From: a bacterium
Lineage (GTDB): Bacteria; Verrucomicrobiota; Verrucomicrobiia; Limisphaerales; UBA11358
Assembly (NCBI GenBank): GCA_021817945.1
Contig: JAKAFL010000011.1
Span: 1-64,000, forward strand
DNA length: 64,000 bases
Direction of reading: 5' to 3'
Shown: positions 1 through 64,000 of the stretch, piece after piece
Numbering within the stretch: the stretch's first letter is position 1
Layout: each line of letters opens with the position of its first letter
Notes under the pieces: generated by a model
Told to the model about the DNA's origin: nothing
Databases searched by the model: none
What the model saw: the letters and a program-made list of their open reading frames with translations, nothing else
Made by a program: the position numbers and the translations under genes

Positions 1-85
1 ACTGAGCCGAAACGAAGCCCAAGGCCAAAAAGACCGTCCCGGCATACACACTAAGCACAGCGCCACATGTTTGATGGAAATGCTC

Positions 86-265
86 AAAGGAGAGGGGAGA
101 TCGCACACATCCAATGCGATAAAAAACGAACACACATCCCGAGAGATTAGCGCCACCTCTCCCCGGCCCTCTCCCCCAATTTCATTGGCGGAGAGGGAGA
201 GAAGCGGCGGTGGGTTCAATGGGGTTTTTATGTGATTTTGAGCGTTTTGGTGTGATGTCCATTTC
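86..265. repeat. C-rich palindromic repeat, copy A
   Basis: The unit runs from a GGAGAGGGGAGATCGCA block through a GAGAGATTAG block and a CCTCTCCCCGGCCCTCTC block to a tail ending CCATTTCAGG. The centre can fold: CTCTCCCCCAAT, then ttc, then ATTGGCGGAGAG. Further copies lie at about 478-625, 676-840 and 15438-15622. Confidence 0.75.
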
Positions 266-280
266 AGGAGCGCCGTAGGT

Positions 281-453
281 GCGGAATATTTGTAGAATAA
301 CAGGTTAAAGAATTTTTTAGCTCCGGTAGGAGCGGCATATGCAGGACCATGGGGGACGGACATTCACGTAATCGTCCTTGGTAGGCGTGGGTATATGCCG
401 CCCCTACGGGGCTTGGAATGATTTTTGGGGTTGGCTTTCTACAAATATGTCGC
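281..453. repeat. Nested inverted repeat element
   Basis: The outer arms are GCGGAATATTTGTAGAA at 281-297 and, inverted, TTCTACAAATATGTCGCC at 437-454. The inner arms are GTAGGAGCGGCATATGC at 326-342 and, inverted, GTATATGCCGCCCCTAC at 391-407. The whole can form a long cruciform. It resembles extragenic palindromes of the REP/MITE kind. No transposase is present in the window. Confidence 0.6.
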
Positions 454-477
454 CCCTCTGGGGCTTTGGGACAAAAC

Positions 478-625
478 GTCCGTCCCGAGAGATCAGCGCC
501 ACCTCTCCCCGGCCCTCTCCCCCAATTTCATTGGCGGAGAGGGAGAGAAGAGGCGGTGGGTTCAAGAGGGTCTTTAGGCGATTTCGAGCCTTGGGTGTGA
601 TCGCCAATTTCGAGTGCTGGAAACA
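478..625. repeat. C-rich palindromic repeat, copy B
   Basis: It matches copy A through the GAGAGATCAGCGCCACCTC block, the central palindrome and the CGATTTCGAGC tail. The GGAGAGGGGAGATCGCA head is missing here. Confidence 0.7.
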
Positions 626-675
626 ACCCAACGCCTCTGGTTTCCTCGCCCCGCCAGCGGAGCGCGGGGAGAGGA

Positions 676-840
676 TTAAGGAGAGGGGAGATCGCAATAG
701 CAGTCACGCGAACGTTCATCAAAGATTCGTTCCATGACTCAAGCGAATCGCAGGTTTGATAAAGCTCAGCGCCACCTCTCCCCAGCCCTCTCCCCCAATT
801 TCATTGGCGGAGAGGGAGGAAGAAACGTCGGGTTCAAGGG
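676..840. repeat. C-rich palindromic repeat, copy C
   Basis: It starts with the head block GGAGAGGGGAGATCGCA, has about 60 bp of unrelated spacer, then the CAGCGCCACCTCTCCCC block and the central palindrome (about 784-817). The 3' tail is replaced by unique sequence. Confidence 0.65.
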
Positions 841-902
841 TCAAGCCGCACCCTTGCCGCGAAAGGTTGGCATGGCGTTTCCAGTGGCGCAAACGGGTTG
901 AA

Positions 903-1298
903 TCAACGGCAGAGGAGGTAAATGAGGATCACTTGGGCCATTAGCACAAGGCCGATGAAGAACCAAACGATTCCCTCCCGAAGTCGAAGGCCGCGCAGCG
1001 GGGCGGGGGAGAGCCAACATTGCAGGGACGTTCCGCCAATACCGAGTATGTCCCCATTGCAAATCCGGGCCTGTGTTTCGGGGTGCCCATTCAGGGTGGC
1101 CAATGCATTGGAACCGGTCTCCATGAAAAAACCATCCCCTTTTTTGAGCCGAATGGTGATGTGACGGTCCCAGATGCCAGAATCATCCAACCGCAAATGA
1201 TTTTCAGCAGAACGGCCTATAAGGCATGGAAACTGGCTGAAAACGCGGGTTTGACCCTTGGATTTGCCGGCCAGGATGGAAATCTGAAGCATTACCAA
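903..1298 (-). CDS. FHA domain protein with C-terminal membrane anchor
   Basis: The 131-residue product has a forkhead-associated domain over about residues 5-95. Visible landmarks are the LIGRS strand, the DDSGIWDRH segment in the phosphothreonine-binding loops and the NG pair before the last strands. Residues about 108-129 form one transmembrane helix, so the FHA domain is probably cytoplasmic and tethered. It is the last gene of the exopolysaccharide group and overlaps the upstream Wza-like gene by 7 bp, which suggests translational coupling. FHA domains bind phosphothreonine. Whether this one reads phosphorylation linked to the neighbouring kinase is inference. The domain call is fairly firm, the role is not. 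Confidence 0.75.
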   Translation of the reverse strand: MVMLQISILAGKSKGQTRVFSQFPCLIGRSAENHLRLDDSGIWDRHITIRLKKGDGFFMETGSNALATLNGHPETQARICNGDILGIGGTSLQCWLSPAPLRGLRLREGIVWFFIGLVLMAQVILIYLLCR

Positions 1299-1897
1299 AG
1301 ACGGCGAGCGACGTAAACCCGGTCACCGGGGTAAACCACGGGGTCTTGGGCATCGCCGTTCATGATCGCTTCACAATCGAGTTCTATACGGTCGCCATTG
1401 GCACGAGTCAACACCACCTTTTTATGGTTGGCAAAATCGGTGAAATCACCGGCTGAAGTGATGGCGCGTGTCACCGTGGTGCCTTCATGGTAGAGTTGCT
1501 CGCCGGGATGGTTGACCTCGCCCTGGACATAATAAACCCGGTCACCCGTGCTGGTCACGGCCACGTCCAGATGGGTGTAATAACGGGGGACATAATCCGA
1601 CAGGATTTCACGCTGCAACTGGCCCAGTGTTTTGCCCACAGCCTGCACGGGTCCTATCAGGTCCAAGGTGATGGTGCCGTCGTCCTTGATGGATTCCTCG
1701 TGGGGAGGAATGGGAGTGGGCAGGCCACCCAGAGTGACGGTGACGGTATCTCCAATTTGCAGGTGAGAAACAAAAGTGGTTGGATCCGTGTTTGGGGTGG
1801 CGGGGCGGTTGGAGGCGCAGCCGGCAGCAAGGATGCCAATGAGCGGCATCAAAAAGGCCAGCACCCGGAAAACACGACCAAAGGAACCTGAATTCAT
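1292..1897 (-). CDS. Wza-like polysaccharide export lipoprotein (SLBB domain)
   Basis: The product is a periplasmic/outer-membrane lipoprotein of the polysaccharide export family. With the ATG at 1897 it has 201 residues and a clear lipoprotein signal peptide ending GILAAGC. A longer TTG start at 1933, overlapping the wzc stop, is possible. A Poly_export domain (about residues 40-115, with DDGTITLDLIGPVQAVG) is followed by one SLBB domain (YYVQGEVNHPGEQLYHEG). It is shorter than E. coli Wza (about 380 residues) and has one SLBB domain only, as is common for minimal exporters paired with a Wzc-like kinase. It lies 32 bp downstream of the kinase and is probably co-transcribed with it. Confidence 0.88.
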   Translation of the reverse strand: MNSGSFGRVFRVLAFLMPLIGILAAGCASNRPATPNTDPTTFVSHLQIGDTVTVTLGGLPTPIPPHEESIKDDGTITLDLIGPVQAVGKTLGQLQREILSDYVPRYYTHLDVAVTSTGDRVYYVQGEVNHPGEQLYHEGTTVTRAITSAGDFTDFANHKKVVLTRANGDRIELDCEAIMNGDAQDPVVYPGDRVYVARRLW

Positions 1898-1929
1898 TGG
1901 CGGCAATACTGGATTATTTCCATTGACGA

Positions 1930-4113
1930 TCAATACTTTTGTTTGATGCCCGGGCCGTTTGTTTTGGCTGCGGCGTTCTCGCCTTGGGCCTCCGCTTCCT
2001 GCTCCGCTTCGGAGCGGGAATAATAGTAATCGTGATAATATCCGCTGTAATAGTAATATCCCTCATCCTGGGACATGTTGATATTGTTGAGGACAATGCC
2101 CACGAAATTGCCACCGACCTTTTCAATCATTTGCTTGGCGCGAATGGTCATGGGTTGGGGATAACGGCGGTATTGGATGACCTGCATGACGAGGTCCACT
2201 TCACTGGCCAGCACGGAGGCATCGCTCACGCCAAGAATGGGGGGGGAGTCAAAGAAGATATAATCGTACTTGGACTTGAGCTCATTAATCATGTCCTTCA
2301 TCTGCTCGGAGCCCAGGATGCCGAAAGCGCTGCTGGGAAGGCGTCCGCTGGGCATGAAATCCAGGTTCTTTACGGGAGTATTTTGAACCACGTCCAGGAT
2401 GTTGTTTTGCTTGAGGAGATAATTGGTCAGGCCCAGGTTGTTGGAAACCTTGAACAGCTTGTGCAGTGTGGGGCGGCGCAAGTCTGAGTCCACGATCAAT
2501 ACCCGGTTGCCTGTCTGTGCAAAAATGGTGGCCAGGTTGATGGTGGTGGTGGATTTGCCTTCGCCGGCGCCAGCGCTGACGATGACAATGGTCTTAAACT
2601 TTTCATGCCCTTTCGTGAACAGGAGGTTGGTGCGAAGCACCCGGTAGGCCTCCGCATTCTTGCTGTCCGGCCCCTCCTCCATGAGGTAGCCGATATTCTG
2701 CGGGATGACACCCAGGACAGGAGCCTGGAAAATCCGTTCCACCTCGTCAATGGTCTTCACGCTGGTATCCAGGTACTCAATGAAGAAAGCCAGACCAATA
2801 CCCAGCAAAAGGCCGAAAATTAGCCCAAGTCCGATCGTGAGCGGTTTGTTGGGCTTGACTGGCAGAAGTCCCGGTACCGCAGGTTCCACCACCTGAACCA
2901 TGGCGTCCTTTGGAATATACGAATCCACCTTTTCCGCATCCATCTTAAGGTAAAGCAGACGGTGTTGCTCGGTCAACTGGTCCAAGTCCCGTTTGGCATC
3001 GTAGTAGGGCTGGTTTCGGGCGGAATCCGCCAAGTCCCTGGCTTTGGAGTCGTTCACCTCACGGGTGATTTCATCCAAGGCCGCACGCTCGGAATCCACC
3101 TTGCTGCTGATGCCAGCCATCAGGCCCGTCACGCGGTCATTCACCTGCTTGTTCAGGGTGGTGATCTCCGATTGAACCCTCAAAACCACGACATTGGTCA
3201 GAGAATAATCGTTGGTGAGCTCGGCAAAGGTTTGTTCGGATTCATTCAATTTGTCGAGGAGGTTTTGCAAAGTCGGATCGGGAAAGACCGAGGGCAGCAC
3301 ATCCCTGAGCTGCTGCACTGTATAGGCTTTCAAATCATTGAATTGGCTCTGGGATTCAGTGTACTGCCGCTCATATTCCACGCGTTGCTGGTTTAACTGG
3401 CGGATTTGCTCCTCGCTCATTGTGGGGTTGGCCGAGCCAGAGCTGTCGGAATTGGCGTAGTCCACTATCCCCAGGCTTTTGCGCAGTTGATCCACGTTGG
3501 ACTGAACAACAGCCAATTGATGGGTCTCAAGGTCGTACTGGTCCTGCAAGGCCTTCAGGCCGGTTTGATCCAATTGCTGCTGAGTCAGCAGGCGGTACTG
3601 GCGGTACGATTCCGCCTCGGCATTGGCGATGTCGGCAGCTTCAGCAGGATCATCGCTATAGACGGTGATTGCAATCAACTTGGTATTGCGCACCGGGTTA
3701 AGGTTCATGACGCCTTTCAGCAGGGTCATGGTTTCGGTGCTTTTGAAAGGCTCGCCATTATTGAATTTTTTACCCCATTTGTTGTTCAAATCCAACGTTG
3801 CAATGACGTTGCTCAGCACGATCTCGGACTGCATGATCTCAAACGTGGTTTGTATGAAATAGGGGTCAAACCCGGTGGAATCTGCGGTGGTGGTGTTGCC
3901 CATGCCGGGCACGTTTAATACGTCCCGCTCCACCTTGATCTTGGCGGTGCTGGCATAGGACTCCGGCAAAATGAAAGTAACCACCGTGGCAATGATGGCG
4001 GTAATAAGGAAAACCGTGATAATGATCGCCTTGCGGATGCGGATCACCCGCCAATAGTCCAGAAAATGAAGCTGCGTCTCTCCTACAGGGGAGGGAATTT
4101 TAGTGTCATCCAT
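1930..4113 (-). CDS. Wzc-type polysaccharide copolymerase / tyrosine autokinase
   Basis: This inner-membrane protein couples exopolysaccharide chain-length control to a BY-kinase. With the start at 4113 it has 727 residues. It shows an N-terminal Wzz segment with a transmembrane helix (about 30-50), a long coiled-coil periplasmic region, a GNVR-type segment and second helix (PLTIGLGLIFGLLLGIGLAF), then a cytoplasmic CpsD/CapB ATPase domain. That domain has Walker A SAGAGEGKSTTT, Walker A' VLIVDSDLRRP and Walker B YIFFDSPP. The C-terminus carries the tyrosine cluster EGYYYYSGYYHDYYYS, the usual autophosphorylation tail. The frame stays open to 4170, but that extension runs through a terminator-like hairpin, so the ATG at 4113 is preferred. 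Confidence 0.93.
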   Translation of the reverse strand: MDDTKIPSPVGETQLHFLDYWRVIRIRKAIIITVFLITAIIATVVTFILPESYASTAKIKVERDVLNVPGMGNTTTADSTGFDPYFIQTTFEIMQSEIVLSNVIATLDLNNKWGKKFNNGEPFKSTETMTLLKGVMNLNPVRNTKLIAITVYSDDPAEAADIANAEAESYRQYRLLTQQQLDQTGLKALQDQYDLETHQLAVVQSNVDQLRKSLGIVDYANSDSSGSANPTMSEEQIRQLNQQRVEYERQYTESQSQFNDLKAYTVQQLRDVLPSVFPDPTLQNLLDKLNESEQTFAELTNDYSLTNVVVLRVQSEITTLNKQVNDRVTGLMAGISSKVDSERAALDEITREVNDSKARDLADSARNQPYYDAKRDLDQLTEQHRLLYLKMDAEKVDSYIPKDAMVQVVEPAVPGLLPVKPNKPLTIGLGLIFGLLLGIGLAFFIEYLDTSVKTIDEVERIFQAPVLGVIPQNIGYLMEEGPDSKNAEAYRVLRTNLLFTKGHEKFKTIVIVSAGAGEGKSTTTINLATIFAQTGNRVLIVDSDLRRPTLHKLFKVSNNLGLTNYLLKQNNILDVVQNTPVKNLDFMPSGRLPSSAFGILGSEQMKDMINELKSKYDYIFFDSPPILGVSDASVLASEVDLVMQVIQYRRYPQPMTIRAKQMIEKVGGNFVGIVLNNINMSQDEGYYYYSGYYHDYYYSRSEAEQEAEAQGENAAAKTNGPGIKQKY

Positions 4114-4115
4114 AT

Positions 4116-4155
4116 AAAAAAATTGGGAGCCTGACCCAATTTGGACCCGGCTCCC
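4116..4155 (-). terminator. Terminator-like hairpin between barrel gene and wzc
   Basis: On the minus strand GGGAGCC (4155-4149) pairs with GGCTCCC (4131-4125), a 7-bp stem with a 17-nt loop. It is followed by AATTTTTTTAT, a U-rich tract. It lies downstream of the beta-barrel stop and directly upstream of the chosen wzc start, so it may lower transcription of the export genes relative to the barrel. Confidence 0.6.
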
Positions 4156-4192
4156 TAAATGTTTGTTCAAACCAAGCCGACCGGATTTATCA

Positions 4193-5482
4193 TCAATACG
4201 TTGCGGTCAGGCCGACATAAAACCGATTGCGTTCGTAAGCGGCACCTGGAACATCGGACCGAAGACGGTCGTAGTTGTAGCCAACGTCGGTTGAGAAGTT
4301 CTTGGTGATGATGTAGCTCAGGTTCAGACCTGCGGAGAACATCACGTCCGGTCCCAAATTGCCGGTTCCGTGAAACTCGGAGTATGAATACTGCGCCAAG
4401 GCAGAACCAATCAGTTTTTCTGTAAAGTGATGGTTGATGCTACCGTAAAAAGTGGAGGTTTCCTGATATTGTACCAGTCCGCCGCCGGCATTGGGTATGG
4501 CCAAGACGTAGGTTGAGTTGTCACCCTGGCTGAATCCCAGTTGGACATAGCTGCCAGGGAGGTAGGTGTAGGAAACCGACGCATCCGCATAGGGCGACCA
4601 TGCGCTGGAACCTGGAAGATTCTGATTGAAACTGTCCACGTATTGGGCACCTGCCTTGACCGTTCCAGACAGGTTCGGAGTGAAGTTGTGCTGCAATCCG
4701 GCGTACAATTGATGAGCGTAATCGTTACGGAAACTGCTTGTAAACGGTTGCAGTGTAACCGGATTCACGCCGACTTGTTCATTTGCGATATAATCCACGT
4801 AATCAAAAGAGTAGCCGACAAACCCCATGGTTTCTGGATCAAAATGCCATTGGAGGTCCAAGCCCACATTCTGTTCATCCCGGTTCAACAAACCTGCCAA
4901 GCTGGGATTAAGTGCACTGCCGCCAGACTGCTGAAAATCGTAAAAATCATTGGAATAATGCAGCTTGGTGCTCAACTCACGGGTCCATTGGGTATCCAAA
5001 TCGGTGTTGAAATGGTTGCCAATGTTGTTGCCCTCAACGCGGTAAGGTACACCCGCGTTTCCAAGCAATTCAGGCTCCTGACCAGCGGCAAAAGTATCGG
5101 AAACATTCAGCTTCCAGCGCTCATCGAAAGAGTGATCCATCCAGAGGTCCAATTGATGAGTCTGGTCGAAGGCGTTCTGACTCATGATTTGGCGCTGCTG
5201 GTACCAGTAAAGGCCATAGGTATAGCGGGCGCCAAAGTCAGTTTGCTGAAGTGAATCGTTGAACGAGACGGAAGGGCTAAGCTCAATGCCGTAGCTCCCT
5301 CTGTTGGGGCCGGTGTTTTGAACGGCGTAGTTGCTGTCGTAGAACCCACGCAACGTGGCGCTGGCGTTCCAGATGCTCGACGGAGCTGCCGCAACCGCGG
5401 CGCTCGGATCATCAGCGATTGCTTGTTGAAGTCCTGCGGCGCCAACAGCCACCAGCCCTGCGGATAACATTATTTTCTTCAT
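4193..5482 (-). CDS. Outer-membrane beta-barrel protein of the exopolysaccharide locus
   Basis: The ATG at 5482 gives 429 residues starting MKKIMLSAGLVAVGAAG, a signal peptide cleaved after about residue 23 (AIADD). An upstream extension of 37 codons lacks export features. The mature part is rich in alternating aromatic and polar strands typical of a barrel, and it ends in YVGLTATY, an aromatic outer-membrane C-terminus. Barrels of this sort often sit next to wza/wzc-like genes in exosortase or exopolysaccharide loci, so a role in polymer passage or anchoring is likely but not proved. It is first in the minus-strand group and is separated from wzc by a terminator-like hairpin. Confidence 0.8.
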   Translation of the reverse strand: MKKIMLSAGLVAVGAAGLQQAIADDPSAAVAAAPSSIWNASATLRGFYDSNYAVQNTGPNRGSYGIELSPSVSFNDSLQQTDFGARYTYGLYWYQQRQIMSQNAFDQTHQLDLWMDHSFDERWKLNVSDTFAAGQEPELLGNAGVPYRVEGNNIGNHFNTDLDTQWTRELSTKLHYSNDFYDFQQSGGSALNPSLAGLLNRDEQNVGLDLQWHFDPETMGFVGYSFDYVDYIANEQVGVNPVTLQPFTSSFRNDYAHQLYAGLQHNFTPNLSGTVKAGAQYVDSFNQNLPGSSAWSPYADASVSYTYLPGSYVQLGFSQGDNSTYVLAIPNAGGGLVQYQETSTFYGSINHHFTEKLIGSALAQYSYSEFHGTGNLGPDVMFSAGLNLSYIITKNFSTDVGYNYDRLRSDVPGAAYERNRFYVGLTATY

Positions 5483-5699
5483 TTTTAAATCTGAAATGTT
5501 AAGTTTGACTCGTCTTAATCGGTTGAAACACCCAATTGGTACACCTCGCCACTGCTTGCCCCATGTTTGCGTAACGGCTTCGAATGTCAACACTCTATCA
5601 GTCTGAATGCGGTGGATGCAATTATTATTTTTAAATAATTTGCCTTTTTTTCAGCCCATGCACTTCCCCAGATCAATTCAAACCATTTCTTAACCAAAT

Positions 5700-7433
5700 C
5701 TATCCAAGCAAAGGCAATAATTGTGCCAAATTCCTGGTATTCACAACATCTTCGCGTTTCAACCACCCTTTTCGGGCAATCGCCGCACCTAAACGGAGAA
5801 ATCCCGCGTGCTCATTCCTGTGGGCGTCCGGATTAATGACACATTTCACCCCTTTTTTGCTGGCTTGGACCCAATATCGCCAATCCAAATCAAATCTTCT
5901 TGGATTGCAGTTTAATTCCAGCCATGTTCCCGTTTCGGCACAGGCCTCAATCACGGCTGGCAGGTTCAAGGGATAGGGTTCACGCTCCAGAAGCAGGCGT
6001 CCGCTCAGGTGCCCCAGGATGTGGACTTGTGGGTTTTCTGCGGCGCGGATCAAACGACGTGTGTTTTCCGCTTCATTTCCCGAGGAGACATGCAGGCTGG
6101 CCACCACCACATCCAGTTCAGCCAGCAAGTCATCATCAAAATCCAAACCCTCCTTTAAGATATCAACCTCCGTGCCTGTCAACAGGCGGAAAGAATGGCC
6201 CTGATCCGCAAATCGCCGGTTGATTTCTTGAATGGCGCGGATTTGCGATTTCAACCGTGCAGGATCAAGGCCGTTGGCTTGGAATGAAGCCTTGGAATGG
6301 TCTGTGATGGCCCAGTATTCCAAGCCCAGGTTTTCCATGTGCCCGGCAATTTCTTCCAAGGTGTGACGGCCATCGCTCCAATTCGAGTGATTATGCAGTG
6401 AGCCGCGCAAGTCGGTCCATTCCACAAGCCGTGGGATCGCATTTTTTTCCCCGGCGGCAAATTCACCGGCATCCTCGCGAAGTTCCGGTGGCACGTACTG
6501 CAGTCCCAATTCGGCATGGATTTCCTCCTCCGTGAGGCAATGAATGCGGAGGCTGGGGTCACGGGTTTCCTGGTTGGATTTATAGAGACCGTATTCGTTC
6601 AGTCGCAGCCCGCGCTGGATGGCGCGTTGGCGCATGACAATGTTGTGTTCCTTGCTGCCGGTGAAATAGGCCAGGGCAAAGGGGTATTCCAAGTCTGATA
6701 CCACGCGCAGGTCGCATTGAATGCCATCATCCATCAACACGCTGGCCTTGGTCTCGCCATGGGCCAGAATCTTGCCAATGCCAGGCAGGGTTACGAACGA
6801 CTCAAGCACTGCCGCGGGGTTTTTGGATGAAGCCAGCAGATCAATGTCGCCAATCACCTCCTTGGAACGGCGCAAGCTGCCGGCGGTGCTGCACCGGATG
6901 ACATCGGGAAACTGGCGTAATTGGTCGAGAAGGTATTCCGCTGCCGGCAAGGCCTGGCTCAGCAGGTGTTTGCTGGCGTAATTTCTGAGGCGATCAATGC
7001 CTTCCAGTATGTTGGCCTGGGATTTTTCACCGAACCCGTCCAGCGCCGCCACCCGTCCCTCTTTGCTTGCCAACTCAAGCTTTTCCAGCGTGTCCACCCC
7101 CAATTTTTCGTGCAGGGCGCGGATTTTTTTGGGACCCAATCCTGATATTTCCAGCATTTCAATCAACCCGGGAGGAATGGAAGCCTTTAAATCGTCGTAA
7201 TACTTGAGTTTTCCGGTTGTTGCCAATTCGGTGATTTTTTCCTCAAGCGCCTGGCCAATGCCCTTGATTTGGCCGAGGCGGTTTTCCGCCACGAGGACTG
7301 AAAGGGATTCACCAAGGCCCTCCAAGGTGCGGGCGGCGCTGGAATAGGCCCTGGTCTTGAATGGGTTTTCGCCTTTCAGCTCCAGGAGAATCCCTATTTC
7401 GACAAGCGTCCTGGCCACCGATTCCTTGTCCAT
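5700..7433 (-). CDS. polX: DNA polymerase X family protein with PHP domain
   Basis: The product (577 residues from the ATG at 7433, [14 protein letters not shown]) is a bacterial PolX, a repair polymerase with a PHP 3'-5' exonuclease/phosphoesterase domain. An N-terminal 8-kDa-like helix-hairpin-helix part (about 1-160, with [16 protein letters not shown]) is followed by the nucleotidyltransferase core with [16 protein letters not shown], which holds the DxD metal-binding pair. A C-terminal PHP domain (about 330-570) shows [24 protein letters not shown] and NPDAHRNEH. The length matches typical bacterial PolX. The frame opens 15 codons earlier, but the family begins near this Met. It is divergent from thiD. 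Confidence 0.95.
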
Positions 7434-7598
7434 GCGCAAATGATCCATGCGCCAATTATGCGTGCGAAAATGCGGCATGCCAAGCGCCTGTTGAGCATGC
7501 CTGCTGAAACCACATTTCGATTAAAAAAACGGACGACAATCCCGGGCAAGCCGCGGGCGGGCTTGCTTCGCCAAGCGGGCCGATGGACAATCAAAAGC

Positions 7599-8453
7599 AT
7601 GAATGTGGCACGAAAGGCTCGTTTGGTTCCGGTGGCGCTGACGATTGCTGGGTCTGACAGCGGCGGGGGGGCTGGAATCCAGGCGGATTTAAAGGCCTTC
7701 GCCGCCATGGGAGTGCATGGCACCTGTGCGGTAACGGCAGTGACTGCACAGAATCCGCAAAAGGCAGGAAAAATTTACCCGGTTAAACCTGAAATGATTC
7801 GCGCCCAATTGGAGGCTGTTTTTGAGGAATTACCCCCTGCGGCAATCAAGACCGGCATGATGCACAGGGCTGGGGTGGTTCTGGAGGTGGCAAGGTTTCT
7901 AAGGCGTCATGCCAATAAGACCGTAAAAAAAGGGGGCGGCAGGCGAAAAGTCATTTTTTTTCCCCTGGTGGTGGACCCGGTGATGGTTTCCACCAGCGGA
8001 CGGGTTCTATTGGAACCGAAAGCGCTGGAATTGTTGCTTCGGGAATTGCTGCCCATGGCCGCCTTGGTGACTCCGAACCTGGCTGAGGCGGAAATTTTGG
8101 GAGGGATTCGGATTGGCTCAGTGGAGGATATGCGCCAGGCAGCTAGGGCCATCTTTCTGCGTCACGGATGTTCCGTCCTGGTAAAAGGCGGCCACTTGGC
8201 TGGAGGATCCGAGGCGGTGGATGTTTTGTGGGATGGTAGCGAGGAATATTTATTTGTTTCACCCCGGGTTAAAGGAATTCGCACTCACGGCACGGGTTGC
8301 ACCTATTCGGCGGCCATATGCGCCGGGTTGGCCAAGGGCCACAACCTGCCCCAGGCGGTGAAACACGCAAAGGACCTGATCACTCGGTCCATCCAACATG
8401 GTTTTCGTTGTGGAGGGCATTTTGTTTTGAACCCGATTTTGTCAGGTCATTGA
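7599..8453 (+). CDS. thiD: Hydroxymethylpyrimidine / phosphomethylpyrimidine kinase
   Basis: ThiD phosphorylates HMP to HMP-P and HMP-PP in thiamine biosynthesis. The 284-residue product from the ATG at 7599 has the ribokinase-fold signature [18 protein letters not shown] near the N-terminus, PVMVSTSG in the middle and [18 protein letters not shown] as the anion-hole/catalytic motif. A short basic Gly-rich insertion (KKGGGRRK, about residue 110) is unusual for the family. Upstream in-frame Met codons would add a basic tail with no homology. No TPP riboswitch is visible in the short space shared with polX. No other thiamine gene is nearby. Confidence 0.93.
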
Positions 8454-8483
8454 CAAGCCGTTCCCCGTGGGTTAGCTAAAATA

Positions 8484-9821
8484 ATGAAAAAATGTCCGGT
8501 GCATCGGGGCATTGCGATCTTATTGGTTCTGGCCGCTTCCCTCTGGGCCATCCATACGAATGCCGTTGCCCCAGGCCAGAATAAACCTGTGCTGATAGGG
8601 CTTGTGACCATGGGTGATGAGAGTTGGCTGCAGGAGACCAATCAACTGCCGCAAAATCTTTTGCGGGAGGCCAACGCACACCCCGGTGTTTATTCCGCTG
8701 CAGTCATTCAGGCTGCGTGGTCGCAGATCGAGCCGCAGCAGAACGTTTTTGACGACTCCACGATCTCCAACACTCTGAATGTAATAAAAACCTACAATGC
8801 CGAGTATCCCTCCACGCCCTTGGTGGGCAAGTTGCGGGTCTTTGCCGGTATTCACTGTCCATCATGGGTTCTTCAGCAGGTCGGTTCGTTCACCTTCACC
8901 AACTACACCACCAATTATCAGGTGACCGCCGGGGTTATCACGACCAATGTTTATACGAATATCAATTTGGTCCCCGATTTTTGGACCACCAATTACAGTG
9001 TCCTGTGGGAGGGAATGCAAAACCATCTGGCAGGCATTTATGACACCAACCCGTTGATGGGCGAAGTGGCCATTTCAGTGGGATCATCCATCACAGCCGA
9101 GCCGTTTGTCATACCCGGGGCGGCCGTGCCAGAAATGGTGGCGGCGGGGTTTACCTATGGACAGATGGCCTTCTGCTTGTCCAATGCCCCCAGCGTCTAT
9201 GCAGCCTGGAAGCAGACTCCGCTGGATTACACTTTCAATCCCACTTTGAACGCGGGGGTCGGAGAGTCCCCGCCTTTTTCAGTGCAGGTGATGACTGCAT
9301 TCCGGCAGGCTTTGGGCACAAGGGCGGTGCTGGCCAATCACGACCTGGATTATCCGGCATTCTCGACCGAGGCGGGCGATTATGCTGAGTTTCGGGCCTT
9401 GTACAGCGCGGCATTGAACGCCGATCCGCCTGTTTTATCGCCGTTGGAATTTCAAACCTCCGGGCCGACTGTGGATTGGAACGCAGTTGTTCCCTTTGCC
9501 GTGGATGTGTATCATCCCACGGAAATCGAGATATGGAACACCACTGCGGTGCCCAAGGGTTTGGCTCCCGTTTCTTTGGGGCAATTGCAGCAATGGGCCA
9601 TGATGCTCAAGAGCAGGCTGGTCTGCCTGGGGACAGGGAGCGGCAACCCTTTCCCGATGGTTTATTTGGGTGTCCTTGGCAGCAATTACACGCTGCAAGC
9701 CTCTGTGGACCTGACCCACTGGACAACCCTTTTAAATTTCACCTGCACCAATCAACCCATGAAATTATTGGATGCGCAGTCTGGGGGAAACAGCCAGCGC
9801 TTTTATCGTATCCTTCCCTGA
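8484..9821 (+). CDS. Secreted protein of unknown function, possibly glycosidase-like
   Basis: The 445-residue product begins with a signal peptide (about residues 1-28). It contains a central region with features reminiscent of a TIM-barrel glycosidase, such as IQAAWSQIEPQQ and an IHCPSWVLQQ segment. I could not place catalytic residues with confidence. The C-terminus NYTLQASVDLTHWTTLL ... QRFYRILP is the W..L..RFYR module found on four other exported proteins here. It lies 30 bp after thiD but is functionally unrelated to it. No closer family could be named. Confidence 0.6.
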   Translation: MKKCPVHRGIAILLVLAASLWAIHTNAVAPGQNKPVLIGLVTMGDESWLQETNQLPQNLLREANAHPGVYSAAVIQAAWSQIEPQQNVFDDSTISNTLNVIKTYNAEYPSTPLVGKLRVFAGIHCPSWVLQQVGSFTFTNYTTNYQVTAGVITTNVYTNINLVPDFWTTNYSVLWEGMQNHLAGIYDTNPLMGEVAISVGSSITAEPFVIPGAAVPEMVAAGFTYGQMAFCLSNAPSVYAAWKQTPLDYTFNPTLNAGVGESPPFSVQVMTAFRQALGTRAVLANHDLDYPAFSTEAGDYAEFRALYSAALNADPPVLSPLEFQTSGPTVDWNAVVPFAVDVYHPTEIEIWNTTAVPKGLAPVSLGQLQQWAMMLKSRLVCLGTGSGNPFPMVYLGVLGSNYTLQASVDLTHWTTLLNFTCTNQPMKLLDAQSGGNSQRFYRILP

Positions 9822-9974
9822 TGGATGCAGCTTTCCAGCAAGGCTCACGGGCAACCCGCCATGCCTGAGGGTGAGAAGCCGGGATTGCAAGCGCGCTGAG
9901 TGTGTTGGAAACTCTGCGGAAACACTCCGGGCTGCTTCTGAGCGGCTGAAATAAGCCTCACCGTATTTTGCTTT

Positions 9975-10673
9975 TCAGAAGGCGAGAATGGTGAGTTTTT
10001 TGGGGCCGTGGGCGCCCAGCACCAGAATGCGCTCGATATCGCCGGTCCGGCTGGGGCCGGTGATGAGCGAAATCATGGTGGGGAAATTATCACCGTATTT
10101 TTGCCGGAGTCCAGCAAAGGCGGCGGGAAGGTCCGCCAGCAACTGATGTTTTCGGGCCAGGACAATGTGGTGCGGTGGCAGCACGGAAAGGGCGCGTCCT
10201 CCTGCGCTTTGGTTGGTGAGCGCCACGGTGCCGGTCTGTGCCACCAGAAAATCACACTCACTGATTCCAGCGTTGCAGCTTTCCAATTCGTTGCGGTCAT
10301 AGCCGGGGGACAGGGTCAACACCTTGCAGGGCAGGGTGGAACAAAGCGGGCTGGTGCATTCACCCGCATGGGTGGCCACTTTTTGCCAGACTTCCCTGGA
10401 GGCCATGTCGTTCAACAATTTTCGGGCATCCTCCAGCGAATCCAACCAGTGAAAATCTGCCTTGAGTTCTGCGGCATTCCTCGCGAACAAGGTCCGATGT
10501 TCCTCCACTGATTCGCCCACCTTGGGCAGCCAATTCCGGGGTTCCCCGGGGGATGGTGGATGGTGTGAGCCGCCTGGATTTTTTACCTGGGCCGGGGCAG
10601 GGTGGCCGGGGCGGGGCGCATTTGTTTTCAGCGCCAGGCGTATGCGATTCAATATCTGGCCTTTTTCAGTCAT
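9975..10673 (-). CDS. lutC: LutC-like LUD domain protein (lactate utilisation)
   Basis: The 232-residue product is a LUD-domain protein of the LutC/YkgG family, one of three subunits of the L-lactate oxidising LutABC system. The visible core is AQTGTVALTNQSAGGRALSVLPPHHIVLA, given here by its ends (AQTGTVAL, LPPHHIVLA), and the terminal GAHGPKKLTILAF. It overlaps the end of lutB's upstream partner frame by 8 bp (10666-10673), which indicates one operon in the order lutA-lutB-lutC. Confidence 0.9.
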   Translation of the reverse strand: MTEKGQILNRIRLALKTNAPRPGHPAPAQVKNPGGSHHPPSPGEPRNWLPKVGESVEEHRTLFARNAAELKADFHWLDSLEDARKLLNDMASREVWQKVATHAGECTSPLCSTLPCKVLTLSPGYDRNELESCNAGISECDFLVAQTGTVALTNQSAGGRALSVLPPHHIVLARKHQLLADLPAAFAGLRQKYGDNFPTMISLITGPSRTGDIERILVLGAHGPKKLTILAF

Positions 10674-12075
10674 GTTTGGAAGTTTTGGGGCGGTTTTTCC
10701 ACCAATCCCTGAAGGATTCCGATGGAATAACCGGCAGGTCGCGTGTCTGGGTCCAGGGTTTGGCCGGATGCCACGGTTTTTTCTGGAACTGGCGGGTCAG
10801 CGGCTGGATTTTTTGCAGGATGAAGCGGACTGTTTTCCAGGCCGCCGGGCGGCGGGTGAGCCAGCCAAAAACACCAAAGGCAGCCTCCTCAAGGTTGTCC
10901 GGGCGTTCCTGCGCCGCATTGCGGCGATTTTGCAAAAGGTGATGGTGAAGATCGATTTTGACCGGGCAGGTTTCCGTGCAAGCTCCGCAAAGTGAGGATG
11001 CGCCAGACAAATGTTTCCAGTCCTGAAGCCCCCGCAAGTGAGGTGTGATCACCGAGCCAATAGGTCCGCTGTAAGTTGTGCCGTAGGTGTGGCCGCCTAC
11101 GTTCCGAAAAATGGGGCATACGTTCAGGCATGCGCCGCAGCGGATGCAGTGGAGGGCATCCCGCTGCTCGCCATCCGCAAGCAATTCCGTGCGATGATTA
11201 TCCAGCAGGACAACATGCCATTCCTCAGGCCCGTCCAATTCGCCGGGTTGGCGCGGTCCGCCATACAGGGTGTTATACCCTGTCAGCGCCTGCCCCGCGC
11301 CCATGGTGGCCAGCATCGGCAAAAACAAGGCCAGATCATCCAGGCGTGGAATGATTTTTTCTATTCCCAGCAAGGTGATCATGGTTTTGGGCAGGGCCGC
11401 GGTCAACCGGGCGTTGCCTTCGTTTTCCGTGATCGAAACCATGCCGGTTTCTGCCACGGCAAAATTGCCACCCGTGATCCCAATGTCGGCCGTGAGGTAT
11501 TTGCCTCGCAATACCCTCCGCGCAATCATCGTCAATTCTTCCGGGTCCAGGGTGGGTGCACTGCCAAGCTCCTTTTCGAATAAAGCGCTGATTTCCTCCC
11601 TGGTCAGGTGCATCGAGGGAAAAACGATATGATAAGGGGTTTCCCTGCGCAGTTGGACGATGAGCTCGCCGAGGTCTGATTCGACCACTTTGAGCCCTGC
11701 CTTCTCCAGGGCCTCATTGAGGTGGATTTCCTCTGCGGTCATGGCCTTGGACTTGATGACCGAGCGCGCTTGTTTTTCCTGGACGATGGCTAAAATGATT
11801 TCCCGGGCTTGGGATGCGTTTGAGGCCCAGTGGACTTTTGTTCCACGGGCTTCCAGCCGTGTGGAGAAATCGAGGAGATAATGGTCAAGGTGATTGATGG
11901 CCTCCCATTTGGTCTCGGCAGCCAGTTGGCGCGCGCCCTGCCAGTCCTGGTAGGTGGCCTTGCGCCGGTCCCGCGCCGTCTCGTAATTTCCAAGCGCCGT
12001 GCGGATGATCTGCCGATGGCGCAGATTGGAGGCCACGACCCTGGCACGGTTCCTGAATTCAGATGCAAAAGACAT
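10666..12075 (-). CDS. lutB: LutB-like iron-sulfur protein (lactate utilisation)
   Basis: The 469-residue product combines an N-terminal LUD domain with a ferredoxin-type part that carries CIRCGACLNVCP and CGACTETCPVKI, the ligands for two 4Fe-4S clusters. A DUF3390-like C-terminal tail follows. Length and order fit LutB of the LutABC L-lactate dehydrogenase complex, which feeds electrons to the respiratory chain. The gene starts 2 bp after the lutA stop and overlaps lutC by 8 bp. No lactate permease or LutR-type regulator is adjacent. Confidence 0.93.
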   Translation of the reverse strand: MSFASEFRNRARVVASNLRHRQIIRTALGNYETARDRRKATYQDWQGARQLAAETKWEAINHLDHYLLDFSTRLEARGTKVHWASNASQAREIILAIVQEKQARSVIKSKAMTAEEIHLNEALEKAGLKVVESDLGELIVQLRRETPYHIVFPSMHLTREEISALFEKELGSAPTLDPEELTMIARRVLRGKYLTADIGITGGNFAVAETGMVSITENEGNARLTAALPKTMITLLGIEKIIPRLDDLALFLPMLATMGAGQALTGYNTLYGGPRQPGELDGPEEWHVVLLDNHRTELLADGEQRDALHCIRCGACLNVCPIFRNVGGHTYGTTYSGPIGSVITPHLRGLQDWKHLSGASSLCGACTETCPVKIDLHHHLLQNRRNAAQERPDNLEEAAFGVFGWLTRRPAAWKTVRFILQKIQPLTRQFQKKPWHPAKPWTQTRDLPVIPSESFRDWWKNRPKTSKHD

Positions 12076-12077
12076 GG

Positions 12078-12803
12078 CTAATTCTTTTTCACGCAGTTTA
12101 ACACCTCAGCCAGGTGCATTGTCTTCAGGGATTTGCCTTGCCTGGACAGCAATCCTTGCAGGTGCATGAGGCAGCTCGAATCATTGGACACCATGTATTC
12201 CGCCCCTGTTTCCAGGGCCGAATGGCATTTCACGTCCCCCATGGCGCTGGAAATCATGGGGAATTTGGCCGAAAAAGCGCCTCCAAAACCGCAGCATGTC
12301 TCGGCTTCCTTCATTTCCAGCAGTTCCAAGCCTTGGACCGAACGAAGCAGCGTTCTCGGGGGTTGTTTCAAACCCAGCTCCCGCAAACCGTGACAACCAT
12401 CATGAAAGGTCACCCTGTGGGGAAACGCAGCGCCCAAGTCGGTCACGCCCAGTTTATCCACCAGGAAGCTGGAGAATTCCCACGTCCGCGCGGCCACACC
12501 GCAGGCCATTTCCTTTTGCGGGGTTTTGTCAAAAAGCTGGGGATAAAAAATCTTCAGCATGGCGCCGCAGGACCCCGACCCAATCACGATCGCCTCCGCA
12601 TCTTGCAGACTTTCGAGCACGGGTTGCGCCACTGCGCGGGCTTGGTCCCAATATCCACTATTGAAAGCGGGTTGTCCGCAACACACGAGCGCGTCCGGGC
12701 ACAAAACCCGGTGGCCGAGCCGTTCCAGGATTTCCACCATGCTGATGGCCGCCCTGGGATACAGCGCATCCATGAAACAGGGAACAAATAAGGTAACCGT
12801 CAT
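12078..12803 (-). CDS. lutA: LutA-like (Fe-S)-binding oxidoreductase subunit
   Basis: The 241-residue product has two CCG domains. The first shows VCCGQPAFNSGYW and the second TCCGFGGAFSAKFP, the cysteine-rich motifs of heterodisulfide-reductase-like subunits that bind iron-sulfur clusters. This is the usual size of LutA/YkgE. It is the first gene of the lutABC operon. The space upstream to the PII gene (12804-13147) must carry its promoter, but I see no clear one on this strand. Confidence 0.93.
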   Translation of the reverse strand: MTVTLFVPCFMDALYPRAAISMVEILERLGHRVLCPDALVCCGQPAFNSGYWDQARAVAQPVLESLQDAEAIVIGSGSCGAMLKIFYPQLFDKTPQKEMACGVAARTWEFSSFLVDKLGVTDLGAAFPHRVTFHDGCHGLRELGLKQPPRTLLRSVQGLELLEMKEAETCCGFGGAFSAKFPMISSAMGDVKCHSALETGAEYMVSNDSSCLMHLQGLLSRQGKSLKTMHLAEVLNCVKKN

Positions 12804-13054
12804 TGTCGTAAAAATATCGGTTGATTATCTACTGCGCCACATCAGGTGTCATCAAAACAATTCCTGCCCGCGAGGCATATTGGCAGCCTGTTTTTCCTGG
12901 AGCCTGAGGTTTCCGAATCAAATGTTTAAAACTTTCGCCAGTGGATAAAAGGAAACAGTCCCACACGGGTTGGATTGGGATAAAAAAACACAGTGAATTT
13001 TTAACCTGCTTGAATAAAAGGGTTTAAACATGTGTTGAAAAATAAAATCCGGGC
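12804..13054. other. Intergenic region, lutA/glnB divergent
   Basis: This AT-richer space between the divergent lutA and PII genes has no gene. Apart from the sigma-54-type site that follows it, I see nothing I can name. Confidence 0.5.
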
Positions 13055-13070
13055 TGGCATCCGCGTTGCT
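13055..13070 (+). promoter_or_regulatory. Sigma-54-type promoter upstream of PII/amt
   Basis: The site reads TGGCATCCGCGTTGCT. Against the consensus TGGCACG-N4-TTGCW it keeps the -24 GG and -12 GC with the required 10-nt separation, and it differs at two less critical positions. Transcription would start near 13081, about 67 nt before the PII start codon. A nitrogen-regulated promoter is the expected arrangement for glnK-amtB operons. Confidence 0.65.
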
Positions 13071-13138
13071 TAGTGCGGTATCGGCAATGCCTGGACCGTG
13101 TCCGGTCCCGGTGTGGTGTGCCTGTAGAGTAAACATAA

Positions 13139-13486
<348 letters not shown>

Positions 13487-13520
13487 ACCAACCCCAATAA
13501 ATTTGATTCCAACCAAACTC

Positions 13521-15152
13521 ATGAAAAAACAAATACTGACATTAGCATTAATGGCCCTGACCGGCCTGGCCGCGTGTTCGTTGCGGGCGGACACCACGAA
13601 CACAACCGCTGCTGTAACCAATGCCGTGGCGGCTGTAACCAACGCCGTGGCCGCCGCCACTACTGCACCGCTGACCAATGGTCCTTCCGTGGAGCAGCGG
13701 CTGGAGTCCATGGAAGCTTATTTCCAAAATGCCGACCCCACGGCCACCTACAAGGACACCAACGGAAACTACACCGTCAACTTCGGCCTCGGTGGCAACA
13801 TCATCAACACCAACTTGATGAACAGCACCGGGTCCTATGTTTCCTACCCTGGTGCCGGTCATAACGCCTGGCTCCTCACCAGTACCGCGCTGGTGTTGTT
13901 CATGACCCTCCCGGGTCTCGCCTTGTTCTACGGCGGCATGGTGCGCAAAAAGAACATCCTCTCTGTGATGGCACAATGCTTCCTGATCACCGGTCTGGTC
14001 ACGATCCTTTACATCATCTGCGGCTACGGAATGATCTTTGGCGGCGACGGAACCGCAACCGGTCCCTTGGGCATGACCAACGACTGGATCAAAGGCATCG
14101 TCGGAAATCCCAAGGTTTGCTGGATGTTCAACAACGTGACTTCCGCCCCCAACCCGGGTTATTCCTACTGGGTTTCTGAAAACGTGTACGCCATGTTCCA
14201 AATGATGTTCGCCATCATCACTCCGGCGCTCATCGTGGGTTCCATCGCTGAACGCATGAAGTTCAAGGCCATCCTGGTTTTCATCACCCTGTGGATGTTC
14301 CTGGTGTATTTCACCCAAGGCCACATGGTTTGGGGCGTCAACGGCGACATGAATGGATGTTGGAACGCCAACGCGCCCATTAAAGGCTTGGATTTTGCCG
14401 GCGGGACGGTCGTGCACATGACCTCTGGCTGGACTGGTTTGATCCTCTGTATCATCATCGGCAAACGCATTGGTTTTGGCAAAGAGAACTTCACACCGCA
14501 CAGCGTTGTGTTGACCTACATTGGTGCCTCCATGCTGTGGGTCGGTTGGTACGGGTTTAACTCAGGCAGCGCCGTGGCTGCGGACGTGATTGCCGCCAAT
14601 GCCTTCACCACCACGACGATTGCGACCGCTGTGGCCTCATTTGTGTGGCCCATGTGGGAATGGATTGTCAGGGGCAAGCCCAGCGTGCTTGGATTCTGCT
14701 CCGGTGCCGTTGCCGGCCTGGTGCTCATCACTCCCGCCTGCGGTTACGTGCTCCCCTCCGGTTCCATCTGGATCGGTATCGCAGCCGGAACCATTCCCTG
14801 GTTCTTCTGCTACAAAGTCAAGGGATGGCTCGGAATGGACGATTCACTCGATGCCTGGGGTGTTCACGGAATCGGTGGTATGACCGGCGCCATCATGACG
14901 GGTATGTTTGCCCGCCAAGCCGCCAATCCCAACCTTGCCACCAACCTGTCCAAATTCGTCACCGACAAAATCTTCCAACCCCAATTGGTTGAGCAATTGA
15001 AAACAGTTGCCGTCACCTTGGCGGTCGTGTTGATCGGAACCCTGGTGAGCGCCTATATCACCAAGGTGCTCGTGGGCTTGCGCGTGTCGGAAGAAGTCGA
15101 AATCTCCGGCCTCGACATCCCCGAACACGGCGAAGAGGGTTATCACTCCTAA
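13521..15152 (+). CDS. amt: Ammonium transporter (Amt/MEP family)
   Basis: From the ATG at 13521 (MKKQILTLALMALTG) the protein has 543 residues. It has an exported N-terminal extension of about 115 residues, then eleven membrane segments starting near LTSTALVLFMTLPGLALFYG. The pore histidines are visible in GGTVVHMTSG and GVHGIGGMTGAIMTG. The extension includes a signal sequence with a possible lipobox (GLAAC), a run of AVTNAVAA repeats and SVEQRLESMEAYFQ. Extended Amt proteins of this sort are known in Verrucomicrobia. The frame stays open upstream to 13254, but that part overlaps the PII gene and is not coding. It is co-transcribed with the PII gene and ends at a strong terminator. Confidence 0.95.
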   Translation: MKKQILTLALMALTGLAACSLRADTTNTTAAVTNAVAAVTNAVAAATTAPLTNGPSVEQRLESMEAYFQNADPTATYKDTNGNYTVNFGLGGNIINTNLMNSTGSYVSYPGAGHNAWLLTSTALVLFMTLPGLALFYGGMVRKKNILSVMAQCFLITGLVTILYIICGYGMIFGGDGTATGPLGMTNDWIKGIVGNPKVCWMFNNVTSAPNPGYSYWVSENVYAMFQMMFAIITPALIVGSIAERMKFKAILVFITLWMFLVYFTQGHMVWGVNGDMNGCWNANAPIKGLDFAGGTVVHMTSGWTGLILCIIIGKRIGFGKENFTPHSVVLTYIGASMLWVGWYGFNSGSAVAADVIAANAFTTTTIATAVASFVWPMWEWIVRGKPSVLGFCSGAVAGLVLITPACGYVLPSGSIWIGIAAGTIPWFFCYKVKGWLGMDDSLDAWGVHGIGGMTGAIMTGMFARQAANPNLATNLSKFVTDKIFQPQLVEQLKTVAVTLAVVLIGTLVSAYITKVLVGLRVSEEVEISGLDIPEHGEEGYHS

Positions 15153-15186
15153 GCCGTATAAGGAATTACAAACGGCTTGATTTCAC

Positions 15187-15218
15187 GGCGGGCGACTTCG
15201 GTCGCCCGCCTTTTTTTT
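15187..15218 (+). terminator. Rho-independent terminator of glnB-amt
   Basis: A perfect 10-bp stem, GGCGGGCGAC with GTCGCCCGCC, closes a TTCG tetraloop. It is followed directly by eight T residues. It lies 35 bp after the amt stop codon. Confidence 0.95.
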
Positions 15219-15275
15219 GGCGAGCCGGACAGGGGGCGATGACTTGAGGCAAATGATTGGCCTGGGTGTTTTTAT

Positions 15276-15437
15276 CCCGAAAAGCGAAATTGAAAAGGCC
15301 AAGATGCGGCAAGATGCTGGAGCGGAAACTCCTCGGAAAAATCGAAACCCTACCCGAAGCGGTCTGGTGAGGTTTTTCCAAAGAGTTTGCGCCCAGTAGA
15401 TTGGGGCAGATTGGCCTTTTGAAATTTATTTTTCGGG
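15276..15437. mobile_element. MITE-like element with 25-bp inverted ends (E1)
   Basis: The ends are CCCGAAAAGCGAAATT... at 15276-15300 and its inverted partner ...TTTATTTTTCGGG at 15413-15437. They match at 20 of 25 positions. The 162-bp interior has no gene. A related, shorter, inverted element lies at 18738-18813, and the two share the exact 17-mer CCAATCTACTGGGCGCA (minus strand at 15404-15388). No target duplication is clear. Confidence 0.55.
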
Positions 15438-15622
15438 TTAAGGAGAGGGGAGATCGCAAACATCCAGAGCGGAAAACGATTTCATTTCCGTCCCGAGAGA
15501 TCAGCACCACCTCTCCCCGGCCCTCTCCCCCAATTAGAATGGCGGAGAGGGAGGAAGAGACGGCGGGTTTCATGATGGTTTTTTGCCATTTCGAGCTTTG
15601 GGGTTAATCGCCCATTTCAGGC
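15438..15622. repeat. C-rich palindromic repeat, copy D
   Basis: It has the head GGAGAGGGGAGATCGCA (about 15441), the CCCGAGAGATCAGC block, the central palindrome with its loop changed to ATTAGAAT, and the tail CCATTTCGAGC ... CCCATTTCAGG. It lies directly beside element E1. The short space on to 15822 holds nothing else I recognise. Confidence 0.7.
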
Positions 15623-15822
15623 GCACTGCGGGCACAAGTTGAGGGGTGCCGCAGTTGTGAAATAATGGATATCGTTATCAGGAATTACGCGCTGAATTTG
15701 CAGCGCAAACCCATGCCTGGATTTTCAGAAAGAGTCCATTCTATTGGCGTGGGCGGGCGCTGGAGTAAAACCGCAAGAATAGTCAAGCAGGGCATGACTT
15801 CATTTGCTAACTTGTTTTGCAA

Positions 15823-17229
15823 ATGGGTGACCGAAGACTTAAGAATGAGAGGACGCAAGACGACTACAGGAGGCGCATTTTGCGGGTCTTGACGCATATT
15901 CAGGCCCACCTGGGGGACACCCTGGACTTGGACGATCTGGCAAAGGTGGCATGCTTTTCAAGTTACCATTTTCATCGCATTTTTGCAGCAATGACCGGCG
16001 AGACCGTTGCGGACCACGTGCGCCGGTTGCGCCTGGAGCGGGCGGCGACTGAGTTGCGCAAGGCAGGTAGGCCGGTGATTCAACTGGCGCTGGAGGCGGG
16101 TTATGAGGCGCATGAAGCTTTCACGCGGGCGTTTAAATCTGCCTACGGGATTTCACCGACTGAGTTTCGCCGCGCGATGGAGCCGGACGTCAGGCTCACC
16201 GCAGTGTCCGGCGTGCATTTCCGCCCTGGCATTCCTGTGACCACATTCAATACCAACCACATGACAACTCAATATATGAAAGTCATCACAAAAAAAATCA
16301 AACCGATGCGCGTGGCATACTTGCGTCATGTTGGACCATACGAAGAAACCGGCCAAACATGGGTGGACCTTGCGGGGAGGCTGTCCGCAGACGGGCAGAT
16401 TCACCCGCGGTCGGTTTACATAGGCATGGGACATGACAACCCTGAACTGACACCGGCGAAAGAGCTGCGCTATGACGCGTGTATCACTGTGGATGAAGGG
16501 TATCGCCCCCAAAAGCCTGTGAATGTGCAGACCATTGAAGGCGGGGAATATGCCGTGGCAACAAGTTGCCCCGTTGCCAAAATCAAGGATGCCTACCAAT
16601 ACCTTTATGGCAGGTGGCTTGCGCAAAAGTCCCGCGAATTACGTCCGGCGCCGAGCTTCATGAGATTGCTGAATGTTGGCAATGGAAATGCGCCATCCAA
16701 ACTGCGGGTGGATATACATATGCCTCTGCAACCGGGGCGGCGGCCAAAACGGGAGAAGAAAATGAAAATTGAACTGGCGACACTGCCGCCGCAACGGGTG
16801 GCGTATGTCCGGCACGTGGGGCCTTATGAAGGGGTTTACCGGGCATGGATGGATTTCATGCAGCGGCTGAAGCAGCACGGGTTGCCCGGCAAGGACTCGC
16901 GGTTGCTGGGTGTTCCGCTGGATAATCCCAAAGTGACACCTCCGGAAAAGCTGCGCTTCGATCTGTGCGTGACGGTGGATGAACAGTATGCGCCCGCGAA
17001 GCCCATGCGGGTGCGGACAATCGCCGGCGGCGAGCACGTGGTGGCAAGGAATTGTCCGGTCACGGAAATCGCCAGGGGTTACGAGCATATTTACAACACA
17101 TGGCTGCCCGGAAGCGGGCGCAAGGCCCGGAAAGCTCCTTCGCTTTTGGTTGCCGTGAACAGCCAGGAAAGGATGCCGACTCCATTTGGATTGCGGGATA
17201 TCTTCGTGCCTCTTGAAAGGGCATCGTAA
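15823..17229 (+). CDS. AraC-type regulator with two tandem GyrI-like domains
   Basis: From the ATG at 15823 the protein has 468 residues (a TTG two codons earlier is possible). Residues about 10-110 are an AraC HTH pair (LDLDDLAKVACFSSYHFHRIF and EAGYEAHEAFTRAFKSAYG, within the HTH_18 pattern). Two GyrI-like ligand-binding domains follow, beginning near residues 147 and 314. They are clear duplicates: MRVAYLRHVGPYEE and QRVAYVRHVGPYEG, then TVDEGYRPQKPV and TVDEQYAPAKPM, then SCPVAKIKDAYQYLYGRWL and NCPVTEIARGYEHIYNTWL. AraC-GyrI proteins sense small hydrophobic or drug-like molecules. Two sensor domains in one chain is unusual. The next gene starts 6 bp after the stop. Confidence 0.88.
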   Translation: MGDRRLKNERTQDDYRRRILRVLTHIQAHLGDTLDLDDLAKVACFSSYHFHRIFAAMTGETVADHVRRLRLERAATELRKAGRPVIQLALEAGYEAHEAFTRAFKSAYGISPTEFRRAMEPDVRLTAVSGVHFRPGIPVTTFNTNHMTTQYMKVITKKIKPMRVAYLRHVGPYEETGQTWVDLAGRLSADGQIHPRSVYIGMGHDNPELTPAKELRYDACITVDEGYRPQKPVNVQTIEGGEYAVATSCPVAKIKDAYQYLYGRWLAQKSRELRPAPSFMRLLNVGNGNAPSKLRVDIHMPLQPGRRPKREKKMKIELATLPPQRVAYVRHVGPYEGVYRAWMDFMQRLKQHGLPGKDSRLLGVPLDNPKVTPPEKLRFDLCVTVDEQYAPAKPMRVRTIAGGEHVVARNCPVTEIARGYEHIYNTWLPGSGRKARKAPSLLVAVNSQERMPTPFGLRDIFVPLERAS

Positions 17230-17235
17230 AAAGGA

Positions 17236-18681
17236 ATGAAAACAATTGCCATTTTTCGAACAGGTGGGATGACCGCTGCCTGTTGCCTGTGGCTGCTGGC
17301 GGGTGCCAGCCAAGCGGCGACCCCCGTTCAGGCGAATGTGGATTATGACGCCATCATCCGCACGCTGGATGCCAACATGTTCGGCGTCAACACAGCAATT
17401 TGGGATGGGACATTGGACACGGCTGGCTCCATTGCACTGCTTCGCGAGGCTGGACCAACCGCGTTGAGATTCCCGGGCGGTTCCATAGCTGACCAATATC
17501 ATTGGGCATCCGACAGTGGCGCGCCCAAACCGGCCCATTGGGTGACCTCGTTTCAAAATTTCATGCACGTGGCCAGACAGACAGGGGCCCAGGCTGTCAT
17601 CACCGTGAATTACGGTTCCGGGACCCCGGAGGAGGCGGCGGCGTGGGTGAGTTGCGCAAACGTCACCAACCACTGCCATTTTCAATACTGGGAAATTGGA
17701 AACGAAAACTACGGCGCATGGGAACGCGACGACAACATCCCGGCGCATGACCCGGTGGAGTACGCCCACCGCGCGCGCGATTATTCAATCCAGATGAAAG
17801 CGGCGGACCCCACCATCAAAATAGGCGTGCCGGTGGCCGAAAAAATCTGGCGCATGCCGGATCGCTGGACGCCGTCGCTGCTTTCCGCCCTTGCGGAGGA
17901 GGGCGTGAGACCCGACTTTTTGGTTTACCATTTTTACCCCGAAGCGCCAGGCAGGGAAAATGACGCCACATTGCTGCAGGCGGCTTCTGAATGGCCCGGA
18001 AAGGCTGCCTACCTGCGCCAGGAATTACAGCAGCGGTATGGTTCGGGATCGGCTGGAATTGATCTTTTTTGCACCGAAAACAATTCCATACCGCTCAGAC
18101 CCGGCAAACAGTCCACCAGCCTCGTCAACGGACTGTTTTTGGCTGACAGCTTTGGCGAGATTGCCCAGACAGAATTCAAGGCGTTCTTTTGGTGGAATTG
18201 GTGCAATGGCGGTTACATTGGACCCGAGGACCGGACCAACAACAACAGCGTGCTGCTCCACGGTTGGCGCAATTACGGCGACTATGCCATGCTTTCTAAG
18301 GGTCCTTATCCGACATTTTATACATTCAAACTTCTGAAATGGTTTGCCCGCCCTGGCGACCGGGTTGTGCGGGCCAGCAGCGACAGCAAACTCCTGGCGG
18401 TTTACGCGGTCCGGCAGGCAAACGGTTCGCTGGCATTGCTGGTCATCAACAAAAGTCCGGTCGAGACGTTTGCCGCAAATATTTCAGTGGCGCATTTTCA
18501 AGCCGGACCGGCGGGAGTGGCATACGAATATGGCGTGCCACAGGATGATGCGGCTCGCACCGGAGCCGGCCCGCAGGATGTTGTCCGCACGGTTTTTAAA
18601 ACGGCGGGACCGCCATTGGAGCGCTTGTTTGCGCCTTATTCCGCCACGGTCGTGATTTTGACTCCGCGCCTGCTGAATTAA
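17236..18681 (+). CDS. Secreted GH-A clan glycosidase, alpha-L-arabinofuranosidase-like
   Basis: The 481-residue product has a signal peptide (residues 1 to about 27, ending ASQAA). The TIM-barrel part shows ALRFPGGSIADQYHW, the acid/base motif YWEIGNENYG, and FCTENNS as candidate nucleophile strand. A C-terminal beta-sandwich follows (LLAVYAVRQANGSLALLVIN), as in GH51 arabinofuranosidases. It would act on arabinose-containing polysaccharides outside the cytoplasm. GH51 is the best guess, but related GH-A families cannot be excluded. It lies 6 bp downstream of the AraC-type gene and may be controlled by it. Confidence 0.75.
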   Translation: MKTIAIFRTGGMTAACCLWLLAGASQAATPVQANVDYDAIIRTLDANMFGVNTAIWDGTLDTAGSIALLREAGPTALRFPGGSIADQYHWASDSGAPKPAHWVTSFQNFMHVARQTGAQAVITVNYGSGTPEEAAAWVSCANVTNHCHFQYWEIGNENYGAWERDDNIPAHDPVEYAHRARDYSIQMKAADPTIKIGVPVAEKIWRMPDRWTPSLLSALAEEGVRPDFLVYHFYPEAPGRENDATLLQAASEWPGKAAYLRQELQQRYGSGSAGIDLFCTENNSIPLRPGKQSTSLVNGLFLADSFGEIAQTEFKAFFWWNWCNGGYIGPEDRTNNNSVLLHGWRNYGDYAMLSKGPYPTFYTFKLLKWFARPGDRVVRASSDSKLLAVYAVRQANGSLALLVINKSPVETFAANISVAHFQAGPAGVAYEYGVPQDDAARTGAGPQDVVRTVFKTAGPPLERLFAPYSATVVILTPRLLN

Positions 18682-18737
18682 ACTCCTCCGATAATGGTCC
18701 ATGCAGCGCACCCTGATGAGGGCTTCGTTTATCACCT

Positions 18738-18813
18738 AAACCCGAAAAACGAAATTCAAAAGGCCAATCTACTGGGCGCACCTTGACCTTTTCCATTTCG
18801 CTTTTTGGTTTAA
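18738..18813. mobile_element. Short MITE-like element (E2)
   Basis: The left end AAACCCGAAAAACGAAATTC at 18738 is mirrored by TTTCGCTTTTTGGTTT at 18796-18811, giving an imperfect hairpin of about 75 bp. Its left end is the same sequence as the right end of E1 (inverted) and includes the shared 17-mer at 18764-18780, so it looks like an internal-deletion form of E1. Confidence 0.5.
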
Positions 18814-18906
18814 TTGAGGACCGTTCGCCGATTGTCAGCGCAGTGGATGCAAGCTTTTCCACAGGCCCCATGACACTGGCCTTGTGGGACCATTTGCCAT
18901 CTCAAT

Positions 18907-20412
18907 TCATTCAGGCTTACTTTCGGTCTCAGCCACCTTGATCTTGGCCACTTTTACGGATTCTCTCATGGATGCTGCCAGCCACTCTGCTTCAGGCTGG
19001 TGTTTGATGTTTTTGGCAAGCACCAATCCTTTTCCATCGGTGGTTTGCAGCTTGAGGTCATAATAGACGGCATGCCCGACGGTGGCTCCTATTTCAGCCA
19101 CAATGCTGAGGATCCTGTTTGCCGGGAAGGAGGTCGTTTGCCTGATGCCAAACCATGATCTTTCCATTTTTAAACCGGGCTGGTGGATGGTCACCCGGAT
19201 GCTGCGAAAGCACAAATCCACCAAAAAGACCCACATTAGCAAATCCAGACCGGAAAAAACCACGATAAAGGGCAATGGCGCATGTTTGAAAATCAAAAGC
19301 GCAGTGATGCTGGTCCAAATCAGGCAGAATACGCCAGCCCCGGCGGCAATGCCCGGAGTGCGTCCCGCTGGAAAAACAAACTCCTGTCCGCCATCCTGCG
19401 TCGGTGTCACTTGAATGCGGGTATTCAGGGAACTGCGGATTTCATCCAGCGCCACCCCATGAGGTTGAGTAAGGTCCGGACCGGATGGCGGGTTTTCGGC
19501 CAGTTTGAAGACAGGCACCTCAAAAGTTGCGTGGAAATTGGGTCCCTTAACGGTGGCAGAAACCTCCAGTTTCCAATGGATGCCTTCAGATGCAGACAGG
19601 CTTGATTCGGGCAAATCCTGGGGCAATTGAAAATAAATCGGCACCTCGGTTCCACCCCCCATGGCTTGCGGAAGGTCCGGGCGAAGCCATTTTTCATCCC
19701 GCCAAAGCACTTTTTCGGTCACCTGAAGATTATTGGTGGCTCCTGTGGTTCGGCGTTTGACACAAGATATCCGCGCTTGCCACCCCAACTTCGGCTGCAA
19801 TCGGGATGGGATATGGATCTTGCCGGACAAAGCCTGTCCGGCAGGAGCGGGAAAATGGTCCATCTGGAAGGTGGCCCGGCCAAACCGGTGCCAGGCAATG
19901 GTGGTGTAAGCCGTGAAAAAAAGGACTCCCAACCCCAGCACCGGAAGGAGTACCGCGAGAACCAAGCCAATGGAACTGCGATGAAGCAACGGCGGAAGAG
20001 CCACCAATGAAAGAACTGCCAGCGCCAGGCTCCAAAGCCCCACGATAACCCAAACCAGAACAACTGCCTTGCGCGTAAAATTGCGGATCCTGCCATCCGC
20101 CCATTCCTTCCGTTTGAGCCATGGCGCCCGGTCATCGTCTGAAGTTTTGCCAAGGGCCTGAATGGCCATTTTTTTGGCGTTAATTCCCAGAATGAGCGCC
20201 ATCAGGCCTCCGCATACCACGGCGGCGCTGAGCAATCCGGTGGCTTTTTGCCGGTTCAAACCGCCCAGCAGGCCATCGTGAACCAGCAAGACGAGTGCAA
20301 AAACACCCATCAGGCCAAAGGGCGCACAAAGCAGGACGACTCTCAGGCGGGCGGCTTTCGGATTAACGGGTTGGCTGTCTTTGTCCTTAAAAATGAATCC
20401 CATAAACCTCAT
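18907..20412 (-). CDS. Multi-pass membrane protein of unknown function
   Basis: The 501-residue product was not recognised as a named family. Four hydrophobic helices are visible in the first 170 residues (for example LRVVLLCAPFGLMGVFAL and VVLVWVIVGLWSLALAVL). A soluble beta-rich region (about 175-330) has an arrestin-like look (VPIYFQLPQDLPESS ... HWKLEVSATVKG). Two more helices follow near 355-405, then a C-terminal soluble domain (IRVTIHQPGLKMERSWFG ...). No catalytic motif is apparent. It stands alone between the GH gene and the SDR gene. Confidence 0.6.
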   Translation of the reverse strand: MRFMGFIFKDKDSQPVNPKAARLRVVLLCAPFGLMGVFALVLLVHDGLLGGLNRQKATGLLSAAVVCGGLMALILGINAKKMAIQALGKTSDDDRAPWLKRKEWADGRIRNFTRKAVVLVWVIVGLWSLALAVLSLVALPPLLHRSSIGLVLAVLLPVLGLGVLFFTAYTTIAWHRFGRATFQMDHFPAPAGQALSGKIHIPSRLQPKLGWQARISCVKRRTTGATNNLQVTEKVLWRDEKWLRPDLPQAMGGGTEVPIYFQLPQDLPESSLSASEGIHWKLEVSATVKGPNFHATFEVPVFKLAENPPSGPDLTQPHGVALDEIRSSLNTRIQVTPTQDGGQEFVFPAGRTPGIAAGAGVFCLIWTSITALLIFKHAPLPFIVVFSGLDLLMWVFLVDLCFRSIRVTIHQPGLKMERSWFGIRQTTSFPANRILSIVAEIGATVGHAVYYDLKLQTTDGKGLVLAKNIKHQPEAEWLAASMRESVKVAKIKVAETESKPE

Positions 20413-20533
20413 TGATGAACCACGCTCGAAATCCTGTTTTCATCCTCTTAAATTAGTGAAAAAGGCCTTCTCAAGCCAGTATTAAGATTCCTTGTCCAGA
20501 CAGTCTCTTGCGTTCGATGCAGGTCGCAATTGC

Positions 20534-21328
20534 TCACGATGCCGTTCGGGTGCGCCGGAAAACCTTGCCCATCTCGGCCTGGTCCACCGGTTTGACCAGC
20601 ATTTCGTCTATGTTGACATGCGGCGGTCGGCTGGCCACCCAGACCATGATTTCGGCAATGTCCACGGCGAGCAGGGGATTCATTCCCTCGTAAACCTCCG
20701 CAGCGCGCTGGCGGTCACCTTTGAAACGAACGATGGAAAATTCCGTTTCCGCCAGGCCCGGGTCAATGCTGGAGATTCGAATGCCGCTGCCCAGCAGTTC
20801 GTGCCGCAGTGCCCGGGTGATCTGACGTTCCCCGGCTTTTGCGGCGCAATAGGCTGCCCCTCCCGCATAGGCGGTATGCCCGGCCACGGAACCCACATTT
20901 AAAATGGTCGCGCCCGCATCCTTTGGCATCAAAGGCAATGCGGCGCGGGTCATCCGCAGCAAGCCCAGCACATTGGTCTGCATCATGGTTTCCCAGTCTG
21001 AATCCAGGGCCTTGGCCACGGGATCCAATCCCACGGCACCCCCGGCGTTGTTCACCAAAACATGAAGAGGCCGGCCTTTCAGATTCTTGGACACCCATGC
21101 CAAAAAAGTCTCAACGCTGGCGGTGGATGAGACGTCCAGAGGATGAAACATGGCTTGCGGCGAGCCGCATTTCAACGCTGTGCGCGACACCCGTTCCAGA
21201 TGTCCCAGCCGCCGCGCTCCCAGGAACAGACGGCAGCCGCAGGCGCCAAATGCCTTTGCGGCCGCAGCCCCAAAACCGCTTGATGCGCCAGTGATCAACA
21301 CCCATTTGTTTTTCAGCGAAAATTTCAT
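20534..21328 (-). CDS. SDR-family NAD(P)-dependent oxidoreductase
   Basis: The 264-residue product is a classical short-chain dehydrogenase. It has the TGASSGFG nucleotide-binding loop, with a downstream GARR suggesting NADP preference, the NNAGG motif, the catalytic Ser strand (LNVGSVAG) and YCAAK as the YxxxK pair. The overall pattern is close to the YdfG-type subgroup that acts on 3-hydroxy acids or serine, but the substrate cannot be fixed from sequence. It is a single gene, with tRNA-Ala upstream on the same strand. Confidence 0.9.
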   Translation of the reverse strand: MKFSLKNKWVLITGASSGFGAAAAKAFGACGCRLFLGARRLGHLERVSRTALKCGSPQAMFHPLDVSSTASVETFLAWVSKNLKGRPLHVLVNNAGGAVGLDPVAKALDSDWETMMQTNVLGLLRMTRAALPLMPKDAGATILNVGSVAGHTAYAGGAAYCAAKAGERQITRALRHELLGSGIRISSIDPGLAETEFSIVRFKGDRQRAAEVYEGMNPLLAVDIAEIMVWVASRPPHVNIDEMLVKPVDQAEMGKVFRRTRTAS

Positions 21329-21671
21329 AAGCCTGTTTTTGGGCCAATCTCCCCGGTAAGCCTCAGAGAAACTCCGTGAGTTTTTGCCCTGTCTGCGCTT
21401 GAAATAATCAGGTGCGCGATGGTCCTTTGTCCATTCATTTTATCCTGGCAGCGCTCAGTGCGACTTTGGAAATGCCCTTGTCCGGCGTCTGGAGGAGGCA
21501 TCTTCCGGCATGAAGATACCCACGATGGACCGAGCGGCATGCGTTTAGGAAGCCATCCAATTTGTGCCGCACGAATGAAACCCCAAGGCAGATGACTTTG
21601 TGGAACGATTTTGAGGAAAAATTACAGCCCGTGAAGAGTCGGAACAGGACCTTGTCCACTTTTGGCGGGAA
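21329..21671. other. Intergenic region between SDR gene and tRNA
   Basis: No convincing gene is seen. One open frame (21435-21659, minus) lacks homology I can recognise and has no signal of selection. No integrase gene or repeat of the tRNA 3' end was noticed, so there is no evidence for an attachment site. Confidence 0.4.
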
Positions 21672-21747
21672 TGGTGGAGCCTAGGAGGCTCGAACTCCTG
21701 ACCTTCTCATTGCGAACGAGACGCTCTACCAACTGAGCTAAGACCCC
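21672..21747 (-). tRNA. tRNA-Ala (anticodon CGC)
   Basis: The 76-nt gene folds as a standard cloverleaf on the minus strand. It starts GGGGTCTTAGCTCAG, has the loop TTCGCAA with anticodon CGC at 21714-21712, the T-arm GGAGTTCGAGCCTCC and an encoded CCA end. The acceptor stem contains the G3-U70 wobble that marks alanine tRNAs. It would read GCG codons. Confidence 0.95.
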
Positions 21748-22125
21748 ATTCCCACATCCGCACCGCCCGATTCCCAAACTATTTCAAGCAGACGATGACG
21801 GCTTCATTAATATCATCAGCCAATCCGCCAAGGCAAGCGCAAACCGGCGGCCCAAATCCGCACGTAATTATCCGCTTTTGAGCCAAAACCCGCATGTAAC
21901 CGCGCCAATGTGGCGTTTTAAATTCAATACAGGTTGTATATTGGCGCAAAAAATGACCATGCCAAATTCATTGGCCTGAATCGCTTTTTTTATTTTTACG
22001 TGCCGATTTGGGGGCGGGGTGTGACCCTGAATTCAGCAAGTGGCACTGTCGCAAGTTGCAGGATTTGGCAGGGAAAGGAAAGCTGCGGCAAAAAGTTGTG
22101 GATTTGATGCTCATAATTCCCACGA
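21748..22125. other. Intergenic region upstream of tRNA-Ala
   Basis: Apart from an AT-rich tract that could hold the tRNA promoter on the minus strand, nothing recognisable is seen. Confidence 0.4.
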
Positions 22126-22503
22126 TTACGTTTTGATGCGGCTTCGGGTCCGCAATTGGATGGTTTGCTCAAGCAGGGGTACATGCGCGAGGTCTTTGGG
22201 GCGGCCAACGACTCGCTTGCTCAAGAGAATCCGCTCCAGGGGAAGCACTGCCACGACGAATCCCAACCATTAGAGCCGAGGTGCCCGCCGGAATTCTGAG
22301 TCAAAACTGAGCAATCCATCCACCCTGTAAAGAAAGTTAATCATGGAACCGTCGCTTAACTCCACGACAGTGTTGGCTCGTATGGCTGCCCCCTGCCTGA
22401 GGCATAACCGGAGTGCCTGCAAATACTGACGGGGCCTCAAATCGAGCCATAAATCGGTGTCCAGGGTGGTGCTGGGACAGCCCTGAAGAATGGCCGCGCT
22501 CAT
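22126..22503 (-). pseudogene. Nucleotidyltransferase-like gene with in-frame stop
   Basis: The reading frame encodes MSAAILQGCPSTTLDTDLWL, the glycine-rich start and DxDxW of a minimal nucleotidyltransferase domain, and runs to FRRAPRL where a TAA (22272-22270) stops it. The same frame continues past that stop with VLPLERILLSKRVVGRPKDL and LLEQTIQLRTRS, which is the normal C-terminal end of this family (LPLERI.SKR..GRPKDL). One nonsense mutation therefore explains the break. The frame is also open upstream of 22503 with family-like residues (RLIHALQQEKIRFQVAG) that overlap the adjacent small gene, but no standard start codon is present there. The call is a decayed copy of a two-gene cassette. 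Confidence 0.7.
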
Positions 22504-22508
22504 TCCGG

Positions 22509-22751
22509 CTACTTGAAACCGTATTTTTTCCTGCTGGAGCGCGTGTATAAGTCGTGCGAGCGGAGAAAGTTCTCGTGCATTTGCCAGCGCTCGTCCGGGC
22601 TGGCTGACAGGGTGCGCGCGAACAGGTGTTTTTCCTCCACGCTCAGGCCGGGCAGGCCGCGAAGCCTTCGAAGGACCCGGGCGATTTTTTTTCCATGCTC
22701 AAACAATACCCCGTTCATTATTCGCAGTCGAGCGTGAATTCCGGTTTCCAT
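22509..22751 (-). CDS. Small hypothetical protein, partner of nucleotidyltransferase remnant
   Basis: The 80-residue charged protein includes ERWQMHENFLRSHDLY near its end and finishes KKYGFK. It is a cytoplasmic type without signal or membrane segment. It sits directly upstream of the broken nucleotidyltransferase, an arrangement like antitoxin-toxin style pairs in which a small protein precedes a minimal nucleotidyltransferase. That role is inference; I do not recognise the family. It may be non-functional now that its partner is interrupted. Confidence 0.5.
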   Translation of the reverse strand: METGIHARLRIMNGVLFEHGKKIARVLRRLRGLPGLSVEEKHLFARTLSASPDERWQMHENFLRSHDLYTRSSRKKYGFK

Positions 22752-23020
22752 GATCGCATCTCAGTTTTTGAGCGGGTAAAACGAGAAAAGTCTGGGAGGA
22801 AAACCTGGGTTGCTGGGTGATGAAGTTTGAGAGGGGGGCGGGAATAAGAGCCGGGAATAGCTGTGGATGGCAGCCGAAAAAGGGGCGCAAAAGGTGGCTG
22901 ATTCGGCCCGCAGGCCTGTCCGCATTGTGTCTTGCCTCTGAACTGAATGCGGCATGACCGCCGGCGCCGGACGGGTTTGATCGGTTTTGAATGGTCATGG
23001 TTCGATCAAGCTGCCCGGAT

Positions 23021-25408
23021 TCAATGCCATTGGTAGGTCAATGATGCGAAAATACCATTGGCTGAGTAATTGTTGACGCTTGCAACTCCAGGCTCCTCGT
23101 ATTGGGAAAATTCAAAATGAATGGCGCCTCCCAGGTTTTCGGTGAACTGACGGCTTAAGCCGATGATGAAATCCTGCCGGGTGTAATCGAGTCCGGCTGG
23201 AACTCCTGCAAAGGTGTTGTTTTGGGCATAGTTGGCATGGGAGAAATTGCAGGCGAGTTGCAGTCTGGTTTTTGGATTGACAGAATAGTTTGCGGATGCA
23301 ATGAGGGTGTAGATTTCCCCCTGGTAAGGCACGATGGAGGGATCATTATTATCCGCAGTGCTGGTCCTGGACCGGCTATAGGTCATGGAGCCGGATAGAA
23401 ACAACTTGCGCATGGGCGTGATTGTGGCGCTGACCCCAAAGGTTTGAAGCTCGCAATTGCCATCAGCTATGGTGCCGCCTTGCGAAACCAGGGTTTGCAC
23501 GGTGGAATCATAGGCGGGGTCTGTCCGTGTTTGGTATTGGGTATCGGTCAATTGGTAGGTCAACGTGGTTTTAAGCCATGAGGCAGGGTGGAGGACCAGT
23601 TTGGTTTCAAATTGGGCGCTCGAAATTAATCGGTTCAGGATGAAGGAGGGGTAACCGTTGGTGGGGCTGCCCATTCCGTCAAAGACTCCATTGAGCTGGT
23701 TGTAGGCCGTGTCGCTGAAATGCTCACTGCCTTGTGTCACCAGGTCGGCCCAGTTCCAGGGAGAAGTGTCGAAGCCAGCCTTCAAATCATAGCACAAATT
23801 GTTCGCATCCGTGTTCCGCTCAATGTCACTACCCGCCACGCCAGTGTTCTGGGCCTGGTAAATTCCGTAGGCATCCTCGTTGATCCTTGATTCCGCAAAC
23901 AGGGAGGTAAAGGGGATGCGCGTGTAGCGCACCCCGGCATTTTGCATGGCTTTCACTTCCTCCAGGCTGGAGTTGGCGGGCGTGTTGATCCCCAGGTCCA
24001 GGTCCGGCACGCTTTCGCCAAATCCTTCCTCGCGCGTCCATTCCTCCTGGGCGTCCAGCACGAGGGCCAATCCATTGAACGGGGTGAGGAGGTTTGCAAC
24101 ACTGAAAATTTGGGATTCCCGACCCAGGCTGATTTTTGAGCTTTGCAATGAATTGTTGAAACTGAAGGCGGGGATGGTGTTGGCCTGGTTGAAATAATCT
24201 CCGCCACTGAGCCGCGAATAATAATAACCGGCATCCAACAACCACCAATCCCGGATATGCCTGCTCACCGTGAGAGTATCAACGCCCTGCACCTGCTGGT
24301 AATGATCCGAAGTGCTGATGAACTGGCCAGGAATGACGCCGCCTGTGAGAATGCCTGATTCCATGCCATTGTTGGCATGCGAAAAGAAATCCAGACGGCT
24401 GTAGTTTTCCAGGTTCCAATCGTCAAGGGTTTTGGAAATATCCAGTTTAATGGAGTGGGTTTGTTCGTTGAGGGATTGTGAGGAGGCGAGGATGTTTTTG
24501 CCGTTGTCAAATCCCCAATCCAAGGTGGATTCCATTCCCTTTCTGTACTGGTATTCATAACCCAGCGTCATCAGAGGCCACCCGGGATGATCCAGCCCAA
24601 GGTCAATCCAGGCATCTCCATTGTCCACATACAAATTGGGGTTGGGATTGGCTGGCGGAGCCGCCACCAGCGGATCAAACCCTCCGTCCTGCGCATAATA
24701 TTTTCGCCATTGATCAAACCCGGCATGGATGAATCCACGCCCGGTCTTTTCCAGGGATAGTTTAAAACTCAGGTCTTGTTCAGGCAGGAGCACATGCCCA
24801 TCCAAGGTCATATTTTCATCAGGACTCAATTGCTCCTTGGCTGAAAACGAATCCATCCCCGCGGAGAATCCGTTTTGGACACCCTGCAATTCCCTGAATT
24901 TGCCTGAATTTCCCGAGACCAGGTAGTCCTGAAAGCTGGGAGAAACGGTCCCGGTGAAGGATTGCGCCTGGGGAGTGGACCCCCAGGCAAGGCCTTCATC
25001 AATCCATGCGCGAAGGAACTGAATCTGGGTTGGCGTGAGGCGGGAGCCGGCATCTTCCGGGGGCATGACCATGTCCCGCACCTTGCCGGTGACGTAGGCG
25101 ATCAACATGCTTTGATCGCTGTGGCCAACCACAAGGTCATTGGTGTTGAGATCGCCACCCTCCAGGGCGCCCTCACGGTAGTCCAGCCGGAAATCGCTTT
25201 GCGGTTTTTCAGCTCCATGGCATCGGAAACAGGAAGCTTGCAAGATGGGCAATATGTCCCGGACAAAATCCACATTGGAAAGGGTTGTGGAACCGGATTG
25301 GATTGGCAGGGAATCCGCAGCAGGCAGGGGCATGGGATACAGCGAGGCCATCAGCAATGCCAGGAGGAGGGAGCTTTTGAACCTGGTGAAAAAGCCATTC
25401 ATCAGCAA
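23021..25408 (-). CDS. Outer-membrane beta-barrel fused to an N-terminal c-type cytochrome domain (MtrB-like)
   Basis: The 795-residue product has a signal peptide (about 1-31, ending PLPAAD). A planctomycete-type cytochrome domain (about 45-150) follows, with a haem motif SCFRCHG, the conserved FRLDYREGALEGG and a distal MPP Met loop. The remaining 600 residues are a large beta-barrel with many alternating aromatic strands ending SLTYQWH. The barrel resembles MtrB/PioB porins, which hold a multihaem cytochrome inside the outer membrane. Fusion of a monohaem domain to the porin is unusual. It is last in a minus-strand operon, 9 bp after the multihaem lipoprotein gene. The MtrB relation is judged from length, strand pattern and context. 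Confidence 0.78.
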   Translation of the reverse strand: MLMNGFFTRFKSSLLLALLMASLYPMPLPAADSLPIQSGSTTLSNVDFVRDILPILQASCFRCHGAEKPQSDFRLDYREGALEGGDLNTNDLVVGHSDQSMLIAYVTGKVRDMVMPPEDAGSRLTPTQIQFLRAWIDEGLAWGSTPQAQSFTGTVSPSFQDYLVSGNSGKFRELQGVQNGFSAGMDSFSAKEQLSPDENMTLDGHVLLPEQDLSFKLSLEKTGRGFIHAGFDQWRKYYAQDGGFDPLVAAPPANPNPNLYVDNGDAWIDLGLDHPGWPLMTLGYEYQYRKGMESTLDWGFDNGKNILASSQSLNEQTHSIKLDISKTLDDWNLENYSRLDFFSHANNGMESGILTGGVIPGQFISTSDHYQQVQGVDTLTVSRHIRDWWLLDAGYYYSRLSGGDYFNQANTIPAFSFNNSLQSSKISLGRESQIFSVANLLTPFNGLALVLDAQEEWTREEGFGESVPDLDLGINTPANSSLEEVKAMQNAGVRYTRIPFTSLFAESRINEDAYGIYQAQNTGVAGSDIERNTDANNLCYDLKAGFDTSPWNWADLVTQGSEHFSDTAYNQLNGVFDGMGSPTNGYPSFILNRLISSAQFETKLVLHPASWLKTTLTYQLTDTQYQTRTDPAYDSTVQTLVSQGGTIADGNCELQTFGVSATITPMRKLFLSGSMTYSRSRTSTADNNDPSIVPYQGEIYTLIASANYSVNPKTRLQLACNFSHANYAQNNTFAGVPAGLDYTRQDFIIGLSRQFTENLGGAIHFEFSQYEEPGVASVNNYSANGIFASLTYQWH

Positions 25409-25417
25409 GCCGGGTTT

Positions 25418-26203
25418 TCAATAACGCAGCCGGATGTCAATGTTGGAGCCATGCACTGCCGTGTGGCAGCCAGAGGTCCAGCACGTGCCTATTTGCAGGA
25501 ATGCCGTGTGGTCAATGGTTCCGATATAGATGTGGCCGGCGGGCACGGAGGGTCCCTGAACCTGGGCATGGCACCTCAGGCACAGGTTCGGGTCATCTTC
25601 GACCAGCAGCTTTTCATTGATGGATCCGTGCGGGTTATGGCAGACGGTGCAGCCTTCGTGCATCGCCTCGTGTTCAAAAATGAAGGGTCGCGTCTGGTCT
25701 TGATGGCACGCGGCACAGCTCTCATTCTGCCGGGCCATGGCAAGACCCCCGGCGGCCTTGAAAATGTCCTCACCGTGCGGGTCGTGGCATTGCACGCAAT
25801 TCATGAAACCCTCCGGCACGGGATGATGCTGGGGCAAACTGAATTCGCCCTGGACATCCAGGTGGCATTCCATGCAGGAATCCGGTTTTTTACCAGGGTT
25901 TACAATCAAACCTGGCTGGCCGCCGGTCCGGATATGTTCACTGCCTGGTCCGTGGCAGGATTCGCATCCAGTTTGCCCCGGCATGGCTGAACGAGCCGAA
26001 TAAAGGCGCGCATGAGCGCTTGCAGGAAACCTGAGGACAATGTCCCGGTGGCACACTGCACAGGCCTGGTTTCCAACATAATGTGAACCGGCAATTTCCG
26101 GCGCCTGGACAACCCCATAGGGCGTGGTTGTGCAGGAGACGATGAAAACCCACTGAAAAACCACGAAACCACCCAGCAAAAACCGTGTGATTTTGCGTTT
26201 CAA
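25418..26203 (-). CDS. Multihaem c-type cytochrome lipoprotein (MtrA/DmsE-like)
   Basis: The 261-residue product has a lipoprotein signal ending FIVSC, with Cys24 lipidated. Seven CXXCH motifs lie at residues 48, 80, 110, 136, 163, 185 and 208 (CAVCH, CESCH, CMECH, CVQCH, CAACH, CTVCH, CLRCH). One CX4CH motif lies at 241-247 (CWTSGCH). That is eight likely haems, fewer than the ten of MtrA, but with the same regular spacing of a linear haem wire. It would accept electrons in the periplasm and pass them into the barrel of the next gene. Its stop lies 9 bp before the barrel start, and it overlaps the SCO-like gene by 4 bp. Confidence 0.92.
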   Translation of the reverse strand: MKRKITRFLLGGFVVFQWVFIVSCTTTPYGVVQAPEIAGSHYVGNQACAVCHRDIVLRFPASAHARLYSARSAMPGQTGCESCHGPGSEHIRTGGQPGLIVNPGKKPDSCMECHLDVQGEFSLPQHHPVPEGFMNCVQCHDPHGEDIFKAAGGLAMARQNESCAACHQDQTRPFIFEHEAMHEGCTVCHNPHGSINEKLLVEDDPNLCLRCHAQVQGPSVPAGHIYIGTIDHTAFLQIGTCWTSGCHTAVHGSNIDIRLRY

Positions 26204-27159
26204 TTTCGCATGCCAGCGATTTTGCCTGGAGTGCTGCCAGGCAGGCCCGGTGACGCGGCCTGAATGATTTGCCTCACAATTTGGTCAGACAAGTTCCCGC
26301 CGGTGGGAAAAATCATTTGCAAACGGCCGGAGGCATCAATGATAAGCGTGCGAAAATTATGAACGATCACCCCATCCTGGTTTTTCATTTTCATGCCACA
26401 ACGCTCCGCCAATTCGCTGATGTCGGATGTGGTCCCGGTCAAAAAGGACCAGTGTGCCGGGTCATAACCATAGGCTTGGGCATAGGAATGCAGCACGGAG
26501 GGTGAATCGAATGACGGGTTGAACGTGACGGATAGGAAATGCCAGTTGGTGGGGGCGGATGACATGTGGGTAAGGATGGCCGACGCAGTTTGAAAGTTTT
26601 TGGACAAACGAGGGCAATAATCCGGCAAGGGGCAACGGGTGTAAAAAAAAGTGATGGCCAGGGCCTGGCCATGAAAATCGGCCAGGGTTACAGGCTGGTC
26701 GAGTTCATTGGTGAAGCGGCAATGAAGAAGGGCATATCGGGGATCATCAGCAGGCCCTGTTGGAGGGGTGTCCGTCCCGTTGTTATTGGATGCCGCCGCA
26801 ATCGGGGCCTGCCCCACCACGACGAGGTGGGCGACCCAACTTGAATCCGCGCTCACATGCAGCTCAAAATGGACAATGCTGCCGGGATGAAGACCTGATA
26901 ATTCATTCGCATCCCTGACTTTGAAGGGCATGGTCATGCTGTCCATGTAGTTTGAGATGGCAGCGTGATGAATGACCACGACCCTGTTTTGCGGCTGCAC
27001 ATCCTCAATGACGCCATGTGCCTGAAAAATTTGATCCGTTGGAGTGGAAAAGGCCTGGGGCGCCAAGAACCGGGTGATTGACAGCAAAAACCATCCAGCC
27101 AGGCAAGCCGGCACCAACCTTTGAATGGCACGCCTGATGTGTCTGCGAAAGGATCTCAT
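26200..27159 (-). CDS. CusF-like plus SCO-family copper protein
   Basis: The product (319 residues from the ATG at 27159) has an N-terminal membrane anchor or signal (ACLAGWFLLSITRFLA). A CusF-type copper-binding domain follows (HHAAISNYMDSMTMPF with His and Met ligands), then an SCO/SenC thioredoxin-fold domain (about 150-300). The SCO copper site is FFYTRCPLPDYCPRL, a CX5C instead of the usual CX3C, with the distal His in IVHNFRTLIID. SCO proteins deliver copper to oxidases or act as thiol-disulfide reductases. Here it may load copper into the cupredoxin encoded just upstream. It overlaps the cytochrome gene start by 4 bp. Confidence 0.87.
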   Translation of the reverse strand: MRSFRRHIRRAIQRLVPACLAGWFLLSITRFLAPQAFSTPTDQIFQAHGVIEDVQPQNRVVVIHHAAISNYMDSMTMPFKVRDANELSGLHPGSIVHFELHVSADSSWVAHLVVVGQAPIAAASNNNGTDTPPTGPADDPRYALLHCRFTNELDQPVTLADFHGQALAITFFYTRCPLPDYCPRLSKNFQTASAILTHMSSAPTNWHFLSVTFNPSFDSPSVLHSYAQAYGYDPAHWSFLTGTTSDISELAERCGMKMKNQDGVIVHNFRTLIIDASGRLQMIFPTGGNLSDQIVRQIIQAASPGLPGSTPGKIAGMRN

Positions 27160-27172
27160 GGAAGGCGCAGAA

Positions 27173-28090
27173 TCAGGGGTTGGGTTGCAGCGCCACCCGA
27201 TAGAATCCATTCCGCGAAGGCGCGCGGGAATCGGAAAAGGACTCGGGGTTTTGGGATGCGATATTGGTGGCCAGGGGCGTCCAAACGATCAGGTTAGTTG
27301 AAAACTGAACCACATATGAAAGGCCCACCGAGGAGGCGTAGCTGAATTGGAAAATACCCGATGATAAAAGGGAAGGGGAGTGAATCACAATGGGAGCGGC
27401 ATTTACAACGGAGATATTGATTGAGTTGGTGGCGGACAATCCGTCGTCGGCGCTGGCGATGGCTGATAATGAATAGGTCCCTGCGGCAAGATTGGTCACA
27501 AATGCCGCATAAGGCGGGGAGACGCAATTGGTGAGGATCACCGAGCCGAGCTGAAATTGGACATTGGTGATGGATCCGCTGCTGATGGATGCCGCAGCCC
27601 CCATCGTGAAGCTGGCCGGCGAACTGAAGACAGTAGAAGACATTGGATTGGTTATGGTTACAGATGGAACCACAGGCGCAGCCGCCACATGGATCGTTCC
27701 AACCATGCCAAAGGAGACGTGCACGGTGCATTCATAGGGGAACGATCCGGCGCTGGAAAAAATATTAGTGAATGAAAATGGATAGGAACGAGTATTGGAA
27801 CTGTTTTGGTTGCTGGAAGTGCCTGGACCGCCTCCCGGGCTGGGAAACAACCAGGCGTAGGGCGTGGTGGTGCTCACCACATTATGATTTGCAGCGCCAC
27901 TGGCCCAGTTCCATATCACCTCGTCACCCGCCTGGATATCAAGGGTGGAGGGGTTAAAGGCGTAGTTTACAACCGATACAGTGGCCACCGCGCCATGGAC
28001 GGTCCAAGCCGCCAAAATTCCGAGAAGGACTGTGCCTTTTAGAGGCAGGGTTTTGGATACATTGAAAATTTGAGGTTTAATAGTTTTCAT
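27173..28090 (-). CDS. Exported cupredoxin (blue copper) protein with Ig-like and C-terminal RFYR-type modules
   Basis: The 305-residue product has a signal peptide (1 to about 33). A plastocyanin-like domain (about 37-135) carries the type-1 copper ligands His69 (NHNVV), Cys121, His124 and Met129 (ECTVHVSFGM). An Ig-like domain (about 143-230) and the W..L..FYRV C-terminal module follow. It is a soluble or surface electron carrier. It is the first gene of the redox operon, so it and the ECF sigma gene are divergently transcribed from a shared 142-bp region. Confidence 0.9.
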   Translation of the reverse strand: MKTIKPQIFNVSKTLPLKGTVLLGILAAWTVHGAVATVSVVNYAFNPSTLDIQAGDEVIWNWASGAANHNVVSTTTPYAWLFPSPGGGPGTSSNQNSSNTRSYPFSFTNIFSSAGSFPYECTVHVSFGMVGTIHVAAAPVVPSVTITNPMSSTVFSSPASFTMGAAASISSGSITNVQFQLGSVILTNCVSPPYAAFVTNLAAGTYSLSAIASADDGLSATNSINISVVNAAPIVIHSPSLLSSGIFQFSYASSVGLSYVVQFSTNLIVWTPLATNIASQNPESFSDSRAPSRNGFYRVALQPNP

Positions 28091-28138
28091 GCTGGTTCAA
28101 GATGGTTAAGTTGACTCTGGTTTTGTCGGTTTCAGTTA

Positions 28139-28166
28139 TAAGAGGAATGCCAGGGCGGGATGTTCC
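28139..28166 (-). promoter_or_regulatory. Candidate ECF-type promoter for the cupredoxin-cytochrome operon
   Basis: On the minus strand GGAACA (28166-28161) is separated by 16 nt from CTCTTA (28144-28139). This is the GGAAC-N17-(G)TC layout of ECF promoters with one mismatch in the -10 triplet. The start codon of the cupredoxin gene is about 48 nt further on. Confidence 0.45.
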
Positions 28167-28187
28167 CGGCTGGCAAAGAAAATTTCA

Positions 28188-28216
28188 GGGAACCTTTTGG
28201 ACCCGGGTGAGTCATA
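28188..28216 (+). promoter_or_regulatory. ECF-type promoter for the sigma/anti-sigma genes
   Basis: GGGAACC (28188-28194), a 16-nt spacer and GTCATA (28211-28216) match the classical ECF consensus GGAAC-N17-GTC. The implied start point is about 10 nt before the sigma ATG, so the leader is very short. Autoregulation is typical of ECF sigma factors. Confidence 0.65.
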
Positions 28217-28232
28217 CTCAGTGAGCCTGATC

Positions 28233-28745
28233 ATGGTTGAAAAACCGGATTTCGAAAAATTGGTGGCTTGCCACTACCATGAGCTTTATCAGTTTGCCTA
28301 TAGCCTGACCCGGAGTGAGTCGGAGTCGTGCGACCTTACCCAGGAGACCTTTTGCATCTGGGCGGCAAAAGGTCATCAGCTTCGCGATGGAAGTAAGGTC
28401 AAATCATGGCTTTTCACAACCCTCCACCGCGAATTCCTGGGTGGAAGGCGCAGGCAGGTTCGATTTCCTCATGTGGAATTGGAGGATGCGGATGCGGAAT
28501 TGCCCATGGTCACCCCGGAGTTGGTGGACCGTTTGGATGCGCGGATGGTGGTTGAGGCTCTGGCCGGGCTGGATGAGATTTTTCGGGCGCCAGTTGCCTT
28601 GTTTTATTTGCAGGATTATTCTTACATGGAGATTGCGGAGATTTTGAGTGTGCCTGTTGGAACGATTAAATCACGGCTTGCCCGCGGAATAATCCGTTTG
28701 AACCGAATTTTGACATCCACGAGGAAAAAGGGGGGCGAATCATGA
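28233..28745 (+). CDS. ECF-family RNA polymerase sigma factor
   Basis: The 170-residue product has the sigma-2 region (about 5-75: HELYQFAYSLTRSESES, DLTQETFCIWAA) and the sigma-4 helix-turn-helix (about 105-160: DYSYMEIAEILSVPVGTIKS). Linker and length are as in ECF sigma factors. The ATG at 28233 is preferred over an upstream in-frame Met because the promoter lies between them. It overlaps the next gene by 4 bp (ATGA). Its divergent neighbour is the copper/cytochrome operon, which it may activate. Confidence 0.93.
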   Translation: MVEKPDFEKLVACHYHELYQFAYSLTRSESESCDLTQETFCIWAAKGHQLRDGSKVKSWLFTTLHREFLGGRRRQVRFPHVELEDADAELPMVTPELVDRLDARMVVEALAGLDEIFRAPVALFYLQDYSYMEIAEILSVPVGTIKSRLARGIIRLNRILTSTRKKGGES

Positions 28746-29575
28746 CCCTCGAAGAAGCCAGGGTGATTTTATTGCGATACCGGCCCGGGCAGGGAAATGA
28801 GGCTGATCCGGAAGTGGCTGAGGCGCTGGACATGGCGGCCAGGGATCCGCAACTGGCCGAGTGGCTGGCGATTCATTGCCTCCAGCAGGAGGATTTGCGG
28901 CTTAAATTGCGCCAAATTGCCCCGCCGGAAGGCTTGCTTGAACAAATCATTTCCGAAAAAAAGGCCTTTGATCGTTCGGTGGGCCAAAAGCGAAGGTGGC
29001 TTCTGGCAACCGCAGCCATTCTTGTATTTCTGGGGTTGTTCCTGTTTGCAAACCATCGCTCCAATCACCTGGCAACCTCAGAGGATGGCTTGGATTTATT
29101 TCAAAAGCAAATGGCGGGGTTTGCATTGCGGGGTTACGTCATGGATATTCAGACCAACGACCCGGCGCCAATCCGGGATTTTTTGCAGCAACGCCAGTCG
29201 CCATCCGGCTATGCCCTATCTCCGACATTGACCCGGCTTCTGGCGGGATGCTCCGTGGAAAGCTGGCATTCCTCCAAAGTGACCATGCTTTGTTTCCGGA
29301 CGGGCAATCCTCTGCCTCCCGGGGTGCAGAGTGATTTATGGCTGTTTATAGCCGATGCAAAGGTCGTTAAAGGCAGCCCGGGCAATTCCATTCCACAAAT
29401 ATCCCGAATCAACCGCCTTACAACAGCCACCTGGGTGAAGGACGGGCGGCTTTATTTCATGGGAACCACCGGTGATGAAACGGTTTTGCGAAGGTGCCTG
29501 GGGTGGATTGTGGTGAGTGTGCGGACGGGAGAGGTTCAGCCGCCAGGAATGCTCATGTGGCTGAGCAGCCATTGA
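28742..29575 (+). CDS. Membrane protein, probable anti-sigma factor
   Basis: The 277-residue product has a cytoplasmic N-terminus of about 80 residues with charged helices (EEARVILLRYRPGQG ...), one transmembrane helix (about 82-102: WLLATAAILVFLGLFLF) and a periplasmic C-terminal domain of about 170 residues. That topology and the 4-bp overlap with an ECF sigma gene make it the likely anti-sigma factor, although no zinc-binding HXXXCXXC motif is seen. The periplasmic part may sense redox or copper state; this is inference. Its last 40 bp overlap the 3' end of a convergent prepilin-like gene. Confidence 0.75.
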   Translation: MTLEEARVILLRYRPGQGNEADPEVAEALDMAARDPQLAEWLAIHCLQQEDLRLKLRQIAPPEGLLEQIISEKKAFDRSVGQKRRWLLATAAILVFLGLFLFANHRSNHLATSEDGLDLFQKQMAGFALRGYVMDIQTNDPAPIRDFLQQRQSPSGYALSPTLTRLLAGCSVESWHSSKVTMLCFRTGNPLPPGVQSDLWLFIADAKVVKGSPGNSIPQISRINRLTTATWVKDGRLYFMGTTGDETVLRRCLGWIVVSVRTGEVQPPGMLMWLSSH

Positions 29576-30543
29576 AAATCCGCGCCTGCGCCAGGAGGGC
29601 TGGCGGGAATGGCGATGGGAAGGCTTGATGCAAACGGTTTGGATGGGGGAAAGGTGCTGCTGTTTTTCCACCGATGAAGCTGCGAATGGCCATCGGCAAA
29701 TGACAAGGCCGTGGAGTGATCGTGGTACGAGGCAGGGAGGTGTGTCCATTCTGAAGAACCCATGGCGCCCGGGTAACTCCAACCCCCTTGCACATAACTT
29801 TCCCGGTTCACAAAATAACCGTCATTGATGCTGTCTGGATGCTCATCCAGAAACACAAAAATATCCGTGGGCTGCGGAATCTGGCTTAACTTAAAAAACT
29901 GCCTGTAATCGGGGTCATTCACATTGACGCCATGCGCAACAAAGGATCCGGCGTTTCCCACGAGCGCATTCATGGAATAACTCCGCAGCCGACCCGTCCA
30001 TCCTGCGGCCATTTGTTCTGCGCTCAAGACATGGTCTGAGGGGCAATGATAAACCAAAATGGATCCACTCACGAAAGGCCCAAGCGAAGCTTCGGTCATG
30101 GTCAGCGGATTGGTGTTGTCCGGGCTGAGGTCCCAGGTCATGACGTTGTTGACCCAATTGAGGTTAGTCCTCAGGCTCGAACCTGCCATGCCAATATTAT
30201 AGGGCAGAAAATCATCATGGTCCGTGCTGTAAAGGCGCCATGCCAGGTTTAGCTGGCGGGTGTTCGACAGGCAGATGATGCCTCGCGCCTGCTCCCCTGA
30301 TTTATTGAGCGCGGGAAGAAGAATTGACGCAAGCAGCCCAATAATGGCAATGACCACCAGAAGTTCCACCAGGGTGAATGCGCAAAAACCATGATTGGAG
30401 GCGGAAAGGGATGCCCGTTGCCCATGCGCGCCAGGGCTTTTTAACTCCTGCCGGGATGAATTCAGCCGGGGTGTCCAAGGCAAACATCTGGAAGGAAGCT
30501 GAAAGCATCCATTTCCATTGGTTTTGGCAAATGACTTTCGCAT
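29536..30543 (-). CDS. Prepilin-like protein, DUF1559 type
   Basis: The product of 335 residues (ATG at 30543) has a long basic leader, a prepilin cleavage site and hydrophobic helix [20 protein letters not shown], then a globular domain with LSFADGHSQLHRW near the end. Such pseudopilin-like proteins are numerous in Verrucomicrobia and Planctomycetes, and they are matured by a prepilin peptidase at a type II secretion or type IV pilus machine. Their role is unknown. The 3' end overlaps the anti-sigma gene on the other strand by 40 bp. Two relatives lie at 36820 and 45215. Confidence 0.85.
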   Translation of the reverse strand: MRKSFAKTNGNGCFQLPSRCLPWTPRLNSSRQELKSPGAHGQRASLSASNHGFCAFTLVELLVVIAIIGLLASILLPALNKSGEQARGIICLSNTRQLNLAWRLYSTDHDDFLPYNIGMAGSSLRTNLNWVNNVMTWDLSPDNTNPLTMTEASLGPFVSGSILVYHCPSDHVLSAEQMAAGWTGRLRSYSMNALVGNAGSFVAHGVNVNDPDYRQFFKLSQIPQPTDIFVFLDEHPDSINDGYFVNRESYVQGGWSYPGAMGSSEWTHLPASYHDHSTALSFADGHSQLHRWKNSSTFPPSKPFASSLPIAIPASPPGAGADFQWLLSHMSIPGG

Positions 30544-30873
30544 GACCAAATCACCCATTGCGGCCTGAATTCCTAAACTCAATTATTACCCAACCGCCTC
30601 GATGGTGTCAAATGAAGTGGTTCTCAAGGTCAACGCAGGTCAACGCAGGTCAATGAAAGGAGCCTTGCCGCCAGGTCCATATTCCGCCAAGTCAAAATCC
30701 GCTGCCCTTTTTTTAAAGATGTCTGTTAGTTTTCTTCCTTGGAAATCAGGTTCAGGCGGTTCCCCCATTTTGTCTCAAGAAAAACCGCCTTGGGGGATTC
30801 CATTTCCCTCGCTCTGTTTTTTGGGGGGGATGTTCGGGAATTTTGCTCGTGGGTGGGTCCGACATGGCAGGGC
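30544..30873. other. Intergenic region with short direct repeats
   Basis: The 10-bp unit CAACGCAGGT occurs twice in tandem (30631-30650), with partial units on each side. Nothing else is recognisable. No gene is seen. Confidence 0.5.
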
Positions 30874-31521
30874 TCAACGAAAATGTATGATGCCACGTTG
30901 AATCGCCACGGAAACGGCTTCTGCCCGGTCGGCTACGCACAATTTTGCCAAAATATTTTTTAAATGCCATTTGACCGTGTTTTCGGTGATGTGCTGGACG
31001 TCGGCTATTTGTTTGTTGGCCAGGCCTTTAGCCACTTCATGGAGAATGAGCAACTCGCGGGGCGTGAGTTCCTCAAACATGCGGCGGGATTCAAGACGCT
31101 TGGCCACCCCCTCAGGAATCCAACGCTGCCCTGAAGCTACGGCCCGAATTGCAGGCAATAATTCCTCCTCCGTCGAGTCTTTAAGAACATAACCTGAGGC
31201 CCCGGCTTCAATGGCTCGGTGAATGTCCTCATCGCCATCCAGGGCGCTCAACATTAAAATTCGGGCCTCGCCATTCATTTGCCTCATTTCTTGGGCGGCT
31301 TTGATTCCGCTTTTGACCGGCATGTGCACGTCCAGCAAGGTCAGGTCCGGGTTCCACTTTTTAAACATTGCAGTGGCCTGGCTGCCGTCGGTCGCCTCCG
31401 CAACCACTTTCATGTCCGGCTCCAGGTTGACCATGGCTGTCAAGCCAATGCGCACCACATAGTGGTCATCCGCTATGAGGATGCGGATCGGGGTCGCTGA
31501 TGATTTGATGATCTGATTCAC
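30874..31521 (-). CDS. NarL/FixJ-type response regulator
   Basis: The 215-residue product has an N-terminal receiver domain with the acidic pair in LIADDHYVV, the phosphoryl-acceptor Asp in LTLLDVHMP and the Lys in YVLKDST. A LuxR-type HTH follows (LTPRELLILHEVAKGLANKQ ... ENTVKWHLKNIL). It overlaps the 3' end of the sensor kinase gene by 56 bp and is certainly its partner. Its targets may be the glycan genes that follow on the plus strand, but that is inference. Confidence 0.95.
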   Translation of the reverse strand: MNQIIKSSATPIRILIADDHYVVRIGLTAMVNLEPDMKVVAEATDGSQATAMFKKWNPDLTLLDVHMPVKSGIKAAQEMRQMNGEARILMLSALDGDEDIHRAIEAGASGYVLKDSTEEELLPAIRAVASGQRWIPEGVAKRLESRRMFEELTPRELLILHEVAKGLANKQIADVQHITENTVKWHLKNILAKLCVADRAEAVSVAIQRGIIHFR

Positions 31522-33781
31522 AGTTGGGGTTGATCAGTTTGGTTGGGGTTATGGGCAGTTCGACGCGGACCATGGTTCCTTTGCCGTGCTGGCTGATAAT
31601 TTCAATTTGCCCGTCAAACCGCTTGGCACGCTCCCTCATTCCAAGGATGCCGAAATGACCGTCATTGGGTCCCAGGCAATTTTGAGGTGTGAAGCCGATA
31701 CCATCGTCGAATATCTCCAAGGTGACATTCCTGCTGCCAAAATGGAGGCTGATTTTAATGGATTTCGCCCCGGCATGTTTCACCGAGTTGGTGACGGCCT
31801 CCTGGGCAATCCGCAGCAGGGTGTCCTCAATGATGTCCGGCAGAGGTTGGGAATTTCCCTGGGTCCCCATTTCGACGATTATCCCGGCGTGGTCCGCAAT
31901 TTCCTTTGCCCCCATGGTAAGCGCCTTGCAAAGGTCAAATTGCTCCAATTCCCTGTTGCGTAGATCCCAAATGGACCGGCGCAAATCCACACGGCTTCTT
32001 CGCACCATGTTTCGGATCAGTCCCAAATGATGGGTTGCCGTTTGGGGACTCTGCTCAAATAGCTTTTTGATGGTGTTGAGTTGCAGGGTGATGCCGGTCA
32101 TGGTTTGCTCAATTGTGTCATGAAGTTCCCTTGCCAGGCGGGTGCGTTCCGCCAACGTGGCCCGGAATCGGACTTCGGCTTCCTTCCTGGAGGTAACCTC
32201 AAATTTTAATTGTTCAGTTCGTTCCTTGACTCTCCACTCCAATGTGTCATGCGCCCTTTGCAATTCTGCCCGGTCCAGTTCTCTCTCGTGGATCAGGCTT
32301 TTCAAGGCGGAATTTCTTTTGGTGACCATGATGGTCCAACTCATTCCAACAAGGATCACGACAAAGGCAATGACCAGGGAGGCAAATAGGCGCCGGGGAG
32401 TGAGCCAACTGGGTTTTTTTAGCACTTTTACACTGAAAGTATTTGGAACAAGGATTTGGACGGATTGAATACGCCCGTCAGAAGAGCTTTGCAAAAAGCA
32501 AATCCCACTCACCTGAACCAGACTGCCAATGGGTATTAATTCGAGAGGCTGATCGGGGGCTGGCGTCTGAGCAACGGCGGTGAACACAAGGTTGCTGGAT
32601 TGAAGTTCCAGAATGGTTTTAACCTCCGGACTGCCATCAGGTGAGGTGCTCCTTTCTTCAAGGTGGTCCAGAAGGATGCCCGAGACGGTGACAAGGTCCG
32701 AATGATGCAGTCCCTGGAGGAATTCATCAATGGGTGGCTGGTCGGGAATAATGTTCACACGGGGTCCCTCCGTTTTTTGAAAAACCGAGTCGTTCAGGAT
32801 TGGCAAAAAATTGTCAAACTCTGGAAAGCCGACAGCCTCAACCATGTCGCCCTTGGACAATTTCAAAAGCTGGGTGCTTTTCACTTGCAACCCACCCGTG
32901 CTATCCCGGATGAAAAGGTCCTCGCCATTTCTTTGGAAGGTCAGGACCCCCTTGATATGAACCCTGTCCGCAACCGAACGGCCTGCCCGATATTGGGCGA
33001 TTTTGTTGATGGGCGTCAAAGGTTCCTGAAAGGGATTTATGGCAGCCAGTTTAACGATTGAAATATCGCTCTGGACCGGCGAATAAACATCCACCGACAC
33101 CAAGTGCCTCAAGGTGGCATTAAAAGTTGTCGCCGGCGTGCCTGTCACGGTTACGAGGGCGCCCACCATTTTGCCGGGGGTGATGCTTGACAGCATGGGA
33201 GTGTAAACTGTTACCCGGCATCCCCCGGAGGCCACCTGGAAATGGAGCAAATTCCCCTTTTGCTCAGCCTGTCGCACAATGCCAGAAAATTGGATGCGCT
33301 GTCCATCCTCGGCTCCAGACATCAAGTCATCCATGGCCACGATTTTTGGAATTGGCAGAGAAGCTTTGCCGATTTTAACCCATGTTGGCCTGGTGATAGT
33401 TGGAGCGTATCCGCCCGGGAAACTAACCCCGGAGAGCCGCAGGACATCACCGGGGGCGGGTTGTCGGCTGCTGATGTTTTCCACAAAGACGCCGCCGCTG
33501 GAATCCTGAATGAAAAACCGGCCGCCCCAATCGGGTTCAGCCGCAGTGACGATGCCTTGAATATCCACTTTGATTCCAAGTGAGGCCTGTTCGCCAGACA
33601 AGGCAAGGACTGCGGAGGCATTGGTCAAAACACTGGCAGCAGCCTGTGGCGGGCTCCCCCACGCGGCCCCTGACAGGCCCATGGCAAAACAGGTCAATAG
33701 CTTCAGAAAGGTATTCACGGGTGGCGGAAAAACCTTGGCATGAATGGGGCTGAATTCAAGAAAGAAAAGCCTGATGAGCAC
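31466..33781 (-). CDS. Sensor histidine kinase (HisKA_3) with exported OB-fold-like repeats
   Basis: The frame of up to 771 residues starts at 33781, but a signal peptide begins only near residue 22 (TFLKLLTCFAMGLSGAAWG), so a GTG start at 33718 is likely. The exported part (about 50-460) has three or four similar beta-rich units, for example RFFIQDSSGGVFVEN and DLFIRDSTGGLQVKS followed by GD..R/EV.G strands. A transmembrane helix (about 468-488) and short coiled coil lead to a dimerisation/phosphoacceptor box LARELHDTIEQT (His about 554) and a GHKL ATPase domain (DNGIGF-like DDGIGFTPQN, GHFGILGMRERA). The domain type is NarX-like. Confidence 0.9.
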   Translation of the reverse strand: MLIRLFFLEFSPIHAKVFPPPVNTFLKLLTCFAMGLSGAAWGSPPQAAASVLTNASAVLALSGEQASLGIKVDIQGIVTAAEPDWGGRFFIQDSSGGVFVENISSRQPAPGDVLRLSGVSFPGGYAPTITRPTWVKIGKASLPIPKIVAMDDLMSGAEDGQRIQFSGIVRQAEQKGNLLHFQVASGGCRVTVYTPMLSSITPGKMVGALVTVTGTPATTFNATLRHLVSVDVYSPVQSDISIVKLAAINPFQEPLTPINKIAQYRAGRSVADRVHIKGVLTFQRNGEDLFIRDSTGGLQVKSTQLLKLSKGDMVEAVGFPEFDNFLPILNDSVFQKTEGPRVNIIPDQPPIDEFLQGLHHSDLVTVSGILLDHLEERSTSPDGSPEVKTILELQSSNLVFTAVAQTPAPDQPLELIPIGSLVQVSGICFLQSSSDGRIQSVQILVPNTFSVKVLKKPSWLTPRRLFASLVIAFVVILVGMSWTIMVTKRNSALKSLIHERELDRAELQRAHDTLEWRVKERTEQLKFEVTSRKEAEVRFRATLAERTRLARELHDTIEQTMTGITLQLNTIKKLFEQSPQTATHHLGLIRNMVRRSRVDLRRSIWDLRNRELEQFDLCKALTMGAKEIADHAGIIVEMGTQGNSQPLPDIIEDTLLRIAQEAVTNSVKHAGAKSIKISLHFGSRNVTLEIFDDGIGFTPQNCLGPNDGHFGILGMRERAKRFDGQIEIISQHGKGTMVRVELPITPTKLINPNCESDHQIISDPDPHPHSG

Positions 33782-33895
33782 AAACCCACCCTAAAGAGGG
33801 GTGTGTGGGAGGCATCGAATATGAGAGGATTCCATCAAGCACATAACGGCCCCATGAGGGGCAATGTGTCCATTCAACCAACAGACCAAAACCTT

Positions 33896-36751
33896 ATGAA
33901 ACGAATAGCATTAATTCTACTGTGGATGATCAGCGTCTCCCGCGGGGCTAACGGCGCAGGAATTTTTTCTTATGCCGCAACAAACTCCCCCGGAAGCGCG
34001 CCGGATGGCGTGGACCAAAGCGGCAATCTGGTGAATGTTTGGACCGTGACAGCCATTCCCGGTGGAACCAATGGATTGGGTGACAGTGGTGCGGATGGCT
34101 CAGGGGTCTATTTTGGGAATCCTGATGGAGGCGGAGGGATTGACGGCGGGGCAGTGGGTTCATGGCAGGAGTACAGCTACCAGAATGATGGAGTCGGTTT
34201 AGGCGGCAGTGTGGATGCGGTCAATGTGTTTGCCGGGGGTCCTTTGACCACGGCACAAACGGTGGCATTGGATTTCGTGATGCGGGCCACGGACCCCGCT
34301 TCAGGAGGGCGCCAGCCGGGGACCGTGGGCATAAGCCTTTTAAATGGCACGAACGCTGCCGTGACATTTTTCATTTACGGTGGTGGACCTGGTTACTATT
34401 TGTACAACGATGCAGCCACCACGAACGGAGATGCCGGGCCCATGGGTTACCAATACCAGAGCGCATTCCACGTGGCTTTCACCATCACGGGTCCAAACAC
34501 CTACACAGCCACAGCGGGATCGGACACTTGGAATGGGACTTTTAAGGGGCCCCTGACAGGAATAGATGTTTTCAATCATGCGGGAGGCAACGCAAGTGAC
34601 GTGGGATTCAACCACCTGACGGTGATCCCTGAATTGGCGATTAATAACGTCAGCCCCAATGACAACACGAAGCTTTTTAACACAACCAACACCCTGACTT
34701 TCAGCATTAATTCGCCGGCATCGCCAGTGGATGCCGCCGGCATCCAAGTGATATTGAATGGAACAAATATTTCGGCCAATTTGCAGCTTGCCGGGATCGG
34801 CACAAGTAGCGTAGGCGTGACCTACACAAACCTGTTGCCTGACCAAATTTATTCCGGCCTGATCACCGTGACAAACCAGCAGGGCATTGGAGTGACCGCG
34901 CCGGTGCAATTTGACACCTTTGACCCCAATTATTTTACGTGGGAAGCTGAGGATTTTGATTTTGGAGGAGGACAATTCATTGATAACCCCATAATATCGA
35001 GCAACAGTCCCTCCAGTTACTTCAATACGGTGGGAACATCCAACATTGACGAATACTCGCCCAACTACAGCGCCTCCCAGCCTCATCTTTGGAGGAGTCT
35101 GGACGAAGTATCCACATCTTTGGCTGGGGATACGGAACGTCCGCAGTTTGCGACTGCGGGCGTTCCCGATTACATGGTGGGGTATTTTAACCCTGGCAAC
35201 TGGGTGAACTATACCAGAACCTATCCGCCTGGGCTTTACAATATTTATGCCCGCCTCGCCAATGGCAACGGAGGGTTGGCCAACTGCGGGTTGGCCCAGG
35301 TTGTTTCCGGGCAGGGCACCACCAGCCAGAACCTTCAGCAACTGGGCATCTTCCAGTTTTCCGCCCAAGGCTGGAACACGTTTAATTTTGTACCCTTGAC
35401 CGATGCTTGGGGAAACAAGGTGGCTGTTCGTTTAAACGGGCAGACCACCTTTCGGATCACTTCCGGTCCATTGGGGGGAGGCGTTAACATGAACTTTTTT
35501 ATGCTGGCGCCCGGAAGCAACACGCCTCCTGCCATAGCCAATATCTATCCAGATGGCTTGCATCCCTTCGAGGCCACCAATTCTATTTCATTTACGGTGA
35601 CATCCTCCACAAGCACTATCAGCCAAAATGCCATTCAGGTGCTCCTCAACGGAATCAATGTATCATCCCAGCTCGCTTTTGCAGGCTCATCCACAAACTG
35701 GTTGGTGAGCATTCCTTTGCCACAACAGGGACTTTATAAAATTACCATCACCGCCGCTGATGCGGCCGGGCACACCAATTCCTACGCGGAAACCTTCGAT
35801 ACCTTCAATCAAAACAACCTCATGGTGGAGGCTGGTGACTTTGATTTTAACGGCGGGCAATGGATTGATTCCCCCCTGTCAACCGCCACCAACTACGTGG
35901 CGACAAACAGCTATTATTACTATCCGGGGGATAATCCGGCCAACTCAGCCATGTATGGCGTGGATTATACCATCACCAATGTGACCACCGCCGAGACCTA
36001 TATCTACCGGCTGGATGGAAATACGCCAGGGACGGTTTCCGTGGTCCAAACCGCAGTTGGTTCGGAAGTGACTTCGGACTTCCTTCGGGATAAATTCATA
36101 AATTTAGGGCCGGGGACCCAGCCTCCGTTTGAATATGTGCCCAACGAGCCAATACAGACGACCAATACGGATTTTGATGTGGCATGGTGGCCTCCCGCGA
36201 CATGGCTCAATTACACCCGCACTTTTCCAACCAACTCCTATCTCGTGTATGCGCGCCTTGCCAGCGGCGCTGCCTATACCAACGGGGTCATGAGTCTTGT
36301 GACATCAGGGCAGGGAACCGCAAACCAAACCGCCCAATTGCTCGGGTCTTTTTCAGACCCTGCGGCAAATGGTTTTCAGTCCTGGCATTGGGTGCCTTTG
36401 ACAGGTGGCGGTGGTCAACCAGCGGTGGTTACCCTGGGAGGCCAGGAAACCTTGAAGGTGACTGCCCCTTCCGGTTCTCCTTTTGGGAGCTTCAATGCAC
36501 ATTTCTTCATGTTTGTACCCGTTCAGACAGCCCCTACATTCTCAATTGGCGCTGCTTACAGCGCGGGTTTCGTGACGGTTAAATTCCCCACCCAAACAGG
36601 CCTCACTTATACGGTTCAGTACACCGACGGCCTGAATCCTCCAAGCTGGCAAAACCTGGGTGGCGGGATTTCAGGGGATGGCACAACCAAATCTGTAAGC
36701 GATAGTCCGGCAACGGCAACGACCCGCTTTTACCGGGTGCAAGCAAGATGA
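33896..36751 (+). CDS. Large secreted carbohydrate-binding protein with two CBM-like modules
   Basis: From the ATG at 33896 ([17 protein letters not shown], signal peptide) the protein has 951 residues. An N-terminal jelly-roll region (about 20-250) is followed by two repeats of an Ig-like unit plus a CBM35/CBM6-like module. The latter are marked by [17 protein letters not shown] and [17 protein letters not shown], and by [20 protein letters not shown] and [20 protein letters not shown]. The C-terminus has the W..L..RFYRV module. No catalytic domain is visible, so it probably binds polysaccharide at the cell surface. The open frame extends upstream to 33740 but overlaps the kinase start. Confidence 0.8.
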
Positions 36752-36760
36752 TAGACCGGC

Positions 36761-36796
36761 TCCCCACAGCCCGGCTTCAAAGCCGGGCCGTGGGGA
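36761..36796 (+). terminator. Strong hairpin between carbohydrate-binding and prepilin-like genes
   Basis: The outer stem is TCCCCAC (36761-36767) with GTGGGGA (36790-36796). The inner stem is CCCGGCT (36770-36776) with AGCCGGG (36781-36787) around TCAA. There is no U tract, so it may be a REP-type palindrome or mRNA-stability structure rather than an intrinsic terminator. It lies between a possible early start (36748) and the preferred start (36820) of the next gene. Confidence 0.5.
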
Positions 36797-36819
36797 CCGC
36801 AAAGGCCGAATCTCTGCCA

Positions 36820-37785
36820 ATGAAGACCCCCGAATTAATCATGCGTCGCACTTCCTCCCGAATCTCCGGCCAATATTTTCCGAATGATTCAAGGGTGCAA
36901 GGTTTCACCTTGATCGAACTGTTGGTTGTGATTGCCATTATTGCCATCCTGGCAGCAATGTTGCTTCCGGCCCTGGCAAAGGCCAAACAGAAGGCCCAGG
37001 CAACCCAATGCTTGTCCAATCAGCGTCAATTAAGCCTGGCGTGGGTCATTTACGCCAATGATAACAACGACAGTCTTGTGCCAAATCGCGGAGTGAACGG
37101 TTCCTCCGGGGTTAACTATAATGGAAACCCCTTGCTCCAGCCCCAGCTTCAACCTGGCGGAGCAAATGCCGATTGGTGCCCTGGAAACATTCAGTCTGCC
37201 CAGGATGTCACTCCGGGAAACTATCCGGGTGGCAGCATTTATAGTTTATGGATTCAGGCAGGCCTTTTATACCCTTATGTGAATAATATCAACGTTTACC
37301 GTTGTCCAGCGGACCGCAGTATTGTTCCCAGGGGGGGCGGAGTATTTACGGCCCAGGCGTTGAGAACCTACTCCATGAATGACTTTGTACAGCCAATGGA
37401 CAAGCCCGGTTATGCGTCCGTCCCTTGGAATGGCGGTCCTACCAGCGGTTATTACATTTACACAAAACTCCCCAATATGGCCAACCCCGGCCCGAGCCGG
37501 ATTTTTGTATTTATTGAGGAAAGTCCGTACAGTATAGATGATGGATTCTTTGCGGTGAACCCGTCCGAATCCAGCAAATGGGTCAACAGCCCTGCAGTGC
37601 GGCACGGACATTCCAGCGAAATGTCTTACGCCGATGGCCATTCGGAGGCAAGGCAATGGACTGACGGATCCATGATCGGGGAGGCGCCTTCGTCTCCCGG
37701 AGGAAATACGGACAACTGGCCTGCCAGCCCCAATTCGTCCGATTTGGGCTGGCTGAATTCGGTGACAACCGCTCCTACAAACTGA
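36820..37785 (+). CDS. Prepilin-like protein, DUF1559 type
   Basis: The ATG at 36820 ([17 protein letters not shown]) gives 321 residues. The prepilin site and helix [20 protein letters not shown] come after a basic leader of about 30 residues. The C-terminal domain ends with [13 protein letters not shown]. An earlier start at 36748 would overlap the previous gene by 4 bp but would include a long hairpin. It lies in the glycan-use gene set and may form a surface or secretion-linked pseudopilus. The function is not known. Confidence 0.85.
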
Positions 37786-37816
37786 TTATGTGGATTTATA
37801 AGTCTTGATTGTGAAT

Positions 37817-38971
37817 ATGAAACGCAGGGATTTTATCAAGCAATCCGTGGTAGGGGCGCTGGCCCTGGCCGCATTGGATAAAAATGGCAGGGCATTTGGC
37901 AACGAAAGCCGCCCCAGCAGATATTCCGCAACTCCGGACGGGGTGCCGCAAGCCAAGCCGTTTGTGCTGCGCGGGGTAAACCTTGGCGGTTGGCTCGTGC
38001 TTGAGAAGTGGATGGTTCCAAGCGTTTACCGGGGTTGTGAGGCGTCTGATGAATACGGCCTGTCCTTGGCATTGGGTTCCAAGGCGGAGTCCCGACTCAA
38101 TCAACATAGGGAAAAATTTATCACTGCCGAGGATTTCAAATGGATCAAAAACCGCGGGTTAAATGCCATTCGCCTGCCCGTGGGATATTGGACTCTTGAA
38201 GGGCCAAAACCGTATGTGACAGCGGAGGACTTTTTGGATTTTGCCTTCGAACAGGCCAGCCAGAATGGCCTGAAGGTCCTTCTAGATTTGCATGGGGCCC
38301 CGGGAAGCCAGAACGGATGGGACCATAGCGGGCGAAGCGGAGGGATCGGCTGGGATAAAAACCCTGATAACATTCGGGAAACAGTCCGTGTTCTGGCGGG
38401 CTTTGCGCAGAAATTTGGAAGTCATCCAGCCTTGTTTGGGATTGAGTTGCTCAATGAACCCAGCACCCAGATTCCCATACAAACCCTCAAGGAATTTTAC
38501 ATTGAGGCTTATTCCCAAATCCGAAAGCATGCCGGAGAACAGGTCGCCGTGGTGTTTCATGATTCATTTCGCGCCATGGATTGGAAAAATTTCATGAAGG
38601 CCCCCGACTTTTCAAACGTCATCATGGACACGCACTTGTATCAGCTATTCACCAAGGATGATGCCAGGCGAACCGCCCAGGAGCAAATTGCTTTCGCCTT
38701 GAATAGAAAATTCACGCTTGAAGAAATGCAAGCGGAGGAATTGCCGACCCTTGTTGGTGAATGGTCGCTGGGACTGCCTGAAAGTTCGGCTAAAAATCTT
38801 TCCTTGTTTCAAGGCGACCTTTTGCATGGCGCTTTTGCGGACGCCCAGTTGCTCAGTTTTGAAAATTCAAGGGGCTGGTTTTTTTGGAGCTACAAAACGG
38901 AGTCCGATTCGGAGTGGAATTTCCGGCATTGTGTGCAGAGGGGTTGGCTTCCAGAGCAGTTCCCAGCTTAG
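37817..38971 (+). CDS. GH5-family glucanase exported by Tat
   Basis: The ATG at 37817 gives 384 residues starting with the twin-arginine motif MKRRDFIKQSVVGALALAA. The body is a glycoside hydrolase of clan GH-A, family GH5, in the exo-beta-1,3-glucosidase style. It shows GVNLGGWLVLEKWM, AIRLPVGYW, LLDLHGAPGSQNGWDHSG, the acid/base Glu in IELLNEPS and the nucleophile Glu in LVGEWSLGL. It folds in the cytoplasm and would act outside or in the periplasm on beta-glucan. A second, larger GH5 gene follows 168 bp downstream. Confidence 0.92.
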   Translation: MKRRDFIKQSVVGALALAALDKNGRAFGNESRPSRYSATPDGVPQAKPFVLRGVNLGGWLVLEKWMVPSVYRGCEASDEYGLSLALGSKAESRLNQHREKFITAEDFKWIKNRGLNAIRLPVGYWTLEGPKPYVTAEDFLDFAFEQASQNGLKVLLDLHGAPGSQNGWDHSGRSGGIGWDKNPDNIRETVRVLAGFAQKFGSHPALFGIELLNEPSTQIPIQTLKEFYIEAYSQIRKHAGEQVAVVFHDSFRAMDWKNFMKAPDFSNVIMDTHLYQLFTKDDARRTAQEQIAFALNRKFTLEEMQAEELPTLVGEWSLGLPESSAKNLSLFQGDLLHGAFADAQLLSFENSRGWFFWSYKTESDSEWNFRHCVQRGWLPEQFPA

Positions 38972-39139
38972 CCTTTTCTTCGGCCGCTCGCCCTGCAATC
39001 AATCATGAAACTGTCGCAAAAATGTCCTGTTGGGGTTCCACTTTTTCACATTTTTTCCTCCTCCGCAGCCAATGAGGACCAGACTGGCACCCGTGGAAAT
39101 CCCTTCCTTCAAGCGCGGTTGATATGCGGACCTGGATGG

Positions 39140-41134
39140 ATGCTTTTTCGGACCCTTTTTGGTCTGGTGGGCTTGGGTCTGTTTTTAAACCTGAATTTCA
39201 TCCAGGCACAGCTTATCAATGTCAATTTTACTCAAAACAGTGATGCGGGCCAGGGCGGACCCAGTCCGGGCCCAACAATGTCAGGGTCTGCAGTGTTGGG
39301 AGGCTCGCGGGACGTTTGGAATGGCATCAGTGGAAGCACAGGAAGCGGCATCCCTCTTGCCTTTGCCAATGGTGCAATGTCGCCAGTCACCCTGGGTTTC
39401 ACTTCTGGCGGGGGGTATAATGTGTACAATTTTGGCGGGACCACTCCTTTTGCTGCAACACCGTGGAACGCGCTCATGCAAACTTACCTCTATAACAATG
39501 GCGTTCCGCAGTCGCTCAATCTTTATGGCTTAAAACCAAACTCACTTTACCATTTGGCGGTCTATAATGCGGCCAATTCAAGCGCCACGAGTCGTACCAC
39601 CTATTTTTCCGTCAACAGTATCACCCATGGAAGCACTTGGAATGGCACAAACAGCGTTTTGGAATCCGGGGTGGATTATTCAGAATTTCCAGCAGTTTTT
39701 TCTGATGGCTCCGGGCATCTTGCCATCTCGTACACCGGAAATGGGACCGAAGAAGGCGACATTAATGGTTTTCAGATTCAACCCTCATCCCTTCAGACGA
39801 CCGTGATTTGTTCCGGCACAAATGTCATCATCTCCTTTGCCGGTTTTGCCGGATACTCCTATCAGGTTAAGTTCAAAGGCAATTTGACCGACACAGCCTG
39901 GGTTCCATTGGGGAAACCCCTTCCGGGAAACAATTCAACACTGGTCGTAACTGATCCAATCAGTCCAAATGGTCGCTTTTATCAAATTCAGATGATTGAG
40001 GTTCCTCCAGCTTTGCCATTTTTGCGCGCCAGCGGCACGAATATTGTGACTGCCGAGGGGGTTCCAGTGAAGTTGCACGGCTTGAATTTGGGGGGTTGGC
40101 TGGTTATGGAACCATGGATGTGTCCTGCCGACAGTGGAGGTCTGCCGGACACCTACTCCATAATCGGAAAGCTGGACAGTCGCTTTGGAGTTCCAACCGA
40201 ACAGGCCTTGATCCGACAATATCAAACTTGTTGGATCACCACAAATGACCTGGATAATATCACCAACGGCGGTTTCAACCTGGTGCGTGTCCCCGTGTGG
40301 TGGGGGAATTTCTACTCGATCACGAACACGACCAGCAGCGGTTGGCGTTTGGATGCCTTTGCGGAATTGGACTGGCTGGTGGCAAACTGTGCCGAGAGAG
40401 GGATCTATGTAATCATAGACATGCATGGCGTGGTGGGGGGGCAAAGTGTTTCTGATGACACCGGCAGGGAAAATGATAATTCGTATTGGACCAATGCTAT
40501 CGAGCAGGCCCAGACCGAATTCATGTGGCAGGCCATTGCCTCACACTATCAAACCAACTCCGATGTCGCCGCCTATGATTTAATCAATGAACCGGATAAT
40601 GCTCCTGGAACACAGGCTGTTTGGACCTCCTATGACAGCCTCTACCACACGGTGCGGTCCGCGGACACCAACCATATTGTGATCATGGAAGGGGCCTTCG
40701 GAAGTTGGAATTGGAACATGTTGCCATCGCCTTCAGTTTATGGCTGGACAAATATTGTTTATTCCATGCACGAATACCAATTTGGTGGCACCACTAATCA
40801 GGTGGAAACCGGTTCTGACAACCAGGTGCTTGATTTTGACAATCATCTTTCGTGGAACATTCCAGGGTATATTGGAGAGTGGAACGATATGGGGAATGGC
40901 GCTGGTTGTTACGATTATTCAATCAATGATTACAACAAAGCTGGATTGATGTGGACCATGTGGGCTTACAAGGCAACCGCCGGTTTGAATCCCAATGGCT
41001 GGGCGTGGTACGATCCAACTTTTTGGCCGACCACTCCAAATGTTTCCACCGATTCTGTCGAAACCATTTCCAATGACTGGCAGGAATGGAAAACCTCCAA
41101 CGCATTTCAACTCAATCCAGCGGTTGGACTGTAA
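39140..41134 (+). CDS. Multidomain secreted GH5 glucanase with N-terminal binding region
   Basis: With the ATG at 39140 (MLFRTLFGLVGLGLFLNLNF, signal peptide) the protein has 664 residues. An ATG at 39005 would add 45 residues before the signal and is unlikely. A beta-rich N-terminal region (about 25-220) is followed by an internal copy of the W..L..RFYQI module, then a GH5 catalytic domain (about 310-650). That domain has LNLGGWLVMEPWM, VRVPVWWGNF, VIIDMHGVVGGQS, YDLINEPDN (acid/base) and YIGEWNDMG (nucleophile). The module, usually C-terminal, acts here as a linker before the enzyme. Confidence 0.88.
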   Translation: MLFRTLFGLVGLGLFLNLNFIQAQLINVNFTQNSDAGQGGPSPGPTMSGSAVLGGSRDVWNGISGSTGSGIPLAFANGAMSPVTLGFTSGGGYNVYNFGGTTPFAATPWNALMQTYLYNNGVPQSLNLYGLKPNSLYHLAVYNAANSSATSRTTYFSVNSITHGSTWNGTNSVLESGVDYSEFPAVFSDGSGHLAISYTGNGTEEGDINGFQIQPSSLQTTVICSGTNVIISFAGFAGYSYQVKFKGNLTDTAWVPLGKPLPGNNSTLVVTDPISPNGRFYQIQMIEVPPALPFLRASGTNIVTAEGVPVKLHGLNLGGWLVMEPWMCPADSGGLPDTYSIIGKLDSRFGVPTEQALIRQYQTCWITTNDLDNITNGGFNLVRVPVWWGNFYSITNTTSSGWRLDAFAELDWLVANCAERGIYVIIDMHGVVGGQSVSDDTGRENDNSYWTNAIEQAQTEFMWQAIASHYQTNSDVAAYDLINEPDNAPGTQAVWTSYDSLYHTVRSADTNHIVIMEGAFGSWNWNMLPSPSVYGWTNIVYSMHEYQFGGTTNQVETGSDNQVLDFDNHLSWNIPGYIGEWNDMGNGAGCYDYSINDYNKAGLMWTMWAYKATAGLNPNGWAWYDPTFWPTTPNVSTDSVETISNDWQEWKTSNAFQLNPAVGL

Positions 41135-41283
41135 GGAGCGGTCGAGGCATGGTTGCGCCTTTGCTATTCGCGCAAACCGATTTTTGAATTGAGTTGCCAA
41201 ATCTCACAAAGCGAATCCTGATCAAGGCCCAAATGTGGCGGATGATTTGTCCTGAAAATTCAAATTGAATCCAAATTCCAAGT

Positions 41284-42360
41284 TTATTGTGAAATAACAC
41301 GCGCGCGGAAAACCTGGGTGATGTTTGTGGCGGTGTTTGTGACCAGTACTGCGCCGTTGAGGAGTTGGTCGGTTTCAACCGGTTGCCAGGAGTTCATGTG
41401 GTCATTGGATTGTTCCACCGCCACGGTGAAATTCGTGGGGCCGTTCAAATCAAAAATAAAATGCCCGTTGGCGGCATGCAGATATTTTCCCCCCAAATGA
41501 ACCGGCGCCGCAGTCGCCTTGCCGCCAACCTCCAAATTGGCAAATGTCACCATGGTCCGGATGATCAAACTCACCAGGTTGGTCTGATAAATCCCGTTGA
41601 CCATGACGGGGTAATGATTGTCTCCCGGCAGGGGATGCAGTTCATTATAAACCCCCGCTGCCGTCAGGTTGGAAGACAGATCCACGCTGATGGCATAGGG
41701 CACAATTGTATCTGCTGTTCCATGGATGAAGCAGGTGGGTGGGGTTTCAGAAGTGACGGCAGACAAATTCACCGGGTGCACAACCGTTCCATAGGGCGGC
41801 ACGCCTCCCCATAACGAGATGCAGGCTAAAAACGAACGAAGATTCAGATACGACACATTGACCGCCAGCCCGCCACCGGCTGAATCGCCGCCAATGACAA
41901 TGCGATTGGTGTCAATTCCATAATGAACGCTGTTTGTCTGAATCCAGTTTAGCGCTGTCATCACGTCTTCCTCCGCCATGGCAATTTCATCTGTGCATCC
42001 CCCCGGGCAACCGGGCCATAAGCGGTAATTCAGGGAAAAAGCGGCATAACCATTGGTGGCAAAGGCTGTGGCCATGTCAGGATAAAAATTGCCCTGTGCC
42101 GTGGTATATCCCTTGTCACCGGCGCCAAACCCGCCCCCATGGGTCAGAATCATCACCGGACGGTTTGTCTGCCCGCCTGCCACGTAATAGGCATCCAATT
42201 CCAGATCCACGTTCGACCCGGTGTAATCTACTGCCTGCCCATAAATCTGGTTGGTTTCCACAGTGACCGACGGTTGTGCGCTCGCCGGCCTGGCGCAAAA
42301 AAGCAAGATCAGCAGCGCCAATGCCCCCGTATTTTTGAGGGACGCATAATTTGTTTTCAT
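41284..42360 (-). CDS. Secreted alpha/beta-hydrolase, acetyl-esterase-like
   Basis: The ATG at 42360 gives 358 residues with a signal peptide (1 to about 28, ending RPASAQ). The hydrolase core shows the oxyanion motif THGGGFGAGDKG, the nucleophile Ser in VIGGDSAGGGLAV and candidate acid and base residues near FIHGTADTIVP and PGDNHYP. This matches the HGGG/GDSAG esterases that de-acetylate or de-esterify plant polysaccharide. A C-terminal tail (about 290-358) has a weakly similar W..V ... QVFRARV end. It lies tail to tail with the GH5 gene, so the two probably work on one substrate. Confidence 0.88.
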   Translation of the reverse strand: MKTNYASLKNTGALALLILLFCARPASAQPSVTVETNQIYGQAVDYTGSNVDLELDAYYVAGGQTNRPVMILTHGGGFGAGDKGYTTAQGNFYPDMATAFATNGYAAFSLNYRLWPGCPGGCTDEIAMAEEDVMTALNWIQTNSVHYGIDTNRIVIGGDSAGGGLAVNVSYLNLRSFLACISLWGGVPPYGTVVHPVNLSAVTSETPPTCFIHGTADTIVPYAISVDLSSNLTAAGVYNELHPLPGDNHYPVMVNGIYQTNLVSLIIRTMVTFANLEVGGKATAAPVHLGGKYLHAANGHFIFDLNGPTNFTVAVEQSNDHMNSWQPVETDQLLNGAVLVTNTATNITQVFRARVISQ

Positions 42361-42983
42361 GGTTTTGAGTCGAGCAATGAATTTAAAATTGAAGCAAATC
42401 CACCAAAAAGGAATGGGCATCAGTCAAAATGCCGCAGCAACCCCGTTGGAAGGGCCCAAACTTTTTCCACTGGTTTTCAGCTTGGACGCTTTTGCCATCA
42501 TGAGCCATCGGAATGAGGCTCCGGTTTAATCGAGATGGATTCATGTGCAATTAAAAAATCCTTTTTTTATGAATATTCCTACTGTTTTAAATTAGTCAAT
42601 CCTTTTTAAGTTTGGGTGAAAGCGCCCTGAAGAGGGTGAAGGATTCTCGTGGCACATTGGAAAGATAAGCCCCAGCCTGCTGTGGACATCTGTGCCAATA
42701 GCAGCCCGGGTGCGTTGGCAGGCGATGCTCCCATCCGCATATAAAAAGGTCATATGCAAGAATCTCCTCGCCTCACCGCAAGGGTTTGTCGTTCAGCATT
42801 CGAGAGGACGCGGCATCACCCCGGTTTGGTTGAATATTCCAATCCTCAAAAGGCAATGGGTTTCCGCTTCAAAATGGATCCTGAATTATTGAGTTTCGTG
42901 GCGGCGGTTGGGCGAGGTTTGGGAGAGCGATCTGTGCCGCTCTTGGATTTCCGAAGGTCCCGTTTTTCATTCCGGTTTGAGGC
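42361..42983. other. Long intergenic region upstream of the ilvB promoter
   Basis: I found no gene with protein-like features here. Open frames are short and mutually overlapping. The ilvB control region begins directly after it. Confidence 0.5.
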
Positions 42984-43012
42984 TTGACTCGAATATGTCT
43001 GGGTGGTAGAGT
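42984..43012 (+). promoter_or_regulatory. Sigma-70-type promoter of the ilvB attenuator unit
   Basis: TTGACT (42984-42989), a 17-nt spacer and TAGAGT (43007-43012) give a near-consensus promoter. The expected start near 43019 would put the leader-peptide ATG about 16 nt into the transcript. Confidence 0.65.
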
Positions 43013-43034
43013 TGTCGCACAAATCGAGATTACA

Positions 43035-43100
43035 ATGCAAGTTGATCTGAACAACCTGACGGTAGTAGTAGTCCCCAGCGGTGCCGCTGTCGGGTGTTGA
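43035..43100 (+). CDS. ilvB leader peptide
   Basis: A 21-codon frame starts at 43035 (MQVDLNNLTVVVV, then PSGAAVGC) and stops with TGA at 43098-43100. Codons 10 to 13 are four consecutive Val codons (GTA GTA GTA GTC), with two further Val and two Leu codons. It lies just after a promoter and just before a terminator hairpin, the arrangement of branched-chain amino acid attenuators. Valine shortage would stall the ribosome on these codons. Confidence 0.8.
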   Translation: MQVDLNNLTVVVVPSGAAVGC

Positions 43101-43116
43101 ATTTGTCAATTTAAAC

Positions 43117-43148
43117 AACCCACGGCTGGCAACGGCTGTGGGTTTTTT
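43117..43148 (+). terminator. Attenuator terminator upstream of ilvB
   Basis: CCCACGGCTG (43119-43128) pairs with CGGCTGTGGG (43133-43142) around a GCAA tetraloop, with two G-U pairs. Flanking A residues extend the stem onto a run of six T (43143-43148). It lies 41 bp upstream of the ilvB start. The leader segment GCCGCTGTCGGGTGTTG (43083-43099) can pair with the 5' arm region as an antiterminator. Confidence 0.85.
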
Positions 43149-43188
43149 GTTACCCTTTGCCGGTTCCAGCCAAAGACAGGAAAATAAC

Positions 43189-45075
43189 ATGAGCAAAACA
43201 TCCCAAATAAAGAAATCCAAAATCAAAACCCAGCCTCGCGCAGAAATCGGATCGGCCCGATATGGGCGCGAGATTTTTGTGGAAGCCCTTGAACGCGAGG
43301 GTGTGGAGGTTATTTTTGCCTATCCAGGCGGGGCGAGCATGGAGATTCACCAGGCATTGACCCGTTCCAAGATCCGCACCATTTTGCCCAGGCACGAGCA
43401 GGGGGGCAGTTTTGCGGCGGAAGGATACGCCCGGGCCACCGGCAGGGCTGGCGTCTGCATGGGAACCAGCGGACCCGGCGCCACCAACCTGGTGACTGCC
43501 ATCGCCGATGCCTACATGGATTCCTGCCCGCTCATCGCCATCACCGGCCAGGTGAGCCAAAACATGATCGGACGCGGTGCTTTTCAGGAAACAGACATGA
43601 TCGGGGTGACCTTGCCCATAGTGAAGCACAGCTATCTGGTGACCGATATCAACGATATTCCGCGCATCGTGAAAGAGGCGTTTTACATAGCGCAGTCTGG
43701 CCGTCCCGGGCCTGTGGTCATTGATTTCCCAAAAAACATACAGCAACAGAAAGCCCAGCCCGTCTGGCCCACCGAGGAGGAAATCAAGCGCGGTCTTCGC
43801 GGTTATACCCAGCCTTATTTGAAGGCGGATGACCTGGCATTGAATGAAATCATCGGTTTGATCGAAAAAGCCGAGCGTCCTGTCCTGTATTGCGGGGGCG
43901 GCATCATTACCAGCGGGGCGGCGGCTGAGTTGAAGGCCTTTGCAGAAGCCACGAACATTCCGGTGACCACCACCCTGATGGGGATTGGCGCATTCCCGGA
44001 AACGCATCCTCTTTCCCTTCGGTGGCTGGGAATGCACGGCGCCGCCTTTGCCAATTGGGCCGTGAACGGGGAATATGAATACCGCAAAAACCCGAACGAT
44101 CCCATGGTGAAAATCAAGGATGGCGCTGATTTGCTGCTGGCCTTTGGGGTGCGTTTTGATGACCGGGTGACGGGCAAATTCGAGGAATTTTGCAAGTATG
44201 GCACCATTGTCCACATAGACATTGACGCCTCCGAACTGAACAAAAACCGAAAAGCCCACCTGCCGGTGGTGGGCGACATCAAGGACGCCCTCCAGAGGCT
44301 CAATGCCCTGGTTTCCAAGCGGCCCATCCAGCGCCGGCATGTCTCGTGGCTGGCGCAGATAGACGAATGGAAGAAAAAAGCGCCTTTTGCCTACAGAATC
44401 ACACCTGAAATAGCCAACAGTGACCACATGGTGGATCACATGCAGGGCAGGGAGGAACAGGTGATCCTCCAGCAGATGGTCATTGAGGAGCTTTATGATT
44501 TGACCAAGGGAGAGGCTTACATCACCACGGGTGTGGGTCAGCATCAAATGTGGGCAGGCCAATGGTACAAATACAAATACCCGCGCCAGTTCATAACCAG
44601 CGCAGGCCTTGGTTCCATGGGGTACGGTTATCCCGCCGCCCTGGGAGTGAAGGTGGCTTTACCGGACAAACAAGTGATTGATATTGACGGGGACGGTTCA
44701 TTTTTGATGAACATTCAGGAGTTGGCCACCGCTCATGTTGAAAAAATCGCGGCCAAGGCCATCATCCTCAACAACCAGCACCTCGGCATGGTGGTTCAAT
44801 GGGAGGATAATTTTTATGCCGGCAACCGCGGCCACACCTACTTGGGGGACCCCACCTGCCGTCCGGAGATTTATCCTGATTACGTCAGGGTCTGCAATTC
44901 CTTTGGGGTGAAGTGCGAGCGGGTCATGTTCAAAAAGGACCTGAGAGCGGCCCTGCAGCGCCTGCTGGCTGCGGATGAACCGTACGTCCTGGACGTGGTC
45001 ACCCCTTACAGCACCCACGTCATCCCCTTCATTCCCGCGGGCAAAACCGTTGCGGACATGATCTGGAAGCCTTGA
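43189..45075 (+). CDS. ilvB: Acetolactate synthase large subunit
   Basis: The enzyme joins two pyruvates to acetolactate (or pyruvate and 2-oxobutyrate), the first common step of Val, Leu and Ile synthesis. It needs thiamine diphosphate, FAD and Mg. The ATG at 43189 gives 628 residues. The catalytic Glu is in RHEQGGSFAAEG, the FAD region in LLAFGVRFDDRVTGKF and the ThDP/Mg motif in DIDGDGSFLMNIQELAT ... ILNN. The length is a little above the usual 560-590, mostly because of a charged N-terminal extension and an insert near residue 430. No small regulatory subunit gene is adjacent. Expression is probably attenuated by valine supply. Confidence 0.96.
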   Translation: MSKTSQIKKSKIKTQPRAEIGSARYGREIFVEALEREGVEVIFAYPGGASMEIHQALTRSKIRTILPRHEQGGSFAAEGYARATGRAGVCMGTSGPGATNLVTAIADAYMDSCPLIAITGQVSQNMIGRGAFQETDMIGVTLPIVKHSYLVTDINDIPRIVKEAFYIAQSGRPGPVVIDFPKNIQQQKAQPVWPTEEEIKRGLRGYTQPYLKADDLALNEIIGLIEKAERPVLYCGGGIITSGAAAELKAFAEATNIPVTTTLMGIGAFPETHPLSLRWLGMHGAAFANWAVNGEYEYRKNPNDPMVKIKDGADLLLAFGVRFDDRVTGKFEEFCKYGTIVHIDIDASELNKNRKAHLPVVGDIKDALQRLNALVSKRPIQRRHVSWLAQIDEWKKKAPFAYRITPEIANSDHMVDHMQGREEQVILQQMVIEELYDLTKGEAYITTGVGQHQMWAGQWYKYKYPRQFITSAGLGSMGYGYPAALGVKVALPDKQVIDIDGDGSFLMNIQELATAHVEKIAAKAIILNNQHLGMVVQWEDNFYAGNRGHTYLGDPTCRPEIYPDYVRVCNSFGVKCERVMFKKDLRAALQRLLAADEPYVLDVVTPYSTHVIPFIPAGKTVADMIWKP

Positions 45076-45098
45076 TCCCTTAGCGGGAAAGGCGCAAG

Positions 45099-45133
45099 CT
45101 TGCGGCGGAAGGAAAGGATCGCCTCCGCCGCAA
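45099..45133 (+). terminator. Hairpin downstream of ilvB
   Basis: TTGCGGCGGA (45100-45109) and TCCGCCGCAA (45124-45133) form a 10-bp stem with a 14-nt loop, 24 bp after the ilvB stop. The U tract is missing, so termination efficiency is doubtful. Confidence 0.4.
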
Positions 45134-45214
45134 AGCGATCTTTACCCTCGATTTGGACCTGCAACCAGTTTGTGCAGCGTTCTGTCTCAATTTCAGACCG
45201 GAACTTAAACCGTC

Positions 45215-46042
45215 CTAATTTCCATCGGGACGGACGCAGGCTTCCAAGCGTTGCAGGTCGGTTAAATCGGCTGGAGATTGGGCCAGGGCGAAAACTCCCC
45301 GGAAGATCTTGGGTGCGCGCCACCGCCAGAATTCCACGTGACCATCGGCAAAAGAGAGGTTTGCACCCTGGTTATGGCGGTCGGCCGCCAGGTCCAGCCA
45401 ATACCCTGCCCAATGACTTTCCGGTGAAAAGATTCCAAAGGTGGCATCAAAAATGTCCTGTTCCTGGGTGTCAATCAGCACAAAGGTATCGGCCGGGCCA
45501 GGCTCCTGCATTTCGGATAATTTGTGGTAGGGCCTCAAGGCGGAGCTGCAGTTCAGGCAGATGTCCATGCAATAACTCCGGGTGCGGGGCAGGGTGGGTT
45601 TGCCCGAGACGGTGGATAAATCTGCCGGACAATGGTAAAGAAGCGGTGTGCGGTTGTAGGAAAAAATCAGGCCGGCAGCCACGTTTGCCGTGGTGGTGTC
45701 AAGGGGAGCCAGCCCTGGGCACCACGATTGCGGATTGGCAATGGATTGGGGTTTGTTGGTGGTTTGGATGGAGGATACGTAGCCTCCCGATTGATTGGGC
45801 ACCAAGTCATCATTGTTGTCCTGGCTGTAGAGATGGCAGCAGAGCTGCAATTGCTTGAGGTTGGCAAGGCACGCCAGGCTTTGGGCCTCTTTTTTGGCCT
45901 TTGTCAATGAAGGAAGCAACAAGGCCGCCAGCAAACCCATCACAGTCACGACAACCAGAAGCTCGGTCAAGGTGAACGCCCTGCAATGCGAGGTTCCTGC
46001 CTTCTTTTTGGCGGATGTCATCATGTTGGCGGATGTCATCAT
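45215..46042 (-). CDS. Prepilin-like protein, DUF1559 type
   Basis: The 275-residue product has the prepilin site and helix FTLTELLVVVTVMGLLAALL after a leader of about 22 residues, and it ends with LSFADGHVEFWRW. It is the third protein of this family in the window. The leader begins MMTSANMMTSAKKK because an 18-bp unit is duplicated in tandem at the 5' end (46008-46043), which gives two equivalent start sites (46042 and 46024). It is convergent with ilvB. Confidence 0.85.
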   Translation of the reverse strand: MMTSANMMTSAKKKAGTSHCRAFTLTELLVVVTVMGLLAALLLPSLTKAKKEAQSLACLANLKQLQLCCHLYSQDNNDDLVPNQSGGYVSSIQTTNKPQSIANPQSWCPGLAPLDTTTANVAAGLIFSYNRTPLLYHCPADLSTVSGKPTLPRTRSYCMDICLNCSSALRPYHKLSEMQEPGPADTFVLIDTQEQDIFDATFGIFSPESHWAGYWLDLAADRHNQGANLSFADGHVEFWRWRAPKIFRGVFALAQSPADLTDLQRLEACVRPDGN

Positions 46043-46043
46043 G
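46008..46043. repeat. 18-bp tandem duplication at a start codon
   Basis: The unit TTGGCGGATGTCATCATG occurs twice with no gap and no mismatch. It covers the start codons of the prepilin-like gene read on the minus strand. Confidence 0.9.
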
Positions 46044-46168
46044 TTTCCACAAGAACCTAACCCGGAACACCCGATCTTCCAAAAATTTATTTTTGGAACT
46101 TGCGGGCTTGATTCAGGATGAGGGACGCGATGGCCGGAAGGGAGAGGCCACTGCGGTTTGGGCGGTTT

Positions 46169-47188
46169 TCAGTAGGTTAATAGTTCCAGCTCCCGCAAGC
46201 CTTCGTTGCCCAGTTGCCAGCGTCCACCGCGCCTCACGACCAGGTGCCGGCATGGGTTTGCGCGCTCCTCGCTTTCGTTCACTGAAAGGAGTTGGAATTT
46301 GGCCCTGCTTTTGATTTCCGGCTCCGTTCTGGGCATGAGGGCAAAGGCCACGCCATTGTAGTTCAAGGCGATTTCATAGCCGGCCACCGGCCCGTGCTGG
46401 GCCAGCGGATTGGGCAGCACCAGTTGCGGGTAGCGGTGAAGGTAGGGAAAATTCACCGAGCGAACCAACACCCGGCACAGCGCGGTCTGGCTCCTTAAAA
46501 ATTCCAAAAGGCTGAAATTCCGGCCCTGGGCCTTTTCACCGAGCAGGATGGCCCTGGGATCCAGGCCGTTCAAATTCTGGCCATTCCATTCGCCATGATC
46601 ATTGCGCTGGCCCGGGGAATTGGCGCGAAACCATTCAGCAAAGCGATCGTTTACCAGAACGTTTAATTCAAAATGCAGATGGGCCCGCCATTTGCCAATG
46701 GATTCCACGCTGGAGGTGCGGCCCATGGTGGCGATCACTTCCCCTGAGCGGACCTTTTCCCCAATGAAAAGCCCTGGACGCACCGCACTGAGATGTGCGT
46801 AAAGTGAATAAATCTCCAACCCCTCCACCACGTGCCGGACCACGATGTAGTTGCCGTAATTGGAAAGACCCGGGCGGGTGCTGATATAGACCACCGTGCC
46901 ATCGGCTGTGGCCATGACAGGATCAGTGGGTTCGCCGCGACGATCGGTTTGGAGATGCAGGATGTCCAATCCCTCGTGCATTCTCTGGCTGTTATCCCGC
47001 ACGCAGCCAAAACCGCCGCTTTGCCAGGGGCGTCCGGGGGTGGTGGGGGCAAAAAACCTGAGTTCCTGACCGGGATCAAAAAGGGCATGGTTCGCGGTTG
47101 GGAATTGGAACGGGGTCTGGCCTTGCAGAAGGCTGCAAGTGGCCGCCAAGACCGCCATCCAGAGGAGGTGGAAAGCGGGGCGCTTCAT
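46169..47188 (-). CDS. M23-family (LytM) metallopeptidase, secreted
   Basis: The 339-residue product has a signal peptide (1 to about 23, ending SLLQG). An M23 domain (about 65-185) carries the zinc ligands in MHEGLDILH and RAHLHFELN, and the strands YGNYIVVRH and YAHLSAV typical of lysostaphin-like peptidases. These cut peptidoglycan cross-bridges or act as wall-remodelling factors. The C-terminal 140 residues are of unknown type. It overlaps the gene for a SecD-like lipoprotein by 4 bp on the same strand, which precedes it. Confidence 0.93.
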   Translation of the reverse strand: MKRPAFHLLWMAVLAATCSLLQGQTPFQFPTANHALFDPGQELRFFAPTTPGRPWQSGGFGCVRDNSQRMHEGLDILHLQTDRRGEPTDPVMATADGTVVYISTRPGLSNYGNYIVVRHVVEGLEIYSLYAHLSAVRPGLFIGEKVRSGEVIATMGRTSSVESIGKWRAHLHFELNVLVNDRFAEWFRANSPGQRNDHGEWNGQNLNGLDPRAILLGEKAQGRNFSLLEFLRSQTALCRVLVRSVNFPYLHRYPQLVLPNPLAQHGPVAGYEIALNYNGVAFALMPRTEPEIKSRAKFQLLSVNESEERANPCRHLVVRRGGRWQLGNEGLRELELLTY

Positions 47189-47715
47189 TTGCCGGTCTGG
47201 AGTTTTTTGGCTGTGGCATTGAGCCCGGTCACCCAGGCTTCCGCTTCTTCACGGCTCATGTCCGGCGTGAAGGACAGCCGTCCTGAGGCATTTCGTCCGT
47301 CAATTACCGGCGCGGCAACCCAGCGCCCGTCTTTCAAATGATCTCCCCATTGGGCGAAAATGGCCAGGTGCCTTCCTTCCTCAGCCCCGGTAAATTGTTC
47401 CAGGGTCAGTTTTCCGATCTCGTCAAAGACCAGCTCCACATAAAAACCGCCGGGATTATGAAGAATCTGCGCCCGCAACAAATCGGTTTCGGTGAGAATG
47501 GGGTCATTGCCAATGCGAACCACCACTGGGTCCGCCCGCAACACGGAAACCGTGTGGGTCTGGCTGGCGATGGTGGCTGGGCTTTCCACATGGATTCTAA
47601 CCGCGCCAACCGGCTCCTTGGGTTTATGATGCCAACTGGCACAACCGGAGGTCGCCAGGGTCAGCGTCATAAATGACATGAAATAAATATTGAATAGACG
47701 CGCGTAAAAACTCAT
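47185..47715 (-). CDS. Lipoprotein with a SecD-like head domain
   Basis: From the ATG at 47715 the protein has 176 residues. A lipoprotein signal ends LATSGC. The C-terminal 110 residues resemble the SecDF P1-head fold (GFYVELVFDEIGKLTLEQFT ... RWVAAPVIDGRNASGRLSFT ... EAEAWVTGLN, each written in part). The domain is known from SecD and from stand-alone lipoproteins of unclear role. It is translationally coupled to the LytM peptidase by a 4-bp overlap. Confidence 0.75.
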   Translation of the reverse strand: MSFYARLFNIYFMSFMTLTLATSGCASWHHKPKEPVGAVRIHVESPATIASQTHTVSVLRADPVVVRIGNDPILTETDLLRAQILHNPGGFYVELVFDEIGKLTLEQFTGAEEGRHLAIFAQWGDHLKDGRWVAAPVIDGRNASGRLSFTPDMSREEAEAWVTGLNATAKKLQTGK

Positions 47716-47762
47716 AGTGCCCCCACACAAAATCGCAACCAGCGAACAAAGTAAAGACACTT

Positions 47763-47861
47763 ATGGGAAAACAGCACAACAAAGACCAGCACAAGCAACG
47801 TCGCAAAGCCTATTTGAAGCGCAAGAAATCGGCGCTCAAATCCAAGCTGGCCGCCAAATAG
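47763..47861 (+). CDS. Small basic protein (32 residues)
   Basis: The short frame reads MGKQHNKDQHKQRRKAY followed by a Lys/Arg/Ala helix ending KLAAK, with 14 basic residues among 32. Short proteins starting MGKQHNK are known as conserved small basic proteins in Verrucomicrobia, so this is probably a real gene. The function is unknown; nucleic-acid binding is likely from its charge. It lies divergent from the SecD-like lipoprotein, in the space before comB. No clear ribosome-binding site is seen. Confidence 0.65.
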   Translation: MGKQHNKDQHKQRRKAYLKRKKSALKSKLAAK

Positions 47862-48075
47862 GCCTTCCCTAAACCGGGCCTTCCATAAGCCCGCAGCCCG
47901 CGCGGGCCGCAAAAATCAGCAAGGTTCTCTGACCTCGGTTTCTGGTGATGCCCCTCATGGGTATTATCCAGGGACCTCCGGTGCTTGCCTTTGGTATGGT
48001 TTTAGCCGCCCTGAGACCGTGCTTGGTTGATACCCTTTGGCTTGGTTGATTGAGTTTTGGGGGCCCGTCTGCGCT

Positions 48076-48843
48076 TCAAATCTCGGGCGGGAATCTCCTC
48101 AGGATGCCTTCCGCGTCTGCCGCTGCCACCAGATCGAAACAATCTCGTTGACGACAAAAAGCCACGTCTGCGGCCAAATCCGGCAGGGAAAGCAGTTTTC
48201 GGGCGTTCTGGCTTCCATCAAAAACCGTTGGGAAAGCGGGCAGGGCATGCAAGTAGGCATGCAGGCTTAGCTGGGTGGCATCGGAGTAGGACACCGGCTT
48301 GTTGATGTTTCGATGCAACCAATCGGCCAGAGCACCTGCCGCCAGTGTGTCTTCCAATGCCGCATTGTTTCCGGTGCCGGCGCAAATCATTAGAACCCGG
48401 GTGAATTCCTGTTGCAGGATATGGCGCCCTGTCGCGGCCAGGTTCAGAAACGATCCTGCCATTACCGCGCCAGCCCCCGTGCAAGCCCGGAGAGCGCGCG
48501 TGCCGTTGGTGGTGGTGCTGATGATGGTGCGATGGCGAATGAGGCGGTCTTGAAATTCGCGCGGCGAGTTTCCAAGATCAAATTCCACTCCGCCGGTCAG
48601 GCCTGCGTGAATGCGCACGCCATCGCGTTCACCGGCCAGCAGGCAGTCCGGCCTTCTGGATTTCTCGGCCAGAGCCTCCATCACCCCGCCCACGGGAATG
48701 ATGGCCGCCGCGCCCGCATTCAGCGCGGTTACAAAAGCGCTGGTGGCGCGAAGAATATCAAAAACCACGCAGGCGGTGCCCGCGAGTTTTTCCGGCGTCA
48801 AACCTTCCAGTTCAACCGGGGTGAGAAGGGTTTCAAGCTTCAT
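48076..48843 (-). CDS. comB: 2-phosphosulfolactate phosphatase family protein (ComB)
   Basis: The 255-residue product matches ComB, which hydrolyses 2-phospho-3-sulfolactate to sulfolactate in coenzyme M synthesis. Many bacteria keep the family without the rest of that pathway. Visible family motifs are CVVFDILRATSAFVTAL near the N-terminus, GERDGVRIHAG and TTTNGTRAL. The substrate in this organism is therefore open. It ends 200 bp from the small basic gene. The hydrolase gene upstream on the same strand is 7 bp away, so they probably form an operon. Confidence 0.9.
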   Translation of the reverse strand: MKLETLLTPVELEGLTPEKLAGTACVVFDILRATSAFVTALNAGAAAIIPVGGVMEALAEKSRRPDCLLAGERDGVRIHAGLTGGVEFDLGNSPREFQDRLIRHRTIISTTTNGTRALRACTGAGAVMAGSFLNLAATGRHILQQEFTRVLMICAGTGNNAALEDTLAAGALADWLHRNINKPVSYSDATQLSLHAYLHALPAFPTVFDGSQNARKLLSLPDLAADVAFCRQRDCFDLVAAADAEGILRRFPPEI

Positions 48844-48849
48844 TCATTT

Positions 48850-49719
48850 TCAGTCGGCCTGGCTGGCGGACTCAAGCCGGAGCGTGGCGGATGGGCAATC
48901 CTGTTGGGCCACCTCAAGGCGCACGTGGGTGGCTCCTATTTGGTGCAATTGTTCCGCCATCACATTTTCCGCCAGCTTGGGAGTATTGCATTCCCGGCTC
49001 AAATGGGCCAGGTACAGATGCTTCATCCCAGAGGACATGATTTGGGCCACGGCTTCCGCCGCCGCAGGGTTGGATAAATGCCCGTGCCGCCCAAGAATCC
49101 TCTGTTTCAAACTCCATGATCGCCGTGGGCACGCCTGAAGCATTTTAATGTCATGATTGGATTCCAAAACCAAAACATTGGCATGGCGAATTCGTTCCAG
49201 GATCAATTTGGTGGTATGGCCCAAGTCAGTGGCAAATCCAATGTTTCCGCCCGGGGTGCGAAGAAGGAATCCCACAGGGTCCTGGGCATCGTGAGGAATG
49301 GAAAAGGTTTCCACCTCCACCCCCGTAAAACCTATCCTGTCGCCGGTTTGAAACAATTTCCAATCCACCTGCTTTTTCAAGGCTTCGCGGCTTTCGGCAG
49401 GCGGATCTCCTTCCGTGGCGGGCTTTGGTTTTTTTTTCGCGGTCAGGGCCCAAACCGTGGCTTCCTGGGTCTCCCGGTTGCAGTAAACCGGAATATGAAG
49501 CTTGCCAGCCAGGCCCACAAGGCCCGCGATGTGGTCGCTATGCTCGTGGGTCAGCAAAATGCCTGTCAACTGTTCCGGCGTGCGGCCTATGCCGGCCAGT
49601 CGCTGCCGGATTTGACGCGGGGAAAACCCCGCATCCACCAGCAACCGGGTTTCCCCCGATTCCACATAGGAACAATTGCCGGCAGAACCGCTGCCGAGAA
49701 TGGTGAAAAAAACTGACAC
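48850..49719 (-). CDS. MBL-fold metallo-hydrolase, YycJ/WalJ-like
   Basis: The 289-residue product has the metallo-beta-lactamase core: FTILGSGSAGNCSYVE at the N-terminus, the zinc motif LLTHEHSDHIAGL, IGFATDLGHTT and AHLSRECN near the C-terminus. The best match in pattern is the YycJ/WalJ group, nucleases implicated in wall-metabolism control and DNA repair. It precedes comB by 7 bp on the same strand. Confidence 0.9.
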   Translation of the reverse strand: MSVFFTILGSGSAGNCSYVESGETRLLVDAGFSPRQIRQRLAGIGRTPEQLTGILLTHEHSDHIAGLVGLAGKLHIPVYCNRETQEATVWALTAKKKPKPATEGDPPAESREALKKQVDWKLFQTGDRIGFTGVEVETFSIPHDAQDPVGFLLRTPGGNIGFATDLGHTTKLILERIRHANVLVLESNHDIKMLQACPRRSWSLKQRILGRHGHLSNPAAAEAVAQIMSSGMKHLYLAHLSRECNTPKLAENVMAEQLHQIGATHVRLEVAQQDCPSATLRLESASQAD

Positions 49720-49950
49720 ACGGCAAAATTAGTGCCGCTCCAGGCGCCCCGCAATGGTTTTCACCAGGTTTCAATTCCAAAAATAGAAAGGGTAGCCAAC
49801 GACATGCGTTCAGTCGCCGCAGCCCGGTGGATCTGCCCCACCTGGCATTTGCAGGCCGATATATTGACGGCATGTTTTCTTAACAACATTTAATTGGTAT
49901 AAAGCGTGTTTGTGTGTTACTAAGGTTCCAAACTAAGGCGCTCCTGGCCA

Positions 49951-52900
49951 TTGGCCTTTTTGCGCATGCGATCCATTTTTATGCCATTGATTTTCAGGCA
50001 AATACAAAAGCAAAAGGCGTTCATTCTTTTCCTGTTATGCCTGGGCATGGGCTGGCCTGCGGCATGGGGCGCAGGTTTGAAAACCCTGTATCATCATGTG
50101 CCGGATGTGATCAGAAACCTGCCGGTCCAGGGTGATTTGCCTGGGTCCAACCGCTTGGACCTTGCCATGGGGGTGGCTCTGCGGGATCCGGTCGGTTTAA
50201 GCAATTTTCTGAGCCAAGTCTATGATCCAGCCAGTCCCAACTACCATCATTTCCTGACACCGTCAGAGTTCACCGCCCGGTTTGGACCCACTGCCGCAGA
50301 TTATGAGGCGGTGGAGGATTTTGCCCGTACGAATGGCTTGAAGGTCACTCAAACGTACGGCACCCGGCTTTTGCTGGATGTGCAAGGGTCTGTCGCCAAC
50401 ATTAACCGGGCCTTTCACCTCACCCTGCATGTTTATCATCATCCCACGGAAAAACGGGATTTTTACGCGCCGGACCGGGAGCCGACGGTGGATGCGAGGA
50501 TTCCACTGGTGGATGTCAGTGGCTTGAGCAATTACCAAAGGCCCAAACCGCAATTGGTTCCCAGCCTCAAACCCCGCGCAATGACATCGCCCCGGGGCGC
50601 TTCAGGTCCCCAAGGCAGTTATTGGGGAAATGATTTCCGCCAAGCCTATGTGCCGGGCACAACCCTGGATGGAGCCGGCCAGATGGTGGGTTTGTTGGAG
50701 TTTGATGGGTATTATGATTATGATGTCAATTACTATGCCGCAGCATCCGGCATTCGTTCCGTGCCTGTGGAGCCCGTTCTTTTGGACGGGGTGAATGGGG
50801 TGCCGGGTTTCAGCGGGAGCTCTTCCGGGAACTCAGAAGTTTCCCTCGATATTGAAATGGCCATGGCCATGGCGCCGGGTTTGTCTGCCATTCTGGTTTT
50901 TGAAGGCAATATACCCAACGACGTACTGGGCAGCATGGCAGCCAGCAACCAGGTCACCCAACTGAGTTCGTCCTGGGGTTGGACCGGTGGACCCACCTCC
51001 TCCACGGACACTATCCTCCAGGAAATGGCCGCGCAGGGGCAGTCGTTTTTTGATGCCTCGGGCGATAGCCTGGCCTACACGCTGGGCAATAACTCCACCA
51101 ACGGTGTGGATAACCCCAATTTGCAGAATGCCCCGGCCAGTTCCCCCTATTTGACCAGTGTTGGTGCCACGACACTGACAACTTCGGCCAATGGATCTTT
51201 GGCGGGAGAAACGGTCTGGAACAATGGCTCCGCCGGGACTGGAGGCGGCACCAGCAGCTACTATGGTATCCCATCCTGGCAGGCTGGGGTCAGCATGGCC
51301 AACAATGGCGGGTCCTCCTCTTTTCGCAACATCCCCGATGTGGCGATCGTGGGAGACAACATTTGGGTCTATTATCAGGATGGCCAGGCATCGCCGTTTT
51401 CCGGCACCAGTTGTGCCGCCCCCCTGTGGGCCGGGTTTGCAGCCTTGGCCAATCAAAAGGCCTCCAGCTTGGGAATGTCGCCCCTGGGATTCGTCAACCC
51501 GGCTTTGTACAAATTGGCCGAGGCTTCGTATGGGACCCCCGCTTTTGCAAGCTTTTTTAACGATGTGACCAACGGCAATAACGAGTGGTCGGAAAGCCCA
51601 AACGAATATTCGGCTGTTCCAGGGTTTGACTTGTGTTCCGGCTGGGGCAGCCCCGCCGGCACCAACTTGATCAACGCCCTTTTAGGTTTGGATGACCACA
51701 TGGAAGTCATTCCAGGAGGGCCTGTCACTCTTTCAGGAGCCGTGGGCGGTCCTTTTTCCGTCAATACATTCAGCGAAACCATCTCCAATTTGGGTCCGAC
51801 CACTTTCAAATGGCAAATCACCGGGGTTCCAGCATGGCTCTCGGCTTCCGCGCAGGCTGGCACGCTCGCGGCCTCTGGGCAAAACAGTGTCATTTTTGAT
51901 CTGAATTCAACGACCAGCAACCTTTTGGCGGGGACCTATTCGGCGCCCTTGTGGTTTTCAAATGCCACATCGCACGTCACACAAAGCCGGATGGTGACAT
52001 TGCAGGTTCTTCCAGCCCTGCAGGCCGCCTTGTCTGGTCCTTTGGCCCAGTCCAATTCCCTCAACGCGGCTGGCCCATACGGCGGTCCTTTTGTGCCGTC
52101 CTCCATTGTTTTAACTTTAAGCAATATTGGCGCCTCCTCATTAAATTGGTCCCTGGTGAACACCTCCCAATGGCTTTCGGTTTCGTCCCCGGCCGGAACG
52201 TTGTCGCCGGGCGGTGATTCCACCGTCAACCTATCGGTGGCTGCCTCAGCCAAAACTCTGGTCCCAGGCGCTTACGCAGGCAACCTCGTGGTCAAGGATG
52301 TGAATAATGCTTTCTCTATGACCATCCCGGTCTCCATCTCCGTGGGGCAAAACTTGGTGGCCAATGGCGGTTTTGAAACCGGTGACTTTACAGACTGGTA
52401 TCTTGTGGGTGATCCGATTTACCCAAACTCCAGCACTGCCATTTATAACGGTGTGCTTTTGGCCAGTTCCTATCCTGGTTTTGCCCATACAGGTCAATAT
52501 GGTGCGGCCTTGGGCGAAAGCGGGTTTCTTGCCACCCTCACCCAAAATATAGCCACTTCTCCCGGCCAGCTTTACCTCCTCTCTGCTTGGATTATGGACA
52601 CCACCAATCTACCCACCGCCCAGTTTGAATTGAACTGGGATGGAGCCACGGTTTATAACCTGGTCAATCCACCCTCCTTCAATTGGAATTTGATTCAAGT
52701 TTTGGTCACTGCCTCGCAAGCGTCCACGCCACTCCAAGTGGCCGCAGAGAATGACAACGGGTACTGGGGGCTTGATGACGTCGCCCTCATTCCCGTGCCC
52801 GACGCAGGGTTTGAATCCGTGACCCCTCAAGGCCAGTCCTTGAAACTGACCTGGGCCAGCAGCCCGGGTTTGTTGTATCAGGTCCAATCAACCACCAACC

Positions 52901-53031
52901 TGGCCAATCCTGTTTGGAGCAATTTGGGTGTTCTCACAACGGCAACCTCCAACACATTGACCATTTCAGATGTCAATGCGCTCCAGAATCAAAGCCAGAC
53001 GTATTATCGGTTGGTGGTGACCCACCAATAA
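49951..53031 (+). CDS. S53 family (sedolisin/kumamolisin) secreted protease with C-terminal modules
   Basis: The protein has up to 1026 residues. Met11 (49981) may be the true start, as it directly precedes the signal peptide (FILFLLCLGMGWPAAWG). A pro-kumamolisin activation domain (about 55-190) is followed by the peptidase domain (about 210-590). The catalytic Glu-Asp pair is in NSEVSLDIEMAM, the oxyanion Asp in FFDASGDS and the catalytic Ser in SGTSCAAPLWAG. Two BACON-like beta domains (about 595-800), a jelly-roll unit (NGGFETGDFTDWY) and the W..L..YYRL module follow. Sedolisins work at acid pH outside the cell. The gene stands alone and is convergent with the debranching enzyme. Confidence 0.93.
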   Translation: MAFLRMRSIFMPLIFRQIQKQKAFILFLLCLGMGWPAAWGAGLKTLYHHVPDVIRNLPVQGDLPGSNRLDLAMGVALRDPVGLSNFLSQVYDPASPNYHHFLTPSEFTARFGPTAADYEAVEDFARTNGLKVTQTYGTRLLLDVQGSVANINRAFHLTLHVYHHPTEKRDFYAPDREPTVDARIPLVDVSGLSNYQRPKPQLVPSLKPRAMTSPRGASGPQGSYWGNDFRQAYVPGTTLDGAGQMVGLLEFDGYYDYDVNYYAAASGIRSVPVEPVLLDGVNGVPGFSGSSSGNSEVSLDIEMAMAMAPGLSAILVFEGNIPNDVLGSMAASNQVTQLSSSWGWTGGPTSSTDTILQEMAAQGQSFFDASGDSLAYTLGNNSTNGVDNPNLQNAPASSPYLTSVGATTLTTSANGSLAGETVWNNGSAGTGGGTSSYYGIPSWQAGVSMANNGGSSSFRNIPDVAIVGDNIWVYYQDGQASPFSGTSCAAPLWAGFAALANQKASSLGMSPLGFVNPALYKLAEASYGTPAFASFFNDVTNGNNEWSESPNEYSAVPGFDLCSGWGSPAGTNLINALLGLDDHMEVIPGGPVTLSGAVGGPFSVNTFSETISNLGPTTFKWQITGVPAWLSASAQAGTLAASGQNSVIFDLNSTTSNLLAGTYSAPLWFSNATSHVTQSRMVTLQVLPALQAALSGPLAQSNSLNAAGPYGGPFVPSSIVLTLSNIGASSLNWSLVNTSQWLSVSSPAGTLSPGGDSTVNLSVAASAKTLVPGAYAGNLVVKDVNNAFSMTIPVSISVGQNLVANGGFETGDFTDWYLVGDPIYPNSSTAIYNGVLLASSYPGFAHTGQYGAALGESGFLATLTQNIATSPGQLYLLSAWIMDTTNLPTAQFELNWDGATVYNLVNPPSFNWNLIQVLVTASQASTPLQVAAENDNGYWGLDDVALIPVPDAGFESVTPQGQSLKLTWASSPGLLYQVQSTTNLANPVWSNLGVLTTATSNTLTISDVNALQNQSQTYYRLVVTHQ

Positions 53032-53104
53032 AGTTGGCCTTCCGTCTCGCTTGGGTGAGCCTGAATCAATCCGATTTCTGTTTCCCGGGGCATCCCCAAA
53101 ACAT

Positions 53105-56100
53105 TCAGGATGCGGGCATGGGGTTCTTCAACCAATGCCAAACGCGCAAAGCTTCCGTCACGCCCCAGGCTTGGGCATCGCAACCCCGCTGTTGATGCGG
53201 GGCGTCACCGTCCAATATTTCCGGCAATTGTCCCAGGCATCCGGTTTGGAGCAGTGCGGCAGATCCCGACAGGTAACTGCGGGCGGCAGCCACTGCGGAG
53301 GGATGACCGTCCCAAGCCAGAACCAGCGCCTCGCAAAAGGCGGGAAAGGTCCATGTCCAAGCGGTTCCATTATGATAGGCAGGTTTGCGGCGGGTGTCTT
53401 CATCCCCCTCATATCGGGGCCAGTAAGGATGGGTGGGATCGTTTAAGAGCTGTTGGTTGTTCCAAATGGGCAACGGAAGGGTGACCGGCAATGGAGCCAG
53501 GGACCTGAGGGCTCCGGGAATGAGAAGATGTTTGGCGGCCGCTTGAACACAGCGTTTGGCCCTGGCACCACGAACCAAGCCCAGGCTGATGGGCAGCAGC
53601 GCATTGCTGCGCAAGGCATCATCAGGCCGTCCTTGGCGGGCTGATTGCCCCGGAGCAGCGAGAAGCACATCGGCGTACCAACCAGATTGTTCCAGCCAGT
53701 ATAATTCATCCAACGACCCGGCAGTTTGCCGGGCGAGATCCCTCCAGCCTCCTTGTTCATGTTCCACATCGCAACGGGCCAGCAACCGCAATAACCTGAT
53801 CCACAACGCCTGGATTTCCACAGGGTAACCTTCCCTGGGAGTGCCCGCCGGATAGTTCGTGTCCATCCAGGTGAAATGACTGGGGCTCCAGACAAGGCCT
53901 GATTCGGGATCCATTCGAATGCCGTTCGGTGTCCCCTTTTGATAATGGCGGGCAATACTGGAAATCACATCCCGAAGGGTGCGACCCGAGGAATTTACCG
54001 GGGTGTCAAAAAAGACCTTGAATCGGGCCTTCGCAATGGCCGGGTCAGAGGATTGGGCGGCCAGGGACTGGGCAAGTTCCTCGCAGACCACCGCAAACCA
54101 AAGCGGGGCGTCGCTGGTGTCGCGGTTGGAAACATCATTGCCGTGGATGGTGTTGGGCAAGGTGCCTTGATCTTCAAAACGGGCGAAATTAAGCAGCAAT
54201 TCCTGGACGTCCGTGACTAGGCCTGCGGTCAACAAGCCGCGCGCGCAAATGAGTGAATCCCTGCCCCAATCCAAAAACCAGGGATATCCGGCAATGACAG
54301 TTTTGCCTGAATTGCGGCGCACGACAAATTCGCGGGCGGCGGAAACCAGTTGAGCCTCGAAGGAATCGGGTTTGGATTTCGTGGGGGCCGATTGGGCTGT
54401 TTCTGGCGACCCAAAATGATGCGGCAACGCCGATCGCGGGTCCATCTCTGCCGTGGCTACCAGATGCGCCCGTGAGCCGGGAGGAAGGGGCAGGTCAAAC
54501 CAACCCGGGCTATAGGCATCTCCAAAACCTGTCTGTCCCCTGGACTGCTCCACGGGATGCGGGATTTGCCCGGACCATTCGGGCTGGGAATGGTAAACGC
54601 CCGGTCCGGCGAGAACGCGCAACTGCCGGTCCGCAGCCGGGGTGAAGGCATAACCGCAGCAGCCCTTGGCATCATCCGGCCAATTCGCCAGCCATGCGGC
54701 GGATTCCGCCGATTCCGGTAAGGTTTCCCGCAAGTTATGGGTGTGGGTGGTGAAATGAAATTCCGCACCCCCGTTCCGGGTTGTTTCAGAGTGAAAGTTG
54801 CGGTCCTCCATGTCCGGGCGCACCGTCAAGCGCACATCCGCTGTTGAGGGCAGGGATTGCGAGGGATTGCCGACATGGAGCGGTCGGTGAAAGCTGAAGA
54901 CCGTGGTGTTTTGACCTTGAACCATCCACGCTTGGAGTTGGATCTCCAGTGTGCGCCCATCTCCCGCGTTGACGACAAAGGTCCATGTGGGTGAGGGCTG
55001 AGCCTTGAAATTCACCAAATTATGGCTGCCCAAGGCGGATAAAAAACCGTCGGCATTCACCCATGCGCGAATTCGTTTCAGAAAAACATGGCGGTCCACC
55101 GGCACCTCTGGATTCAGGTTGGCAGCCAGCGCGCAATCATACTTGGATTCGATATGGCCCAAATCCAAACGCAGCCGGGCCATCCCACCTATTCCGTTTG
55201 TCAGTAAAACCAGTGAATTAGCATCCGGCAAAGCCTCGCTTTTTGGCAGGGCATCGGGATTGGGCGGCAAGAGGCACAGCCTGGCCCGCACGGGTTGCGG
55301 TTGCGAGGGCCGCTGGAGGATCAAAACCCCAATTCCAATGTTCCGGGTTGGCGGCAGGATGGCCACGTGCCCATTTTGGGTGGGGATGGAAGTGATTTGA
55401 ACAGGGTCCCAAGGAGGAGAAGGAACCTGGTCCTGGTGGAGAAGGTCGCCAAGACCCTCAAGACGGGCTTGAAAAGGGCAGGGCAACTGAATCAGCACCT
55501 GAAAACCAAATGGCACCGGCGTGACACGTGTGGCATCCTGCAAATCCCAGACCACGAGGCGCGGATATTCCTTGCCTGCGTTTACGGATTCAAAAATTCC
55601 GATCAGGTCCTTGTTGCCGGGTTCAAGTCCAGCTTGAATGATGGCCCCGCAGAGGGCGATGGGCTGGGCATCCATTTTTTGGGCCAGCCAACGCCAGTCC
55701 AATTTTGCCTGGGTTTCCACGGGCATGTTCTGGTGGATCAATTTCCAAGCAAAGGCAGCCTGGGCCCGAGCTTTGCGGTAGGCCTCGCCCGCCAGGCCTA
55801 TAGGCTTGGGTTGCATGGCCAGGCAATGCACTGCGCCGGGCTGGAGGTTGAACCTGGTTCCCTGCTTTTCCGCTGTTTCATGGCGGGTGTCAGGCGGTGC
55901 TTGAGCCAAAAGTTCGTGTTGGAATGATGCCGGGTCCGGGACCCCTTCGCCCGGAGCCAGCACCAGCGTGGCGGGTTGGTCCAGGTTCGTGTTGCACAGC
56001 ACCAGGATGGAATCAAGTCCCTCTGCAGATACGCGCATCAGGGCGTAAACCTGCGAGTCCTTGGAACTTAACCGGGTGAGGCGTGCCCCGTCAAAAAAGC

Positions 56101-57556
56101 AGGGATGATCACAGACCAGCCGGTTTAAAACAGCCAGTTCCTCAACGATGTTTTGTGTCGAATCCCAATTCAGGCCGGTGCAGCCATGGACCTTGATTTT
56201 TTCCGTGGCAAGCCATTCCACGCCTGAGGTGAAACCAAATCCACCCGAAAAACAGGTGAGGGCGCAAAGCCGATTGCGGAGCAGGGACCACAAGCGTCCC
56301 CGTTCGGCCAGCCGGGCATTGTCGTGCGTCTCGGAGTAATGGACATAAGTGCCCACCCTGGAGCTTTGGCGAACGGCATAATCCAAATACCCCGCGACAT
56401 CCTGGCCCGAGTAGTTTTGGAACAATTCTGAATAGGCCCAATGCATGCCCCCCTCCGTCAGGAGAAGTTCTGTGGCTTCCCAGGAACCGCCCAAACCCTC
56501 GAGTAGGAAAACGGTTTCGGGAAATTCCTCCTGGACGCGGGCAATGATGTATTGCCATGTGCCCGCTGGAATTTTGTAACCTGCGTCGCACCGAAAACCA
56601 TCCACCCCCCGGCGACACCAAACCATGAGGGCTTCCGCCATTTCATCCCATAGGTGGACGCTCTTTTGCTCCAACTCCACCAGGTCTTCCCATGTTGTGC
56701 CCCAGGCGCCCGGGCTGGCGAATTCCCCGGCGGGAGTTTTCAGGAAATGCTCCGGGTGCAATTCCTGCAACCGGGAACCCCATCCGGTATGATTGATCAC
56801 GATGTCCAGGAAAACCCTTGCCCCAAGGTCGTGGGCAGCGGACGTAAGCTCACAAAATTGGTCAATGCCTGTGGTCTTGCGGTCAAATTCCACCAGTGCC
56901 GGGTCCACCGTGGTCAGGTCCAGCGCAGCGTAAGGGCTTCCAAAACGCCCAAACCGTGCATAGGTGACTGGCGTGGGATGGATGGGCAGCAGATGGAGGA
57001 TGCGGCATCCCAAGCGGTTGACAATGTGGGGAAGCAACCTTAACACATCGCGGAATTTGCCCGAGGGCGGCAAGGTGGCATATCCGGCGGACTCCAAGGC
57101 CGCCAGCGAAGGTTCCAGCGAGGGGTTGATGCTTGAGGCGAGTGAGCGGGTTCCCCCCAGCAGCCGGGTGAAACAACAGTAAATTGTATTGGCCGATCTC
57201 GTGAAATCCGGGTGAACACAAATGCCCACGTCCGGTCCATCCGGCCAATGTTGAGTGTTGTTTTCATCCAGCCAATACGCCTTGGCTTGGAAGAATCCCG
57301 TCTCGGCCAGGGGAATGGTGATTTCCCAACCATCGGCAGAGGGTTGCATGGGCAGGTCCCGCCATGAGGCGTTGGCCACCACTGCGCCTCCGGCATGGGC
57401 TTGGATGATTTCCTGCCGCCTGGTTTTACCCCGCCCCAGATTCGTTCGGAGCCGCGCCTGCCCTCCTTGGGCCTCTCCTGACGAGTTCATTCGCAGGGCA
57501 AAACAAATGGTATCGCCTACAAATCGCAGCAAGCGTTCGCCCGGTTCAGGGGTCAT
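53105..57556 (-). CDS. GH13 amylase-type domain fused to GH133 glycogen-debranching domain
   Basis: From the ATG at 57556 the enzyme has 1483 residues and no signal peptide. An N-terminal beta domain of about 110 residues precedes a GH13-like barrel with FLDIVINHTGW, VDGFRCDAGYKIP (nucleophile Asp), FLLEGLGG (acid Glu) and SETHDNARLAERG. A middle beta region follows, then a GDE_C/GH133 (alpha/alpha)6 domain (from about 1080) with WFLDWGRDSLICARGLL, TIHGNDVSNRDTSDAPLWF and YHNGTAWTWTFPAF. The arrangement combines glucanotransferase-type and amylo-1,6-glucosidase activity, so it trims glycogen branches in the cytoplasm. The frame remains open to 57724 but that part lacks family features. Confidence 0.9.
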   Translation of the reverse strand: MTPEPGERLLRFVGDTICFALRMNSSGEAQGGQARLRTNLGRGKTRRQEIIQAHAGGAVVANASWRDLPMQPSADGWEITIPLAETGFFQAKAYWLDENNTQHWPDGPDVGICVHPDFTRSANTIYCCFTRLLGGTRSLASSINPSLEPSLAALESAGYATLPPSGKFRDVLRLLPHIVNRLGCRILHLLPIHPTPVTYARFGRFGSPYAALDLTTVDPALVEFDRKTTGIDQFCELTSAAHDLGARVFLDIVINHTGWGSRLQELHPEHFLKTPAGEFASPGAWGTTWEDLVELEQKSVHLWDEMAEALMVWCRRGVDGFRCDAGYKIPAGTWQYIIARVQEEFPETVFLLEGLGGSWEATELLLTEGGMHWAYSELFQNYSGQDVAGYLDYAVRQSSRVGTYVHYSETHDNARLAERGRLWSLLRNRLCALTCFSGGFGFTSGVEWLATEKIKVHGCTGLNWDSTQNIVEELAVLNRLVCDHPCFFDGARLTRLSSKDSQVYALMRVSAEGLDSILVLCNTNLDQPATLVLAPGEGVPDPASFQHELLAQAPPDTRHETAEKQGTRFNLQPGAVHCLAMQPKPIGLAGEAYRKARAQAAFAWKLIHQNMPVETQAKLDWRWLAQKMDAQPIALCGAIIQAGLEPGNKDLIGIFESVNAGKEYPRLVVWDLQDATRVTPVPFGFQVLIQLPCPFQARLEGLGDLLHQDQVPSPPWDPVQITSIPTQNGHVAILPPTRNIGIGVLILQRPSQPQPVRARLCLLPPNPDALPKSEALPDANSLVLLTNGIGGMARLRLDLGHIESKYDCALAANLNPEVPVDRHVFLKRIRAWVNADGFLSALGSHNLVNFKAQPSPTWTFVVNAGDGRTLEIQLQAWMVQGQNTTVFSFHRPLHVGNPSQSLPSTADVRLTVRPDMEDRNFHSETTRNGGAEFHFTTHTHNLRETLPESAESAAWLANWPDDAKGCCGYAFTPAADRQLRVLAGPGVYHSQPEWSGQIPHPVEQSRGQTGFGDAYSPGWFDLPLPPGSRAHLVATAEMDPRSALPHHFGSPETAQSAPTKSKPDSFEAQLVSAAREFVVRRNSGKTVIAGYPWFLDWGRDSLICARGLLTAGLVTDVQELLLNFARFEDQGTLPNTIHGNDVSNRDTSDAPLWFAVVCEELAQSLAAQSSDPAIAKARFKVFFDTPVNSSGRTLRDVISSIARHYQKGTPNGIRMDPESGLVWSPSHFTWMDTNYPAGTPREGYPVEIQALWIRLLRLLARCDVEHEQGGWRDLARQTAGSLDELYWLEQSGWYADVLLAAPGQSARQGRPDDALRSNALLPISLGLVRGARAKRCVQAAAKHLLIPGALRSLAPLPVTLPLPIWNNQQLLNDPTHPYWPRYEGDEDTRRKPAYHNGTAWTWTFPAFCEALVLAWDGHPSAVAAARSYLSGSAALLQTGCLGQLPEILDGDAPHQQRGCDAQAWGVTEALRVWHWLKNPMPAS

Positions 57557-57766
57557 GGCTGGTCTGATTGTCTCCACACCGGTGGTGTAGCACAAAGCTG
57601 GGACGGCTGAAAGCAAAAGACAGGACGAAATCCACCTTTCGAAAAAAATTTGATCGCCCACCTTTCTGGAACGCTTCTTGCAATACAATGAAGCGTAAGC
57701 TGTTGTGTCGTTTAAAAGCGCCAAAGGCTCGAAATTGGCAATGAATCTGCTTATAAGGGCTGGCTG

Positions 57767-58624
57767 ATGTCAAACCAGATTCTCAACCCGGAGGAGACTG
57801 CGCAATTGACTCAAACGATTGATATGTTTGAGGTGATTGTGCAGTCACAGCCTTCTGACACCCAGTCGCTGGAAATCTTGAAAGAAGCTTATCTCAAGCT
57901 GGGGCGGGAGGATGACGTGGTTCACACCTCCAAGCGCATTGCCCAGGGTTATTTGCAGCAAGGCCAGTTTTCATCGGCCATTCTTGAGTATGAGACGGTC
58001 CTTCAGCGACGTCCGGACGACAAGGACGTGAGGCTGGCCCTGAAGGAGATTGAACAGCGGTCCGGAGGAGTGGCAGTCCAGCCGCTGCCCGAGGCTTTAA
58101 AATCCACCAGCAACTCCCTGCCATCCTTTGAAACTTCCATGCGCCGCCGCAGCCTGAAGGATGGCGTCGAGGAAGTGGACGATGGACGCAAGACACTGTA
58201 CCGGATTTTTGTGGAGTCCAAGGCCATCACCGAGGGTGATTTCGACCTTTGCTGGCAGACTCCCGACATGACCAGCCCGCCGCTGGATGTTTTGGACCCG
58301 TTTATTGCCAACCTGCATGCCCGGGGCATTCAACAAATGGATAAATCCCTGAAAATGATTTGTGACCGGTCACGCAGCCCGTTTCTTCCCTTGGACCGGT
58401 ATGATGTGGATATAGACCTGGCCCGTACCTTTCCCGCCGAAACCTGCCGGCGCTGGTGCGTTCTGCCCTTTGACCGCATGAGCAAGTCTGTGCTGGTGGC
58501 CACCGCCAACCCATTCAATCAGCAGGCGGCGAAGGAATTGTCCCAAGCCACCCACCAGCGCCTGTTGTGGTATGTGACCACGCCGACGGATTTAACGGCC
58601 CTTTTGCGCAAGGTGTTTCGATAA
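57767..58624 (+). CDS. TPR and MshEN-domain protein (GspE partner)
   Basis: The 285-residue product has an N-terminal TPR-type helical region (about 15-110: SLEILKEAYLKLGREDDVV, GQFSSAILEYETVLQRRP). After a linker, a C-terminal MshEN/GspE N-terminal domain follows (about 200-285: LPFDRMSKSVLVATANPFN). It is 2 bp upstream of the ATPase gene and resembles a detached regulatory N-terminus. MshEN domains bind cyclic di-GMP in some ATPases; whether this one does is inference. It lies divergent from the debranching enzyme gene, 210 bp away. Confidence 0.8.
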   Translation: MSNQILNPEETAQLTQTIDMFEVIVQSQPSDTQSLEILKEAYLKLGREDDVVHTSKRIAQGYLQQGQFSSAILEYETVLQRRPDDKDVRLALKEIEQRSGGVAVQPLPEALKSTSNSLPSFETSMRRRSLKDGVEEVDDGRKTLYRIFVESKAITEGDFDLCWQTPDMTSPPLDVLDPFIANLHARGIQQMDKSLKMICDRSRSPFLPLDRYDVDIDLARTFPAETCRRWCVLPFDRMSKSVLVATANPFNQQAAKELSQATHQRLLWYVTTPTDLTALLRKVFR

Positions 58625-58626
58625 TC

Positions 58627-60372
58627 ATGGCTAGAATCAAATCATTTGCCGAGCGCATTGCCGATGCGTTGATCGAGGATGGGCTGTTGAGCAATCAACA
58701 GATCGAGGAGCTTCTGGAGAGGCAGAAAAAGGAGGGATCACGTCTGGTCAAGTTATTGGTGGACAAGGACCGGCAGTATGTGAGTCCCGAAGACCTGTCA
58801 GTTTGCATGGGGCGGGTTCTAAACGTGGCGCCCATCAACCTGAGCCGCCTAAGCATCCCACCGGGGGTGGCGGATTTGTTGCCTCCGGAAATGGCCCAAA
58901 ACCACAAGGTCGTCCCCGTCAGCCGGCTGGAAAACCAGTTGTTTCTGGCCATGGCGGATCCGCTGAACGTGCTGGCCATTGACGACGTGCGACGGATCAC
59001 GAAGCTGGATGTCATTCCCCTGATTGCCTCGGAGAAAGCCATCACCGAAAAGCTCAATGCCATTGAAACCAGCAAGGGCGGTTCCATGGAGGACCTCATT
59101 CAGGACGCCCAAAAGCGCGCGGATGCAGATTCGGAAGGCGAGACGTTAGAGGCGGTGAATGAGGCTGTGGAGGAGGTGAACCTCGACAAGTTGGCGGCTT
59201 CCAGTGAGGAGGCGCCGGTGATCAAGCTGGCCAACCTCATTGTGCTTCAAGCGATCAAGGACCGCGCCAGCGACGTGCATCTTGAGCCATTTGAAAAGCA
59301 AATGCGGCTGCGATACCGGGTGGATGGCGTGCTTTTGGATGCCACCCCGCCGCCCAAGCAAATGCAACTGGCCCTCGCTTCCCGCTTCAAAATCATGTCC
59401 AACCTGGATATTGCAGAGCGGCGCCTGCCCCAGGATGGACGCATGCGCGTGAAGGTCAGCGGCAAGGATTACGACCTGCGCGTCTCCATCCTGCCCACGG
59501 TCCATGGTGAAAAAATCGTGCTTCGCGTCCTGGATAAAAGCAACTTGTCCGCCAGCATTGACAAGCTGGGATTGGATGATGCCACATTCCGGCAGTTCAA
59601 GACGGCCATAGACGCCCCGCATGGCCTCATCCTGGTGACAGGCCCCACGGGCTCCGGCAAAACCACCACGCTCTACTCTGTCCTGAATGAACTGAACAAT
59701 CCCACCTGGAATATCGTCACGGTGGAGGACCCCGTCGAATTCCAGTTGCCCGGCATCAACCAGGTTCCCACCAAGAAAGAAATCGGCCTGACTTTTGCAA
59801 GCACGCTCAGGTCCATTTTGCGCCAGGACCCGGACATCATCATGATCGGGGAAATTCGGGACACCGAAACGGCGGAAATTGCCATTGAGGCCGCGTTGAC
59901 CGGCCACCAGGTGTTGTCCACGATGCACTGCAATGACGCGCCGGGCGCCATTGCCCGCCTGGATGACATGAATATTGCCCCGTTCTTGATTTCCTCGTCG
60001 CTAATCCTTTCCTGTGCCCAGCGCTTGATGCGCAGGATTTGTTCCCACTGCAAGGAGCCTGTCACCTATCCCGCTCGCATGTATGCAGACTTGGGGATTG
60101 ATCCAGCCATGTTTGAAGGAGTGCAACTTCACCGGGGCAGAGGCTGTGACCGCTGCAAAAACTCTGGTTACACCGGACGCCTGGCCATCATCGAGGTCAT
60201 GACCATCTCAGATGAGATCCGCAAAATGGTGATATCGCGCGCCAACACGCGGGACATTGGCAAGCTGGCCATAGAGCAGGGCATGCGCACACTCCGCATG
60301 GTGGCTTTGGATCGCGCGCGGGCCGGGCTATCCACCTTGGAGCAGGTCCTGGTCACTACGTCACAACATTGA
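58627..60372 (+). CDS. Type II secretion / type IV pilus assembly ATPase (GspE/PilB)
   Basis: From the ATG at 58627 the protein has 581 residues. An MshEN domain (about 10-150) is followed by the secretion ATPase: Walker A GPTGSGKTTTLYSVL, Asp box and Walker B IIMIGEIRDTETAEI, His box TGHQVLSTMHCNDAP. A zinc-binding tetracysteine CSHCKEPV ... CDRCKNSGYTGR completes it. It powers pseudopilus or pilus assembly. The prepilin-like proteins elsewhere in the window would be its kind of substrate, but the inner-membrane and secretin genes are not in the window. Confidence 0.94.
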   Translation: MARIKSFAERIADALIEDGLLSNQQIEELLERQKKEGSRLVKLLVDKDRQYVSPEDLSVCMGRVLNVAPINLSRLSIPPGVADLLPPEMAQNHKVVPVSRLENQLFLAMADPLNVLAIDDVRRITKLDVIPLIASEKAITEKLNAIETSKGGSMEDLIQDAQKRADADSEGETLEAVNEAVEEVNLDKLAASSEEAPVIKLANLIVLQAIKDRASDVHLEPFEKQMRLRYRVDGVLLDATPPPKQMQLALASRFKIMSNLDIAERRLPQDGRMRVKVSGKDYDLRVSILPTVHGEKIVLRVLDKSNLSASIDKLGLDDATFRQFKTAIDAPHGLILVTGPTGSGKTTTLYSVLNELNNPTWNIVTVEDPVEFQLPGINQVPTKKEIGLTFASTLRSILRQDPDIIMIGEIRDTETAEIAIEAALTGHQVLSTMHCNDAPGAIARLDDMNIAPFLISSSLILSCAQRLMRRICSHCKEPVTYPARMYADLGIDPAMFEGVQLHRGRGCDRCKNSGYTGRLAIIEVMTISDEIRKMVISRANTRDIGKLAIEQGMRTLRMVALDRARAGLSTLEQVLVTTSQH

Positions 60373-60433
60373 CCGGGATTGGCGGGAGTTTGCCATCCTG
60401 ACCATCCCGGGCCACACTCACAGCGAGGCATCC

Positions 60434-61441
60434 TCAATAGAATTTGCGCTGGGGCGGGCGGGAAGAAGGGGTGGAGTCGTCATTCATCCAGGGCGGAAGC
60501 TGGGGCTGCCACGATGGTTTCTTGACTTTTCTGGGAGGGGCGGCGTAGCCCACGATTTCAGGAGGAAGAGTCAGGCCTTCTGGTTTGCTGGGATCCTTGG
60601 GCTGGACCAATTTCATCGTATTCTCCCCTGAAAAGGCAAAGGGAGTTTCCAAACCCGACAAGTTGTTCTGGTCAGATTTGGTAAATGCAGTCTGGGGTGC
60701 CGGGGGCGTTTCGCCGATCAGTTTTCTGAAATTGGCCATGTCCAACTCCTCCTTTTGGGCTTCCACAGCCCGCTCGCCGGATGCCGCAGCTTGGGCGGCA
60801 TCCATGCGGGCCACGCCTCTTTGAGGGGAACCCCCATTTTGAGGCCCGCCAAAGATCCTGCTGAATCCAGGTCCGATCTGAGCGTGGGAACTGTCCAGAC
60901 TGGAACTTTCTGTCCCGGGCTGGTCAAACAGGCTGGAAAACCCGCGTTGAGACAAGGTTTGGCCATTGGAAAAGTCGCGTGAAGCATCGGTTTGATTTTC
61001 TGTGCTGGAAGCGGTGGCGGAGTGTCTTTTGGCAGCTTCCTGCCGGTTCATGTAGCGCTCCTCCGGCGACAAATCCTGGCCGGGAACAGCCAGCCCGAAC
61101 ATTTCCTCCGGTGTTTGGATGCCCATGATCTCTTCCGGCGTGAGAAGGGACCATTCAGCCCGGTCTTTTTGCTGCTGGGATTGGCGTGTTGAGAGGTCTG
61201 GGGTGGCTTCTGGCAGCGAGCCTGATTGGGCCGAGCTTATCCCGCCCCACCTGTGAAAACCATCCGCGTTGTCGGGGAGCGTCACGGCAGGGTCGCCGTT
61301 CGGCAGGTCTTCCGTGGAGGGCTTGGAAAAGGCCGATAACGCTGATGCGGGGTCTGCCTGTGCTTGCGTTCCTTCATAAACCTGGACCGCACAAATTGCG
61401 GCCAGGCTCAAGATTCGGAATGTGCGGAATGGCAGCACCAT
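60434..61441 (-). CDS. Exported proline- and serine-rich protein of unknown function
   Basis: The 335-residue product begins MVLPFRTFRILSLAAICAVQ, a signal peptide cleaved near residue 29. The mature chain is low in hydrophobic residues and rich in Ser, Pro, Gln and Glu, with a Pro/Lys-rich C-terminus (PPRKVKKPSWQPQLPPW). No domain was recognised. It is convergent with the GspE/PilB gene. Confidence 0.6.
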   Translation of the reverse strand: MVLPFRTFRILSLAAICAVQVYEGTQAQADPASALSAFSKPSTEDLPNGDPAVTLPDNADGFHRWGGISSAQSGSLPEATPDLSTRQSQQQKDRAEWSLLTPEEIMGIQTPEEMFGLAVPGQDLSPEERYMNRQEAAKRHSATASSTENQTDASRDFSNGQTLSQRGFSSLFDQPGTESSSLDSSHAQIGPGFSRIFGGPQNGGSPQRGVARMDAAQAAASGERAVEAQKEELDMANFRKLIGETPPAPQTAFTKSDQNNLSGLETPFAFSGENTMKLVQPKDPSKPEGLTLPPEIVGYAAPPRKVKKPSWQPQLPPWMNDDSTPSSRPPQRKFY

Positions 61442-61585
61442 AAAGATTCCTGAATATAAAGCAATTTCAGGACTGCGTCAAAAGGAAGTGTCCCGCCCCA
61501 AATCGCGCCACCGCCCGGGGCCGGTAACATCTAGTATGAGTCAACTCGGTGCCTTGAACTTGCTTGGAAAGAGCTTTGAATCCGT

Positions 61586-61831
61586 TTATTGGCGCTCGTA
61601 TTCTCCCTTGCCCAGGCGTTTATAGACTTGGAAGCCCGATTTTTTGGCGTCGGAGATGGACAAGGGCTTGAGTTTGTGAGGGGTGCTGAAACTGGAAATA
61701 ATTTTGCGAACCGGCTTCTTGCAGGCCGGGCATTTTTCCAGCGGCGCAGCGGAAATGGGACGGTTCAGGGTGAATTTGCCCCCGCAAACCTTGCAGGACC
61801 CCTCGCAGAGCTCGTATTCGTAAAGTGGCAT
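61586..61831 (-). CDS. FmdB-family zinc-ribbon protein
   Basis: The ATG at 61831 gives 81 residues starting MPLYEYELCEGSCKVCGGKF, the usual start of FmdB proteins, with a second cysteine pair in CPACKKPV. Four cysteines likely bind one zinc. The function of the family is not settled; a regulatory role has been proposed. It ends the minus-strand group with the stomatin and NfeD genes, 22 bp downstream of the former. Confidence 0.9.
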   Translation of the reverse strand: MPLYEYELCEGSCKVCGGKFTLNRPISAAPLEKCPACKKPVRKIISSFSTPHKLKPLSISDAKKSGFQVYKRLGKGEYERQ

Positions 61832-61853
61832 TGGATGGAATGACAGGGGCCGG

Positions 61854-62642
61854 TCAGGATTTTTTGAGGAAAGCGCTGAAGAGGTCAATGGGCAGCGGCA
61901 AAAAGGTGGTGGTGTTATGTTCGCTGGCCATTTCCCTCATGGTTTGAAGGTAGCGCAATTGAAGGGCAATCGGCTCGCGGGCGATCATGCCAGCGGCTTG
62001 GACCATTTTTTCCGCCGCCTCAAATTCGCCCTGGGCGTTGACCACCTTGGCCCGGCGTTCGCGTTCGGCCTCCGCCTGTTTGGCCATCGCCCTTTTCATG
62101 CTGTCCGGCAGGGCCACATCCTTGATTTCCACAGAGGTCACCTTCACTCCCCAGGGTTCAGTCTGGCGGTCAATGATTTCCTGGAGTTTTTGATTGATGG
62201 AATCGCGCTGGGACAACAGGTCGTCCAGTTGCGCCTGGCCCAGCACGCTGCGCAGGGTGGTTTGAGCTATGAGCGAGGTGGCCCGAAAATAATTCTCCAC
62301 CTTCACCACTGCATCCATGGGGTTGATCACGCGGAAATACACCACCGCATCCACCGTGGCGGGCACATTGTCCTTGGTCATCACTTCCTGCTTGGAAACG
62401 TCTATGGTCACCACCCGCAAATCCATTCGCACCATTCGGTCCAGTATCGGGATGAGAAACACCACGCCGGGACCCTTGGCATCCAGCAATTTGCCCAGGC
62501 GAAAAACCACTCCGCGCTCGTATTCCCTCAAAATCCGCACCGCTTGCGGCAGGATCATGAAGGCAATGACAGCCACGGGCACAAGGATGGCCAATGAGGT
62601 TTTAAACAATGTTACAAGGGTGTTGATCGGGTCCTGGTTCAT
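61854..62642 (-). CDS. Stomatin-like SPFH-domain membrane protein (slipin)
   Basis: The ATG at 62642, overlapping the NfeD stop by 4 bp, gives 262 residues. An N-terminal membrane segment ([18 protein letters not shown]) is followed by the SPFH domain (about 35-205, with [20 protein letters not shown] and [19 protein letters not shown]), then a short coiled-coil tail. NfeD and stomatin genes commonly pair and act together in membrane microdomains and protein quality control. The 27-codon upstream extension overlaps NfeD and is not likely coding. Confidence 0.94.
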
Positions 62643-63937
62643 GGGCTTTTTTCTTTCTGGTTTGATTTCAAGGGCTTGACGAGCAGGGTGAGTCCCCGGC
62701 GCCCGGTTATTTCCACCCGGCATCCTTCCTCAATCGGCCCGGAACTTTCCGCGCTCCAAAGCTCTCCCTCAATAAAGACCGTTCCTTTGCTCCGGTCAAT
62801 GCCAATATGAATTGGAGCACTGCGGCCCAACAGGATATCCGGCCCGGTCTTGGCTGGCAGAAATTGGGCGCGGATTCCTTTGCTCACAAAAAACAGGAAA
62901 AAGGCCGCCGTGGTCATGGTGGTGGATGTGATCCAGGTCATGGACAGTTGAAATCCAGGCGGCGCATGGTTGAACAGCATCAGGCTGCCAATGAAAAAGG
63001 AGGCAATCCCGCCCACGGTCAAAACCCCATGGCTGGGGGCATAGGCATCTGCCACCAGCAAGGCAATCGCCAATAAAATAAGCGCCAGGCCCGCGATATT
63101 CATGGGCAGGGTGGCGGACATGTATAAAAGCAGAATCAAAGCCAGGACGGCCGCCACCCCCGGAAGCAAGGCGCCCGGATGGCTCAATTCTGCAATGAAT
63201 CCATAAATGACAACCAGAAGGAGCAATGACATCAACTCCGGCTGCCAAAACCATTCCAGGGTTTGTTCCAGCATGCTGACGGGTATTTCATGGACGGAAA
63301 CTCCCACCGTGTGAAGTGTGCGGCCCTGGACCTGGCGTCCATTCAGTTGGGCCAGCAAATCAGGCAGGTTGGTGGCCAGAATGTCAATCACTCCCATTTG
63401 AAGGGCTTTTTCCGAGGTCACAGCCTGGCTATGGACCACTGCTTCCTGCGCCCAGGCTGCGTTTCGGTGGCGTTTTTCCGCTATGCCTTCAATGAAGGCG
63501 GAGGCGTAGTTTTCCATTTTTTGCCGGAACACATCATTGGTGGAGGGATTTTGTGAAAGGCCGCCGAGGTCCAGCGGGTGTGCCGCCCCAATGGTGGTGT
63601 GCGGCGCCATGGCTGCCACATCGGCGGCAAGGGTGATGAAAACACCCGCGCTGGCGGCGCTGGCACCCGGGGGCGAAACATAAACTGCCACGGGCAGATC
63701 CGCCGCGTAAATGGATTGGACGATTTCCTTGGTGGATTGCAACAGGCCGCCCGGCGTGTCCAATTCAATCACCAGGCATTGGTCACGCTCCGCAGAAGCC
63801 TCCTCAATCGCCCGGGCCAGGTAGGTGGACACGGCGGGACTGATGGCTCCATTCACCCGGGCCAAGGCCACCGAGGAGGCCCCGGCCTCGAGAACCATGC
63901 AGAGGGTCAGAACCAGGATGTAAGCCCATGAACGCAT
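62639..63937 (-). CDS. NfeD-like membrane protein with ClpP-type serine protease domain
   Basis: The 432-residue product has a signal peptide (1-20, ending LEAGA). A ClpP/SppA-like protease domain (about 25-215) holds the nucleophile Ser in [13 protein letters not shown]. Four membrane helices follow (about 225-350), then a soluble OB-fold NfeD C-terminal domain (about 370-428, with [19 protein letters not shown]). This is the long form of NfeD, which cleaves stomatin-type partners in archaea. It is translationally coupled to the stomatin gene by a 4-bp overlap and is first in this operon. It starts 63 bp from the window end. Confidence 0.94.
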
Positions 63938-64000
63938 AAGCGTTGGAATTCATCAATAAAATCCATCAAAACCCCGCCAGACGCAAGGGGCCTTCTGCAT

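Follow-up and report, generated by a model that had tools for sequence, protein, structure and literature searches.

The window (the whole stretch of DNA analysed, 64,000 nucleotides) is part of contig C65 in the draft genome (3.76 Mb, 94.7% complete) of an uncultured verrucomicrobial bacterium. Four co-directional genes lie on its minus strand in the order cupredoxin, CusF-SCO protein, multihaem cytochrome and barrel, with an ECF sigma factor gene and its following gene placed divergently in front (Table 1). The four open reading frames had been picked out in an earlier, sequence-only reading of this DNA. Its product types (type-1 copper protein, CusF-SCO protein, multihaem protein and PSCyt1-bearing barrel) are borne out by Pfam, where all four products score above curated cut-offs (Copper-bind and Big_7; SCO1-SenC and CusF_Ec; Paired_CXXCH_1; PSCyt1).

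Table 1. Features of the fused-barrel locus and its divergent neighbours in the window.
Feature	Coordinates	Strand	Remarks
Fused cytochrome-porin	23021..25408	-	Signal peptide, PSCyt1 monohaem domain and predicted 26-strand outer-membrane barrel
PSCyt1 haem domain	25052..25231	-	Haem motif CFRCH (residues 60-64); Met 115 of MPP as candidate distal ligand
Barrel region	23024..24958	-	26 predicted beta strands; top PDB match MtrB 6r2q_B
MtrA/DmsE-related cytochrome, 8 haem sites (7 CXXCH + 1 CX4CH)	25418..26203	-	N-terminal lipobox-like IVSC, read from sequence
CusF domain joined to SCO1/SenC domain	26200..27210	-	Pfam
Plastocyanin-type cupredoxin, Big_7 domain and further C-terminal part	27173..28090	-	Pfam
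Divergent ECF sigma factor	28197..28745	+	Profile match
Gene 3' of ECF sigma factor	28742..29575	+	A single weak NCBIfam match, to an anti-sigma model (E 0.057)

The sequence-only reading also noted gene overlaps. The start of the multihaem gene does overlap the SCO stop (TTGA), while the overlap between the cupredoxin and CusF-SCO genes vanishes if the latter starts at the ATG at 27159, as it may. Nine bases separate the multihaem stop from the listed barrel start, and both genes are in one frame. The listed barrel ORF has 795 amino acids counted from a TTG; the ATG two codons further on, at 25402, is the more likely start. The ECF sigma factor is a possible regulator of the locus, and the gene 3' of it, whose product has no Pfam match, perhaps encodes its anti-sigma factor.

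The multihaem protein carries the seven CXXCH motifs and one CX4CH motif (CWTSGCH) noted in the sequence-only reading. This pattern recurs, over the compared stretch, in 75 of 77 sequences including that of the window. The exceptions are locus L128, whose compared stretch is short, and L112, which has eight CXXCH. Matches to TIGR03508 (MtrA/DmsE decahaem; 156.6 bits, E 7.9e-46) and NF041028 (GSU2203 family decahaem; 179.7 bits, E 8e-53) fall below the respective curated cut-offs of 192.2 and 325 bits, and the window cytochrome has eight haem sites where ten are expected of TIGR03508. By these profile scores, the protein is related to TIGR03508 but is no member by the cut-off. Its top PDB match is 6r2q chain A (E 1.8e-28), which we take to be MtrA; the PDB file labels this chain cystathionine beta-synthase, though the entry is the Mtr complex. 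The strongest stretch of the alignment places window haem sites 3-8 on MtrA sites 5-10, and a weaker stretch places sites 1-4 on MtrA sites 1-4. We read the window cytochrome as an MtrA-like wire that lacks one pair of haems, probably 3-4.

The barrel gene has a single CXXCH, which lies in a PSCyt1 (PF07635) match at residues 60-119 of the product (54.3 bits against a cut-off of 22, E 2.2e-14). Structure prediction of the barrel alone yields the large barrel that the sequence-only reading had expected, with 26 strands. MtrB (6r2q_B) is the top PDB fold match, both for this model and for one in which the barrel is linked to the cytochrome, and TonB-dependent transporters, including the copper transporter OprC, match well below it. 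These models support an MtrB fold for the barrel. The likeness is visible in the predicted fold only, because sequence routes gave no usable match: PF11854 (MtrB/PioB) is absent from the matches of the window protein in a Pfam search at E up to 10 and is touched by one of the 49 barrels of set A2, at 0.004; phmmer with the barrel protein gave no usable match to MtrB, nor did a profile built from the 49 barrels and compared with the PDB.

Since a single stop parts the cytochrome and barrel frames, we modelled both as one chain, with the intervening stop read as Trp and without haems. The linked model has a pTM of 0.76, with barrel blocks mostly above 90 and a low pLDDT in the cytochrome part (31-82 per block of ten). 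Many TonB-dependent transporters align to it from within the cytochrome part, at chain numbers that presumably lie in their plug domains (FhuA 1by5, model 32-993 on chain 40-710; OprC 6fok, 9-995 on 14-667; plug boundaries as we assume them). In the barrel-alone model, their alignments start beyond the plug and no earlier than model residue 122 (1by5, 191-738 on 158-688; 6fok, 164-721 on 138-667). This is a weak sign, and no proof, that the cytochrome lies in the barrel lumen, because the alignment ranges are end points only and because the barrels 9ga1_A and 3njt, which in our view have no such plug, also align from linked-model residues 35-36.

Searches with the barrel alone matched 184 of 320 genomes of the order (either barrel type) and 22 of 387 genomes in a sample of the phylum, and searches with the cytochrome matched 234 of the 320, other multihaem proteins included. 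The full-length barrel query matched 79 of the 387; most of these matches were to other proteins and by way of their haem domain only, and nearly all genomes had no more than two scoring places. The two PSCyt1 matches in the window's own genome are this barrel and a 147-residue frame. We compared 77 loci with both barrel and cytochrome: the window, 60 hand-chosen from the order search (40 better and 20 weaker matches) and 16 taken from the search of the phylum, including one in the window's own genome. Set A1 comprises 124 rows, without the cytochrome row of L128, and sets A2 and A3 hold 49 and 63 of the 77 barrels.

PSCyt1 is joined to the barrel chain at 47 of the 77 loci, a proportion that is no frequency because the order loci were chosen; none was found at the other 30, whose listed barrel ORFs have no CXXCH. 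Loci were scored as fused when tblastn matched the haem domain, so that a locus with a badly decayed domain would have fallen among the unfused. The 46 fused relatives span 21 families and 26 genera. Outside the order, we found no fused form: of the 22 matching genomes of the phylum sample we read all except G059 (a 203-residue partial frame) and G160, and only the window's own locus is fused. By a strict pattern, 25 of the 46 fused and 23 of the 30 unfused relatives have a lipobox-like motif ahead of haem 1, the window being outside this count.

The four-gene order that the sequence-only reading proposed to look for is retained in close relatives. L067 and L068, which from their equal lengths we took to be the same contigs as L100 and L102 and counted once, have cupredoxin, SCO, cytochrome and fused barrel in this order; a Limisphaerales bacterium (L066) matches at 96% in the cytochrome, and its contig stops before the barrel. 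In the cytochrome tree, a single branch (support 88/90) sets all 47 fused loci apart, and the unfused L047 from another class adjoins them (48 rows, 100/100). The barrel tree agrees (SH-aLRT 96), as a quick tree with a long-branch warning for L047. By these trees, the fused barrel is a form common to a whole clade and no peculiarity of one strain.

Could the barrel be a plain porin whose haem domain has decayed or is there by chance? Many homologues do lack the domain (30 of the 77 counted). Yet CXXCH and MPP are both kept in 47 of 47 fused sequences, even if 'fused' is itself defined by a match to that domain, and the relatives are spread over 21 families. The degraded domain that would have spoken against a conduit is thus rejected in favour of an intact one, and we consider an ordinary porin barely credible.

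The two barrel types coexist in at least four genomes (G000, G581, G586 and G511). The window's own genome has, on contig C8, an unfused conduit with a nine-haem neighbour bearing MtrC-like domains, about 8 kb from a COX1 match; it has three COX1-family matches, some of which may be other superfamily members. Four further loci stand outside the counts (L055, L061, L062 and L063, the last without a barrel match in tblastn). All are unfused, with an adjacent cytochrome of the seven-plus-one pattern and other multihaem ORFs near.

An MtrA-like gene lies directly upstream of the barrel gene in all 77 counted loci and these four dropped ones. The remaining neighbours differ between the two forms, and because all differences follow one split in the tree, the counts describe two lineages and no independent events. 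A second multihaem ORF (at least four CXXCH) lies within 4 kb of 0 of 47 fused loci versus 25 of 30 unfused loci, or 29 of 34 with the dropped loci added; three of these neighbours were typed as NapC-like (L064), cytochrome b561-fused (L065) and MtrC-like (L046). With tblastn, 22 of 47 fused versus 0 of 30 unfused loci have a cupredoxin within 7 kb; when both a profile match and the copper-ligand pattern are required, 19 of 47 versus 0 of 30 have one within 4 kb (26 ORFs match the profile, and 19 keep the pattern). SCO (15 of 47 versus 1 of 30) and ECF sigma homologues (21 of 47 versus 0 of 30) show the same trend. No cupredoxin was found near 25 of the 47 fused loci, some with short contigs; short contigs can hide neighbours, and the flanks fetched differ somewhat between the two sets.

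Small monohaem ORFs show the opposite trend (8 of 47 fused versus 20 of 30 unfused). A Rosetta-stone origin of the fused domain from such a gene beside unfused barrels is rejected as far as tested: three of the encoded proteins were typed as PF00034/CBB3 and not PSCyt1. A one-haem ORF beside the sister locus L047 has a PF00034 match below the cut-off.

The window cupredoxin scores 33 bits against PF00127 (cut-off 21.2) and has the His and C-X2-H-X4-M of the type-1 copper ligand pattern. It is the only PF00127 match found in its genome, and a narrow regular expression for its C-terminal module matched no other protein of the window. The SCO1/SenC domain (PF02630, 55.5 bits against a cut-off of 22.8) has a CX5C cysteine pair (CPLPDYC), where the usual SCO pair is CX3C; we infer that the CusF-SCO protein likely delivers copper. 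Electron exchange between these copper proteins and the conduit, part of the sequence-only reading, is not supported beyond their co-location at 22 of 47 fused loci.

The copper proteins could instead mean that the locus handles copper, the barrel being an uptake or efflux channel for copper or nutrients and the haem domain a sensor or plug. Three copper-protein domains in two upstream genes fit such a role, as does the presence of TonB-dependent transporters such as OprC among the lower-ranking fold matches. The MtrB match stands well above those transporters, however, and cupredoxin and SCO lie near 22 and 15 of the 47 fused loci, compared with an MtrA-like gene at 47 of 47. We therefore regard a copper or nutrient porin as improbable.

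The sequence-only reading placed known porin-cytochrome conduits in Proteobacteria, which is correct but incomplete. Verrucomicrobial clusters in which a porin with at least 20 predicted transmembrane motifs adjoins a periplasmic eight-haem cytochrome were published by He et al. in 2017 (PMC5615132). The general porin and multihaem system in Verrucomicrobia is thus already known. Our unfused loci fit that description, and the window, from the same phylum, also has a porin of at least 20 predicted segments beside a cytochrome with eight haem sites; the likeness is one of description only. PMC5615132 states that homologues of the Geobacter and Shewanella systems are lacking, whereas the window cytochrome is MtrA-related in sequence and its barrel MtrB-like in predicted fold. 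The PSCyt section of that paper names combinations with PSD domains; its main text has 0 occurrences of cupredoxin and 0 of copper, and the text consulted says nothing of a porin haem domain.

With MtrAB, MtoAB and PioAB (6r2q), the window shares adjacent genes, an MtrA-related multihaem wire and, by prediction, the 26-strand barrel fold; as in MtoAB and PioAB, there is no surface multihaem gene close by. It differs in having eight instead of ten haem sites, a barrel with no detectable sequence relation, an additional fused monohaem domain, and cupredoxin and CusF-SCO neighbours. Cupredoxins also occur with SCO1/SenC and a predicted cytochrome in Slit_1812-1818 of Sideroxydans lithotrophicus ES-1, and are more abundant in cells growing on magnetite (PMC12016527). 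This resemblance is again one of description, and the text consulted names no porin or MtrA-like gene in that cluster.

Cyc2/Cyt572 (PMC8406198, PMC10654088) share the general plan of a monohaem domain at the N-terminus followed by an outer-membrane barrel, and Cyc2 was called unique for its cytochrome-porin fusion in 2021 (PMC8406198). The locus could accordingly be a Cyc2-like iron oxidase, with the fused monohaem as the working centre and the multihaem protein as an accessory. Cyc2 homologues and putative porin-cytochrome genes are reported from some verrucomicrobial MAGs (PMC6344600) and might include the fused protein. However, Cyc2 has about 16-17 strands, apparently no multihaem partner, and its own motif, AXPXFAR[Q/K][T/Y], upstream of the CXXCH (PMC8406198). 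The barrel here has 26 predicted strands and not 16, its haem domain is PSCyt1, and an MtrA-like gene adjoins it in the loci read. Neither FAR[QK][TY] nor A.P.FAR occurs in any of the 47 fused sequences, though 7 of 47 have FAR with other residues. We reject Cyc2 as the family of the barrel, and find a Cyc2-like oxidase very hard to reconcile with these features.

In the literature, mostly as openly readable text without figures or supplements, we found no description of a fused 26-strand or PSCyt1 porin; this holds for the text of PMC5615132, PMC5566968, PMC10734462, PMC12016527, PMC12285243, PMC13274419, PMC6344600, PMC8406198 and PMC10654088. The fused-barrel conduit looks like a common variant of known conduits that has not yet been described.

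On fold and homology to MtrAB, we conclude that the locus probably encodes a trans-outer-membrane electron conduit working like MtrAB, with a PSCyt1 relay and a cupredoxin partner. The barrel fold, the MtrA-related partner and the intact haem domain all agree with the conduit proposed in the sequence-only reading, and none of the outcomes it named as refuting came true, contact between barrel and multihaem protein being judged from indirect signs. Two points are corrected: the fused barrel proves clade-wide, and the general system was already in print. The 26-strand barrel would span the outer membrane and sheath the eight-haem MtrA-like wire. Given a periplasmic barrel N-terminus, for which the case has likewise been made in Cyc2 (PMC8406198), the PSCyt1 domain would be a fixed, probably Met-ligated, high-potential haem at the periplasmic mouth, passing electrons between soluble carriers and the multihaem wire. 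The likely soluble partner would be the cupredoxin, supplied with copper by the CusF-SCO protein. Most unfused conduits of the phylum have another multihaem cytochrome gene near them; the fused type has none.

Electrons may be taken up from outside and exchanged at high potential with aerobic respiration. We hold uptake to be slightly more likely than export, at little more than even, because the loci are without quinol-linked cytochromes and their carriers, a type-1 copper protein and a haem that is probably Met-ligated, are of kinds whose potential is usually high. The same conduit could also be wired in the opposite direction, with electrons passing out to humic matter or metal oxides, PSCyt1 fed by periplasmic cytochromes, and the cupredoxin secreted to carry electrons outside the cell, where it would stand in for a surface multihaem cytochrome. 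The fused loci do not have the neighbouring quinol-linked multihaem genes (NapC-like, cytochrome b561-fused) seen at two typed unfused loci, and the carriers found are of types usually high in potential, which argues against export. On the other hand, three of the cupredoxin-matching ORFs next to fused loci are long, at 681, 698 and 869 amino acids, the cupredoxins encoded near an SCO gene in Sideroxydans ES-1 are predicted to be extracellular (PMC12016527), and for the verrucomicrobial system export to humic substances has been proposed in print (PMC5615132). Export wiring is therefore a possibility to be taken seriously, though not the one we expect.

Beyond a conduit working like MtrAB, the fused loci might form a separate conduit class, in which an MtrAB-type wire in a 26-strand barrel is combined with a Cyc2-type monohaem on the barrel chain. 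Multihaem partners would be replaced at both ends, by the fused PSCyt1 haem on the inside and by cupredoxin for the quinol-linked or surface cytochromes, giving high-potential uptake in a large uncultured verrucomicrobial order. We put this forward as tentative, and rather doubtful in its entirety.

Through conduits of this kind, bacteria trade electrons with minerals or humic matter. The verrucomicrobial order examined here, with matches in 184 of 320 genomes, is a candidate for extracellular electron exchange, and with its neighbour set of cupredoxin, SCO and ECF sigma factor the identity of the electron partner could be tested in expression hosts. Cytochrome-porin fusions have been proposed as forerunners of the 26-strand MtoAB type (PMC10654088). 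A predicted 26-strand barrel with a fused monohaem domain and an MtrA-like wire would be a natural test case for this idea.

ECF sigma factor homologues lie near 21 of the 47 loci whose barrel carries its own PSCyt1 haem domain, versus none of the 30 loci with an unfused barrel. In the window, the gene that follows the sigma factor gene has no Pfam match.

The window's own genome also harbors a second, unfused conduit (L046, on contig C8), with a COX1 match approximately 8 kb away. The genes near L047, the sister unfused conduit of a genome from another class, encode a protein that joins a multicopper domain to a cytochrome c at its C-terminus and that we take to be NirK-like, an FGE-sulfatase domain protein, and SCO.

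Features of the window and of other loci
Feature	Position	Remarks
ECF sigma factor and next gene	window 28197-29575	divergent from conduit operon
Histidine kinase (long N-terminal region) and LuxR-type response regulator	window 30874-33781	few kb from conduit genes
MtrA-like multihaem wire	window 25418-26203	
CusF-SCO protein	window 26200-27210	
Second conduit	L046:7916-12762	genes for a 9-haem protein that has MtrC-like domains, a 7+1 cytochrome and a barrel lacking the haem domain
Sister unfused conduit	L047:12793-16006	genome G126
Two multihaem ORFs	L069:4485-11597	gammaproteobacterial contig

SCO domains usually have a CX3C cysteine pair. The SCO domain of the window's CusF-SCO protein has a CX5C pair (CPLPDYC), which is also found in two relatives (L066 and L067); in a third, L068, the CX5C pair reads CPLPEFC.

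On the gammaproteobacterial contig L069, an ORF with 21 CXXCH motifs is followed by an ORF of 1841 amino acids with 55 such motifs, whose predicted product is a giant multihaem protein.

The MtrA-like wire of the window has a lipobox-like N-terminus (FIVSC), a characteristic common to many of its homologues. MtrA itself is not known to carry a lipid anchor. A lipid anchor, if present on the window's wire, would distinguish it from MtrA.
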